Part shown: piece by piece, positions 1 through 50,243 of the stretch | Layout: every line of letters starts with the position of its first letter | How positions within the stretch are numbered: position 1 is the first letter of the stretch | DNA from: a bacterium | GTDB lineage: Bacteria > UBP6 > UBA1177 > JAKLFG01 | NCBI GenBank assembly: GCA_022711315.1 | Contig: JAKLFG010000012.1 | Span: 1 to 50,243, forward strand | Direction: 5' to 3' | Length of the DNA stretch: 50,243 bases | The notes under the pieces: generated by a model | Told to the model about the DNA's origin: nothing | Databases searched by the model: none | The model's input: only the letters and a program-made list of their open reading frames with translations | Position numbers and translations under genes: made by a program

Positions 1-948
1 CATCGCCAGATAGAGGACGCCGTCGTCGGCGAACAGGAAGCCCTCCGGCATATCGTCGCTGTGATCGGCCGGTACCGTTCCGGTGGATGATATCGGCTGT
101 GCGGGCGTCTTCGTTCCCTCGAGATGGCGGGCAAGTGAACGGAAGCCGAACCGTTCTATGAAGGCTCGGAACCGTTCGGGGTCGGGCCCGTCCCATGGCT
201 CGGCGGGGAGTGGCGGCAGGGCGATGTCGGGGATAAGCGATACCAGTTCCCGCGACAGTATCAACTGGTCGCGGAAGTTCAGGAATTTGTCCCGCAGTTT
301 CGGCGAAAGCGCATCGAGGTGGGCATAGATGTCCTCAATGTCGGCGTATTCGGAAAGTAATTTCGCCGCCGTTTTGGGGCCGACCCCGGGGAGGCCGGGG
401 ATGTTGTCGGAGGAGTCACCGCTCATCGCGAGAAGGTCGCGCAGTTTCACGGGCGGTACCCCGAACTTCTCGGTCACCGCGGCCGCGTCGACGATCCGCT
501 CTTTCACCCCGTCGTAGAGAAAGGTCTTCTCGTCGATGAGTTGCATCAGATCCTTGTCGGAACTGACGACGATAACCTCGTCGCCGGGGTACGCCTTGCG
601 TATCGCCGCGATGACATCGTCGGCCTCGTAGCCCGGCACCGCCATCGCGGTGAGTCCGAGCGCATCCAGCATCTCCGGGATATGGGCGAACTGGACGCGC
701 AGTTCCTCGTCGAGTTCCTTGCGGTTCGCCTTGTAATCGGGGTAGCGTTCGCGGCGCACCGTATCGCGGCCGCAATCGAGCGCCGCCACCGCCCGGAAGG
801 TGCTGAACCGCTTGGCGACGCGCAGGAACATGGCGGCGCAGCCGTATATGGCGTTGACCGGGCTCCCGTCGGGGGCATGCATCGGTGGCAGGGCATGGTA
901 GGCACGGAACAGGTAGGCCGAGACATCGAGCACGAGTATGCGTGTCAT
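1..948 (-). CDS. polA: DNA polymerase I, N-terminal 5'-3' exonuclease part (runs off window)
   Basis: The 316 visible residues form the FEN-like 5' nuclease domain of DNA polymerase I, which removes RNA primers and nicked strands in replication and repair. Visible landmarks are the first metal-binding Asp (residue 8, LVLDVSAYLFRA), YEADDVIA near 107-114, SSDKDLMQL near 129-137, and the helix-hairpin-helix GDSSDNIPG...GVGPKTA at 177-194. From about residue 280 a linker begins toward the 3' exonuclease-like and polymerase domains outside the window. The ATG overlaps the stop of the upstream PfkB gene by four bases (ATGA), so the two are probably translationally coupled. A stand-alone exonuclease would normally stop near residue 280-300; the frame is still open at the edge, which favours full PolA. 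Confidence 0.93.
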   Translation of the reverse strand, partial: MTRILVLDVSAYLFRAYHALPPMHAPDGSPVNAIYGCAAMFLRVAKRFSTFRAVAALDCGRDTVRRERYPDYKANRKELDEELRVQFAHIPEMLDALGLTAMAVPGYEADDVIAAIRKAYPGDEVIVVSSDKDLMQLIDEKTFLYDGVKERIVDAAAVTEKFGVPPVKLRDLLAMSGDSSDNIPGLPGVGPKTAAKLLSEYADIEDIYAHLDALSPKLRDKFLNFRDQLILSRELVSLIPDIALPPLPAEPWDGPDPERFRAFIERFGFRSLARHLEGTKTPAQPISSTGTVPADHSDDMPEGFLFADDGVLYLAM

Positions 949-1919
949 ATCCCGATGGCTCTCCGTATCTCCCCCCACTCGTGATCGTCCATCTTGGCGC
1001 CGACCCGGCAGATGACCCGCGAGGCGAGGAGAGAACCGATCGCGCCGCACCGCTCGGACGGGAGGTCGCGCAGGAGTCCGTAGAGGAAGCCGGCGGCATA
1101 CAGATCGCCCGCGCCGGTCGTGTCGAGGCAGGGGGCCGACACCGCCGCGATCCTTGTCGTGATGCCGTTGCGGGAGACGATGGAGCCCTCCTTGCCGAGT
1201 TTGACGATGACGGTGGGACAGGTCGCGGCCATCATCGGGAGCGCCTCCTCCGGCGGACGACCGGTGAAGGCCTGCGCCTCCTCTTCGTTGGCGAAGAGGA
1301 TATCTATGAGCCGTCGCGCGGCGAGCGAACGAAGGAACTCGATATTCTCGGACACGACATTGTGGCTCGCGAGATCGAGCGAGACGCGTGCGCCGCTTTG
1401 CCGGGCGACCGACAGCGCCTGTTCAAGGAGCGCGTGGTCCTGCACGAGATATCCCTCGATATGAACGATGGCGGCGTCGGCGAACATCCCGGCGTGCAGA
1501 TCGGCGGCCGATAATTTCACGGCGGCGCCGAGATAGGTGGCGAAGGTCCGTTCGCCGTCGGGGGTGATGAGCGCCACGGCGCGTCCCGTTTCGGGACCGT
1601 CGATCAGCAGGCGTGGCACGATGCCGCACCCGGTAAGGTCATCGAGGAAATAGTGTCCCCACTCGTCGTCGCTCACCTTGCCGACAAACGAGCAGGGGAC
1701 GCCGAGCCGGGTCAGGCCATGCACGGTGTTCGCCGCCGAACCGCCCGAACTGACCGTGCGGGAGAGGCGACCGGTCGCGTCGAGTACCGCGCGGGACCGT
1801 TCGAGGTCGACGAGGTTCATGGTCCCGCGGGGAAGGCCCAGGCGACGCAGGAGCGAGTCATCGGGAAGCGTTATGAGGATATCGACGAGCGCGTTGCCGA
1901 TGCCGACGACCGTCGTCAT
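945..1919 (-). CDS. PfkB-family carbohydrate/nucleoside kinase
   Basis: A 324-residue ribokinase/PfkB-fold kinase of the adenosine kinase-like branch, which phosphorylates a sugar or nucleoside hydroxyl with ATP. The N-terminal signature GGSAANT lies at residues 59-65, and the C-terminal PfkB signature DTTGAGD at 266-272 supplies the anion hole and catalytic base (Asp272). The length is normal for the family. Substrate cannot be read from the sequence; adenosine, fructose or another sugar are all possible. An AAGGGAA ribosome site precedes the ATG. It lies 53 bases after the 5'-nucleotidase gene and overlaps polA, so a nucleotide-salvage role is plausible but inferred. Confidence 0.88.
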   Translation of the reverse strand: MTTVVGIGNALVDILITLPDDSLLRRLGLPRGTMNLVDLERSRAVLDATGRLSRTVSSGGSAANTVHGLTRLGVPCSFVGKVSDDEWGHYFLDDLTGCGIVPRLLIDGPETGRAVALITPDGERTFATYLGAAVKLSAADLHAGMFADAAIVHIEGYLVQDHALLEQALSVARQSGARVSLDLASHNVVSENIEFLRSLAARRLIDILFANEEEAQAFTGRPPEEALPMMAATCPTVIVKLGKEGSIVSRNGITTRIAAVSAPCLDTTGAGDLYAAGFLYGLLRDLPSERCGAIGSLLASRVICRVGAKMDDHEWGEIRRAIGI

Positions 1920-1972
1920 GGGTCAATTCCCTTCAGTGTCGGGGGGTTCGTTCGGGGTGCGGGAACGGGTCA

Positions 1973-3538
1973 TTATTGCACGATGGTGAGGCGGCCCATC
2001 TCCGGTTTGGGGAATTTCTTGTTCTTCTTGAGGTACTCGACCAGTATGGCCGGCAGGGAGATGAAGGTGTCCTTCTTGTTCTTCAGGTCCTTGAGCATGG
2101 TGTAGCCGTCGCCGCCGTTGGCGATGAAACTGTTTATCGCGAAGGTGTAGACCTTGTTCTTATCGAGCGGCTTACCGCCGACCTTGATGTCGAGCGCGGA
2201 CCCCTTGTATATCTTCATCGAGATACCAGACACTTGCAGGAAGCCGCCGGCCCCTTGGCCTTTCTGGGCGAAGTAATCGAGGACATCCTGCAGTTCCTTG
2301 CCTTTTATCTTGCCGACGAACAGGGTGTCGAGGAAGGGGAACATCGAGTACAGTTCCCGTTCGGTTATCTTGCCGGCCGGCAGGCCCTGCCGTATCGAGC
2401 CGGCGTTGAAGAAGGCGAGGTCGGTCTTGCCGCGTTCGCGCATGATGTCGGCGATAATGTCGCCGAGCTCTATCTCCTTGAATCGCGCCTCTTCGCGGTA
2501 ACCCGCAAGCGGGGTCTCAATGGTGCCGAGGACCGTTTCGGAGAATTCGCACTTGAAGCCGGCGAGCATATCGAGCATCGCCTTGTTCTCCTTGATCTCC
2601 TTTTCCATGAACTGGTAGGATATGTTGTTGCCGCTCCCCACCTTTTTCTTGAGATTGATGGGGTACATCTTGAAGTAGTTCTTGGTGATCTTGCCGCCCT
2701 TCACGAACAGGTCGAACCGGCCGAGCCATTTGCCCATGCCTTCGGTCTGGATGAGGAGCGAGTCGCCTATCTTGACCGGCGCGTAGAACTGGCGATGGGT
2801 GTGGCCGCCGACGATGAGATCGACGCCCGGTACCGAGCGTGCGAGGAAGTTGTCGCCCTCGAACCCGTCGTAACTTTTGTCGGTGTCGAAGTACCCGAGG
2901 TGGGTAAGCGCGATCACCAGGTGATTGTTCTTCTTGAGAAGAGGCACCCGCGTCTTCGCCTCCTGTATCGGGTCGGTGACCACGATGTCGCCCGAGAGTC
3001 CGGCGGTGGTTATCTGCTCTATCTCGCGGGTCGATAGGCCGAGTATCGCGACCTTAAGCCCGCTGTCGAAGGTCTTCTCGATGTATTCGCGGTCGGCGAG
3101 CGGCTTGGTGCCGCCCTCTTTGTAGATGTTCGCCGATATCCAATCGAATTTGGACTCCTTCTTCATCTCGTTGAAGGTGTCTATGCCGAAGAAGAGGTCA
3201 TGGTTGCCGACGACCGTCGCGTCGAAGCCGACGAGGTTCATCCCCTTCACGACCGGAAGGTTCTTGCAGACATTGCTACGCGGGTCGCCGAGCGCGATAT
3301 CGCCCCCCATGAGCACCAGCACATCCCCGCCTTTGCCCTGCACCTCGGCGCGGATCTGGTCCACGAGCGTCTTAACGGCGGCGAGTCCGCCGATGCCGGG
3401 ATTGTCGGACTCGTCATACTGCCAAGCCATTCCATGGATATCGTTCATGAAAAGCACGGTCAGCATGGTCTCCTTTTCCTGCGCCCCGACGAGGACGGTG
3501 AGAAAAAGGATAACAGAGAACACCAATGATCTAGCCAT
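1973..3538 (-). CDS. Secreted 5'-nucleotidase / 2',3'-cyclic phosphodiesterase family
   Basis: A 521-residue UshA/CpdB-type metallophosphoesterase that dephosphorylates nucleotides outside the cytoplasm. A signal peptide (MARSLVFSVILFLTVLVGAQ) is followed by the calcineurin-like domain with NDIHG (32-36), GGD (78-80), GNHD (111-114) and GGHTH (244-248), which ligate two metals. The C-terminal half is the substrate-binding 5_nucleotid_C domain. The frame extends upstream, but the ATG at 3538 has a clear AAGGAG site seven bases before it and starts the signal peptide, so I chose it. The mature N terminus carries no lipobox, so the protein is probably periplasmic. It is followed by a PfkB kinase, fitting nucleotide scavenging. 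Confidence 0.9.
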   Translation of the reverse strand: MARSLVFSVILFLTVLVGAQEKETMLTVLFMNDIHGMAWQYDESDNPGIGGLAAVKTLVDQIRAEVQGKGGDVLVLMGGDIALGDPRSNVCKNLPVVKGMNLVGFDATVVGNHDLFFGIDTFNEMKKESKFDWISANIYKEGGTKPLADREYIEKTFDSGLKVAILGLSTREIEQITTAGLSGDIVVTDPIQEAKTRVPLLKKNNHLVIALTHLGYFDTDKSYDGFEGDNFLARSVPGVDLIVGGHTHRQFYAPVKIGDSLLIQTEGMGKWLGRFDLFVKGGKITKNYFKMYPINLKKKVGSGNNISYQFMEKEIKENKAMLDMLAGFKCEFSETVLGTIETPLAGYREEARFKEIELGDIIADIMRERGKTDLAFFNAGSIRQGLPAGKITERELYSMFPFLDTLFVGKIKGKELQDVLDYFAQKGQGAGGFLQVSGISMKIYKGSALDIKVGGKPLDKNKVYTFAINSFIANGGDGYTMLKDLKNKKDTFISLPAILVEYLKKNKKFPKPEMGRLTIVQ

Positions 3539-3570
3539 TGTTCGCTCCTTCATTATGCCACTGTAACTAC

Positions 3571-4131
3571 CTACCATTGAGCCCCGTTCTTCAATTCTTC
3601 CAGAGAATATAGTGTGTCGGGGGAAGAAGTCAAATAGTTGCGCGAGTATTTTACATAGTTGTCGGCCGACCGTTTCAGGGAAAGCCGCTCCTCTTCGGTC
3701 AGCGGTCGTTTGACCATCGCCGGGTTCCCCGCGACGAGGACCCCGTCGGGAATGACGGTGCCGGTGCGCAGGAGCGACCCGGCGGCCACCATGACCTCGG
3801 AGCCGACCCGACACCCGTCGAGGAGCACCGCTCCCATGCCGATGAGCGTCCGGTCACCTATGATAGAGCCGTGGATGACGGTATGGTGGGCTATCGTCAC
3901 CTCGTCGCCGATCTCGGTCGGATACTTCGCCGCGGTGACATGGATGACGGCGTTGTCCTGTACATTGGTGCGCGCGCCGATACGGATGTGGTTGACATCG
4001 CCGCGTACGATGACGCCGAACCAGATGTTCGTCTCAGGGCCGACCGTAACATCGCCGATGAGGGTGGCGCCGCGGAAGACGACCGCGCTCTCATCGATGC
4101 GAGGGAAGGTGTCGAGGTATCCGGCGATCAT
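3571..4131 (-). CDS. Gamma-class carbonic anhydrase-like hexapeptide protein
   Basis: A 186-residue left-handed beta-helix protein of the YrdA/PaaY/CaiE group. Hexapeptide repeats run from about residue 15 to 150. The three zinc-ligand histidines of gamma carbonic anhydrases are at the expected places (His64, His82 or His83, and His87 in the AHHTVIHG stretch). The loop that carries the proton-shuttle Glu in archaeal Cam is short, as in the bacterial homologues, many of which have little measured activity. A C-terminal helix follows from residue 150. It starts one base after the GGDEF gene ends and lies 32 bases before the nucleotidase. Enzymatic carbonic anhydrase activity is family-level inference. 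Confidence 0.88.
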   Translation of the reverse strand: MIAGYLDTFPRIDESAVVFRGATLIGDVTVGPETNIWFGVIVRGDVNHIRIGARTNVQDNAVIHVTAAKYPTEIGDEVTIAHHTVIHGSIIGDRTLIGMGAVLLDGCRVGSEVMVAAGSLLRTGTVIPDGVLVAGNPAMVKRPLTEEERLSLKRSADNYVKYSRNYLTSSPDTLYSLEELKNGAQW

Positions 4132-4132
4132 G

Positions 4133-5083
4133 TCAAGCCATCTCGAAACTGTCGCGCGACCGTCTTTTGGCGCGGTACATCGCCTCGTCGGCCTTGGCGA
4201 TGACCTCCTTGGCGGTGCGACCGTCCTCGGGGAACCCGGCCCAGCCGTAACTGGCGGCGATCCTGAAGGATGCGCCGTCTATCACAAAATCGTGTTTCCG
4301 GATGTTCTCCCAGAGGCGTTCGACGACCACCTGTGCGTTCCGTTTGGGAGTGTAGGGGAGGAACACGACGAATTCGTCGCCGCCGTAGCGGAACGCCACA
4401 TCGGCCTTGCGGAGGTGCTGGAGCATCACCTGGCCGATCTCGCGCAGGAGGCGCGATCCGACGATGTGGCCGTGCGAGTCGTTGACCAGTTTGAAGTGAT
4501 CGAGGTCGAAGAAGATGAGCGAGAATTCCGAGAAATAGCGGCCCGCCTGTTGGATCGCCTGGTCGATGATCGAGAAGAGGTGTCGTGTATTGTAGAGTCC
4601 CGTTACCTCGTCGATGATGGTAAGTTGCTTGATCCGTTCGATCTTCGCTATCTTACGGACCGCCTCGCGCACTATGTCGGCGAACAGGTCGGCCTGTACT
4701 GCGAGGAGCGGGTCGTTCTCCAGCGAGGTGGAAAGGCAGAGCCAGGCCTCGCCCCATACCTTTTGGTCGTCCTGATGACCGATGGGGAAAAAGAAGAACC
4801 GGTCGGTCCCCATTTCGGGCAGAGCGATGTCGGGGCGGTGGCAGGCGCCGTCCATCGGTATGAAGGAAAGGTCGCCGGGTATCGCGATCGGGAAATGGAG
4901 CGTCTTGCGCGCCGGGTAGGCGACCTGCACCCAGTAGCGATCATCGCGCCGGGTCACGACGGCGGAAGGATGATCGGTGAACAGGTCGGCCGCTATCTCG
5001 ATGGCCCGGGAGAAGAGGAAATCGAACTCGTCGGCCTCGAGAAGCCGCCGGATGACCGGTATGATGGGGGAGATGTCATGCAT
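4133..5083 (-). CDS. Diguanylate cyclase (GAF-like sensor plus GGDEF)
   Basis: A 316-residue soluble enzyme predicted to make cyclic di-GMP from two GTP. The C-terminal domain (about 150-310) has DEVTGLYNTRHLF, the metal-binding FFDLDHFK and an intact GGDEF active site at 234-238. The product-inhibition I-site RxxD is present as RKAD at 225-228, exactly five residues before GGDEF. The first ~145 residues look like a GAF-type sensor; no ligand is evident. There is no membrane segment. The start overlaps the small membrane-protein gene upstream by eight bases, which suggests coupled expression. Confidence 0.92.
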   Translation of the reverse strand: MHDISPIIPVIRRLLEADEFDFLFSRAIEIAADLFTDHPSAVVTRRDDRYWVQVAYPARKTLHFPIAIPGDLSFIPMDGACHRPDIALPEMGTDRFFFFPIGHQDDQKVWGEAWLCLSTSLENDPLLAVQADLFADIVREAVRKIAKIERIKQLTIIDEVTGLYNTRHLFSIIDQAIQQAGRYFSEFSLIFFDLDHFKLVNDSHGHIVGSRLLREIGQVMLQHLRKADVAFRYGGDEFVVFLPYTPKRNAQVVVERLWENIRKHDFVIDGASFRIAASYGWAGFPEDGRTAKEVIAKADEAMYRAKRRSRDSFEMA

Positions 5084-5444
5084 CGTCGCCGTGTTCCTCG
5101 TCGTCGCTTTGTTCGGCCCCGTTCCTCACCCGTACGAGCGGCACTATAAGCAGGATGAGCGAAATAGTCAAAGTTATCGAAAAGATGACCTTGCCCATGG
5201 CTATCTGCGAAAGGTTATTCCGTGCACTCATGAGATCGCGGCCGAGTCGCTGTTGCTGTTCGGCCGGAAGTTGTTCCCAGACGCTCACCTCGTAGCGGGG
5301 GTCCGCCGCTATCTCCTCGAGATGGCGTTCGGCACTATCGTGGAAGATGACCGACAGGATCAGGAAGATCCCGCTGGTCACGACGCCGATAACGCCCCAT
5401 TTGAAGGGGCTCGCCCTGAGTGTCTTCCGGAACCTTTTTTTCAT
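5076..5444 (-). CDS. Small two-TM membrane protein, unknown function
   Basis: A 122-residue protein with a basic N terminus (MKKRFRKTLR), a first TM at about 16-35, a ~50-residue probably periplasmic loop containing a WEQLPAEQQQRLGRDL helix, and a second TM at about 84-103. It ends in an acidic tail (SDDEEHGDDA). I do not recognise the family. The start is fixed by the ATGA overlap with the beta-barrel gene upstream, and its end overlaps the GGDEF gene by eight bases. This wedges it between an outer-membrane protein and a c-di-GMP enzyme, so it may link envelope events to that signal, but this is only context. Confidence 0.75.
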   Translation of the reverse strand: MKKRFRKTLRASPFKWGVIGVVTSGIFLILSVIFHDSAERHLEEIAADPRYEVSVWEQLPAEQQQRLGRDLMSARNNLSQIAMGKVIFSITLTISLILLIVPLVRVRNGAEQSDDEEHGDDA

Positions 5445-7162
5445 AGTTTCACCTCCAGTTCCATTTTCATGCCCTTGAAATCGGGCAGGTACCGGCAGAC
5501 GCCGCCGAGGCAGGTGAGCCCGCCGCGCATCAGGCCGCCGAACACCGACAGGCGGATGTCCCGGTAGGAGACCCCGATCGAGCCGCCCGGGTAATATTCC
5601 GAAACGCGCTTCTCGTATTCGGGGACACTGTTGTAGTAATAGGTGCCGATGTAGGAGGCGAAGAGCAGATTTTTCCACGACAGGTCGAGGATATGCCGCT
5701 GTTCGATCGCGCCCTGTTCCTCGGGGGTTTTGTGGAGCGTCAGGTCCCGCCGGTACAGTTCGAGATTGAGTTTGGCCGAAAAGCCGGCGATGCCGAGACC
5801 GGCGATGAGTTGCGTATAGAGCGTCTCGCCGTAGTAATCGTCGTTCGATGGGCCGTTCACCTTCAGGTACCCCGCCTTGGCGCTTACGGTCACCGGGTCG
5901 AAGCGCCGCTCCAGAGAACCGCCGGCGAACCAGTAATCCTCTTTGAGCGACAGATCCTCTTCGTATTCCCAGTGCTCGCGGTAGGGGTTCGAGAGGCCGC
6001 CGATGAATTCGGCCGACGCGGTGAGCCCGGTCAGGTCCCTGTCGGTGAACTGGACCCGGGTCCGGAGCCCCATGGTGTTAAGGTCGTTGAGGAGCGGCAG
6101 GTTATCCCAGACGAGGGCGGGCGGCTTGAAATAACGGCGCGAGAAATCGAGATCCTCCATGCGCCGGTAGTTGAGCCAGTAGCGTTCGTACCGTTTCCCT
6201 TCCACCGTTATGGTCAGTCGGCTCTTGCTGATGTCGTGCCAGTTGATGATGGAGAAATAGAGCGCGTTGGCGAGGGTCAGGTCGGTCCGTTTCCGGGTGT
6301 CGCCCCACTCCGCCTCGCGCGTCCAGCGGTCGGCTCCGGCAGGCAGAAGGGTGGCGCCGAGGTAGACGGTGGTGCGCGGTATCAGGCGGTAGGCGTCGGC
6401 GTAGAGCCCGACGATATGAAAGTATTTGCTCTGGTAGGTGCGTGGCGAGTCGGGATCGTCCCACCGCTGGCGGTCGAGGGTGTAGTCGCCGTAGAGGCCG
6501 CCCCCGTACTCGACGCCGGTGTCGACCATGCCCGCGATACGGTACCCCGCCTCGCTTCCCCAGAGGATGTCGTTCGCCTCCGCCATCCGTTCGAGCGTCG
6601 CACGGTCGCGCAGAAGGGGGTTGGCGACGCCGCCGAAGGCCTTGGCATGCAGGTCGCCCGACCGGACCGTGACCGATCCGCCGCGGAGCGCGTTGTCCTC
6701 TCCCGCAGGGTCCTTGAGGAGCGAGAAGAGCAGACCGCGATTCATGCTCTCGTGGAGATCTCCCGCCGTGACGGTGACGATCGGCCAGTTCATCTTGAGA
6801 TAGATGCGGTCGAGGGCGTGCATCCAGCCGTGATTGAATGCCTCCGGTGCGTAGCGATAGTCGAAATTCTTCACCTTGTCGTCGGGGCCGCGACCGAGGA
6901 ACAGCAGAAGGTTCTTGCGCATGCCGACGGTGTAGCGGTCGTAGGTGCCCTCGACGAACAGTTCGTGGGAAAGGTCGGTGTAATCATCGGGTATCGCGGC
7001 GTCGGTGCTCTGATAGTCAAAACGGATGTTGACGCGGCTCGATGAATAGCCGGTGAACCGCGGCGGCAACGGCTCGGTGTTCTCCGGGGCCTTCGGGGCG
7101 ATCGAGGTCTCCTGCCCGGTCAGCGTGGAGAACAAAAGCAATGCGATGAGGAACGGTCGCAT
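5441..7162 (-). CDS. Outer-membrane beta-barrel protein, DUF6029-like
   Basis: A 573-residue protein with a signal peptide ending near LTGQ. The rest is rich in alternating aromatic/hydrophobic strands and Gly-Asp turns typical of a 16-20-strand barrel. It ends in a strand finishing with Leu (KMELEVKL), consistent with BAM recognition. The AGDLHESMNRGLLFSLLKD stretch near 135-155 resembles DUF6029-type barrels of unknown function, a resemblance from memory. The protein contains only two cysteines, CLGGVC near the final hairpin. The genes on its upstream side encode two thioredoxin-fold lipoproteins, so the pair may be a disulfide substrate. No strong ribosome site is visible, so translation may rely on the preceding gene seven bases away. 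Confidence 0.72.
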   Translation of the reverse strand: MRPFLIALLLFSTLTGQETSIAPKAPENTEPLPPRFTGYSSSRVNIRFDYQSTDAAIPDDYTDLSHELFVEGTYDRYTVGMRKNLLLFLGRGPDDKVKNFDYRYAPEAFNHGWMHALDRIYLKMNWPIVTVTAGDLHESMNRGLLFSLLKDPAGEDNALRGGSVTVRSGDLHAKAFGGVANPLLRDRATLERMAEANDILWGSEAGYRIAGMVDTGVEYGGGLYGDYTLDRQRWDDPDSPRTYQSKYFHIVGLYADAYRLIPRTTVYLGATLLPAGADRWTREAEWGDTRKRTDLTLANALYFSIINWHDISKSRLTITVEGKRYERYWLNYRRMEDLDFSRRYFKPPALVWDNLPLLNDLNTMGLRTRVQFTDRDLTGLTASAEFIGGLSNPYREHWEYEEDLSLKEDYWFAGGSLERRFDPVTVSAKAGYLKVNGPSNDDYYGETLYTQLIAGLGIAGFSAKLNLELYRRDLTLHKTPEEQGAIEQRHILDLSWKNLLFASYIGTYYYNSVPEYEKRVSEYYPGGSIGVSYRDIRLSVFGGLMRGGLTCLGGVCRYLPDFKGMKMELEVKL

Positions 7163-7169
7163 CGGCGCG

Positions 7170-7724
7170 TCAGTCGGCCGTCAGGGCATCGAGTTCGCGG
7201 ATGGTCCGGTCGCCGTCGCCCGGTTCGTAGCCGGTGTGGCTGGAAACGACCGTGCCGTTGCGGTTCACGAGGATCGAATAAGGTACTGTGTCGCCGCCGG
7301 GGATGAGCGAGGCGATCCGCGACTTGGTCGGGTCCACGAGCACCGGGAAGGGGAGGTTGCTCTCGATGACGAAGGCGCGTACCTTGTCCATGCTTTCTTC
7401 GGTGTCGGTCGAAACGGCGACGAACTCGACCGTATCGCGGTAGCGGTCGTAGATGGCGGCGAGATCGCGTAACTCCGCCTTGCAGGGGTCGCACCAGGTC
7501 GCCCAGAAGGCGACGAGCAGGTGTTTCTTGCCGCGGATATCGCCGAACGAGAAGCGACCGCCGTCCCATGTCGCCAGATCGAGCGTGAAATCCCCACCCG
7601 GTGAGGCCGGGGCGTTCGCAACGGGCGCCGCAGGCGACGGTGCGGGACCGGTGTTCTCGGTGGAGGCGCAGGACCCCGAAAGAAAAAGCGCCGTGGCACA
7701 CATCGCGAGAAGGGTGCGGATCAT
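7170..7724 (-). CDS. TlpA/ResA-like thioredoxin-fold lipoprotein
   Basis: A 184-residue periplasmic thiol-disulfide protein. The N terminus is a type II signal with Cys19 as predicted lipid site (FLSGSC), followed by a Pro/Ala-rich linker to about residue 43. The AhpC/TSA-type thioredoxin domain then shows AFWATWCDPCK, the active-site WCxxC, and a cis-Pro region TVPYSILVN. This family reduces or rearranges disulfides outside the cytoplasm, often for cytochrome c maturation or specific clients. I chose the ATG at 7724 because a GGAG site lies eight bases upstream and the signal peptide begins there. It lies 16 bases after another Trx-like lipoprotein gene and seven bases before a barrel gene. 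Confidence 0.88.
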   Translation of the reverse strand: MIRTLLAMCATALFLSGSCASTENTGPAPSPAAPVANAPASPGGDFTLDLATWDGGRFSFGDIRGKKHLLVAFWATWCDPCKAELRDLAAIYDRYRDTVEFVAVSTDTEESMDKVRAFVIESNLPFPVLVDPTKSRIASLIPGGDTVPYSILVNRNGTVVSSHTGYEPGDGDRTIRELDALTAD

Positions 7725-7740
7725 CGGATACTCCGGATCC

Positions 7741-8439
7741 TCAGAGTTCATCAAGCCAGAATTGGATGGCGTGCTCCTGATTGTCGGAAAGGGAGCTGTC
7801 CCACCCTTCAAAATAATTGAGTATCTTCATCGAGGTTGCGTCGATGAGGGCGTTGGTCGGGTATCCGGCCATGATGTATTTGCCCATCGTCGCCTGCATA
7901 TCCGTCTTGAGGTAGCCGTAGATGAACTTGGCCTTGTCGCCGTAGCCGTCTATCATCGCGTTGCGCATGTTGTTCAGTTTTTCCGGCTCCTTGGAGGGCT
8001 GAGGGCCCGACAGCAGACCGTTCTCGATGAAGATGATCTCGAGTCCGCCGTCTATGTACTCCTTTTTGTAGAGTTCGGGCAGGTCGCTCTTCTCGACATT
8101 GCAGTAGGGGCAGTCGTAGGCGGAGAAGATGAGCCAGATGAGCTTTTTCTTCTTGTAGAAATGGCCGAGGGTCCATTCCACATTCTCGTGATCGAAGAAG
8201 GTGATGTTCGCGGCGATGTCGTCGACCTGATTGCTGGTCGGGGTCTCTTGGGGATACTCGGGGAGCGGTTCGGCGGTGTCGATGTCGGCGATCTCATCGG
8301 CGACGATGTCGTCTGCCGTCGCCGTTTCATCGGAGGCGGGGCTGTTGTCGGTAGCGGGGTCGTTGTCGTCGCCGCAGGCCGGCAGTATCGCCAGCAGGAT
8401 CGCGAAAAGGACCGTCGTGAAAAGTCTGTTTTTGGTCAT
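7741..8439 (-). CDS. Thioredoxin-like lipoprotein with acidic linker and CPYC motif
   Basis: A 232-residue lipoprotein. The signal peptide ends in ILPAC (Cys22), followed by an Asp/Thr/Ala-rich acidic linker to about residue 68, a style shared by other lipoproteins here. The C-terminal part is thioredoxin-like: an IFSAYDCPYCNVEKSDL segment carries a CPYC active site like glutaredoxin or DsbG/DsbC. The fold continues with GYPTNALIDATSMKI, the cis-Pro region. An AGGAGAGG ribosome site precedes the start. It overlaps nothing but sits 24 bases from the PP2C gene and 16 from the TlpA-like gene. The oxidase, isomerase or reductase role cannot be decided from sequence. Confidence 0.82.
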   Translation of the reverse strand: MTKNRLFTTVLFAILLAILPACGDDNDPATDNSPASDETATADDIVADEIADIDTAEPLPEYPQETPTSNQVDDIAANITFFDHENVEWTLGHFYKKKKLIWLIFSAYDCPYCNVEKSDLPELYKKEYIDGGLEIIFIENGLLSGPQPSKEPEKLNNMRNAMIDGYGDKAKFIYGYLKTDMQATMGKYIMAGYPTNALIDATSMKILNYFEGWDSSLSDNQEHAIQFWLDEL

Positions 8440-8463
8440 GGGGAGCCTCTCCTATCGTTAAGG

Positions 8464-9228
8464 TTATTCGTCGATGCGCAGCAGTACCACCGATATGTTG
8501 TCCTTGCCGCCATTGGCGTTGGCCCGGTCTATCAGTTTGTCGGCCGCCTCGCGCAGATTCTTCGAGTCGGCGAGGATGACGGCCATGTCGTCGTCGGTCA
8601 CCATGTCCGACAGCCCGTCGGAGCAGGCGAAGTATATCTCGCCCTTGCTGACCGGGCGTTCCAGCACATCCACCAGCACATTCTCCTTCATGCCGAGCGC
8701 CCGCATGATGACATTCTTGTGAGGGAAGTTCCGTGCCTGTTCGGGCGTCAGTTGCCCCGCCTTGACATATTCGTTGACGAGCGAATGGTCCTCGGTGACC
8801 TGCGAGATGGCGCCGTCGGCGTAGCGGTAACACCGGCTGTCGCCGACATGGGCGATGTAGAGCGGCCCGTTCTCGAGCAGGAGCATCGCGACGATCGTGG
8901 TCCCCATGCCGGAGTAACTCGCGTTGCCCTGCGCGACGCGGAATATCTTGCGGTTGGCGAATTTGATGCCGACCTTCAGTTTGTTGGCCTCGATCGACAG
9001 GTTGGGGTCCATCTTGTAGGGCCAGGTCATGTCCTCATCCTCTTTGCTCGCCCGGAAGAAGTTGACGATGGTCTCTATGGCGATGGAACTGGCCACCTCG
9101 CCGGCGTTGTGCCCCCCCATGCCGTCGGCGACCACGAACACGCGCTCCTCGTCGAGCACCGCGAAGGAGTCCTCGTTGAGTTCCCGCTTTCTGCCGACAT
9201 CGGTCTTTCCGAAACAACTGAACTTCAT
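8464..9228 (-). CDS. PP2C-family Ser/Thr protein phosphatase (Stp/PrpC type)
   Basis: A 254-residue cytoplasmic metal-dependent phosphatase that removes phosphate from Ser/Thr of proteins. Motifs run in family order: TDVGRKRELNEDSF (residues 9-22) with metal-site Glu/Asp, VVADGMGGH (33-40) with the key Asp, TTIVAMLL, HVGDSRCYR, and SDGLSDMV before the final Asp of KDNISV. The length is the bare catalytic domain. Such phosphatases usually partner Hanks-type kinases, but no kinase gene is in this window. Two bases separate it from the lipid-kinase gene upstream, so they are cotranscribed. The ribosome site is a plain GGGG. Confidence 0.93.
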   Translation of the reverse strand: MKFSCFGKTDVGRKRELNEDSFAVLDEERVFVVADGMGGHNAGEVASSIAIETIVNFFRASKEDEDMTWPYKMDPNLSIEANKLKVGIKFANRKIFRVAQGNASYSGMGTTIVAMLLLENGPLYIAHVGDSRCYRYADGAISQVTEDHSLVNEYVKAGQLTPEQARNFPHKNVIMRALGMKENVLVDVLERPVSKGEIYFACSDGLSDMVTDDDMAVILADSKNLREAADKLIDRANANGGKDNISVVLLRIDE

Positions 9229-9230
9229 CG

Positions 9231-10157
9231 TTACCCCGCTATGATATCAACGCTTCTGTCAACGAACAGGTCGAGCGAGCCGGCGCTCTGGTAGAGGTCG
9301 CCGTCTATCGTGTATTTGAACGGTCGTCCCACCCGTATCGAGAAATGCTTGCCGATGGTGTCGAGCACCGTGCTCTTGGGGAGCGGCTTGCCGAGCCACG
9401 CGAGCCCGAGGAAGGGCACGATCCAGCTCCCTTTGTGTATCGCGAGCATCTGCATCTTGTCGGTGAGGTGACGGTTGCGCCAGAAGGGCTCAAAGCCGAG
9501 CCCGATCTGCGAGAGCGAGGTGACGAAGATGCCGAGGTACGGTTTTTTGCCGAGATCCTTGCCGTCCACGACGAGATGCGCCTCGAACCCCTCGAAGAGT
9601 TTGCGGTACAGGCGGGTCCGCAGGAAGATGGAGCCGACCGAGTTGACGAGCGTCCTGAACGCGACGAATGGGGAGGGGTCCCCGTGTTCGTAGTAGTAGT
9701 CCATGAAGGCGGTCACGATGCCGTTGCCGAAGATGAACCCGTACTTGTCGTCGATGCGGAAGAGCGGCTTCTGGACTATCCGCGGCTCGTCGCCGTTCTT
9801 GTACTTCTTGACCAGTCTTTTCAGGTTGGCGAGCGCGCCGCGCCGCGCTTTCACATTGGTCGCGACCTGATTGATGGTGCCGCCGCGCAGGACCGCGATG
9901 GGGGGAAGCGGCCGGTCGCCCCAGACCTGTATCATCTTTGTGATGACCAGATGGAGCGTGCCGTCGCCGCCGTTCACCGCGACGATGTCAACCTTCTTGC
10001 GGTGGAATTCGTCGAGCGCCGCGTCGAGTTCGTGCAGGTCGTTGGTGAAGCGGGAAAGGAGCACCTCGTCATGGTATTCCTGCATAAGCCGCAGGAGCCG
10101 CGGGCGACGCTTGTTCTGTCGTGCCTTCGGGTTGGATATGAGGCCGATGCCTGCCAT
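9231..10157 (-). CDS. Diacylglycerol kinase-family lipid kinase
   Basis: A 308-residue member of the DAGK/YegS/LCB5 family, which phosphorylates lipid hydroxyls such as diacylglycerol. The N-terminal catalytic lobe has GLISNPKAR at 4-12 and the nucleotide-binding VNGGDGTLH at 61-69. A GGTINQVATNVK segment follows near 105-117. The C-terminal beta-sandwich contains YTIDGDLYQ near the end, matching the conserved IDGE/D feature. The physiological lipid is not predictable. A GAGGAG site precedes the ATG, and a TTGACA-type promoter lies just upstream; this gene therefore probably opens a transcription unit running leftward through the phosphatase and the lipoproteins. Confidence 0.88.
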   Translation of the reverse strand: MAGIGLISNPKARQNKRRPRLLRLMQEYHDEVLLSRFTNDLHELDAALDEFHRKKVDIVAVNGGDGTLHLVITKMIQVWGDRPLPPIAVLRGGTINQVATNVKARRGALANLKRLVKKYKNGDEPRIVQKPLFRIDDKYGFIFGNGIVTAFMDYYYEHGDPSPFVAFRTLVNSVGSIFLRTRLYRKLFEGFEAHLVVDGKDLGKKPYLGIFVTSLSQIGLGFEPFWRNRHLTDKMQMLAIHKGSWIVPFLGLAWLGKPLPKSTVLDTIGKHFSIRVGRPFKYTIDGDLYQSAGSLDLFVDRSVDIIAG

Positions 10158-10185
10158 GACTCCTCTGGTAAGGGTAAAGCGTCAT

Positions 10186-10215
10186 ATATTAGGTATAGTT
10201 CCGTGCGATTGTCAA
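10186..10215 (-). promoter_or_regulatory. Predicted sigma70-type promoter for the lipid kinase operon
   Basis: On the minus strand a perfect TTGACA (10215-10210) is followed after 18 bases by TAATAT (10191-10186). The predicted start of transcription is near 10179, about 22 bases before the ATG at 10157. It sits in the only sizeable gap (75 bases) between thiG and the lipid kinase. Confidence 0.6.
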
Positions 10216-10232
10216 CTAAATAAGGGACGATG

Positions 10233-11009
10233 TCACTTTTTCAGGAAGTCAAGTTCGGGGCTGGAGGCGTGTGCGCTGTCGTACTTCTTCGGGATGCCCG
10301 CTTCCCGGGCGATGAGCGCCGCTTCGACCGCCATCTTGAACGCCGTTCCCATCGCGGCGGGATCCTTCGCCGTGGCTATCGCCGTGTTCACCAGCACCGC
10401 GTCGGCGCCGAGTTCTATCGCGGCGGCGGCGTCCGACGGCGCGCCGATACCGGCGTCGACCACGACTGGGACGCGCGCCTGTTCGATGATGATGCGGATC
10501 ATCTCGCGCATCAGTATCCCCTTGTTGGTGCCGATGGGCGCTGCAAGCGGCATGACCGTCGCCGCCCCCGCGTCCTGCAGGCGGAGTGCCAGCATCGGGT
10601 CGGCGTTGATGTAGGGGAGCACCGCGAAGCCTTTCTTCACCAGTATCTCGGTCGCCTTCAGGGTCTCGATCGGGTCGGGGAGGAGGTAGCGCGGTTCAGG
10701 GGTGAGTTCGAGTTTCACCCACTTGGGAAGCCCCGCCTCGGCCGCCATCTCGGCGTAGTAGACCGCCTCGTCGGCCGTCCGCGCCCCGGCGGTGTTCGGC
10801 AGTATCGTGATGCCGGGGCAGTTAAGGAGCGGCTTTAAGAGCGATTCGTCCTCCCCGCCGAGGTCCATCCGCCGCAGAGAGGCCGTTACCACCTGCGTGC
10901 CGGAAGACTTGACCGCAGCGATCATCGCGTCGTTCGACCGGTATTTGCCGGTACCGAGGAAGAGCCGCGAGGTGAATAAGAGCGGGCCGACGCGCAGTTC
11001 TTTTTCCAT
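10233..11009 (-). CDS. thiG: Thiazole synthase
   Basis: A 258-residue TIM-barrel enzyme that builds the thiazole phosphate of thiamine from deoxyxylulose phosphate, dehydroglycine and ThiS thiocarboxylate. Family stretches are FLGTGKYRS near 18-26, the Schiff-base lysine region [26 protein letters not shown] for the phosphate site, and [30 protein letters not shown]. The length matches ThiG. No thiS, thiF or thiH/thiO is in the window, so partners are encoded elsewhere. It starts four bases after nadA and shares its transcript. No TPP riboswitch fits in the gap. Confidence 0.95.
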
Positions 11010-11013
11010 TATC

Positions 11014-11925
11014 TCACCTGTTCAGTTCAAGCATCCGGCTGAGGGCGTAGCGTGCTTTCTCGGCGATGTCGCTCGCCACCGTGACCGCCGTTCCCCCCTC
11101 GTCAAGCGACCGGAGGATCGTCTCGATCGTTATCTTCTTCATGTTCTGGCAGTACATGGTCGGGTTGGAAAGGTCGATGAATTCGGCCGCCGGATCGTGC
11201 CGCCGGAGCGTGTGGGTGATCCCCGACTCGGTCACGACGATGTAGCGTTCGTGCTTCTTTTCCTTCACGAGCGCCACCATGCCGCCGGTCGAAAGTATGT
11301 GGTCGGCCTCGGCGCGCGTCTCTTTCATGCATTCGGGGTGCATGAGGACCACCGCGCCGGGGTGGCGAGCCTTCACTTTGCGCACATCTTCGGGCGACAC
11401 CTTATGGTGGACCGGGCAGAAGCCGCTGTGGAGGATGATATCCTTTTCGGGGACCTGCTCGGCGACCCACGAACCGAGGTTCCGGTCGGGGACGAAGATG
11501 ACCTGTTTTGCGGGCAGGTTGCGGACGATGCGGACCGCCGATGAACTGGTCACGCAGACATCCGACAGCGCCTTTACCTCGACCGACGAGTTGACATAGC
11601 AGGCGACCGCCGCGCCGGGGTATTGCGCCTTGAGTTGCCGCACCTGTTCGGGCGTTATCATGTCGGCGAGCGGACAGCCGGCGTCGGCGACCGGCAGGAG
11701 CACCGTGCGGCCGGGGGTGAGGATGGCGGCCGTCTCGCCCATGAACCGGACGCCGGCGAGCACGATGATCTCGGCGGCCGAGTCGGCGGCGCGGACCGCC
11801 AGTTCGAACGAGTCGCCGACCACATCGGCGATATCCTGCACTTCAGGCCGGGTATAGGTGTGGGCGAGGATGATGGCGTTCTTATCCTTCTTCAACGCCG
11901 CGATGCGGCGTATGGTATCGTCCAT
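11014..11925 (-). CDS. nadA: Quinolinate synthase
   Basis: A 303-residue [4Fe-4S] enzyme condensing iminoaspartate with dihydroxyacetone phosphate to quinolinate in de novo NAD synthesis. The three cluster cysteines are visible in family contexts: [15 protein letters not shown] and TMYCQNMKK. The N-terminal [21 protein letters not shown] segment is the typical first domain. The length is that of the short, three-domain form. Its start shares one base with the stop of the upstream nfu-type gene (TGATG), so the Fe-S carrier and its likely client are translationally coupled. nadB and nadC are not in the window. Confidence 0.95.
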
Positions 11926-12170
11926 CAGACGCTGACGACCTTCGTCACTTCGGGGATGTTCCGCTTGAGTTCGAACTCGACGCCCATCTTGAGCGTCATC
12001 TGCGACATCGGACAGCCGTGGCAGGCGCCGCGCAGGGCGACCGTGACCACCCCGTCATCGCTCACGCCGATGAGTTCGACATCGCCGCCATCGCGCTGTA
12101 ACATCGGGCGCACCTTTTCGAGCACCTCGGGCACCTTCTTTTTCCAGTCGTTCTTCGCGTTCTCGGTCAT
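11925..12170 (-). CDS. NifU C-terminal-like Fe-S scaffold/carrier
   Basis: An 81-residue stand-alone Nfu/NifU-C domain. It has the LRGACHGCPMSQMTLK motif, whose CxxC binds a [4Fe-4S] cluster between two subunits for transfer to target enzymes. The frame stays open far upstream into dacB territory, but an AGGAGAT site sits a few bases before the ATG at 12170, and the resulting length is normal. It directly precedes nadA, an Fe-S enzyme, with a one-base overlap. Delivery of clusters to NadA is a reasonable inference. Confidence 0.92.
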   Translation of the reverse strand: MTENAKNDWKKKVPEVLEKVRPMLQRDGGDVELIGVSDDGVVTVALRGACHGCPMSQMTLKMGVEFELKRNIPEVTKVVSV

Positions 12171-12220
12171 GAGTATCTCCTTCGTATCTTCACCCGACGG
12201 TCTTCGTCGCGCTTTCGCAT

Positions 12221-12248
12221 ACGATAACGCCGGAAGGCGGTAAGTCAA
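12221..12248 (-). promoter_or_regulatory. Predicted promoter for nfu-nadA-thiG
   Basis: On the minus strand TTGACT (12248-12243) is followed after 16 bases by TATCGT (12226-12221), in the 113-base gap between dacB and the nfu gene. The leader would be about 45 bases. The -10 is only 4 of 6 to consensus, so confidence is moderate. I see no clear terminator after dacB in this gap. Confidence 0.45.
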
Positions 12249-12283
12249 GAGGAGCGCGGGGGAAAAATGGTCGGGAGCGTCCG

Positions 12284-13645
12284 CTAGAACGCCTGCCATA
12301 TCTGGTCGAGGACGAGGTCCCGATCGGGAACGAGATAGGCCTTCTTCTTCGAGTTGAGTACGAGCGTGACGAGATAGACCCTGCCGCTCTTCGCGCGCAT
12401 GAGGCCCGACACTGCGGTGACGAACGAGAGCGACCCGGTCTTGAACCGCGCCTCGTGCTTGTAATCGGCCTTTATCTTCTTCATCGTCCCTTCCTCGCCC
12501 GCCACCGGGAGCGTCGCGAAATAATCGGGCATCGCGAAGGGGTTGCCGTACTCTTTTTTCATGAGGTCGATGATGAAGCCGGGGGTCAGCAGGTTCTGCG
12601 CGACGGTGCCGAGCCCGCAGGCGTTGATGATGTTGGGTTCGACGCCGGTCAGTTCCTTCGCGTACTGTTTGAGGACGGCGAGTCCGGCGCGGTGGTCCTT
12701 TTTCTTCTCGATGCCGATGGCGTACATGATCGCGTCGGCGATGAAGTTGGTGGACCAGCGGTTCATGTAGGTGAGGATGAGGAACAGTTCCCTGCTCTCG
12801 TGGGTGTAGCGGATGCCGTCGGCGGCGTCGAAGAGCGAGTCGTCGAGCCGCGCCCGGTCGGGGACGACATCCTTTGCCTGGAACATGAAGTACATCAGCA
12901 GGTCGGTGTAGTGGCGCAACGGGTCCCATATCTTCCGTTCTTTGCGCAGTCCTTCCTTGAGTTCGGTGCCGATGGTGCCCGACACGGTGAGTTTGGTCCG
13001 CCCGTCGGTGTTCTCGGAGAGTATCTCGACCTTCTTCTCCTTCCCCTTCACGGTCATGACCTCGCCTTCGAGGATGAAGTGGCGCCCCGGCGTCGAGATG
13101 AACACCTGCGCCTTTTCCCCTTCCTTGCCGGGAAGGAATACCAATTCGACCGAATTATAGTTGAGCGCGAAGGGCGAAAGATAGGCGTTGTAGGCGCGGC
13201 CGGTGCCGTCGCTTCCCGCCATCGGGATCGACCCTTTCTCGCCGTAAGCGTAGTCGTCGGCGACGACCCGCGCGATGTACTTGACGCCGCGGTTCTTGAG
13301 TTCGTTGGCGACGAGCCAGAGTTCCTCCATCACCATCGTCGGGTCGCCCTGCGTCTTCATGTAGAGCGTCGCCGTTTCGGGCTTGTAGTAGAAGCGGGTC
13401 TTGAAGGTGTAGTTGCGTCCGAGGTGTTTCAGCGCCGCGCCGGTCGTGATGAGTTTCACATTCGAGGCGTAGGGGAACTCCTTGTCGCGGTTGTGGGCGA
13501 ACGCCTCTTTCTTCGCCGCGATGTCGTACACGACGATGCCGGCGTCCTCGGGCGCGACGATGCCGAGGTCGGGGGCGAACGGCGCCGTCTGCGCGGCGAC
13601 GGTCAGGCACGAAAGGAGAGAAAGGAGGAACAGCGGCGTTCTCAT
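12284..13645 (-). CDS. dacB: D-alanyl-D-alanine carboxypeptidase/endopeptidase (PBP4 family)
   Basis: A 453-residue class C penicillin-binding protein trimming or cleaving peptidoglycan cross-links in the periplasm. A signal peptide (MRTPLFLLSLLSCLTVAAQ) is followed by the three active-site motifs: SxxK as SNVK at 61-64, SxN as STN in YMNRWSTNFIAD, and KTG in RFKTGSLSF. A large insert lies between the first two motifs, as in the PBP4 family. The start at 13645 is set by the signal peptide and by the ATGA overlap with the uridine kinase gene. The C terminus ends normally. Confidence 0.92.
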   Translation of the reverse strand: MRTPLFLLSLLSCLTVAAQTAPFAPDLGIVAPEDAGIVVYDIAAKKEAFAHNRDKEFPYASNVKLITTGAALKHLGRNYTFKTRFYYKPETATLYMKTQGDPTMVMEELWLVANELKNRGVKYIARVVADDYAYGEKGSIPMAGSDGTGRAYNAYLSPFALNYNSVELVFLPGKEGEKAQVFISTPGRHFILEGEVMTVKGKEKKVEILSENTDGRTKLTVSGTIGTELKEGLRKERKIWDPLRHYTDLLMYFMFQAKDVVPDRARLDDSLFDAADGIRYTHESRELFLILTYMNRWSTNFIADAIMYAIGIEKKKDHRAGLAVLKQYAKELTGVEPNIINACGLGTVAQNLLTPGFIIDLMKKEYGNPFAMPDYFATLPVAGEEGTMKKIKADYKHEARFKTGSLSFVTAVSGLMRAKSGRVYLVTLVLNSKKKAYLVPDRDLVLDQIWQAF

Positions 13646-14286
13646 CCGGCGGCGCTGCGGGGGGAGCGGTGTTCGACGAGCCACTGCCGTATCTTGGTCA
13701 CGATCATGTCGGTCGCGACGACATTGTCGCCTCCCTCGGGCAGGACGAGGTCGGCCCACTTCTTCGACGGCTCGACGAACTGGGCGTGCATCGGCTTGAC
13801 CGAGTCGTAGTACTGTTTGCGTATCTGTTCGAACTTGCGGCCGCGCACCTCGATGTCGCGACGGATGCGGCGGAAGGCGCGGATGTCGGGGTCGGTGTCC
13901 ACATACAGTTTTATGTCGAACAGGTCGCGTATCTCCTTGCGGTGGAACGCGAGTATCCCCTCGACGATGACGATGTCGGCCGGTTCGGTGAGATCGATCT
14001 CCGCGCGGCGTCCGTGCTTCACGAAATCGTAGATCGGCTTTTCTATCGCCTGCCCGGCGATGAGCGCCTTCAACTGCTTGGCGAACAGTTCGAAGTCTAT
14101 CGCGTCGGGGTGGTCGTAGTTGAGCGCCTCGCGGTCGATGTCCGACAGGTGCGAGTGGTCCTTGTAGTAGGCGTCCATCTCGATGATGGCGACCGTCTCC
14201 TGCAGCGCCACGGCCGCTTTGATGTTGTGGGCGATGGTCGACTTGCCCGATCCGGTCCCTCCGGCTATCCCGATGACGAGCGGCAT
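13642..14286 (-). CDS. udk: Uridine kinase
   Basis: A 214-residue P-loop kinase phosphorylating uridine (and cytidine) in pyrimidine salvage. The Walker A GGTGSGKST is at 9-17. The family segments MDAYYKDHSHL, NYDHPDAIDF, and VIVEGILAF are all present, followed by VDTDPDIRAFRRIRRD. A GAGGAGG site precedes the ATG. It overlaps dacB by four bases and follows the aminotransferase gene after 21 bases. Nothing in the sequence links it functionally to those neighbours. Confidence 0.94.
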   Translation of the reverse strand: MPLVIGIAGGTGSGKSTIAHNIKAAVALQETVAIIEMDAYYKDHSHLSDIDREALNYDHPDAIDFELFAKQLKALIAGQAIEKPIYDFVKHGRRAEIDLTEPADIVIVEGILAFHRKEIRDLFDIKLYVDTDPDIRAFRRIRRDIEVRGRKFEQIRKQYYDSVKPMHAQFVEPSKKWADLVLPEGGDNVVATDMIVTKIRQWLVEHRSPRSAAG

Positions 14287-14307
14287 GGTATCCTCCTCGT
14301 TATATCC

Positions 14308-15504
14308 TCAGCATTTCTTGCGGTACGCCTCGAGCGCGAGCCGGAGGATCTCCATCGCTTTTTTCGTCTTCTCGACATTGAGGACGAACGCGATGCGCGC
14401 CTCGTTGCGGCCCAGCCCCGGGGTGGCGTAGAACCCCTCGGCGGGAGCCAGCATGACCGTCTCGTTGTTGACATGGAATTCGGTCAGCATCCAGATCACG
14501 AAATCCTCGGCGTCGGCGACCGGCAGACGCATCACGATGTAGAAGGCCCCCTTCGGCACCTTGTACTCGACCTCGGCCATCTTGGCGAGCCCTTCGAGCA
14601 CCGCGTCGCGCCGTTTCTTGTATTCGCCGACCATCGTGTCGAAGTAGTCCTTGCCCAGATCGACCGTCGGGACCGCCATCCACTGGTCTATCGTCGGCGG
14701 GCAGAGCCGCGCCTGACCGAAGCAGAGCGCCGCCTGCATCACCGCCTTGTTGCGGCTCACAAAAGCGCCGATGCGCGACCCGCAGGCCGAAAAGCGCTTC
14801 GAGATGCTGTCCATCATCACCACATGTTCGTCCATGTCGCGGAACTCGAGGAGCGAGGTGTGCTTCTCGCCGCTGAATATGAATTCGCGGTACACCTCGT
14901 CGCCGAACAGGAACAGGTTGTGCTTCTTGGCGAGATAGGCGAGTTTGCGAAGTTCCTCCTCGCCGTAGAGTTTGCCGGTGGGGTTGTTCGGGTTGCAGAT
15001 CATGAGCGCCTTCGTCTTCGGGGTGATGAGCCGCTCAATGACCGATATGTCGGGCAGTTCCCAGTCGTCCTCGAGCCGCGTGGTGATCGGGCGCACCGTC
15101 ACCGCCGCCTGTGTCGCGAAGCCGTTGTAGTTGGTGTAGAACGGCTCGGGGACCAGTATCTCGTCGCCCGGGTCGCAGCAGACGGTCATCCCCATGATGA
15201 TCGCCTCTGAGCCGCCGTTCGTCACGATGATGTTCTCGCGGCCCAGTTCGATGCCGTGCTTTTTGTAGTATTTGATGAGTGCGTCCTGATATTCGGGGAT
15301 GCCCTGCGACGGGCCGTAGGCGATGACCTTCGAGCCGAGTTTCTTCAAGGCGTCGAACATCGCGGGGGGCGTTTCGATGTCGGGCTGACCGATGTTCAGT
15401 TGATAGACGGTCTTCCCGGCCGCTATCGCCTTATCGGCGTAGGGCTTCAGTTTGCGGATCGGGGAGGGCGGCATCGCCGCGCCGCGTTTCGAGGCGGTTA
15501 TCAT
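14308..15504 (-). CDS. Class I/II PLP-dependent aminotransferase
   Basis: A 398-residue fold-type I aminotransferase of the aspartate-aminotransferase-like group. Conserved parts are QLNIGQPDIETP (35-46), GGSEAI for cofactor phosphate, NPNNPTG at 171-177, the Asp in FGDEVYREF, and the PLP lysine at 236 in SISKRFSACGSRIG. The substrate pair is not predictable; aromatic, aspartate or LL-diaminopimelate-type activity are all possible. I chose the ATG at 15504 with a GGAG site upstream; a second in-frame Met ten residues later is an alternative. A weak minus-strand promoter (TTGCCT, N17, TACACC) and a short ACACC-N5-GGTGT hairpin lie in the leader. Confidence 0.87.
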   Translation of the reverse strand: MITASKRGAAMPPSPIRKLKPYADKAIAAGKTVYQLNIGQPDIETPPAMFDALKKLGSKVIAYGPSQGIPEYQDALIKYYKKHGIELGRENIIVTNGGSEAIIMGMTVCCDPGDEILVPEPFYTNYNGFATQAAVTVRPITTRLEDDWELPDISVIERLITPKTKALMICNPNNPTGKLYGEEELRKLAYLAKKHNLFLFGDEVYREFIFSGEKHTSLLEFRDMDEHVVMMDSISKRFSACGSRIGAFVSRNKAVMQAALCFGQARLCPPTIDQWMAVPTVDLGKDYFDTMVGEYKKRRDAVLEGLAKMAEVEYKVPKGAFYIVMRLPVADAEDFVIWMLTEFHVNNETVMLAPAEGFYATPGLGRNEARIAFVLNVEKTKKAMEILRLALEAYRKKC

Positions 15505-15600
15505 GTCAAACTCCGGCAAAAGATGAACAAACACCCTGAAGGTGTAGCCGCCGCGAGCCGAAAAGGCAAGAAAATCCAGTCCGCCGCGCAAGAAAAAAAC

Positions 15601-15628
15601 TTGCAAAGAAGACCCCGCCCACTATGAT
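15601..15628 (+). promoter_or_regulatory. Predicted promoter for serS
   Basis: TTGCAA at 15601-15606 and TATGAT at 15623-15628 are separated by 16 bases. The 165-base divergent gap to the aminotransferase holds this element. The leader before the serS ATG would be about 35 bases, and no T-box motif fits in it. Confidence 0.55.
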
Positions 15629-15669
15629 GAAGCGCCCGTTATTTCTACGAACTTCAAGGGAGAACGGCG

Positions 15670-16944
15670 ATGTTCGACGGCAGACTCATCATGGAGCAGA
15701 AGGAGCGCGTTCTGGCTTCGATGCGCAAGCGGAACTTCAAGGATATCCATCTGATAGAGACGGCGGCCGAACTGATCGAGCGGCGCAAACGGATCATCAC
15801 CGAGTCGGAAACGGCCCGCGCCCAGCAGAACAAACGGTCCAAGGATATGCCGCAGATCATGAAGAGCGGCACCCCCGACGAGAAAAAGGCGATACAGGAG
15901 GAACTGAAGGCGCTTTCCGAGCAGGTGAAGTCGTTCCAGCCCAAGGTCAAGGCGGTCGAGGAGGAACTCGACCAGATACTGCTTGCGATACCGAATATGC
16001 TTGCCGATGACGCGCCGGAGGGAGGAGAGGATAACGCCGTGGAAGTGTCGGCGTGGGGCGAAAAGCCGGTGTTCGATTTCACCCCGAAGGAGCACGACGA
16101 CCTCGCCAAGGGTCTCTTCGATCCGGAGCGGGGGGCGAAACTGTCCGGCGCGCGGTTCAGCGTGCTGTGGGGGAAACTCGCGACGCTCGAACGGGTGCTC
16201 ATCCAGTTCATGCTCGACATCCAGACCCGCGAACGGGGCTACACCGAGGTGTTGCCGCCGTTCATGGTCAACCGCGCGACGATGACGGCGACCGGGCAAC
16301 TCCCCAAGTTCGAGGAGGACCTGTTCAGGACGAACGACGATCTGTTCCTCATACCGACCGCCGAGGTGCCGGTGACCAATCTCCACCGCGACGAGATACT
16401 GCGCGAGGAGGACCTGCCGCGCTCCTACTGCGCCTACACCCCCTGTTTCCGGCGCGAGGCGGGCAGTTACGGCAAGGACACCAAGGGCTACATCCGCCAG
16501 CATCAGTTCAATAAGGTCGAACTCGTCAAGTTCACGCGGCCCGAGGCTTCGGACGCCGAACTTATGAAACTGCTCCTCGACGCCGAGGAGATACTGCGCC
16601 GGCTGGGCCTTCACTACCGCGTCGTGCGGCTCGCCGCTCAGGATCAGGGCTTCTCGTCGGCCAAGACCTTCGACATCGAGGTGTGGCTCCCCGGACAGGG
16701 ACGCTACCGCGAGATATCGTCGTGCAGTTCCTTCACCGACTATCAGGCGCGGCGCGGCAACATCCGCTTCAAACGGGCGGGAGCGAAGGCGACCGAACTC
16801 TGCCACACCCTGAACGGATCGGGGCTTGCGGTCGGCCGGACGCTCATCGCGGTCGTCGAGAACTACCAGCGCGCCGACGGGTCCATCGCGGTGCCCGAAG
16901 CGCTCCGCCCCCTCATGGGTTGCGAGGTCATCACCCCCGCATGA
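15670..16944 (+). CDS. serS: Seryl-tRNA synthetase
   Basis: A 424-residue class II synthetase charging tRNA-Ser (and tRNA-Sec where present). The N-terminal ~110 residues are the long helical coiled-coil arm that binds the tRNA variable arm. The catalytic core shows [10 protein letters not shown], motif 2 as [21 protein letters not shown], the serine-site [13 protein letters not shown], and motif 3 in [16 protein letters not shown]. The length is normal. An AGGGAG site precedes the ATG. The stop overlaps the next ATG by four bases, so a membrane protein and a glycosyltransferase are co-expressed with this housekeeping enzyme. Confidence 0.97.
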
Positions 16945-17834
16945 AGGTGTCCCCCCGAACGCCCTACAACATCGCCTTTGCGCTCATCCTGCTGACGGCG
17001 GTCTGGAGCGTCTTCAGTTTCTTCTCCTACCATATCGCGCCTCTCCCGGAGCGGATGCCCGGCCCGCTCCTCGACACCCTTTCGCGCGAGGTGCGTCCCG
17101 GCGAGCCGATCTATCTTGCCGACCAGCGGTTCGACCGGTTCGTCGGAAGCCACCCGCAGTACAACATCTTCCCGGGCGGCGGGTCGAACGCCCCGAAGGC
17201 GGCCCGTGCCTCCCGTTTCTTCCTCGTCGTCGGCGCCTCGATGCCCGGTGACTTCGGCGATCTCGACGGGTTCTCCGCGACGGTCGCGGCGGCGGTCGAG
17301 GGGCTGACGCTGTGGCGCTTCGAGCGCACCGACGGCGCCCCGGCCGAATATCTGCTGTCCGACGCCTTTCCGGATGGTCTGGTGATCCGATCCTCCGCCT
17401 TCCCCGACGGCGCGGCCTTTCGTAACGGCGAGTTCGTGATAGGTCCCGCCCCCTGGGAACGGGCGCAGGTCAAGAGCGGCGAGTTCGGCCCCGAACGGCG
17501 CACCGCCCTTTCGGTCCACCCGCTCGACGGCCCCGACAAATGGATAGAACTGACGGCCGACCCGGCCCGCTGGCGCGCCGCGGCGATATCGCTCGGTTAC
17601 GGCATCGCCGCCTCGGGCGACTGCAAGGGGCAGTGCCCGCCGGTGACGGTGACGGTGACGCAGGAGGAGCGGGAACGGTCGTTCACCACCCGTGACGGGG
17701 TATGGCAGCAGGCCGAACTGAAAGGGTTCGCCGCCGACCGGCCGCTTACGATACGCGTCGTCGCCGATAAGGCGGGCAAGCGCCATTTCTACTGCGATCT
17801 GATATTCCGTGCCGCCGGGGAGGTGACGCCATGA
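16941..17834 (+). CDS. Single-TM protein of unknown function coupled to GT39
   Basis: A 297-residue protein with one N-terminal TM (about 11-30) and a large probably periplasmic domain rich in beta-type sequence. The domain includes [15 protein letters not shown] and two nearby cysteines in [12 protein letters not shown] do not recognise a family. It overlaps serS at its start and the GT39 glycosyltransferase at its end, four bases each, so it is almost certainly made together with the transferase. It could present or recognise the same acceptor, but that rests on gene order alone. Confidence 0.72.
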
Positions 17835-19435
17835 GCCGGTCGCTCCTCTGGCGCATACTCATGGCGCTGACGCCGCTTATGCTCGCCGGGTTCTATTTCT
17901 TCCTGCTCGTCTATCAGGCCGAACGGGTCGCCATCACCGATGACGCCCGGTTCTACATGGATGCGGCGAAAAGTTACGGCGACTACCTCGAAACGGGGTG
18001 GAAGGGGTTCAAGTACTTCGACAAGGGGTTCATCGACCGCTACTGGCACAATAACCACGAACATCCCTCGTTCGCGAAATTGCTCATGGCGGGCGGCTAT
18101 CTTATCCACAAGAAATCCGGCATCCTGCGCGAGACGGTCGCCTACCGCGTTGGCATCAGCGCGCTTGCCGCCGTGCTCCTGCTGTTCCTCTTCAGTTTCG
18201 TCCGCCGCGCCGTGTCGTTCCGGGCCGCCGTGTTCGCGTCGTTATTCTTCATCTTCCTGCCGCGCACCTTTTTCCATGCCCGCGTCGCCACGCTCGACTT
18301 CACCGTCGGGGCGACCTGCTTCATATTCGTCTACTGTTACTGGCGCGGGCTCACCTCGCGGTTCTGGGCGTGGATGACCGGGATCGCCTTCGGCTTCGCG
18401 CTCGCCTCGAAACTCAACGCGCCGTTCATGGTCCTGCCGGTGCTCCTCCATTACTGCGTCGTGAAGTGGGACGATCTCAAACGGCGGCCGGTCCGTACGA
18501 TATTCGCGCCGCAGTTCGTGTCGATGCTCCTGCTGTCGCTGCCGATGTTCTTCGCGCTCTGGCCGTGGCTGTGGCACGATACCGTCCAGCGATTCAAGGA
18601 GTATGTCCTGTTCCATGTCAACCACTATGGCATCAGCATGTACTACCTCGGCGAGATATACTCGACCCCGCGGCCGCCGTGGTCGGCGCCCTTCGTGATG
18701 ATGCTCGTCACCACGCCGCTTCTCACGGTGCTGTGCGCCGCGATCGGGTTCCTGCTGTACCGGTGGCGCGACGACCGCGACCGCTTCCGGCCGATGCTTC
18801 TCGTGTCGCTGTCGGCCTTTGTCGCGATCGGGACGGTGATGTTCCTGCCGGCGCCGTTCTACAGCGGCGTGAAACTGTTCCAACCCTTCTTCCCGTTCCT
18901 CGCGGCCGCCGCGGGCGTCGGGCTCTGGCGGGCGCTCGACCGCGCGACGATACTGCCGGAGCGGTGGCGGTTCGCCCCGTTCGGCATCGTGTTCCTGCCG
19001 GCCATTCTCTCGATGGTGGACCTTAAGCACGATCATCTCTCGTACTACAGCGAACTCATCGGTGGCACCAAGGGAGCGGCGCAGTACAAGTTCGAAACGC
19101 ACTACTACGACCTGTTCTACTACGACCTCGCCGAGTATTTCAATCGCGAACTGAAGACCTTCTCACCCGTCGCGTTCGACCCGAACGGCAAGGAATATCC
19201 CTTCACCTCCGGCTACCTCAAACGGGCGAAACTGCTGACGCCGAAATTCTACTACTCCGACAACCGGGATACGGCCGCCTACTATGTGCTGACCCACGAG
19301 TACCGCTGGCGCGAGTACCCCGATCTTTTGCGCAAGGTCAAACGGCGTACGCCGGTCTATATCCTCGAACGGCAGGGAGTGCCGCTCCTCACCGTGTACC
19401 GGAAAGAGGAGCCGCCGCGCCCCGACCCCGACTGA
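17831..19435 (+). CDS. GT39-family (PMT/ArnT-like) membrane glycosyltransferase
   Basis: A 534-residue polytopic membrane protein with about ten TM segments. After the first TM, the periplasmic loop has ITDDARFYMDAAK, with the Asp pair typical of the DxD/DE catalytic site in PMT/ArnT-like enzymes. This is followed by NNHEHPSFAKLL, resembling the EHPP motif. A soluble C-terminal ~150-residue domain with many Tyr residues follows the last TM. Such enzymes move sugars from polyprenyl phosphate to protein or lipid A on the periplasmic face. Donor and acceptor are unknown. It meets lysA tail to tail with one base between stops. Confidence 0.82.
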   Translation: MSRSLLWRILMALTPLMLAGFYFFLLVYQAERVAITDDARFYMDAAKSYGDYLETGWKGFKYFDKGFIDRYWHNNHEHPSFAKLLMAGGYLIHKKSGILRETVAYRVGISALAAVLLLFLFSFVRRAVSFRAAVFASLFFIFLPRTFFHARVATLDFTVGATCFIFVYCYWRGLTSRFWAWMTGIAFGFALASKLNAPFMVLPVLLHYCVVKWDDLKRRPVRTIFAPQFVSMLLLSLPMFFALWPWLWHDTVQRFKEYVLFHVNHYGISMYYLGEIYSTPRPPWSAPFVMMLVTTPLLTVLCAAIGFLLYRWRDDRDRFRPMLLVSLSAFVAIGTVMFLPAPFYSGVKLFQPFFPFLAAAAGVGLWRALDRATILPERWRFAPFGIVFLPAILSMVDLKHDHLSYYSELIGGTKGAAQYKFETHYYDLFYYDLAEYFNRELKTFSPVAFDPNGKEYPFTSGYLKRAKLLTPKFYYSDNRDTAAYYVLTHEYRWREYPDLLRKVKRRTPVYILERQGVPLLTVYRKEEPPRPDPD

Positions 19436-19436
19436 A

Positions 19437-20654
19437 TCACACCGCGTAGCGTCCCAGAAAGTCCGTTTTGTCCTCGGCCCGCGCGATGAGCCGCGCCACG
19501 CCGTTCTCGCAGAGTACTTCGGCGGGTCGCAGACGACCGTTGTAAGGGAACGCCATGGCTGCGCAGTAGGCGCCGGCATCGTGAAAGAGGACGATATCGC
19601 CTTCGGTGACGGCAGGGAAGGGGATGTCGGTGGCGAAGATGTCGGTGTTCTCGCAGATGCGGCCGCAGAGCGTCGCCACGCCGGCCGGGGTATCTTTCCC
19701 GACGACCGTGACGCGGTGGCGCGCCCCGTAGAGCGCCGGTCGGAGGAGGGTATTCATGCCGGCGTCGAGTCCGACGAACCGGTGGATCCCCTCCTTGATC
19801 CCTGTGACACGGGTCAGCAGGTACCCGGCGTCGCCGACGATATAGCGGCCCGGTTCGATGCGGAGCCGCGGCGGGGTGACGCCGTGCTGTGCGGCGCAGA
19901 GCGCGAGCGTTCCCGCCACCGCTTTGGCCGTCGCATCGAGGTCGAGCGGCGTCTCGTCGTCGGTATAGGGGATGCCGAAGCCGCCGCCGATGTCGAGATA
20001 TTCCGGCAGTATGCCGAGCGGCCGGAAGATGCCGGCGGCGTTATGGCAGATGATGGCGGTCATCCGTGCGAAGAAGAGCGGGTCGCGGTTGTTCGATCCG
20101 GCCATGAGGTGGATACCGAATCGGGTGAACCCCCGATCGGCCGCGAGCCGGTAGGCGGCCGGTACGCTTTCGAGCGGTATGCCGAACTTCGCACCGGGAC
20201 CGCCAGTGATGATGCCGGGATGAGAGCCGCCCCCTTCGCCCGGGTTGACCCGGAACGAGAGGATGCCGTCGAACCCGGCGGGCAGTTTGTCGAGCGCCGT
20301 GATATCGTCGAGATTGATCGCGCCGCACCGTGCGGCGGCGGCAAGGTCGTCGCGTGACTCGTAGTTGCCGGTGTACATGATATTCTCGCGCGGTATGCCG
20401 GCCCGCTCGGCGAGCGTCACTTCGAGCGGCGCGGCGCAGTCGGCGCCGAGCCCGCGCGCCGCGATGAGCCGTAAAAGATGCGGGTTGCCGTTCGCCTTGA
20501 CCGCGTAAAAGCTGTCGGTCGCCGGATAGTGCGCGTTGAAGGCGCCCTGCAGGGCGCGGCAATTCCTTTCGATGCGTTCCGCGTCATACAGATAGAGCGG
20601 CGTGCCGAAACGCGCCGCGAGTTCATGCAGATCGCAACCGCCGATGCCCTTCAT
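19437..20654 (-). CDS. lysA: Diaminopimelate decarboxylase
   Basis: A 405-residue fold-type III PLP enzyme converting meso-diaminopimelate to lysine. The PLP lysine is Lys53 in FYAVKANGNP. The glycine-rich DIGGGFGIPY and the phosphate-site IEPGRYIVG follow. The active-site GRICENTDIF contains the Cys donated across the dimer, and HDAGAYCAAMAFPYNGR completes the site. The start at 20654 follows from the ATGA overlap with the aspartokinase gene, although the frame extends upstream. Coupling puts the first and last committed steps of lysine synthesis on one transcript. Confidence 0.95.
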   Translation of the reverse strand: MKGIGGCDLHELAARFGTPLYLYDAERIERNCRALQGAFNAHYPATDSFYAVKANGNPHLLRLIAARGLGADCAAPLEVTLAERAGIPRENIMYTGNYESRDDLAAAARCGAINLDDITALDKLPAGFDGILSFRVNPGEGGGSHPGIITGGPGAKFGIPLESVPAAYRLAADRGFTRFGIHLMAGSNNRDPLFFARMTAIICHNAAGIFRPLGILPEYLDIGGGFGIPYTDDETPLDLDATAKAVAGTLALCAAQHGVTPPRLRIEPGRYIVGDAGYLLTRVTGIKEGIHRFVGLDAGMNTLLRPALYGARHRVTVVGKDTPAGVATLCGRICENTDIFATDIPFPAVTEGDIVLFHDAGAYCAAMAFPYNGRLRPAEVLCENGVARLIARAEDKTDFLGRYAV

Positions 20655-21997
20655 GCGGAGCCTCCGTCGAAGAATTCGTGGTGAAGCAGGCCGACCGCCG
20701 ACTCGAGATCTTTCTCGGCGATGACGATCGATATGTTGACCTCGCTCGCTCCCACGCTCACCATGCCGACATTGATGGCGCGGAGCGTGTTGAAGAAACG
20801 GGCGCCGATCCCGGCCGTTTCGCGCATCCCGTCGCCGATGAGCGACACGATGGCGCGTCCCTGTTCGACCGATACTTCGCCGAGCCGCGCGAGATCGGCC
20901 GTTATCGCGTCGAGGTGCGCGGTATCGTCGATGGTGACCGATATGCTCACCTCGGAGGTGGTGACGAGATCCACCGGCGTGCGGTGGCCGCGGAACACAT
21001 CGAAAACGGCGGCGAGGAACCCGTAGGCGCCGAGCATCCGGTTGCTGCGGATGTGGAGCACCGTGATGCCGCGCTGAAAGGCGATCGCCTTGAGACGCCG
21101 GTCGTTGCCGTTCTGCGCGACGACCCGCGTGCCGGGGCGGTCGGGAGCGAAGGTGTTGCGGATGACGACCGGGATGCCCTTTCGGACCGCCGGGAATATC
21201 GTGAGCGGGTGAAGGACCTTCGCCCCGAAGAAGGCCAGTTCGGCCGCTTCGTCGTAGGTGAGCCGCGGCACGGTGCGCGCCGCCGGGATGATGCGCGGGT
21301 CGCAGGTCATGATGCCGTCCACATCGGTCCATATCTGGCATTCATCGGCCCCGGCGGCCGCCGCGAGAAGCGCCGCCGAATAGTCCGATCCGCCCCGTCC
21401 GAGCGTGGTGGTCACCCCCTGCGGCGTCGCGCCGATGTAGCCGCCGGTCACTACGGCGCGGTACCGCGCGAGCAGCGGCAGAAGTTTGCCTCGTACCGCC
21501 GCCTCAATGCCTGCCGTGTCGGGTTGGGCCGCGCCGAACGAGGCGTCGGTGACGAGCACCTCTCGGGCGTCGAGGTGCGCCGCGTCGAGCCCCCGCGCCG
21601 TGAAATGGTCGGCGATGATGCGCGACGAGAGCGTCTCGCCCGTTGCGAGGATGGTGTCGGCGGCGCGCGGGGTGATGTCGCCCAGCGCCGTAAGGGCCGG
21701 GATGAGGCCGCGGATGCGGTCGATGGTATCGGCCGTGAAACAGGCGGTCGCGGCGGGAAGGCCCAGATCGGCGATCATCGCGCGGTGCCGCTCTTCGACC
21801 CTGTCGAGTTCCGCGAGGGCGCCCGCCGTGTCGCCGCGGCGCATCAGTTCGATGGTGCGGGTAAGGGCGTTGGTGACACCCGAGAAGGCCGACACGACGG
21901 CCAGCGCGCCCGGTCCGGCGTCCCGCACGATCCTTTCGACCTGCCTGACGGCGTCGGCCGTGCCGACCGAGGTGCCGCCGAATTTGAGGATCCTCAT
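20651..21997 (-). CDS. lysC: Aspartate kinase
   Basis: A 448-residue monofunctional aspartokinase starting the aspartate pathway (lysine, DAP, threonine, methionine). The N-terminal kinase signature KFGGTSVG is at residues 5-12, followed by VVSAFSGVTN and GRGGSDYSAALLA. Two ACT domains occupy roughly 300-448, including VSLIGDGMRETAGIGARFF, and would bind an inhibitory amino acid. There is no fused homoserine dehydrogenase. I searched the leader for a lysine riboswitch and could not identify one. The stop overlaps lysA. Confidence 0.96.
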   Translation of the reverse strand: MRILKFGGTSVGTADAVRQVERIVRDAGPGALAVVSAFSGVTNALTRTIELMRRGDTAGALAELDRVEERHRAMIADLGLPAATACFTADTIDRIRGLIPALTALGDITPRAADTILATGETLSSRIIADHFTARGLDAAHLDAREVLVTDASFGAAQPDTAGIEAAVRGKLLPLLARYRAVVTGGYIGATPQGVTTTLGRGGSDYSAALLAAAAGADECQIWTDVDGIMTCDPRIIPAARTVPRLTYDEAAELAFFGAKVLHPLTIFPAVRKGIPVVIRNTFAPDRPGTRVVAQNGNDRRLKAIAFQRGITVLHIRSNRMLGAYGFLAAVFDVFRGHRTPVDLVTTSEVSISVTIDDTAHLDAITADLARLGEVSVEQGRAIVSLIGDGMRETAGIGARFFNTLRAINVGMVSVGASEVNISIVIAEKDLESAVGLLHHEFFDGGSA

Positions 21998-22368
21998 GCT
22001 ACTCTCCCTCGTCGGAAGTTCACAAAACCGAAGAGGCCTGAGTGGGTGAAAGAGTCAGGAAAAGCGGTCGCGCTCTTCAGAAGCCCTCCACGATCACTCG
22101 TGACAGCCGCGGGGATTCGACCCCGTCGTCCAACGCCCGCGCCGACGATCCGCCGCGTCGTTTCGGCGCCGATGCCCCCGTTCCGGCATCATCGGGGACC
22201 GCCCCTCCGCCGGAACGCCTGCTCGGCGCTCCTCTTCCAGAACGAGGGTACCATAACAGGGAAGATACCGCTGTCAATGATTTTTTTTCTGACGCCGGGC
22301 CGATTGACTTTTGCCGTTTTTCCCTATATAACGCATTGTTGTCTCAAGAAAAAAAAAGGAGGAGTACG
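21998..22368. other. 371-base intergenic region between divergent lysC and a lipoprotein gene
   Basis: No gene is evident. The region holds a CGGGG-ATTCGA-CCCCG hairpin at 22110-22125, an inverted repeat GATGCC-N8-GGCATC near 22165-22184, and a plus-strand promoter at its right end. The left and middle parts are GC-rich and the last 100 bases are AT-richer. I could not place the lysC promoter with confidence. Confidence 0.5.
22304..22332 (+). promoter_or_regulatory. Predicted promoter for the VTDDT-repeat lipoprotein
   Basis: TTGACT at 22304-22309 is followed after 17 bases by TATAAC at 22327-22332 (or TATATA two bases earlier). An AGGAGGAG ribosome site lies at 22357-22364, five bases or so before the ATG. 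Confidence 0.6.
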
Positions 22369-23367
22369 ATGAAAAGGACCGGTATGACCGCTCTTCTGTC
22401 CGTGTGCCTGTTTCTTGCCGTCTCGTGCGGCGACGACGGCACGAAGACCATTCCCGACAACGCGCAGGTGCCCGACGAGAGCGCCGTCACCGATGATACG
22501 ACCGTTGACGATCAGTCCGATCAGTCCGATCCGACCGATCAGACCGATCAGTCGGTCACCGACGACACCGTGACCGACGACACGGTCACCGACGATACCG
22601 TCACCGACGACACGGTGGTCGACAACGAAACGCCCGACGAGGATACCGCTCCCGCCTACAACTTCAACGGCAAGTGGGCGATGCTCAACTTCACCACCTC
22701 GAATGTCACGACGACCGTTCCGATCATCGGCGAAACGAAGAGCGTTTCCACGACCTCCTCCTACGCGCTGGTCGGTCTGACCGACAACGGCGACGGCACC
22801 GTGAGCGCGGTCGCTACCCCCTGCGAGACGCTCATAGACAGTGGTTCGAACCTTCTGTCCGTCACCATCAGCGACAACTATATCTCCCACCTCAAGCCGA
22901 TGATCTGGGACTTCACGACTATACTTGACCGTAGCGGCGTCGGCTTTGATGTCACCGCGACCGACATCCTGATGCTCAACGGAGTTAAGGATCTCGCCGA
23001 TCCGCTCAACGATCCGCTCCCGACCGACAAGAACGATACGCACATCTACGATCAGGACGAGGACGGCAAACCGGGTATGACGGTCAATTGCAAAGGGTCC
23101 ATCATCGGCGGCGACGGCTGGATGGCGACCATTCAGCGTACCGTCAACGACATGGTCGGCGAGACCCAGAACGATACCCTCATCGAGGGGGCTCTTATCT
23201 GGGAGAGTGAGCAGATCGTGCTCGAAGCGAGCAGCAATACTCTTATGAATGAGAAGACGGTGGAGCCCGATTACGCCAACAGTTGGTTCAAGATGGTCCG
23301 CCTCGTCGATCAGAACTGGACCTGCTCCGAGATAAAGGCGAACAAGGATACGCTGTTCCCACAGTAG
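22369..23367 (+). CDS. Lipoprotein with VTDDT repeats, unknown function
   Basis: A 332-residue lipoprotein. The signal peptide ends in LAVSC (Cys20). Residues 21-95 are an acidic Asp/Thr/Val linker containing QSD/QTD triplets and four VTDDT units. The remaining ~230 residues begin FNGKWAMLNFTTSNVT and look like a beta-rich globular domain with two cysteines (CETLIDSG and CKGSIIGG). I do not recognise it; lipocalin-like or YD-poor calycin folds would be guesses. It has its own strong-looking promoter and ribosome site and meets wecB tail to tail, eight bases apart. Confidence 0.82.
   Translation: MKRTGMTALLSVCLFLAVSCGDDGTKTIPDNAQVPDESAVTDDTTVDDQSDQSDPTDQTDQSVTDDTVTDDTVTDDTVTDDTVVDNETPDEDTAPAYNFNGKWAMLNFTTSNVTTTVPIIGETKSVSTTSSYALVGLTDNGDGTVSAVATPCETLIDSGSNLLSVTISDNYISHLKPMIWDFTTILDRSGVGFDVTATDILMLNGVKDLADPLNDPLPTDKNDTHIYDQDEDGKPGMTVNCKGSIIGGDGWMATIQRTVNDMVGETQNDTLIEGALIWESEQIVLEASSNTLMNEKTVEPDYANSWFKMVRLVDQNWTCSEIKANKDTLFPQ
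22555..22614 (+). repeat. Four tandem 15-base repeats encoding VTDDT
   Basis: Units of GTCACCGACGACACC with synonymous changes run in frame at 22555, 22570, 22585 and 22600. Shorter 9-base QSD/QTD/PTD units precede them at about 22510-22553. They encode the stalk of the lipoprotein. Confidence 0.85.
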
Positions 23368-23374
23368 GCGTGCT

Positions 23375-24448
23375 TCAGGAAGATATCCCGGACAGTTTTT
23401 CCGCTATCCGTTCGGCGGCGTGGCCGTCGCCGTAGGGGTTGGTGGCCTTGGCGAAGGAGGCGTAGTAGGCGGGGTCGGTGAGGAGCCGTTTGGCCGCCGC
23501 GACGATATCGCTCTGTTCGGTCCCGGCAAGTATAAGCGTCCCCGCGTCGACCCCTTCGGTCCGTTCGGTTTCGCGCCGCATCACGACCACGGGGATGCCG
23601 AAGGCGGGCGCCTCCTCCTGAATGCCGCCCGAATCGGTGAGGACCAGTTCGGAGGAGGCCATCTCGGTGATGAAGGCGATATAGTCGAGCGGTTCGACGA
23701 GTTTGACATTCGCGATGCCGGTCAGTAGCGCGCCGGTCGTCTTGCGGACATTCGGGTTCGGGTGGACCGGGTAGAGGAACGCGCGGTCGGGGAAAAGGCG
23801 CGCCAGTTCGGCTATCGCCCTGCAGATGTGTTCCATCGGTCCGCCGAAATTCTCGCGCCGGTGGGCGGTGATGAGTACCTGTTTCTTCTTTTTGGTCTGT
23901 ATCTTCGCCGCGACGAACTTCACGGTGTCGATGACGGTATTGCCGGTGACGAAGATGTTAGCCGGGGCGATCCCCTCGCGCAGGAGGTTGTCGCGATTCT
24001 GCGTCGTCGGGGCGAAGTGGTACGAGGCGATGCGGTCGGTGAGCACCCGGTTCATCTCCTCGGGGAAGGGAGAGTAGCGGTCGTTGCTGCGCAGTCCTGC
24101 CTCGACATGGGCGACCGGTATCTTTTTGTAGAAGGCGGCGAGCGACGAGGCGAGAGTGGTCGAGGTGTCGCCGTGGACGACGACGAGGTCGGGCTTCACC
24201 GTATCGAGCGTCGCGTCGAGCCGCGTCAGGATGGAACTGGTGATATGAGCGATGGATTGGTTCTCTTTCATGATATCGAGGTCGGTGTCGGGGTGGACGG
24301 CGAAGAAGTCGAACAGCGGCCGGCAGAGATCGCGGTGTTGGCCGGTATAGAGAAAATGGGTGTCGATGCCGCGCTTTTTGAGTTCGCGGATGACCGGCAC
24401 GATCTTGATGAATTCGGGTCGGGTGCCGACCGATACGAGGACCTTCAT
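23375..24448 (-). CDS. wecB: UDP-N-acetylglucosamine 2-epimerase (non-hydrolysing)
   Basis: A 357-residue GT-B-fold enzyme interconverting UDP-GlcNAc and UDP-ManNAc for surface polysaccharide. It starts with VSVGTRPEFIKIVPVI, with the Gly-rich nucleotide loop. VVHGDTSTT, HVEAGLRSND, the ITAHRRENFG active-site loop and LTDSGGIQEEAPAFGIPVVVMR with the UDP-binding Glu are all present. An AGGAGG site precedes the ATG. It lies nine bases after the tRNA thiolase gene and shares its transcript. Rfb or teichoic-type polymer targets are not evident nearby. Confidence 0.94.
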   Translation of the reverse strand: MKVLVSVGTRPEFIKIVPVIRELKKRGIDTHFLYTGQHRDLCRPLFDFFAVHPDTDLDIMKENQSIAHITSSILTRLDATLDTVKPDLVVVHGDTSTTLASSLAAFYKKIPVAHVEAGLRSNDRYSPFPEEMNRVLTDRIASYHFAPTTQNRDNLLREGIAPANIFVTGNTVIDTVKFVAAKIQTKKKKQVLITAHRRENFGGPMEHICRAIAELARLFPDRAFLYPVHPNPNVRKTTGALLTGIANVKLVEPLDYIAFITEMASSELVLTDSGGIQEEAPAFGIPVVVMRRETERTEGVDAGTLILAGTEQSDIVAAAKRLLTDPAYYASFAKATNPYGDGHAAERIAEKLSGISS

Positions 24449-24457
24449 AACGACCTC

Positions 24458-25243
24458 CTATAGCATGCTTTTTCGGCTCGGCTCTTTGAGCAGGTATTCG
24501 GGCCGTACGGTGAACATCGAGCGGAATATGCTCTGCCGGACGCGGCGATGCCGTTTGTGCGCCGCGGCGATGAGTTCCTTCACATAGGCGCGCTGGTTCT
24601 CTTCGCCGTAGGGACAGCCAGCGGGGAAGGTCTCGATCTTGCGGCGCTTCGCCTCGGCCGCTATCATCTTTTCGTCGATGTACAACATCGGCCGGATGAC
24701 GCGGAATTCGCCGCCGAAGAAGGGGTTGTTGGGCTTCATCGTCTCGATGCAGGAACCGTAGAGGATGTTGAGGAACAGCGTCTGCATGAAGTCGTCACGG
24801 TGGTGGCCGAAGGCGATGACATTGGCGCCGATCTTCTTGGCGTACTTGAATATCGCGATGCGACGGTTACGCGAGCAGAGGTAGCAGGGTTTCTTTTTTT
24901 CCCGTTTGAAGGTGTCGAGCATCGGTTCATCAACGGTGTGGAACGGAACGCCAAGCGATCCGGCATAATTTTTCAGGTAGGCTCGTTTATCGTCGTCTCC
25001 CTCAAAGCCCAGATGGACGAATATCGCCGAGAGTTTGAAGTCGTTGGTGGTCTCTATCTTCTTGCGGGCGAGCAGCGCCAGTAGCAGCGACGAATCCTTG
25101 CCGCCCGACAGCCCCACCATGATATGGTCGCCGGGGTGTATCATGTCGTAGTCCATGATGGCGGTCTCGACCCGCTTGTGGAGGTTGAGGAACGCCTTCC
25201 CCTCAAGGTTGGGTCGTTCTTTCTTTTTCTGTACGGTATCCAT
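24458..25243 (-). CDS. ttcA: TtcA-family tRNA 2-thiolation enzyme
   Basis: A 261-residue PP-loop ATPase of the TtcA/TtuA group, which adds sulfur to cytidine 32 in tRNA. The PP-loop SGGKDS is at 46-51. The Fe-S cysteines appear as a CYLCS pair in the middle and a third in FPAGCPYGEE. The GHHRDDFMQTLFLNILYG stretch is diagnostic. A GTG eight codons upstream is in frame, but the -10 box TATAAG lies over it and would start transcription near 25260, so the ATG at 25243 is the better start. It shares a transcript with wecB. Confidence 0.9.
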   Translation of the reverse strand: MDTVQKKKERPNLEGKAFLNLHKRVETAIMDYDMIHPGDHIMVGLSGGKDSSLLLALLARKKIETTNDFKLSAIFVHLGFEGDDDKRAYLKNYAGSLGVPFHTVDEPMLDTFKREKKKPCYLCSRNRRIAIFKYAKKIGANVIAFGHHRDDFMQTLFLNILYGSCIETMKPNNPFFGGEFRVIRPMLYIDEKMIAAEAKRRKIETFPAGCPYGEENQRAYVKELIAAAHKRHRRVRQSIFRSMFTVRPEYLLKEPSRKSML

Positions 25244-25266
25244 GCGACCCCGTGTATTACGCCACA

Positions 25267-25295
25267 CTTATACCGGAGCGGCGATGATTTGTAAA
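25267..25295 (-). promoter_or_regulatory. Predicted promoter for ttcA-wecB
   Basis: On the minus strand TTTACA (25295-25290), a 17-base spacer and TATAAG (25272-25267) form a good sigma70-type element. It implies a leader of about 17 bases and decides the ttcA start codon. Confidence 0.6.
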
Positions 25296-25308
25296 GGAGA
25301 GGTAAAAA

Positions 25309-25337
25309 TTGCAAAAGGTCCATCGTGGTGCCATACT
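25309..25337 (+). promoter_or_regulatory. Predicted promoter for the NUDIX gene
   Basis: TTGCAA at 25309-25314, 17 bases, then CATACT at 25332-25337 (4 of 6). It points away from the ttcA promoter, with only 13 bases between the two -35 boxes. Confidence 0.45.
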
Positions 25338-25356
25338 GCCGCGAAAGGAGGAACAG

Positions 25357-25761
25357 ATGGCGAAACCGGTCATACCCGTCACCGCCGCGATCATCGTCCG
25401 GCGCGGGAAGGTATTCATCGCGCGCCGCGCCGACAAGGGCGATACCCGCGGCAAATGGGAATTCCCCGGCGGCAAGATAGAGCCGGGGGAAACGCCCGAA
25501 GAATGTCTTGCCCGTGAACTGAACGAGGAGTTCGGCGTCCGTGCGACGGTGGGGGACCTGTTCATCGAACACGAGCACGATTACGGCGCGCGGGTGGTCC
25601 GGCTGATGGTGTTCCGTGTCACGAAGGTAACGGGTCGTTTCGTGCCGACCGAACACAGCGCCATGGCGTGGGTGTGTCCCGCCGAACTGTCCTCCTATGA
25701 TCTCGCGCCGGCCGATATCCCGGTGGCCGAGCGTTTTGCCGCCGTCCCGCGAAAAAATTGA
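25357..25761 (+). CDS. NUDIX hydrolase (MutT-like)
   Basis: A 134-residue NUDIX-fold pyrophosphohydrolase. The full NUDIX box is present: GGKIEPGET, then RELNEEFG, with the catalytic REx2E glutamates. The early VTAAIIVRRGKVFIARRADKG is typical of MutT proteins that cleanse 8-oxo-dGTP, and GKWEFPGGK fits too. Related dCTP or (d)CTP pyrophosphatases share these features, so the substrate is uncertain. An AAAGGAGG site lies six bases before the ATG at 25357, which excludes the longer reading from 25309. It is divergent from ttcA. Confidence 0.9.
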   Translation: MAKPVIPVTAAIIVRRGKVFIARRADKGDTRGKWEFPGGKIEPGETPEECLARELNEEFGVRATVGDLFIEHEHDYGARVVRLMVFRVTKVTGRFVPTEHSAMAWVCPAELSSYDLAPADIPVAERFAAVPRKN

Positions 25762-25785
25762 CAACCCCCAGTCGGGCCATAGAAT
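25758..25785 (+). promoter_or_regulatory. Predicted promoter for tRNA-Leu
   Basis: A perfect TTGACA at 25758-25763, a 16-base spacer and TAGAAT at 25780-25785 lie just before the tRNA. The -35 overlaps the last codons and stop of the NUDIX gene. Confidence 0.7.
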
Positions 25786-25800
25786 GCGCCCGTTATCAGT

Positions 25801-25887
25801 GCCGGAGTGGTGAAATTGGCAGACGCGCCGGACTCAAAATCCGGTGGTGGTGACACCGTGTCGGTTCAAGTCCGACCTCCGGCACCA
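25801..25887 (+). tRNA. tRNA-Leu (anticodon CAA)
   Basis: An 87-base tRNA with encoded 3' CCA. The acceptor stem pairs GCCGGAG with CTCCGGC. The anticodon stem CCGGA/TCCGG closes the loop CTCAAAA, giving anticodon CAA, which reads UUG. A long variable arm (TGGTGGTGACACC region) is typical of class II tRNA-Leu. The T-arm is TCGGTTCAAGTCCGA. A perfect -35 promoter precedes it. Only 35 bases and a short T-run, with no hairpin, separate it from manC. Confidence 0.97.
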
Positions 25888-25922
25888 GTCTTTTCTAACA
25901 GCGACCGATAGGGGGTGCGGCG

Positions 25923-26972
25923 ATGTCGATCGTGGCCGTTATCATGGCGGGCGGGAGCGGCAAGCGGTTCTGGCCGCTTTCGCGCGAGGACAAGGCGAAA
26001 CAGTCGCTCGCCCTTTTTTCCGAACGGACCCTGCTCGGCGAGACGATAACGCGCCTCTTGCCGCTGACCGATAAGATCCTCGTCGTTTCTTCCGCCAAAC
26101 AGCGTCGCCACATCGAAGCAGATATCGCCGCCTTTCCTGGTGTCCGCGCCATCTTCGAGCCGGTCGGCCGGAACACGGCGCCCTGCATCGCGCTTGCGCT
26201 TCGGGCGATAGGGGAGTTCTGGGGTGGCGACGATCGGGTGGCGGTGCTGCCCGCCGATCACCACATCGCCGACCCCGAAGAGTTCCGCGCAACGATGGCG
26301 CGGTGCCTTGCTGTGCTTGAAAAACACGATGGCATTGGCACCATCGGGATGCGCCCGACCTATCCCGAGACCGGGTATGGCTATATCCACATCGGCGCGT
26401 CGTTGGCTGACGGGGTGTTCGCGGTCGAGCGGTTCGAAGAGAAGCCGAAGCGCGAACGGGCCGAGGAATTCGTTAAAAGTGGCAGGTATCTTTGGAACGG
26501 CGGCATATTCCTGTTCCGTGCCGCGACCATGCGGCGCGAACTCGAGACGCAGGTCCCCGACATCATGGCGGCGGTCGAAGCGCTTCCTGATCCGACCACG
26601 GTCACCAAGGAACAGTACGGCGCCATCCGCTCCATATCGATAGACTACGCGGTTATGGAAAAGACCGCCCTGCCGATCTGTTGCGCTCTCGGTGATTTCG
26701 GCTGGAGCGATGTCGGCGGCTGGGCGAGTTACCGCGATCTGTTGCCGAAGGATGAGCACGGGAACGCGGTTCGCGGCCCGGTGCATCTCATCGACTGCCG
26801 CGACAATCTGGTGGTCAACCTGACCGCCCGGCCGATATTCCTGCTGAAAAAGCAGGGGCAACTCGTGGTGGCGGTGGACGATGCCCTGCTCTGCGCCGAT
26901 CTCGCCGACCATCAGGAGGTGCGGCGGGTGACCGAATATCTCGAAAAGCACGGGCTCGCCGCGCTGTTATGA
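25923..26972 (+). CDS. manC: Mannose-1-phosphate guanylyltransferase
   Basis: A 349-residue nucleotidyltransferase making GDP-mannose from mannose-1-phosphate and GTP. The pyrophosphorylase signature AGGSGKRFWPLSRE is at residues 9-22, followed by EPVGRNTAPC, VLPADHHI, and VERFEEKPK, with the sugar-site GGIFLFRA. FGWSDVGGW is diagnostic of GMP branch enzymes. It lacks the extra C-terminal isomerase domain, as expected for the short form. A GGGGGTG site precedes it. It may share the tRNA-Leu transcript, and it is followed one base later by a GT39 enzyme that could use a mannose-derived lipid donor. Confidence 0.95.
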   Translation: MSIVAVIMAGGSGKRFWPLSREDKAKQSLALFSERTLLGETITRLLPLTDKILVVSSAKQRRHIEADIAAFPGVRAIFEPVGRNTAPCIALALRAIGEFWGGDDRVAVLPADHHIADPEEFRATMARCLAVLEKHDGIGTIGMRPTYPETGYGYIHIGASLADGVFAVERFEEKPKRERAEEFVKSGRYLWNGGIFLFRAATMRRELETQVPDIMAAVEALPDPTTVTKEQYGAIRSISIDYAVMEKTALPICCALGDFGWSDVGGWASYRDLLPKDEHGNAVRGPVHLIDCRDNLVVNLTARPIFLLKKQGQLVVAVDDALLCADLADHQEVRRVTEYLEKHGLAALL

Positions 26973-26973
26973 T

Positions 26974-28428
26974 ATGAGCCCCGCAAGAAAACGGGCGGTC
27001 GCGGTCGCCGCGGTATTTTTCTTTTCGCTCGTTGCTTACGGGGCCATCGCGTGGTGGACCTATCGGTTCCCCATCATCAGTTACGACGAGGCGGCCTATT
27101 CGGCGACGGCACGGCGTCTCGCGACGGAGGGCGGTTGGCTACGGCTCTACGGGAGCGGCGACCTCTTCTTCTTCCCTCCGCTCTTCAACTATCTTTCCGG
27201 TGGCATCATCCTGCTCGGTGTCGAGCGGCTTGCGGCGGTGCGCCTCATCGCGGTCCTTGCGGGCGCCGGGGTGAACGCCCTGTTCTTCGTGCTTATGCGG
27301 CGGCATGTCGGCGACCGCGCGGCGTGGATCGCGGTCCTCTGGGCCTTTTTCATGCCCATCAAGGCATCCTACTCGGCGGTGGGGCAGGTGGAGCTGCCGA
27401 TGCTGTGCGCGGTGCTCGCCGCCTGCTATGTCGCCTTTTCCGATGCCGAGGAACGATGGCGCGCCGCCGGCACCGCCATTCTCCTTGCGGCGGGCGTCTG
27501 GATAAAGGAGACCGCGATCGGGTTCATCCCGCTGTTCCTTGTCGTGTGGTCCCTGCGGGGCGAACGGCGGCTGGCCCTTCGCGCGGGGCTTTTGTTCTTC
27601 CTCCTGCTTTCCCCGCTCTTCGCGCAGAGTTTCTTCCCGCATGAGTATGACCTTTTCTACGAGGTGACCACCCCCTTCATCCGTTTTTCCGGTTTTCAGC
27701 CCGACATGATGCTCATGAATCTTCTTCGCCAGTTCGCCATCGATCCCGCCCGCCTTTTCGGTTTCGGTTGGGCGATCGCCGCGGCCTTTGCCGTCCTGAC
27801 GGTATATTCGTTCGCGGGTCTGACAAAAAAAAGCGTTTCAGATGATCCATTCCTTACTTTCTCGGTCCTCGGGGTGATCCTGTGGGGCGCCTTTTTCCTC
27901 TATTTCCCGCGTAAGTTCGATTACTATCTCATCCCGCTGTCGATGCTCCTGCTGGTCCCCATCGCCTGCTTTCTCGCGAAACGGGCGATCCTCGCAAAGG
28001 TGGCTACCGGCGCGATGATGGCGCTCTCGCTCTGGGCGCTCTGGGGCTTCGTTTCCTTCCGTGACGAGACCGCCGCGCTGCGGGACATCCTTGCCCGGGC
28101 CGCCGACGAAACGCCGGGGGCGCGCGTCGCCATGACCCTACCGCGATCGGGGGAATATATCGTGGAGCGGGACGGGATGCCACTCACCATCGTCGAGTTG
28201 CAACGGTATTCCTGCATGGGGACGGCGCAGGGCTGTTTCCGCGGGAGCGACTATTTCGTCGAACATGTCGACTGGCTCAAGATACTTTTCTGCAGCGCGT
28301 GGCCGCTCACCGACGAGCGGTGCGAGGAAGAAACCTTTCTGCGCGTCCTCGGGGCGCTGGATCTGGTCGATGAGCGACGCGGCCTTCGTCTTTACCGGAT
28401 AGGGCCGCGCGCCTACGAGTTCCGTTAA
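26974..28428 (+). CDS. GT39-family membrane glycosyltransferase
   Basis: A 484-residue polytopic protein with about 11 predicted TM segments. The first periplasmic loop has ISYDEAAYSATARRLA, with Asp-Glu as the likely catalytic pair of PMT/ArnT-type enzymes. FFFPPLFNYLSGG follows in the second conserved position. A ~100-residue soluble C-terminal part contains three cysteines (SCMGTAQGC, FCSAW and CEEE region). It starts one base after manC. Transfer of mannose from polyprenyl phosphate is suggested by this neighbour only. It is not closely similar by eye to the other GT39 protein in the window. Confidence 0.82.
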   Translation: MSPARKRAVAVAAVFFFSLVAYGAIAWWTYRFPIISYDEAAYSATARRLATEGGWLRLYGSGDLFFFPPLFNYLSGGIILLGVERLAAVRLIAVLAGAGVNALFFVLMRRHVGDRAAWIAVLWAFFMPIKASYSAVGQVELPMLCAVLAACYVAFSDAEERWRAAGTAILLAAGVWIKETAIGFIPLFLVVWSLRGERRLALRAGLLFFLLLSPLFAQSFFPHEYDLFYEVTTPFIRFSGFQPDMMLMNLLRQFAIDPARLFGFGWAIAAAFAVLTVYSFAGLTKKSVSDDPFLTFSVLGVILWGAFFLYFPRKFDYYLIPLSMLLLVPIACFLAKRAILAKVATGAMMALSLWALWGFVSFRDETAALRDILARAADETPGARVAMTLPRSGEYIVERDGMPLTIVELQRYSCMGTAQGCFRGSDYFVEHVDWLKILFCSAWPLTDERCEEETFLRVLGALDLVDERRGLRLYRIGPRAYEFR

Positions 28429-28451
28429 CAACCACCGGAGGTGCTACCGAT

Positions 28452-30815
28452 ATGCGCCGTGAACTGACAGCATTTTTTATCTTCTCGATGGCGATACTCG
28501 CAGTGGAACTTTCCTTCACCAAGGTGTTCTCGGTCATCCTCTGGTATCATTTCGGTTTTCTCATCATCAGCACCGCGATGCTCGGCTTCGCGGTCGCGGG
28601 TGTTTATCTTGCCGTTCGTGGTGATGAACTCCGCGCTGCCCCTGCATCGCTCATGACCCTCGCGGGGGGCGCGACCTGGTGCGCCTACGCGCTCATGACC
28701 CGCGTCGCGGCGGTGAGCGAGGCGTTATTCCCGTCACGCATGCTGAGCAGTGTCAAGATAGTGGAGATGGCGGTCATCGTCATACTGCTGTTCCTGCCGT
28801 TTTTCTTCCTCGGGCTTACGGTCGCCCGCGTTATCGCGGTGCGGCGGCGCGACGCCGGTCTTTATTATGGCGCAAATCTGGCCGGTTCGGCCGCCGGCGC
28901 GCTACTTTTCCTGTTCCTTTTCGACCATTTCCCGGGGGATATCGCGGTGCCGCTGACCGTGTTGCTGATGTTTGCCGCCGGACTCGTTATCGCCGACCGC
29001 CCGCGAGAACGCGCCATGGCCGTCGTGAGCGCCGCCCTGACGCTTCCGTTCCTTTTCATCCCGGGAGCATTCCCGCTCGACCCGCCACGCGACAAGATGC
29101 TCGGGTTCGTGAAGGATCCGGTCGCCGCCGTTTCTTATACCGGGTGGAGTTCTCTTTCCAAGGTCGATTTCGTACGGGACCCCGATGAGCATCTCGCCCC
29201 CGGCTGTGGTCTCTGGGGCATATCGGAACGATTCATGGCCGAGGGGCGTCCGTGGCCCGCGCGGACAGGTATCGTCATCGATTCGTGGGCGTACACCTCG
29301 ATGGTGCATTATCCGCAGGACCTCTCCTTTTACGACTACATGCCGACCACCTTCGCCTTTGCGCTCCGACCCTACGATTCGTCGTTGCATATCGGCGCGG
29401 GCGGCGGCATCGACCTGCTCGCGGCCCGCCACTACGGGGTGCGGTCGGTGCAGGGGGTCGAGATAAACCCGGTCATCGTGCGCACGGTCGCGGAGAAGTT
29501 CGGCGACCGGTCGGGCGGTATCTACGGCGGCGGCATGCCCGGGGTGGAGGTGTTCGTCGACGAGGGCCGTCACTTCGTCGAACGGGCGGACCGTTCATGG
29601 GATCTCATCCAACTTTCGGGAGTGGACACCTATTCCTCGACGCAGGCGGGTGCCTTCGCTCTCTCGGAGAACAATCTCTACACCGTCGAGGCGTTCCTCT
29701 CCTACTACCGGAAATTGAATGAGGGGGGGATGCTCACGATGACCCGCTGGTTCGCGCCGGACGAGGAACTGAACCTTCGCTACGAACTGCGCCTGCTCAA
29801 TATCGCGCGCGAGGCGTTGCTCCGGCTCGGTGTCGGCGTGGAGGGGAATATCTTCTATTTCGTGTCGCAGAACTACACCTTACTCACCATAAAAAAGGGG
29901 AAGTTCTCGGAAGACGAGGTCGCGCGCGGTGCGGCGTTCATAGAGAAGAACCGCTTCATCCCGATCATCGTGCCGGGCCGGTCGTTCGGATGGAGCCGAA
30001 AGTTCGAGGATTTCCTGTATGCCCCGCCCGATGCTTTCGACCGTATGGTCGCCGAGTACCCCTACAATGTCGAGCCGCCTACCGACGATAAGCCGTTCTA
30101 TTTCGAGATACGCCGGTTCTCGACGCTCCTTTCGGGCATGCTCAATCCGGTAGCGCCCTTCAACGAACTTTCGGGGCAGACCATCCTGCTCGCGGTGCTT
30201 GCCGAACTCGCGCTACTCGGCATCCTGCTTATACTCCTGCCGTTGCGTTGGCTCGCCCGGCGCGGCGCGATAAGCCCCGCACCTTCCGATATCGCCTATT
30301 TCTCGTTCATCGGTCTCGCCTTCATGCTGATAGAGATCGCGCTCTCGCAGAAACTGGTGCTCTATCTGGGGCATCCGGTCTACGCGCTCTCGGTGGTCAT
30401 CTTCTCGATGCTTCTTTTTTCCGGTATCGGCAGCGTCGTGTGTCAGCGTCTTTCGGCTGTGCGACGACGATCGGTGTTGCTGTTTCTTCCGGTGGTGATC
30501 GCGATCGTGCTTTTTTCGCTTCCCTTCGTCACGGAGGCGACCCTTCGCAGCGGCTTTCCGGTGCGTTTTTTTATAGCGGTGCTGGCGGGGGGACTCCCCG
30601 CCTTCTTCATGGGCTTCCCGTTCCCCGCCGGGATATTGCGGTCCGGGGAGCGCGAAGTGCCGGTGTTCTGGGGCGTGAACGGATTCTTCTCGGTCGTCGC
30701 TTCGGTGGTCGCGGTACAGGTAAGCATCAACCTCGGATTCACTGCGGTGTTCGTGTTGGCTCTGCTGGCGTATCTGGCGGCATCGGCGCTCTATCTGCGC
30801 CGGCGCGAGGGGTGA
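28452..30815 (+). CDS. Polytopic membrane protein with spermidine synthase-like domain
   Basis: A 787-residue fusion. About six TM segments (1-205) are followed by a soluble methyltransferase-fold domain. That domain contains LHIGAGGGIDLLAA (SAM-type glycine loop GAGGG at 315-319) and GVEINP (acidic ribose-binding Glu337). About seven more TM segments follow from residue 580 on. This layout is known in many bacteria as spermidine synthase-like membrane proteins of unknown function. Polyamine synthesis is unproven, and the DTYSSTQ stretch replaces the usual catalytic Asp context of SpeE. A GGAGG site precedes the ATG. It lies 23 bases after the GT39 gene. Confidence 0.8.
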   Translation: MRRELTAFFIFSMAILAVELSFTKVFSVILWYHFGFLIISTAMLGFAVAGVYLAVRGDELRAAPASLMTLAGGATWCAYALMTRVAAVSEALFPSRMLSSVKIVEMAVIVILLFLPFFFLGLTVARVIAVRRRDAGLYYGANLAGSAAGALLFLFLFDHFPGDIAVPLTVLLMFAAGLVIADRPRERAMAVVSAALTLPFLFIPGAFPLDPPRDKMLGFVKDPVAAVSYTGWSSLSKVDFVRDPDEHLAPGCGLWGISERFMAEGRPWPARTGIVIDSWAYTSMVHYPQDLSFYDYMPTTFAFALRPYDSSLHIGAGGGIDLLAARHYGVRSVQGVEINPVIVRTVAEKFGDRSGGIYGGGMPGVEVFVDEGRHFVERADRSWDLIQLSGVDTYSSTQAGAFALSENNLYTVEAFLSYYRKLNEGGMLTMTRWFAPDEELNLRYELRLLNIAREALLRLGVGVEGNIFYFVSQNYTLLTIKKGKFSEDEVARGAAFIEKNRFIPIIVPGRSFGWSRKFEDFLYAPPDAFDRMVAEYPYNVEPPTDDKPFYFEIRRFSTLLSGMLNPVAPFNELSGQTILLAVLAELALLGILLILLPLRWLARRGAISPAPSDIAYFSFIGLAFMLIEIALSQKLVLYLGHPVYALSVVIFSMLLFSGIGSVVCQRLSAVRRRSVLLFLPVVIAIVLFSLPFVTEATLRSGFPVRFFIAVLAGGLPAFFMGFPFPAGILRSGEREVPVFWGVNGFFSVVASVVAVQVSINLGFTAVFVLALLAYLAASALYLRRREG

Positions 30816-30818
30816 TCG

Positions 30819-33800
30819 CTAGTATTCCTCTTCGTCTTCCTGTATCTTTTTCAGCAGTTTCCGCGCCTTGATATGATATTTGTCGTTGGCGGGCACCGTC
30901 TTCATGACCTTGCGGAGTATCCGCTTCGCCTCTTTTTTATCGGCTTCGGCGAGCGATACCGCTTCCATATAGAGTTTCTTCGCCTCTTCGGTCTTTCCCT
31001 CCGCGTCCTCGCCGAACTCGTCGTCGCCGACGCTTTCCTCTTCGGCCTCTTCTTTCTTTATTTTGGAGAGTTTTTTCGTGCCGATGTTCTTCTCGCTGTA
31101 GTATATCTCATCCTCTATCATCGCCCGTTCGGGATCCCCGGCTCTCAGGAATTTTATATAGCGTTTGAAATATGAGCGGGCCGTGGTGTGGCGTCCCCGT
31201 TCCTTGAAGATGTATCCCAGTTGTTTCAGCGGTTCGTGGTCGTCGGGGAACACCTTGAGCGATTGGCGGTAATACTCGGCCGCCTGATCGAGTTTGCCCT
31301 TGTCGTAGTAGATGCGACCGAGGAAACGAAGCGCCGTCTTGTTGCCTGCCTTGAGCGCTTTGGTGAAATATTTCAGCGCCTCGTCGGTCTTCTCGAGATT
31401 GAGGTAGCACTCGGCGATCTCGAGGAGCGCCTCCTTTTCGAGTTCGGGGTTGTTCCGTATCTTCCGGAAGTTCCGGAGCGCCTCGGGGTAGTTGTCGAGG
31501 TTCTTGAGGAGTATCCCCTTGAGGAGGTAGACCTGTTGGCTCGTCGCGTCTATGCGCGCCGCCTCTTCCAGTTTCTCGACCGCCGTCTTGAAGTCTCCTT
31601 TTTTGAGGAGTATCTTGGAGAACAGGACATAACTCTCGAAACTGTTTATGTCGAGCAGAAGCGCCGTTTCGATGACCGATATCGCCGGGTTCATCTCTTC
31701 CCGGTGGAAGAGGATGTCGGCTTTTTTATAGAAGAAGTAGGCGTTCTTCGCGTCTATCGCGATGGCCCGTTCGATGAGTTTGATCGCATTGTCGAGATCG
31801 CCGGTCTGCATGAGCGCTTCGGCGCGCAGTTGGAACGCCTGCGCGTGGACCTTTTGATTGCCCTCGACCGGTTCAAGGAGGGGGAGCATGTCGCGGTATT
31901 TCTTCTCCTTTTCAAGGGACCTGGCGAGCGCCACGCGATATTCGGGATCGTCGGGCGATATATTGACCGCCTTCGCGAAATATTCCGATGCCTGGGGAAA
32001 ATTCTGGCGGTCGTACAGGAAGCGCCCGTAGAACAGGAACACGCGGGGATCCTCGGAACGATTGAGGTCCAACGACTTGCGGAACGACTCTTCGGCCTTT
32101 TTATAGTTGCCGTCCCGGTGGTTCAGTATACCTTGTATGAGATAGTAACTGTGCGATTCACGGTTGAGTTCCCCGATGCTCGCAAGCAGTTTGCGTATCT
32201 CGTCATACATGTTCATCTCAAGGTAAAGAAATACGCGGCCGAGATAAGCGTCGACGAGCGACGGGTCGGTGGTGATGGCCCGCTCGTAGAGTTGCATGGC
32301 CTTTTCCCGTTCCCCCTGCTGGTGGAAGAGGTTGGCGAGCCGGAGCAACTGGTTCGCGTCGTTGAGGTTCGTGATGTCTATCTTGGCGATCTCGAGGAAC
32401 GCGTCGTTGTATCTCTTCAGTCGGACGAAGACCTCGGCCTTGCCGATGATGGCGGGGACATACCGGTTGTCCACGGCGAGCGCTTTTTCGTAATATTCGA
32501 GCGCGGCGGACGACTGTTTGGTCTCCTGATAGATCTTGGCGAGATCGGTAAGGTATCTGATGTTCTCCTTGTCGAGCGCGACGACCCGCAGATAACTCTC
32601 TATCGCCTCGGCGGTCGCGCCGTTCCGGTAATGCATGTCGCCCAGCAGGGCGTAGTAGACCGCTTTTTCGGTCTCGTCGGCCTGTGACAGGACATTGGCG
32701 TCGATGGAGGCGAGGAATGCTATCGCGTCGCCGATGTTCTTTTTCTCGTAGGCGAGCGCCTCCGCCTTCTTCAGATAGGCTTTGATATAGTAGGGGCTCG
32801 CCGATATGATGCGGTTAAGGAACGCGACGGCGCCGTCCACATCGCCCTGCATCATCTTGAGTTCCGCGATGGCGAAAGCCAGTTTGTTGCTTTTCGTCTG
32901 TGAGGCGATATAGCCGGAACTGAAGAGCGATTCGGCATTCTGGAGGTCCTTGCGCGCCTTCGCGATGAGCCCGAGCAGGAAGAAAAGTTCCGGGTCGTTC
33001 TTGTCGGGGATCGACTCTATCAGTTCGGTCGCCCGCGCATGGTCCTGCTGCGCCGTGAGAACGAAGGCGAGCGCCTTGGCGAGGTCGGGATCCTGCGGGT
33101 GCTGGCGGCGTAGCGCCTCGATGCGCTCGGCGACCGATTCGAACGGCTCGGTCCTCTTGTCGTATGAGAACAGGAGATTCGCCTTCACCTGCGCGTCCAG
33201 TGAAACGGCCGCGAGGGACGGGTTCTCGGCGCGCAGGTACTGTTTGAGGATGCCGAGGCTTTTCAGGTACCCCTGCCGGGTGTCCTGTTCCAGCGATCCG
33301 CGCACATCGGAGATCGTGCCGGCCGACTCGGTGATGGTCTCGCTGATCCTTTCCAGTATATCCGCCTTCGGTCTGCGGTTCTTGTACCACCACGCCGCAG
33401 AGATCGCGGCGGCCGAAACGACGACCAGCACGAGCATCAGTTTGAGCAGGAGCACCATGAGACCGCGTTTCTTCTTTTTCTTTTTCTTTGATGGCCGGAC
33501 ATCCTCGGTGCCGGGCGAGGTGCCGTCGAGCAGGCTCGGACCACCCGTGTCGGGGATGACGGTATGCTCGATGTCGCGCCGTTGCATGGTCTCGTCGTCG
33601 AAGGTGGCGATGGAATCGTTGAACAGGTGGACCGGCGCGCTGCTTGGCGCGGCCTGCCGGGAGGCGACGCTTTCGACGAGCGAGAGTTTCGCTTTCCGGC
33701 CGTCCTCGTCGAAATTGATGAGTCCCGGTTCGTTGGTCTTGAGCGAGGCGGTGATGGTCTGTCCTCCACCGCCGGCGCCGCCGCTGTCGCGGATAGGTTC

Positions 33801-34805
33801 CCAGCGGACACCGTCATAACTCACGAAATCATTCTTGTTTATCTCCTTGCGCAGTAGCATGCCGGAAAGTTGCTCCGCGGGGAAGGGGCCGATCGTTTCG
33901 TTGGTCTGTCGGCGGCGGATGTATATCTTCTTTTCGGTCGGTTCGGCGGCGGCGCCCACCGGAAGGTCGCCGGTGTCGGTGGCGTCGCCGAAGGAACTTT
34001 TATCCAAAAGCCGCTGTTCGATGTTCTCGGAGGAGAAATCGCTGAAAAGGTCGCCCAGCGCGTCCTTTTTCTCGGCGCTCAGGCCTTCGGGAGCCCGCGC
34101 CAGTTTCTCCGCCCCCTTTTTTTCGATGCGTTCGCGAGGCGCGGTGGTCGCTTTTTTCTCCTCCGAGGGAAGAGGCAGGTCGAGCATATTGAAGTTCTGG
34201 GTCTTCTCCTCATCGGAAGGGGTGTCGCCGCCCATGTCGTCGAACAGGCTGTCGAGCAGGTCCTTTTCGACGGGCGCCGCGGTCTTCTGGCCCTCGCCGC
34301 CGCCCGCTGCGGGTGCCGAAGCGGGGTGCCCGGGTGTCGCCGCGACATAATCTTCGTTGCGTTCTATGAAGGGATCGGTGGCCGGCGGCTCATCAACAGA
34401 GGGGATGACCGCCCCTTCGGTCCGCTTGACCGGTCGCTCCTCCCGTTTTTCTGTCGTCATCGACGCGGGTTCTTCCTCGCCGGGAAGCAGGGACGAGTAT
34501 TTATCGTGAAGCGCATCAAGATCGAACTGTCCCTTCGGCGTGTCGGCGGGCGCCTTAGGTGCGTCGGCGGGCGCTTTCGGTCCGTCGGCGGGTTTGTCGA
34601 GGATATCGTTGAAGATGTCGTCCAGCGACTCTTCGGATGCGGTGGGGATGACGCTTGAAGGAGGGGGCGATCCGGCGGTCGCGGCCGACCTCTGCGCCCG
34701 GAACTCGGCCCCGCAGACCGAGCATTTGACCAGGAGCCCTTTGGGGCCTATCTTCTGGTCGTCGATGGTGTACTGCCGACTGCACGAGGGGCATGCGATC
34801 TTCAT
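30819..34805 (-). CDS. Zinc ribbon-GYF-TM-TPR membrane protein (GltJ/AgmX-like N terminus)
   Basis: A 1328-residue protein. Residues 1-35 form an MJ0042-type zinc ribbon with two CxxC pairs (CPSC, CSVC). About 40-290 is acidic and disordered. A GYF_2-like domain lies at about 293-340 (IYIRRRQTNETIGPFPAEQL through DGVRWEPI). A run of eight lysines (440-446) directly precedes one TM (447-472). At least 15 TPR-like units fill 550-1270, ending in an acidic Lys/Glu tail. The Zn-GYF half should face the cytoplasm and the TPRs the periplasm. Zn-GYF-TM order recalls myxobacterial gliding protein GltJ/AgmX, but TonB is replaced by TPRs. It is coupled to the cNMP-binding gene upstream. Confidence 0.82.
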   Translation of the reverse strand: MKIACPSCSRQYTIDDQKIGPKGLLVKCSVCGAEFRAQRSAATAGSPPPSSVIPTASEESLDDIFNDILDKPADGPKAPADAPKAPADTPKGQFDLDALHDKYSSLLPGEEEPASMTTEKREERPVKRTEGAVIPSVDEPPATDPFIERNEDYVAATPGHPASAPAAGGGEGQKTAAPVEKDLLDSLFDDMGGDTPSDEEKTQNFNMLDLPLPSEEKKATTAPRERIEKKGAEKLARAPEGLSAEKKDALGDLFSDFSSENIEQRLLDKSSFGDATDTGDLPVGAAAEPTEKKIYIRRRQTNETIGPFPAEQLSGMLLRKEINKNDFVSYDGVRWEPIRDSGGAGGGGQTITASLKTNEPGLINFDEDGRKAKLSLVESVASRQAAPSSAPVHLFNDSIATFDDETMQRRDIEHTVIPDTGGPSLLDGTSPGTEDVRPSKKKKKKKRGLMVLLLKLMLVLVVVSAAAISAAWWYKNRRPKADILERISETITESAGTISDVRGSLEQDTRQGYLKSLGILKQYLRAENPSLAAVSLDAQVKANLLFSYDKRTEPFESVAERIEALRRQHPQDPDLAKALAFVLTAQQDHARATELIESIPDKNDPELFFLLGLIAKARKDLQNAESLFSSGYIASQTKSNKLAFAIAELKMMQGDVDGAVAFLNRIISASPYYIKAYLKKAEALAYEKKNIGDAIAFLASIDANVLSQADETEKAVYYALLGDMHYRNGATAEAIESYLRVVALDKENIRYLTDLAKIYQETKQSSAALEYYEKALAVDNRYVPAIIGKAEVFVRLKRYNDAFLEIAKIDITNLNDANQLLRLANLFHQQGEREKAMQLYERAITTDPSLVDAYLGRVFLYLEMNMYDEIRKLLASIGELNRESHSYYLIQGILNHRDGNYKKAEESFRKSLDLNRSEDPRVFLFYGRFLYDRQNFPQASEYFAKAVNISPDDPEYRVALARSLEKEKKYRDMLPLLEPVEGNQKVHAQAFQLRAEALMQTGDLDNAIKLIERAIAIDAKNAYFFYKKADILFHREEMNPAISVIETALLLDINSFESYVLFSKILLKKGDFKTAVEKLEEAARIDATSQQVYLLKGILLKNLDNYPEALRNFRKIRNNPELEKEALLEIAECYLNLEKTDEALKYFTKALKAGNKTALRFLGRIYYDKGKLDQAAEYYRQSLKVFPDDHEPLKQLGYIFKERGRHTTARSYFKRYIKFLRAGDPERAMIEDEIYYSEKNIGTKKLSKIKKEEAEEESVGDDEFGEDAEGKTEEAKKLYMEAVSLAEADKKEAKRILRKVMKTVPANDKYHIKARKLLKKIQEDEEEY

Positions 34806-35476
34806 GGCGTCTGTCCTTCCTGTCGAGGGTCTATTCTGCTTAGTAGGTTGAAATGTCCTCTGCCGTAGCGTTGGGTCTCCGTGGAAAAGGGGTGCCGGTT
34901 ACTCTGCCCGGCGGAAAGCGCGCGGCGCAGGTATTCGGAGCCCTTGGCCCGGATGGTGTCGTCCTCGGCGAGCCTGACGGTGTCGAGCGTGGTCGCCTCC
35001 TTGAGCAGGCCCCGGATGCTTTCAACGGTCCCGTCAAGGGATGAGGCGAGATGGTCGAGGGTTACGGTGAGCGGGAAAAAGTCGTCGGGTCCCCCCTGCT
35101 GCTGTGCGTAGGGCAGGAGTGTCTTGAGGAGCCGGAGGTACAGCGGGTTATCGGGCGCGAGCGGTCCGGTCGGCTCGTAGAGGCGCGCCGCGGTCCGTCG
35201 TATCGCGGTCAGCGCCGCGGCCGGGTCACCGGCAAGAAAGGCCGACGCTTCGACCTCGTTCATCATCATGATGACCGTTTCCTCCGCGGCGTACGCGGTG
35301 TAGGGGGCCGGTTTTTTGAGCAGCACGCCCTCGTCCCCGAAGAAGTCCCCGTCCGAAAGGTGCCACGAGCGGCCCGGTATCTCGCACGAGACCTTGCCCG
35401 AAACGATACGCATGAGAAAAGGGGCTATCTCATGTCGCCGTACGATGACGCTGCCCGAGGAGAATATCTTTTCCAT
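34802..35476 (-). CDS. Crp/Fnr-like cyclic nucleotide-binding regulator
   Basis: A 224-residue protein with an N-terminal cNMP-binding beta-roll (about 1-90). This contains FLMRIVSGKVS and LSDGDFFGDEGVLLKKPAPYTAYAAEE, the latter at the phosphate-binding cassette position. A helix links to a C-terminal winged-helix resembling Crp HTH (PLTVTLDHLASSLDGTVESIRGLLKEATTL, about 135-165). The phosphate-binding Arg of true cAMP receptors is not obvious, so the ligand may differ or be absent. The start shares one base with the coaBC stop (TGATG), and the stop overlaps the TPR gene by four. It could control its own operon. Confidence 0.78.
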   Translation of the reverse strand: MEKIFSSGSVIVRRHEIAPFLMRIVSGKVSCEIPGRSWHLSDGDFFGDEGVLLKKPAPYTAYAAEETVIMMMNEVEASAFLAGDPAAALTAIRRTAARLYEPTGPLAPDNPLYLRLLKTLLPYAQQQGGPDDFFPLTVTLDHLASSLDGTVESIRGLLKEATTLDTVRLAEDDTIRAKGSEYLRRALSAGQSNRHPFSTETQRYGRGHFNLLSRIDPRQEGQTP

Positions 35477-36678
35477 CAGCGACTCCGTTTCCGCGCCGCC
35501 ATGTCGTGTATCTTCACGGCAAGCAGCGTGCCGAGTTCTCTCTTGGGCATGAGCGGCAGTTCCTCCTGCGCATCGGCGGTGATGAGGGTCACCCGGTTGG
35601 TCTGGCTGCCCAGCGGGTCGAGCTCCATCGAGACGAGATTGGCGACGATGAGATCGAGTTTCTTCCGTTCCCGTTTGCCCCGGGCGTTCTTTATCAGATC
35701 TTCGGTCTCGGCAGCGAACCCGACACGCAGGGCGTCTGGACGCATGAGCGGTATCGTGCCGGTCAGGATATCGGGCGTCGAATGAAGCGTCAGGGAGATA
35801 TCGCCGCCGGCCTTTTTCTGTTTGGCGACGCTTTTTACCGGCGCGTGGTCGGCGACCGCGGCGCTCATCACGAGTATGTCGCAGAGAGGCACCTGCTCGT
35901 TCACGGCCGTCGCCATCTCGGCGGCGCTCGTCACCGTATGGACCGGGTAGGGGCGTGGCGTCGTATCGGCCACGGGGCCGGTCACCAGCGTCACCTCGCC
36001 GCCGAGCCGCCACGCGGCGTCGGCGATGGAGCGGCCCATGAGCCCGGAGGAGCCGTTCGAGAGGAAGCGTACCGGGTCGATATATTCCCGCGTGGCGCCT
36101 GCCGTGATGAGCCAGCGGAACCGTTCGGGCCGCTTGGGGGTCAGCAGGAACTCGGCCATTTCGAATATGGTCGGCGGTTCGGCGAGCCGGCCTTTTCCTT
36201 CGGTGCCGCAGGCCAGTTTGCCTTCGGCGCACTGAACGAAGTGGATGCCCGGCCGCGCGGCGAGCGTCTCGACATTGCGGCGGGTCGCCGGGTGTTCCCA
36301 CATCGCGGTGTTCATGCAGGGGGCGAAGAGCACCGGCGCGGTCGCCGCGAGGAGCACCGTCGAAACGAGGTCGTCGGCGATGCCGCAGGCCGCCTTGGCG
36401 AGCATGTTCGCGGTCGCCGGGGCGACCACCACCAGATCGACCTCCTGCCCGAGCATGATGTGCGGTATCTTAGATGGGTCCGGTGTTTCCCAGAGCCCGA
36501 AGAGCGGCGGACGGCCCGACAGCGCCTCCCAGGTCTCGCGTCCGACGAAATGGAGCGAATGTTCGGTGCCGATGACCTGCACCTCCGCTCCCGCCTCGCG
36601 GAAGAGACGGAGCAGATGGATCGCCTTGTAGGCCGCTATGGCGCCGGTCACCGCCAGCGTGATGTGCTTTCCCTGCAT
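35476..36678 (-). CDS. coaBC: Bifunctional phosphopantothenoylcysteine decarboxylase/synthetase
   Basis: A 400-residue fusion making 4'-phosphopantetheine for coenzyme A. The N-terminal CoaC flavoprotein has VTGAIAAYKA, VVAPATANMLAKAACGIADDL and PCMNTAMWEHP, the PxMNxxMW signature. The C-terminal CoaB half begins with WLITAGATREYIDPVRFLSNGSSG and ends KKLDLIVANLV. A GAGGAAGC site sits before the ATG at 36678. The open frame upstream is discarded because the promoter lies at 36703-36731. It heads an operon with the Crp-like regulator and the TPR protein. Confidence 0.96.
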   Translation of the reverse strand: MQGKHITLAVTGAIAAYKAIHLLRLFREAGAEVQVIGTEHSLHFVGRETWEALSGRPPLFGLWETPDPSKIPHIMLGQEVDLVVVAPATANMLAKAACGIADDLVSTVLLAATAPVLFAPCMNTAMWEHPATRRNVETLAARPGIHFVQCAEGKLACGTEGKGRLAEPPTIFEMAEFLLTPKRPERFRWLITAGATREYIDPVRFLSNGSSGLMGRSIADAAWRLGGEVTLVTGPVADTTPRPYPVHTVTSAAEMATAVNEQVPLCDILVMSAAVADHAPVKSVAKQKKAGGDISLTLHSTPDILTGTIPLMRPDALRVGFAAETEDLIKNARGKRERKKLDLIVANLVSMELDPLGSQTNRVTLITADAQEELPLMPKRELGTLLAVKIHDMAARKRSR

Positions 36679-36702
36679 GCCGCTTCCTCTTTTTGCGGGT
36701 GA

Positions 36703-36731
36703 AGTATAACCAACCCGCCTCCGTTTGGCAA
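36703..36731 (-). promoter_or_regulatory. Predicted coaBC promoter with inverted repeat around the -10
   Basis: On the minus strand TTGCCA (36731-36726), a 17-base spacer and TATACT (36708-36703). A perfect six-base inverted repeat (GCGGGT at 36695-36700, ACCCGC at 36713-36718) frames the -10 box, as an operator might. Confidence 0.6.
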
Positions 36732-36742
36732 TTTTCCCTTCC

Positions 36743-37426
36743 CTAAAATTTAGAGGGCGGGGTGAACACTTCGTCGTAGAGGTAGAACGCGTCCCAGACA
36801 TCCTTGGTGACGGCGTTCGAGGTATAGGTCGCTCCGGAGACGGCGTCCACTTCGTAGGGCTTGAAGGCCTCGTACATATCGGAACAGGGGTAGCAGTTCT
36901 TGTCATACTTCGGTGAAAGCGTTATGTCCGAGAGGACCATTCCCTTGAACTGATCGAAGAACCACTGCCCCAGCCGGTACCACCACGACTCGCGTTGCGA
37001 AACGATGGCGACGGCGATGCTTTTCGCCTCCGGGGAGATCGCGGTGAGGGCCTCGACCGTACCGTCGAACCCGTAGTTGCTGCCGGGGAAGGCATAGCCG
37101 ACCGTCGTTCCGTCCTTGACCGCGATGAAATAGCCGGCGCCGCTTCCGGTCTTCGCCGTGCAGAACATCTCGCCGTTCGGGAACAGTTGCCGGAGCGCGT
37201 TCTCCTCGTTCGTCGTCGGCGTCGCGGGGGTGCAGTCGATCGTCGGTTGATCATCGTCGTTCAGCAGTACCTCGTCGCTGAGGTTGCTTTCGTCCGTTAT
37301 GTCCTTTTCCCCCGTCTCCTCATCCAGCGCGGCGTTGTCATCCCGCCACTGTGGCGACGGTTCGTCACAGGCGGCGAGCAGAAGCATGGCGATGAGCAGG
37401 ATGATGGGCATGACCGCGTATCTCAC
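36743..37426 (-). CDS. FMN-binding-domain lipoprotein
   Basis: A 227-residue lipoprotein. I choose GTG at 37426: it overlaps the upstream stop as GTGA and gives the signal an N-terminal Arg (MRYAVMPIILLIAMLLLAAC), which the ATG five codons later lacks. The lipid site is Cys20 with Asp at +2, which in enterics means inner-membrane retention. An acidic linker runs to about 64. The FMN_bind domain (about 95-215) carries SGATYT at 197-202, whose last Thr is the usual covalent flavin site made by ApbE. A CYPC pair precedes it. Such domains pass electrons outside the cytoplasm (RnfG/NqrC-like). No apbE or rnf genes are in the window. Confidence 0.83.
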   Translation of the reverse strand: MRYAVMPIILLIAMLLLAACDEPSPQWRDDNAALDEETGEKDITDESNLSDEVLLNDDDQPTIDCTPATPTTNEENALRQLFPNGEMFCTAKTGSGAGYFIAVKDGTTVGYAFPGSNYGFDGTVEALTAISPEAKSIAVAIVSQRESWWYRLGQWFFDQFKGMVLSDITLSPKYDKNCYPCSDMYEAFKPYEVDAVSGATYTSNAVTKDVWDAFYLYDEVFTPPSKF

Positions 37427-39111
37427 CAGTGGTATTCGAACGACACGACCGGCGACGGCGGTGTCTCGCGCAGTATGCGGAGATCCTCTTCGGTGCGCGG
37501 CGCGACGGAGCGGCCGCCCGACAGCGCCGTGACCATGCCGGCCGGGTTCAACTGAAGATTCCAACTGCTCGCTTCCCGTTCCTGTGCCTGCCGCAGGCCA
37601 CGATCGTAGTAGACATAGTACATGAGCCCGAAGCCGGCGAGCGTACCGAGCGAGGCGGCGACGCCGAGCGTTTCGTACTGTTTTGTTTCCATCGTCGCGA
37701 GAAAGGCGATGCCGGTGGTAGTGAGTCCTCCCGCGGCGGTGCCGAGCCCGATGATGAAGGCGTCCATGTTAGAAAAGTCGAGCCCTTTGAGCAGGAAATA
37801 GCCGCCGACCGCGCCGCTGATGGTGCCGGCAAGGAAGAGCCCCGGATAGACCCGGGCGTCGTCGGTCTTGGCGGCGAGAGCGATGGAAGGCGGGAAGAAA
37901 CTGGTGATGGCGCTGAAGGACTGTATGAGCGATGCGTCGCCTTCGGTGTAATGGTCCCACCGGTTGGCGAAATGCCCGAGGAAGAGCCCTCCGGCGCCGC
38001 CCGCGAGAAGCATGGCGGGCATGACGCGAATGACCGGCGGGGCGAACGAGTCGAGCCCCATGAATATGGTCAGGGCGAGTTCCAGCATGACGCCATAGCC
38101 GAGCGTCGATCCGACACCGAGCATCCGTGCTTCGCCGCCGGTGAGTCCGTAATGGTCCGCATACCACATGCCAAGGGCGTATTCGCCCATGCTGAAGAGC
38201 ATCGTCGAGGCGAGGAGCAGTCGCGTGTAGGTATCGGGCCGGAGTCCGATATCGTTGCGCCACCCCCCCTCGTCGAATTCCAGTTCCATGCTCCCCGCGA
38301 TGAGCCAGAAGAGGGAAGCGCCGTCCACCGCGCCGCGGAGCGCCCCTTCGGCCGAGCTGAGCGCCATGCCGCGGGTGATGTCGGCGTTCCGCCCCAGCAC
38401 ATAGCCGAGTGTGAAGGCGGCGCCGCCGGCAAGGAGCGATGTGCCGGGATAGTAGGCCCAATGGGCGTTGTCGCCGCCGAAGATGTAGGGCATCATGAGT
38501 CCGTAGCCGGCACTCCAGAGAGTGGTGTAGGCGAGGAACGGGGCGAAGCCGTCCTCCTCGTTCTCGAAGGATGATGGCCGTTTCTGGACCGCGACGGTCA
38601 CCGGAGCGGTGCTCGATGGAGGCGGAACCGGGACCGGCGCCGGCGTCGGCGTCGGTGGTGCCACGGGGGCGGGCGTCGCCGCGGTCGAACATTTCCGGCG
38701 CAGATCGGTCATCTGTTGTTCGGTTATCGCTATGCGCCGGTCGACGATAGAGCCATGCTCCTCGACCGTGAGCGCCAGTTCAAAGCCGCGCGGCGTTTTA
38801 AAGAGGAGCGCCTGCCTGAAGCCGGGCAGGTCGGGGAAGAGTCCATAGCGGGTGCGGAGGTTCGGGTCGATCGCCATGATAGCCCCCGCCTCGTCGAAGG
38901 GGACCTGTTCCTCGGCGGCGAAAAGCGTCGGGGCTGGCGGTTCGGCGGGGGGGGCAGACTCTGTCACGACCGCTTCGGAGGCGGGCGCGGGTCCGGTCGC
39001 CGCCGGGGCATCGGGTCCGGGCAGCTCCTGCGCGCCCAGCAGAAAGGCGGCGCAGAGGGTAACAGGCAACATGCCGTTTCGTAGATGCGTCAGTATCATC
39101 ACCATCCCCAT
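37423..39111 (-). CDS. Polytopic membrane protein with Pro-rich stalk, unknown function
   Basis: A 562-residue protein. An N-terminal signal or TM (about 5-27) is followed by an Ala/Pro-rich stretch and a small domain near 70-130 (RTRYGLFPDLPGFRQALLFK). A Pro/Thr linker (TPAPVAPPTPTPAPVPVPPP) covers about 140-165. The C-terminal ~370 residues hold about ten Gly/Ala-rich hydrophobic segments. I do not recognise it. Of three clustered ATGs I took 39111, with AAGGA upstream. It is translationally coupled to the FMN-binding lipoprotein, so an electron-transfer role for the pair is conceivable. Confidence 0.7.
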   Translation of the reverse strand: MGMVMILTHLRNGMLPVTLCAAFLLGAQELPGPDAPAATGPAPASEAVVTESAPPAEPPAPTLFAAEEQVPFDEAGAIMAIDPNLRTRYGLFPDLPGFRQALLFKTPRGFELALTVEEHGSIVDRRIAITEQQMTDLRRKCSTAATPAPVAPPTPTPAPVPVPPPSSTAPVTVAVQKRPSSFENEEDGFAPFLAYTTLWSAGYGLMMPYIFGGDNAHWAYYPGTSLLAGGAAFTLGYVLGRNADITRGMALSSAEGALRGAVDGASLFWLIAGSMELEFDEGGWRNDIGLRPDTYTRLLLASTMLFSMGEYALGMWYADHYGLTGGEARMLGVGSTLGYGVMLELALTIFMGLDSFAPPVIRVMPAMLLAGGAGGLFLGHFANRWDHYTEGDASLIQSFSAITSFFPPSIALAAKTDDARVYPGLFLAGTISGAVGGYFLLKGLDFSNMDAFIIGLGTAAGGLTTTGIAFLATMETKQYETLGVAASLGTLAGFGLMYYVYYDRGLRQAQEREASSWNLQLNPAGMVTALSGGRSVAPRTEEDLRILRETPPSPVVSFEYHW

Positions 39112-39134
39112 TATCCGTCCTTCCGGTCGTCGGG

Positions 39135-39163
39135 ATGCTACAGCGACCGGTCGGGCTTTGCAA
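39135..39163 (-). promoter_or_regulatory. Predicted promoter for the membrane protein/FMN lipoprotein operon
   Basis: On the minus strand TTGCAA (39163-39158), a 17-base spacer and TAGCAT (39140-39135). The spacer contains the perfect ten-base palindrome CGACCGGTCG (39144-39153), a possible operator, though this word's halves are common in the window. Confidence 0.5.
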
Positions 39164-39189
39164 CTATTTTGTGTTGCGTGGCGCTCCCA

Positions 39190-39218
39190 TTGACTTGATC
39201 GCGGGCATCTGATACAAC
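39190..39218 (+). promoter_or_regulatory. Predicted promoter for the Cys-rich protein-ligA-rmuC operon
   Basis: TTGACT at 39190-39195 and TACAAC at 39213-39218 (4 of 6) with 17 bases between. It diverges from the promoter at 39135-39163, with 26 bases between the -35 boxes. Confidence 0.45.
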
Positions 39219-39253
39219 CGTGAGGACAGGGTTGTTTTCGGGAGGTTCCTCTT

Positions 39254-41492
<2,239 letters not shown>

Positions 41493-41493
<1 letters not shown>

Positions 41494-42749
41494 TGGAAGC
41501 GCTCTGGATACTCGTCGGCGTCGCGGTCGGTTTCGCGGCTGGGTGGTTCATCGCCGTCCGTGTCGCGACGGCGCGGGCGACCGCCGAGAAAGAGGCGGCG
41601 CAGAACCTCATGGCGGTCAAGGAATCGTTCTTCACCCAGCAGATAGCCGATCTCAAGGCCCAGCACGCGGCGGCGCTCGCCGAGATGCGCGACGCTTTCA
41701 AAGCGCTGTCGGTCGATGCGCTCAAGGAGCAGGCCCCCGAATTCCTGCGGCTCGCCGGCGAGAATTTCGGAAAACTGCAGGCGACCGCGCAGGGCGATCT
41801 CGCCAAGCGGCAGGAGGCGATCGCGGGCATGCTCAAGCCGCTCGAAGAGCAGTTGAAGATATATCAACAGCGGCTCCAGCAGAGCGAGAAGGATCAGGCG
41901 ACGACACTTGGCGAGGTGAAAAAGCAACTCGAGACCATTGGCAGGCAGAGCGAGACGCTGACCGAGGTGACGCAGAAGTTCCGCATGGTCCTCTCGTCGT
42001 CACAGGCCCGCGGCAAATGGGGCGAAGAGACGCTCCGGCGCGTCGTCGAGGCGGCCGGGATGAGCGCCCACTGCGACTTCGTGGAACAGATGAGCGGCGA
42101 CGAGGCGCGCCCCGACCTCATTATCCGTCTGCCCGGCGAGCGGGTCATCATCGTGGACGCCAAGGTGCCCGATCTCGATTTCCTCTCGGCGCTCGATGTC
42201 GCCGATGCCGCCCAGCGGAACGAGGCGCTTATCCGTCACGCGAAGAAACTGCGCGACACCGTCAAGGGGCTCGCCGACCGAGGCTATCCCGCGAAGTTCG
42301 CCAACTCCCTTGATCATGTCGTCCTGTTCATGCCTGCCGAATCGCTTTTCAGCGCGGCGCTCGAGGCCGATCGCGACCTCATCGTCTGGGCGGCCGAGCG
42401 GAAGATACTGCTCGCCACTCCTGCATCGCTCATCGCTCTTTTGCGGTCGGTCAGCATCAGTTGGCAGCAGGCCCAGCAGGCCGAGAACGCCCAACTCATA
42501 AGCCGGACGGCGCAGGAACTCTACGAGCGGATAACGGTGTTCACCGAGCATTTCGACAAGATAGGCAAGGCGCTCGCCGCGGCCAACGACGCGTTCGGTA
42601 AGGCGGCGGGCAGTTACGAGAAACGGGTGCGACCGCAGGGCGAACGGCTGTTGGAACTCGGCGTTGCGCCGCGCGGCGACAAGCGGCTGGCCGATCTTTC
42701 GGCGGCGGTGTCCCCCGACGGCACCCGCGACGGTACGCGGGACGGTTAG
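41493..42749 (+). CDS. rmuC: RmuC-family DNA recombination protein
   Basis: A 418-residue protein with an N-terminal TM (about 4-22), a coiled-coil of ~120 residues, and the RmuC nuclease-like domain. That domain shows SSSQARGKWGEETLRRVVEAAGM, DLIIRLPGERVIIVDAKVP (the PD-(D/E)xK-like core), and FANSLDHVVLFMPAESLF. RmuC limits inversion at short inverted repeats in E. coli. The C terminus has a short DGTRDGTRDG repeat. It begins on the last base of the ligA stop codon, giving a repair operon. No clear terminator follows. Confidence 0.92.
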
Positions 42750-42785
42750 GAACGCTTTCATATAAGACTAACATGAGAAAATTCT

Positions 42786-42813
42786 TTGTTTGCGATCCTG
42801 AAAAAGATATAAT
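42786..42813 (+). promoter_or_regulatory. Predicted promoter of first IDW-KVFGD lipoprotein
   Basis: TTGTTT at 42786-42791, 16 bases, then a perfect TATAAT at 42808-42813 in the context AAAAAGATATAAT. The same extended context recurs at the promoter at 44246-44251. Confidence 0.62.
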
Positions 42814-42846
42814 TAACCTCAGGCTTCCATTTTGAGGAGGTTCCCG

Positions 42847-44094
42847 ATGCAAGGGTTCTTCTTTTTTTCGTTGGTATTCGTCCTTTTCCTCGGCTGTACT
42901 AGGCCGAACGACATAGACTGGAGAAAAGTGTTCGGCGATGAGGACTCTGCGGCCACCGTTGACGACCACAAACCCGTTCCCGATGAAATCCAGCCTGACG
43001 AAACGGTTCCTAATGATGTGGCGGATGAAGGAATAATCGACGAAATGGTCGAGAATGATCCTGTCTTGAACGAAGCAGAAGACGCCGTCACCGAAGAAGA
43101 ACCTGACAGTGCCGATACGGTCGAACCGGAGGGGGACGAACCGGAGCCGGCTGACGATGAAGATATAGTTTCCTATGACGAAGAAGAGATCGAAGACGAT
43201 GCGTGGGAGGCGGATACCTTTGAAGGTCAGGTTCCTGACACGGTGGATGTTTTGCCGGATCCCGATACGGTGGACGAGAATATCTTTGACGATTGGGTTC
43301 CTGACACGGCGGATGTCCAGCCGGACATCGACCATTTTGTTGATACGAAAACCTTCCAGTGTGCCGAAAAACCGGCGATCGGTACCGAATGGAACACGGT
43401 AAGCCAATATGAGCAGACTTGGACGGGGAGCGCGTGGGATCCGGTCGACGATCCCACAACCGAATACAGCACGGAGGCAAGCGTAGCCGCCTGCAGATAT
43501 AAGTGTGCGTCCGGGTATGTCTGGAATGAATCGTTCTGCGTCCAGTGCCTGACCGATGGGAACTGCTTGCCGGGTTATGTCTGCAATGCCTCCAATCAGT
43601 GCGTACTGGCCGTGCCAGCCGAAGCCTGCTCGACCGGCACCCAGAGCCGCGATCGTTGCTTGAACGCACGCGTCGTCGGCCGGAGCACCGCAAAGACATC
43701 GAGCGGCTATACCATATCGGACAACACCTGTTCCGCATACAATCGTGTCGATCAGTCGAGCGGATGCTGGGATGCTGGGGCGGACCATGTATATCGCATA
43801 TATCTGAGAGCAAGTGAAACAGCGGCAATGACCCTTGCCCTTGATATGGCTTGTCCGTTTTACGATGATTTTTCCTGGGATGCGACCCTTGCCATATACA
43901 ATGATGTCGGGTGTGCATCGGCGGCCCAATCATGGTGTGACGACAACTTTAGCGGGACAACGATCTATACTGCCCCGGCTGATGGTTGGTACTACATCGT
44001 TGTGGACGGAGCAACCATTTTTGAAGATGGAGGAGACTATTCTTTTACAGTTAAATTGCTGGATTGCGTAGCCGCCGACTGTAATTGCCCTTAG
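42847..44094 (+). CDS. IDW-KVFGD family lipoprotein with Cys module and PPC-like domain
   Basis: A 415-residue lipoprotein. The signal ends LFLGC (Cys17); the mature N terminus follows the family signature CTRPNDIDWRKVFGDED. An acidic Asp/Glu/Pro/Val linker fills ~34-170 with repeats such as VPDTVDV. A 60-residue Cys module (43360-43539) comes next, then a short Cys-rich link and a C-terminal beta domain resembling pre-peptidase C-terminal domains (GADHVYRIYL, GWYYIVVDG). A TTG five codons upstream is rejected because GAGGAGG (42834-42840) covers it and serves the ATG at 42847. Function unknown; surface exposure is likely but inferred. A terminator follows. Confidence 0.85.
   Translation: MQGFFFFSLVFVLFLGCTRPNDIDWRKVFGDEDSAATVDDHKPVPDEIQPDETVPNDVADEGIIDEMVENDPVLNEAEDAVTEEEPDSADTVEPEGDEPEPADDEDIVSYDEEEIEDDAWEADTFEGQVPDTVDVLPDPDTVDENIFDDWVPDTADVQPDIDHFVDTKTFQCAEKPAIGTEWNTVSQYEQTWTGSAWDPVDDPTTEYSTEASVAACRYKCASGYVWNESFCVQCLTDGNCLPGYVCNASNQCVLAVPAEACSTGTQSRDRCLNARVVGRSTAKTSSGYTISDNTCSAYNRVDQSSGCWDAGADHVYRIYLRASETAAMTLALDMACPFYDDFSWDATLAIYNDVGCASAAQSWCDDNFSGTTIYTAPADGWYYIVVDGATIFEDGGDYSFTVKLLDCVAADCNCP
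43360..43539 (+). repeat. Cys module copy 1
   Basis: Encodes 60 residues beginning CAEKPAIGTEWNTVS and ending with FC. It shares WNTVS, Y-QTW-GSAW, PVDDPTTEYST and CRYKC with the copy at 49159-49344 in the other lipoprotein gene, about 60% identity by eye. Confidence 0.85.
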
Positions 44095-44108
44095 CGCATC
44101 AAAAAATG

Positions 44109-44134
44109 AAAAACGGACATTCGACCGTTTTTTA
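44109..44134 (+). terminator. Rho-independent terminator after the first IDW-KVFGD lipoprotein
   Basis: AAAAACGG (44109-44116) pairs with CCGTTTTT (44125-44132) around an eight-base loop, ending in a T run. The A-run on the left arm could make it act on both strands. Confidence 0.75.
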
Positions 44135-44148
44135 TAAATGTGAAAAAA

Positions 44149-44190
44149 GGGGGTGTTTCCCGACGATAGAGAAGAGAGCGAGACACCGCC
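44149..44190. repeat. Imperfect inverted repeat in the intergenic region
   Basis: GGTGTTTC at 44152-44159 faces GAGACACC at 44180-44187 (one G-T pair). After a G-G mismatch, two further G-C pairs extend it, with a 20-base loop. It has no T-tract, so it is not a terminator. It may be a protein site or an RNA hairpin. Confidence 0.5.
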
Positions 44191-44223
44191 TCCTTCATGC
44201 CCCATAAATGCCCCGAATATTTT

Positions 44224-44251
44224 TTGCATATTATTAGGTAAAAGATATAAT
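44224..44251 (+). promoter_or_regulatory. Predicted promoter of the duplicated-repeat protein operon
   Basis: TTGCAT at 44224-44229, 16 bases, then a perfect TATAAT at 44246-44251 in the context AAAAGATATAAT. The same spacing and context occur before the lipoprotein at 42847. Confidence 0.65.
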
Positions 44252-44340
44252 CACCCGTCCGCACCTTTTGGGAGGGTGTCTGTTTTTGCGCCGAACTCAA
44301 AACGACATGACCTGCGAGAATGGTTAAATAGGAGTGTGAC

Positions 44341-47166
44341 ATGAAAAGATCTTTGTTCGTCATCTGTCTGATGTTCTCCATGTTACTGGGTGCCGCCGAG
44401 GACATCGGTAAGGAAACCATGGACAACATCCCGCTTGTTTCCCCATTCGCTATCAAGGAATCGAAACAGGTGCCATTGCCGGCGTCCGAGATGCCTGAGC
44501 TTAAGCCTATACCGGTCACGGCATCTGATGTGAGCGCCGACCTGCTTGTCCTCTACGATGCTGCCATTAAGGCCGATCGGAAGGGAAAGGGTGATCCTCG
44601 TGGCGCCAGTCGCGCATGGGGGCATGTGGTCGCATTCAAAGGGGAGAACCCGTTCCTTGCTCAGGCGAACGAGCGGAGGAGCCTGTGGGGTGTTTACACC
44701 AAAAAACAATTCATTCAGAAACGATATGAAAAAGCGAAAAAGAATGACAAGTACGGGAATTTGTTTCCAGAGCTCGTCATTTCTCAATGGGAAAAGGTCG
44801 CTTTGATAGAGAAGGATAACGATTACCTTGATATGGCGAAAAAACGGATAGCGGCATGGAGGGATTTTATAGGGAAAGTGAATGATTATCAGAAGAAAAA
44901 AAAGTCCTTTGCCGAACAGCGTGACAAGGACCGCAAGACACTCATGAAGATTCTGCCTCTCTCTGTCGTGCCCGAGAACCAGAAAAAAGACCTGTTGAAA
45001 AAATATCTCATTGTCTACAGCCCTTACTATGGGGTGGGTGACCTTGATGCTCTATTTGTGGAATTGCGTAATCCTGCGGTTGCTGAGGTGATGAAGAAGT
45101 TAATAGACACCCCGCAGTTTCGGGAGGAGATGGAAAAGAGTTGTGACGATAAGAGTCCGGTGTCGTGCCTGATAGCGGCCCATTATGCGGAACGCGATCG
45201 ACCGGCGGTTGCAACGGCTCTTTATCTGACCGCCTGTCGTGGCGGCATAGGGACCGCCTGTGAGAAAGTGGCGACCATGACTGCCGGCAAGGACGATAAA
45301 ACGACGGTCGAAGCCAACTGGAACGCCTGCGCGTGGGGCGTTGCGCATTCCTGTCTTACCCTGGGCGGTTTCGTCGAGACCGGCAAAGGAATAGAACGAT
45401 CTCTTGCCCTTACGGCAAAACTTTACGAAAAGGCTTGCAGTGGTGGGTTGCAAGACGCATGTGAGCGTCAGAAAATAGTGGAACTCGCGGCAAAAGATGA
45501 ACGGGAGAAGGAAGAGCAGGAGGCGCGTCGTGTTCTGGAGTCGGGCGAGGATGCCGCCGGATCGGAGGCGCCGCCCCCGCCTTCAAAGGCAGGCACACTT
45601 GATATCGGTGGCGAAACGCTGAACGACATCGTCTTGATCATACCCATGGAGTATCGAGAAGAGCCATTACCGGTCGCGACCGAAGCGGCACCCTTTACGC
45701 CGCAGGTTTCGGTGGATGCAACGACCGACCCCGATCTCCTCGTCGAGTTCGATGCGGTGGTGGCGGCGGACCGGAACGGGTCAAAGGATCCACAGGGCGC
45801 CATCTCGGCATGGAGGAAAATAGCGCAGTTCAAGGAACCGAATCCCTATGGCAAGGTGGCGCGGGAGCGCATAAGGGAATGGGAGCGGGTCATCAGGATG
45901 CGCGGGTTGGGCGACAAGTATCGAGTGGCAGTCGCCGCCGAGAATGTCGCGAGATTCTTTCCCGAGGAGGCCATAGCGGCGTGGAAAGAGGTTGCGGCGG
46001 CGGCTGAAGGAACGCCGCTCGTAGCGACGGCACGATCACGCATAGAACAGTGGGGCTCCTTCATGAGGCGACTTAGCGAATATCACGCTAAACGGAAGGT
46101 GGTCGCCGAGCAAAAAGAGCGGGATATCGAAACGCTTCGCCGCATACTGCCGCTTGAGATACTCGATGCGGCGAAGAAGAGCGAGGTAATGAAAAAATAT
46201 GTGACTGCTTATGGTGCCGTGTTCCGGCTCGATGACCTTGATCTGGTCCTTTCCGAACTTGACCAACAGAAAGTGCCGGGGATCCTGCAGATGCGTGATA
46301 TGGTCATCACGCCCCAGTGGAAAAAGCAGTCGGAGGTTGACTGTGCTCTGTTCCGCCCGCTTCCCTGCGCATTCGTTGCTTCGATGACGGGTCGCAGTGA
46401 GCCTGTCAAGGCATTGGAATATTCGCTCCTTGCCTGCAAGGGGGGCATTGCGTCGGTCTGCATGCCCGCCGGTGACCTCGCCAAGCAACAAAAGAATACT
46501 CCGGTCGCTCGCGAGGCATACGGCAACGCTTGTGCGTGGGGATTCTCCCGTGGCTGTGATGAAATGGCTGAGATCTTGAAGACGGGCAAGGAAGAGGATC
46601 GTGTGTTGGGCGCGCGGATAGTGAAAAGGGGTTGCTCGGGAAGCAATACGGACGATTGTCGTCTACAGAAGGCGGTAGAGTTGCGTGAAACAATGCCGGT
46701 GGTGACCCCGAAGGCGGTGGCTTCTCCGGAAACTTTCAAGGAAACCCCCAAAGAAGAGGCGCCGCTACCTCCGGTGATCGAAGAGCCTCCGTCAAAGCGC
46801 CCCTATCTCTGGTATGGCATCGGGCTTTTGGCTTTTGGTGTAGCGAGCGCAGGGGCTGGCGCCGGACTCATGGTGCAAGCCGATCTCTTTTACAAAAAAT
46901 ACAATGACATAGTGAATACGGAGAATCTGATAGAAATGAGAGAGCGCCTTTCAGAAGCCGCTTTCGTTCAGTATGTCCGTGACGCGAAAGACAAATACCA
47001 GACGCCGGGTGATACTTACAGCGATACCGGTATCGCCTTGATCTCGGTCGGTGGCGCGGCGGTCGTGACCGGGCTGGTGCTCACGCTCATCACTGAAGAG
47101 GCGCCGACTGTCACCATGAATTTCGATGAAAAAGGTTTTTCGATAGGGTACGCATTCAAGTTTTAG
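44341..47166 (+). CDS. Periplasmic protein with two copies of a Cys-rich helical unit and C-terminal TMs
   Basis: A 941-residue protein with a signal peptide ending near LLGAAE. Residues 21-382 and 421-783 are two copies of one unit: DIG-ET-N-I, then DLLV-D-ADR-G-DP-GA--AW, then a basic coiled region, a LPL...KKY segment, and C-x7-C pairs (ACRGGIGTAC, NACAWGVAHSC / NACAWGFSRGC, ending CSG...C--QK-VEL). The Cys spacing recalls Sel1/HcpA-like repeats. A Pro/Glu linker leads to two TMs (about 823-845 and 897-918) and a short tail. I do not recognise the family. Its stop abuts the next lipoprotein gene, so the two are cotranscribed. Confidence 0.83.
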   Translation: MKRSLFVICLMFSMLLGAAEDIGKETMDNIPLVSPFAIKESKQVPLPASEMPELKPIPVTASDVSADLLVLYDAAIKADRKGKGDPRGASRAWGHVVAFKGENPFLAQANERRSLWGVYTKKQFIQKRYEKAKKNDKYGNLFPELVISQWEKVALIEKDNDYLDMAKKRIAAWRDFIGKVNDYQKKKKSFAEQRDKDRKTLMKILPLSVVPENQKKDLLKKYLIVYSPYYGVGDLDALFVELRNPAVAEVMKKLIDTPQFREEMEKSCDDKSPVSCLIAAHYAERDRPAVATALYLTACRGGIGTACEKVATMTAGKDDKTTVEANWNACAWGVAHSCLTLGGFVETGKGIERSLALTAKLYEKACSGGLQDACERQKIVELAAKDEREKEEQEARRVLESGEDAAGSEAPPPPSKAGTLDIGGETLNDIVLIIPMEYREEPLPVATEAAPFTPQVSVDATTDPDLLVEFDAVVAADRNGSKDPQGAISAWRKIAQFKEPNPYGKVARERIREWERVIRMRGLGDKYRVAVAAENVARFFPEEAIAAWKEVAAAAEGTPLVATARSRIEQWGSFMRRLSEYHAKRKVVAEQKERDIETLRRILPLEILDAAKKSEVMKKYVTAYGAVFRLDDLDLVLSELDQQKVPGILQMRDMVITPQWKKQSEVDCALFRPLPCAFVASMTGRSEPVKALEYSLLACKGGIASVCMPAGDLAKQQKNTPVAREAYGNACAWGFSRGCDEMAEILKTGKEEDRVLGARIVKRGCSGSNTDDCRLQKAVELRETMPVVTPKAVASPETFKETPKEEAPLPPVIEEPPSKRPYLWYGIGLLAFGVASAGAGAGLMVQADLFYKKYNDIVNTENLIEMRERLSEAAFVQYVRDAKDKYQTPGDTYSDTGIALISVGGAAVVTGLVLTLITEEAPTVTMNFDEKGFSIGYAFKF
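44401..45486 (+). repeat. Internal duplication, copy A
   Basis: Encodes residues 21-382. It aligns without large gaps, at an offset of about 400 residues, to copy B. The copies are clearly diverged, so the duplication is old. Confidence 0.8.
45601..46689 (+). repeat. Internal duplication, copy B
   Basis: Encodes residues 421-783. Best-matching parts with copy A are DPDLLVEFDAVVAADR, the ILPLEIL...KKYVTAYG segment with DDLDLVLSEL, and NACAWGFSRGC. Confidence 0.8.
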
Positions 47167-47184
47167 ATGACATCGAGGTGTCCG

Positions 47185-49353
47185 ATGCGCTGTCTTTGCC
47201 TTGTTTCCTTGGTACTCCTTGCCGCTGTCGGCTGTACCAAGCCGAACGATATAGACTGGAATAAGGTGTTTGGGGATAAGGACACCGCCGCCGCCGCTGA
47301 CGACGACAGCGCGGTTCCCGACGACATCCAGCCGGACGAAACGATACCTGACGAGGCAACGGACAATGTGACGCCCGATGAAACGGGGGAAGACCTGCCC
47401 GACGAAGCGGAGGATGCCGTCACCGAGGAAGAGCCGGACAACACCGATATCGAGGAGCCGGAGGAAGACACAATAGAACCGGAGGAAGACACGGAGACGG
47501 AGGTCGATGACGAGTACATCGAGCCCGATGATTGGGAAGAAGTAGGGGACGATGCTTCCGGGCCGGACGATGATACCCTCGATGAAGATGCGGTTGATGA
47601 TCCATCTGATGAGGATGCGTCCATAGACATGGATAATACGCTCCCCGACATCGATCTCGTGCCGTTCTGCGGTGACGGCAAGCATGAGATATCTAATGGT
47701 CTTGTACTCCATCTTCGCATGGATGAGCCGTCTTATTTCAGGGCGGCATATGATTCATCTGCGAATCCTTTGACCGGACACGGTTATTTTACACAAGGTG
47801 CATCGTTAGGTAATGTTGGTGTCCGCGGAAAGGCGCTTGCTTTTGACGAGAATAGCGACTTTCAAGTACCGGACACTTCAAAACTCGACATAACTGGGCC
47901 GATGACCGTCATGGCGTGGGTCTATCTCGACCCGCACGCGAACAACATATGGCCGTACCCCGTCGTGATCAAGGGGAACGGCAGGCAGGCAAATTATTAT
48001 GTGTGGCGCGAGGCCGATCGAAAACTCAACTTCGGGTTCCACCGGTGGGAAGAGACCGGCACCGGCTGCGGCGCCAAGTCGACCATAGACATCGACGACA
48101 GCACCTGGCACTATTTCGCCGGTACCTACGACGGCACCTATGTGCGGCTCTATGTCTACAGCAGTACCGGTACGCTCGAAGATCTCGTGACCTCGGATCC
48201 CTGTCCCCAGGCGCCCTTGCCGAACGACCGCGCCTTCACCATTGGGCAGATACCGCCCGGGACCGAGTACCCGATGCACTACTACGACTCGACCGGCTAC
48301 ATCGATGAATTGCGGATATATACCCGCGCCCTCTCACAGAACGAGATAAACTCCATCAGGGGTTCCCATACCGAGTACTGTGACGACGGCGACGGGAACC
48401 CGAATGACGGCTGTACCGGTTGTCAGGTCGATGCCGGTCATATCTGCTACGGCTCCCCCTCGACATGTCTCGCCGAACCGTCTTCGTTCACCTGCACCCA
48501 CTCGATAAATATCTGTGACAGCGTCGAAGATTATTACGACCCCTCTTATAGCGAGTACTATTATCGAAGTTGGGTCGGTACTACTCTACAGATAACAACC
48601 AACAGTACGGTGAAATGGACATCGCCGTCCTTCTCTACATACCAGTGGTATGAATACTCGTCTGGCGCGAAATGCTGGGGGACTTGGTACAACTACACTT
48701 TTGATCATGGTCAAACGGTAGAGGCTACCTATACGGCCAAGGGAGCCTATGACCCGCATGAGTGTTATTTCCAAATAAACGATGCCCCGAATGGTGGCGG
48801 CGTCGTCATCGCCACCACCGTGGCGACCGCCAGCGGCCAGTGGCCGGCGAACTATTCCTACACCGGCAACTGCTTTGCTTCCTCTCCTTCTCCTTTCTGT
48901 GGAGATGGCGCTACGCAAGAGGGACTTGAAGAATGTGACGATAACAACACGAGTAACTGCGATCTTTGTTCTTCCATTTGCAAAAATAAGCCGGCTAATT
49001 ACTGCGGAGACGGTTATATCTGTGGTAGCGAAAAATGTGAAGGCGAGGATCTTAACGGGAAAACCTGCTTGACGCAGGTTCCCGGTGCTGAATGGGGTAA
49101 ACTTTCCTGTAGCGGCGCCTGTGACTTTGTCACCACCGCCTGTTCAAAAAATTATACTTGTGCCGGAAAACCTTCGACAGGGACGCTCTGGAATACCGTT
49201 TCGAGTTATGTGCAGACATGGAACGGTTCAGCGTGGATTCCGGTCGATGACCCGACGACCGAATACAGTACGACCGCCAGCACCAGTTCTTGCCGTTATA
49301 AATGCGACACGGCGAATGGCTATTCATGGAACGGTAGTTCATGTGTAAAATGA
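47185..49353 (+). CDS. IDW-KVFGD family lipoprotein with LamG domain and Cys modules
   Basis: A 722-residue lipoprotein. The signal peptide ends AAVGC (Cys17), followed by the family signature TKPNDIDWNKVFGDKD. An acidic linker runs to about 160. A LamG/concanavalin-like domain spans about 170-395 (GLVLHLRMDEPS, MTVMAWVYLD, YIDELRIYTRALS). DUF4215-type Cys repeats follow (CDDGDGNPNDGC, CGDGATQEGLEECDDNN), and a copy of the 60-residue Cys module ends the protein. An ATG at 47167 is in frame, but GAGG at 47175-47178 serves 47185, where the context also matches the paralogue at 42847. It probably binds or displays at the surface; ligand unknown. Confidence 0.85.
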   Translation: MRCLCLVSLVLLAAVGCTKPNDIDWNKVFGDKDTAAAADDDSAVPDDIQPDETIPDEATDNVTPDETGEDLPDEAEDAVTEEEPDNTDIEEPEEDTIEPEEDTETEVDDEYIEPDDWEEVGDDASGPDDDTLDEDAVDDPSDEDASIDMDNTLPDIDLVPFCGDGKHEISNGLVLHLRMDEPSYFRAAYDSSANPLTGHGYFTQGASLGNVGVRGKALAFDENSDFQVPDTSKLDITGPMTVMAWVYLDPHANNIWPYPVVIKGNGRQANYYVWREADRKLNFGFHRWEETGTGCGAKSTIDIDDSTWHYFAGTYDGTYVRLYVYSSTGTLEDLVTSDPCPQAPLPNDRAFTIGQIPPGTEYPMHYYDSTGYIDELRIYTRALSQNEINSIRGSHTEYCDDGDGNPNDGCTGCQVDAGHICYGSPSTCLAEPSSFTCTHSINICDSVEDYYDPSYSEYYYRSWVGTTLQITTNSTVKWTSPSFSTYQWYEYSSGAKCWGTWYNYTFDHGQTVEATYTAKGAYDPHECYFQINDAPNGGGVVIATTVATASGQWPANYSYTGNCFASSPSPFCGDGATQEGLEECDDNNTSNCDLCSSICKNKPANYCGDGYICGSEKCEGEDLNGKTCLTQVPGAEWGKLSCSGACDFVTTACSKNYTCAGKPSTGTLWNTVSSYVQTWNGSAWIPVDDPTTEYSTTASTSSCRYKCDTANGYSWNGSSCVK
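49159..49344 (+). repeat. Cys module copy 2
   Basis: Encodes 62 residues beginning CAGKPSTGTLWNTVS and ending SSC, at the extreme C terminus of the LamG lipoprotein. It matches the internal module at 43360-43539 of the other lipoprotein. Confidence 0.85.
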
Positions 49354-49408
49354 TATTTGCGATGAAGATCGCTACCTTGCATGAGATAAGGATAAGAGGG
49401 AGGATATT

Positions 49409-50243
49409 ATGAGGTCTTTCACGGTGTCGCAGGTTCTTCTGTTCGTGATCGCCCTGTTCTTGGGTTGTACCAAGCCGAACACGATAGACTGGGATAAGGT
49501 GTTCGGGGACAAGGATGCATCGCCCGATAATATGGTAACGCTCGACGAGGAAGAATGGCCCGATGAAGAATCTCCCGCGGAAGAAACGACACCGCCGGAT
49601 AACGACACATCAGAAGATGATGAATATGTGGCCGAGCATGACATGCCCGAGGGGGACGATGCCGATGTGGCGACCGACCATGTTCTGCCGACGGAAGAAG
49701 ACATCCTTTTGTCCGATGACGCGGCTGAGGTGGAAGATACGGTGACCGATCCTGACTTCGATCTGATGGTAGACGAGACCTCTCCGTGGATAACGAGCAC
49801 CGAGCCCGAGTCCGATGCGACGGATGTCTTGGTCGATGTGATAATAACGATAACCTTCAGCGAAGCGCTCGACGGAGCCAAAGTGACGGGGGAGAACATC
49901 CTTCTGGAAAGATCGGGAGAATCGGTGCTTGTCGCGATAACCTACAGGTCGGACGACCATTCGGTATTGATAACCCCGACCACTCCGCTTGATCATGGCG
50001 TTGCATACACGGTGACGGTGAGAACGGGCATCACCGATCTTGCGGGCAACGCTCTTGAGGCGGAGCATGTCTTTAGTTTTGTAACGACCCTCTGTGGGAA
50101 CGGTGTGCCGGATCTCGGCGAACAATGTGACGATGGCAACACGGATCCTTGTGATGGTTGCTTGAATAACTGTATCTTACACACAAATATATGCGGTGAC
50201 GGTTATCCATGCGAGGATGAGGAATGTGATGACGGAAATGATG
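49409..50243 (+). CDS. IDW-KVFGD family lipoprotein with Ig-like domain and Cys repeats (runs off window)
   Basis: The first 278 residues of a third paralogue. The signal ends LFLGC (Cys20), followed by TKPNTIDWDKVFGDKD and an acidic linker to about 125. A Big_5-type bacterial Ig-like domain (about 128-228) has SPWITSTEPESDATDV, ITFSEALDGA and LTDLAGN-like ITDLAGNALE. DUF4215-like Cys repeats then start (CGNGVPDLGEQCDDGN, CGDGYPCEDEECDDG), and the frame is open at the edge. An AGAGGGAGG ribosome site precedes the ATG, 55 bases after the previous stop. Total length and C-terminal module are unknown. Confidence 0.85.
   Translation, partial: MRSFTVSQVLLFVIALFLGCTKPNTIDWDKVFGDKDASPDNMVTLDEEEWPDEESPAEETTPPDNDTSEDDEYVAEHDMPEGDDADVATDHVLPTEEDILLSDDAAEVEDTVTDPDFDLMVDETSPWITSTEPESDATDVLVDVIITITFSEALDGAKVTGENILLERSGESVLVAITYRSDDHSVLITPTTPLDHGVAYTVTVRTGITDLAGNALEAEHVFSFVTTLCGNGVPDLGEQCDDGNTDPCDGCLNNCILHTNICGDGYPCEDEECDDGND

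Follow-up and report, generated by a model that had tools for sequence, protein, structure and literature searches.

Short terminal tags with dedicated membrane partners are known from the PEP-CTERM/exosortase and MYXO-CTERM systems, where C-terminal sorting tags, tripartite in the PEP-CTERM type, are served by a partner that is a processing enzyme. CsgF docks on CsgG via its mature N terminus. In the SusCD and BtuBG systems a membrane protein and a lipoprotein are encoded as a gene pair and presumably cooperate. The export signal (LES) of Capnocytophaga canimorsus is QKDDE; K-(D/E)2 or Q-A-(D/E)2 lies a few residues after the lipidated Cys+1 (PMC5080379). No described family was found for the tag and partner system that we report here, and a literature search by module names returned nothing on it.

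The window, i.e. the whole stretch of 50,243 nucleotides that was analysed, is the entire contig C15 of a 2.67-Mb MAG that is 83% complete; the comparison genomes are also MAGs, many of them fragmented. Lipoproteins were called by pattern (signal peptide, lipobox, Cys+1). The earlier note on this DNA reported three lipoprotein genes with a near-identical mature N terminus and an acidic linker, and these are real; all three lie on the plus strand and have a lipobox. The best start of g1 (42847..44094, plus strand) is the ATG at 42847, preceded by GAGGAGG. Its lipidated Cys codon lies at 42895-42897 and its tag, CTRPNDIDWRKVFGDED, at 42895..42945 (plus strand); an acidic linker and a WNTV cysteine module follow, and the C-terminal region has no Pfam match. 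A gap of 246 bp separates g1 from a 941-aa ORF (44341..47166, plus strand) that is absent from the earlier note and that we call the partner. Because this gap holds a promoter-like site, TTTGCA-17-TATAAT (44223..44251, plus strand; a consensus match only), together with terminator-like inverted repeats, g1 may be a separate transcript. The partner has a signal peptide, two helical TPR/Sel1-like copies, a transmembrane hairpin and, at the C terminus, a strand that ends in SIGYAFKF. Its hairpin domain occupies 46774..47163 (plus strand), with TM segments at about 46807-46881 and 47023-47103; in relatives, tag class goes with the subtype of this domain.

Immediately at the stop codon of the partner begins g2 (47167..49353, plus strand), whose tag, CTKPNDIDWNKVFGDKD (47233..47283, plus strand), and acidic linker precede LamG, a DUF4215/myxo_disulf repeat and another WNTV cysteine module. 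The contig end cuts g3 (49409..50242, plus strand), which has the tag CTKPNTIDWDKVFGDKD (49466..49516, plus strand), an acidic linker, a Big_5 Ig-like domain and DUF4215 repeats; its orthologue in the genus mate L067 is at least 1,338 aa long. All three are bacterial lipoproteins by pattern only, with LFLG-C in g1 and g3 and AAVG-C in g2. The myxo_disulf_rpt/DUF4215 module (TIGR02232 or PF13948) scores 37.4 bits in g2 against a cut-off of 20.8, DUF4215 scores 29.3 bits in g3 against a cut-off of 27, and the g3 orthologue reaches 160 bits with eight repeats. Elsewhere in the window, on the minus strand, a 625-aa ORF (37423-39300) has several hydrophobic segments and no Pfam match.

The earlier note also held that the N terminus is much better conserved than the linker. 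This is the case among the paralogues g1, g2 and g3, where pairwise identity is 76-88% over residues 1-18 and mostly 33-64% in the linker, with 3-5 synonymous codon changes per pair in the tag stretch. It does not extend to the syntenic homologue in RA.bin96, against which the segment is 39-44% identical and the next 60 residues 41-62%. Taken alone, that comparison shows what the earlier note had named as telling against its reading, a motif as variable as the linker in a wider alignment. The C-terminal modules, described as unrelated, are not all so: g1 and g2 share the cysteine module WNTVSxYxQTWxGSAW, and g2 and g3 share DUF4215/myxo_disulf_rpt. The linkers of g1 and g2 are plainly homologous (DEAEDAVTEEEPD).

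A profile of the N terminus was built and searched against the host genome and related genomes. It found four window-class members in the host: g1, g2, g3 and a copy on contig C89 whose C-terminal module is of another kind (choice-of-anchor L). Three more are encoded by the genus mate L067 (USDE_metabat.136), namely the orthologues of g2, g3 and the C89 copy, the last of which has lost the Trp (KIDRDAV). L052 (RA.bin96), a third genome of the family and from a third genus, has one, CAEPKAVDWSQLFPDKD. All genomes of GTDB r220 were also scanned with a back-translated degenerate pattern, [IV]DWxx[VL]FxD[KE]D. This gave 16 stretches, 14 of them chance matches in unrelated or spurious frames and the remainder in L067 and L052, and the pattern was absent from the other GTDB r220 species. 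With four copies in the host, four elsewhere and the rest of GTDB r220 empty, the motif is therefore confined to one small bacterial family, and the IDW motif is not the signature of a widespread one.

In RA.bin96 the gene of the tagged lipoprotein directly follows that of a 552-aa homologue of the 941-aa ORF; it is syntenic with g2 and encodes an FGE-type module in place of the LamG and cysteine repeats of g2. This synteny allowed a partner family to be recognised. Proteins of this family are exported and combine a two-helix transmembrane hairpin with a strand at the C terminus whose last residue is aromatic; an N-terminal domain with weak similarity to LpoB, DUF2380 or CsgG and a TPR/Sel1-like or PEGA region are optional. 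The family profile matches in 28/28 genomes of the phylum examined, and nearly all full-length hairpin-bearing homologues have a lipoprotein gene next, within a few bases. Many hairpin-less copies instead run on into a module ending ..VRCVR, resembling the Lcl_C modules of the paired lipoproteins. Since the N-domain of the partner is fused here to an Lcl_C-like module, these sequences suggest that partner and lipoprotein module function jointly.

Some further relatives are recorded here as separate observations. The partner N-terminal domain often occurs without a hairpin in proteins with Lcl_C/FGE-like ends, ..VRCVR or ..GIRCAK (L139:45-1134, L199, L200, L201, L205, L208, L209, L213-L217). 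A hairpin subclade of about 350 aa, ending AGTLQFALNW, has as neighbour a conserved secreted protein without a lipobox, GxNGIS..LKWEEGxWDFFIMHK, and forms a second kind of pair (L187, L196, L218). Hairpin-only proteins of 157-172 aa stand directly upstream of a putative phosphatidylserine decarboxylase gene in three genomes of family f1 (L235, L237, L238).

Each of the described systems shares something with this arrangement. As with LES, a short motif right after the lipidated Cys would set the fate of lipoproteins with differing C-terminal domains. However, LES is acidic with one motif per species, whereas the tags here are aromatic and hydrophobic, come in several classes and are matched to a co-encoded membrane protein. 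We rejected the Bacteroidota signal as a candidate, because five window-class tags scanned over residues 1-9 contain neither K-(D/E)2 nor Q-A-(D/E)2. Similarity to CsgG and LpoB is confined to the N-terminal domain of some partner homologues (LpoB, at E=9.8e-6, narrowly passes the curated cut-off; CsgG, at E=0.008, does not pass). The window partner, without a Pfam match, has no such domain, tag class is independent of that domain, and CsgF is no lipoprotein. PEP-CTERM and MYXO-CTERM tags also sit at one end of many unrelated proteins, in classes that co-occur with a cognate membrane protein; here, however, the tag is N-terminal, after a lipobox, and no processing-enzyme domain was recognised in the partner with Pfam or NCBIfam. 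The gene pair recalls SusCD and BtuBG, but the partner is no TonB-dependent barrel: it consists of helical repeats and a hairpin that is predicted to be helical, and has no Pfam or NCBIfam match. An AlphaFold2 model of the RA.bin96 partner, made from a three-row alignment, is likewise helical at low confidence (mean pLDDT 50).

In paired lipoproteins the Cys is followed at once by a segment of 16-18 residues rich in aromatic and large hydrophobic residues; beyond it their linkers and modules are dissimilar. The segments form at least three classes, defined after inspection of the tags: the window class, PNDIDWxKVFGDKD; class A, PD[YL]TDEIxxAY, with the fuller form CERPDYTDEIxxAYxxA; and class B, GIK[FW]xNPNDxNSD, with the fuller forms CDSGIKFxNPNDxNSDAY or CEKDMKWINPDDPxAD. 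There are smaller classes too, DLLEELKKDPP and VDIGELVEALNALD. Mean F/W/Y at residues 2-18 was 1.79 in the 13 paired clusters on which the idea of an aromatic tag was formed. In 25 unpaired lipoproteins with an acidic linker it was 0.20 (p=6e-6), and at control positions 25-42 the F/W/Y content of paired and unpaired lipoproteins did not differ. In a hold-out of 20 additional regions, at least one F/W/Y was present in 16/17 paired lipoproteins versus 11/32 unpaired ones of the same order (p=5e-5). Pairwise identity over positions 2-16 is 0.46 in class B, 0.41 in class A and 0.59 in the window class; over positions 17-28 it is 0.16, 0.13 and 0.24. The drop after about residue 17 is sharp in all three, and thus the 17-residue length recurs with other letters. 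These alignments establish the position, length and conservation of the tags, as the gene order does their pairing.

A wide acidic, D/T-rich linker was also considered as the common signal and rejected: it is too widespread and fails to separate paired from unpaired lipoproteins. A survey of 576 kb of the host genome (loci L068-L093, L096 and the window) found 67 lipoproteins, about 25 of which are unpaired and start with a long acidic Asp/Thr-rich linker and no tag. The same genome encodes two lipoproteins of 1,293 and 2,491 aa (L076:3050 and L076:7242) that lack an acidic linker and start almost identically, with C(D/E)SNxPGGIRLHYSWVD.

Tag class goes with hairpin subtype. On the hairpin tree one change suffices to split classes A and B (as few in 0.3% of shuffles); on the tree of the partner N-domain they intermix, with three changes (26% of shuffles). 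As the 3′ end of the hairpin adjoins the 5′ end of the tag, linkage is possible, and tags and hairpins were therefore searched separately in 25 genomes. Bit thresholds, chosen after the scores had been seen, were at least 190 bits for a class A hairpin and at least 170 bits for a class B hairpin. The 6/25 genomes with class A tags are exactly the six with a class A hairpin, and class B tags were found in 9/10 genomes with the class B hairpin and in 0/15 others. Restricted to genus g4, the exact probabilities are 2e-4 (A) and 2e-3 (B), values that ignore phylogeny and share the post hoc thresholds. No class B tag was found outside genomes with a class B hairpin over 290 genomes. G008 has a class B hairpin and no detectable B tag, and three full-length class B hairpin proteins have no adjacent lipoprotein (G005:C31, G008:C3, G019:C35).

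Several arrangements depart from a simple pair. The layout of the window, lipoprotein-partner-lipoprotein, recurs in L228 and G020:C34, and tandem lipoproteins of one tag class occur in G005:C20 and L229. Two tag classes coexist in several genomes. Thirteen verified lipoprotein tags lie far from any detected hairpin, all 13 in genomes with the cognate hairpin; where their surroundings were read, the neighbours are of housekeeping type. It was also predicted beforehand that hairpins scoring between the classes would stand beside intermediate tags. This held in 6/7 fetched regions, the seventh hairpin being truncated: CGGTDNSEEIANAF and CSSVADNSENIALAF lie next to hairpins intermediate to class A, and CEPPDQTNNIHNAY was also among the expected tags. 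Distant class B hairpins of two other genera have neighbours with distant B tags, LWINFYDPD and LWVNFYDPD. The class match and the cross-genome co-occurrence are seen directly in the sequences. As a separate observation, a tandem array of three proteins, each about 270 aa long with the end FLM(F/L)ETGYRF, is encoded directly upstream of one unlinked class A-tagged lipoprotein (L300:3326-5830).

We propose that the conserved segment is probably a lipid-proximal docking tag for a cognate hairpin partner. The lipoprotein would be lipidated at Cys+1, and residues +2 to about +17 would form a short class-specific hydrophobic and aromatic segment that binds the transmembrane-hairpin region of the partner, usually encoded by the adjacent gene. 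The acidic linker would let an exchangeable C-terminal module extend outward, where LamG, Ig-like, FGE-like, Lcl_C, beta-propeller and cysteine-repeat modules probably serve in ligand binding or adhesion. One hairpin class would serve several lipoproteins, both neighbouring and unlinked. Physical binding, the membrane involved, the exposure of the modules and their ligand binding are all what we infer from these patterns. A docking role for the window class, found in three genomes, is argued by analogy with classes A and B and from the RA.bin96 synteny. Several observations weigh against docking: the class B hairpin proteins with no lipoprotein beside them, the lack of a detectable B tag in G008, the hairpin subclade paired with a secreted protein, the hairpin-only proteins of f1, the Trp lost from the unlinked copy in L067, and the low confidence of the structural model. 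The suggestion in the earlier note that the segment has a function of its own, in docking or sorting, thus gains sequence-level support from the co-occurrence of tags and hairpins, in cis and in trans, in 25 genomes of the order. Its idea of a shared machine fits less well: the partner looks cognate and class-specific, and most acidic-linker lipoproteins of the host genome have no such tag.

Could ancestry and linkage alone produce these patterns? The lipoproteins would then be duplicates in which hairpin, signal peptide and a functionless tag travel as one DNA stretch. The window copies are indeed tandem paralogues, against RA.bin96 their motif shows no more conservation than the linker, and hairpin end and tag start adjoin in the DNA, so co-inheritance accounts for part of the tree split and of the genome co-occurrence. 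However, all three classes show conservation that halts sharply near residue 17 while the coding sequence runs on, unlinked tags are present only where the genome has the cognate hairpin, and g1 and the upstream lipoprotein of L228 carry the tag though neither is beside a hairpin end. We consider this explanation unlikely. We would give equally little credence to a signal for a general export or sorting machine, LES-like as in Bacteroidota or of Lol type, with the paired gene incidental. The position directly after Cys+1 would fit, as would the acidic stretches that follow the Cys in many lipoproteins here, and in Capnocytophaga, too, a short motif at the N terminus, the LES, is enough for export to the surface (PMC5080379). 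Such a signal, however, would be expected on most lipoproteins and the LES motif is missing from the five window-class tags scanned; the tags that we see are aromatic, differ by class and mostly neighbour a hairpin gene, with two classes in the same genomes.

A membrane-surface amphipathic or processing element, e.g. one that aids lipidation or release, seems less probable still. The tags adjoin the lipid anchor, contain hydrophobic residues and in several cases resemble short helices on inspection, and the hairpin association would then reflect co-expression only. Yet the class B tag KFxNPNDxNSD is not obviously an amphipathic helix, and an element of this kind does not predict that tag and hairpin class should match in trans.

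The docking-tag reading can be taken one step further, to a proposal that is close to an even bet but that we would not yet favour: that this uncultured phylum uses an orthogonal N-terminal tag code, each class being read by its own hairpin protein, which would act as a cognate membrane platform and bring together surface modules unrelated to one another, whether their genes are close by or distant. The presence of two classes within one cell makes tag swaps a direct test, and the tags could act as short anchors in protein engineering. The N-terminal signals known from lipoproteins are recognised by general machinery. If the proposal is true, a class-specific tag read by a membrane protein encoded with it would add another route of surface-complex assembly, and there would be a simple sequence rule predicting which of the modular lipoproteins of this phylum act together.
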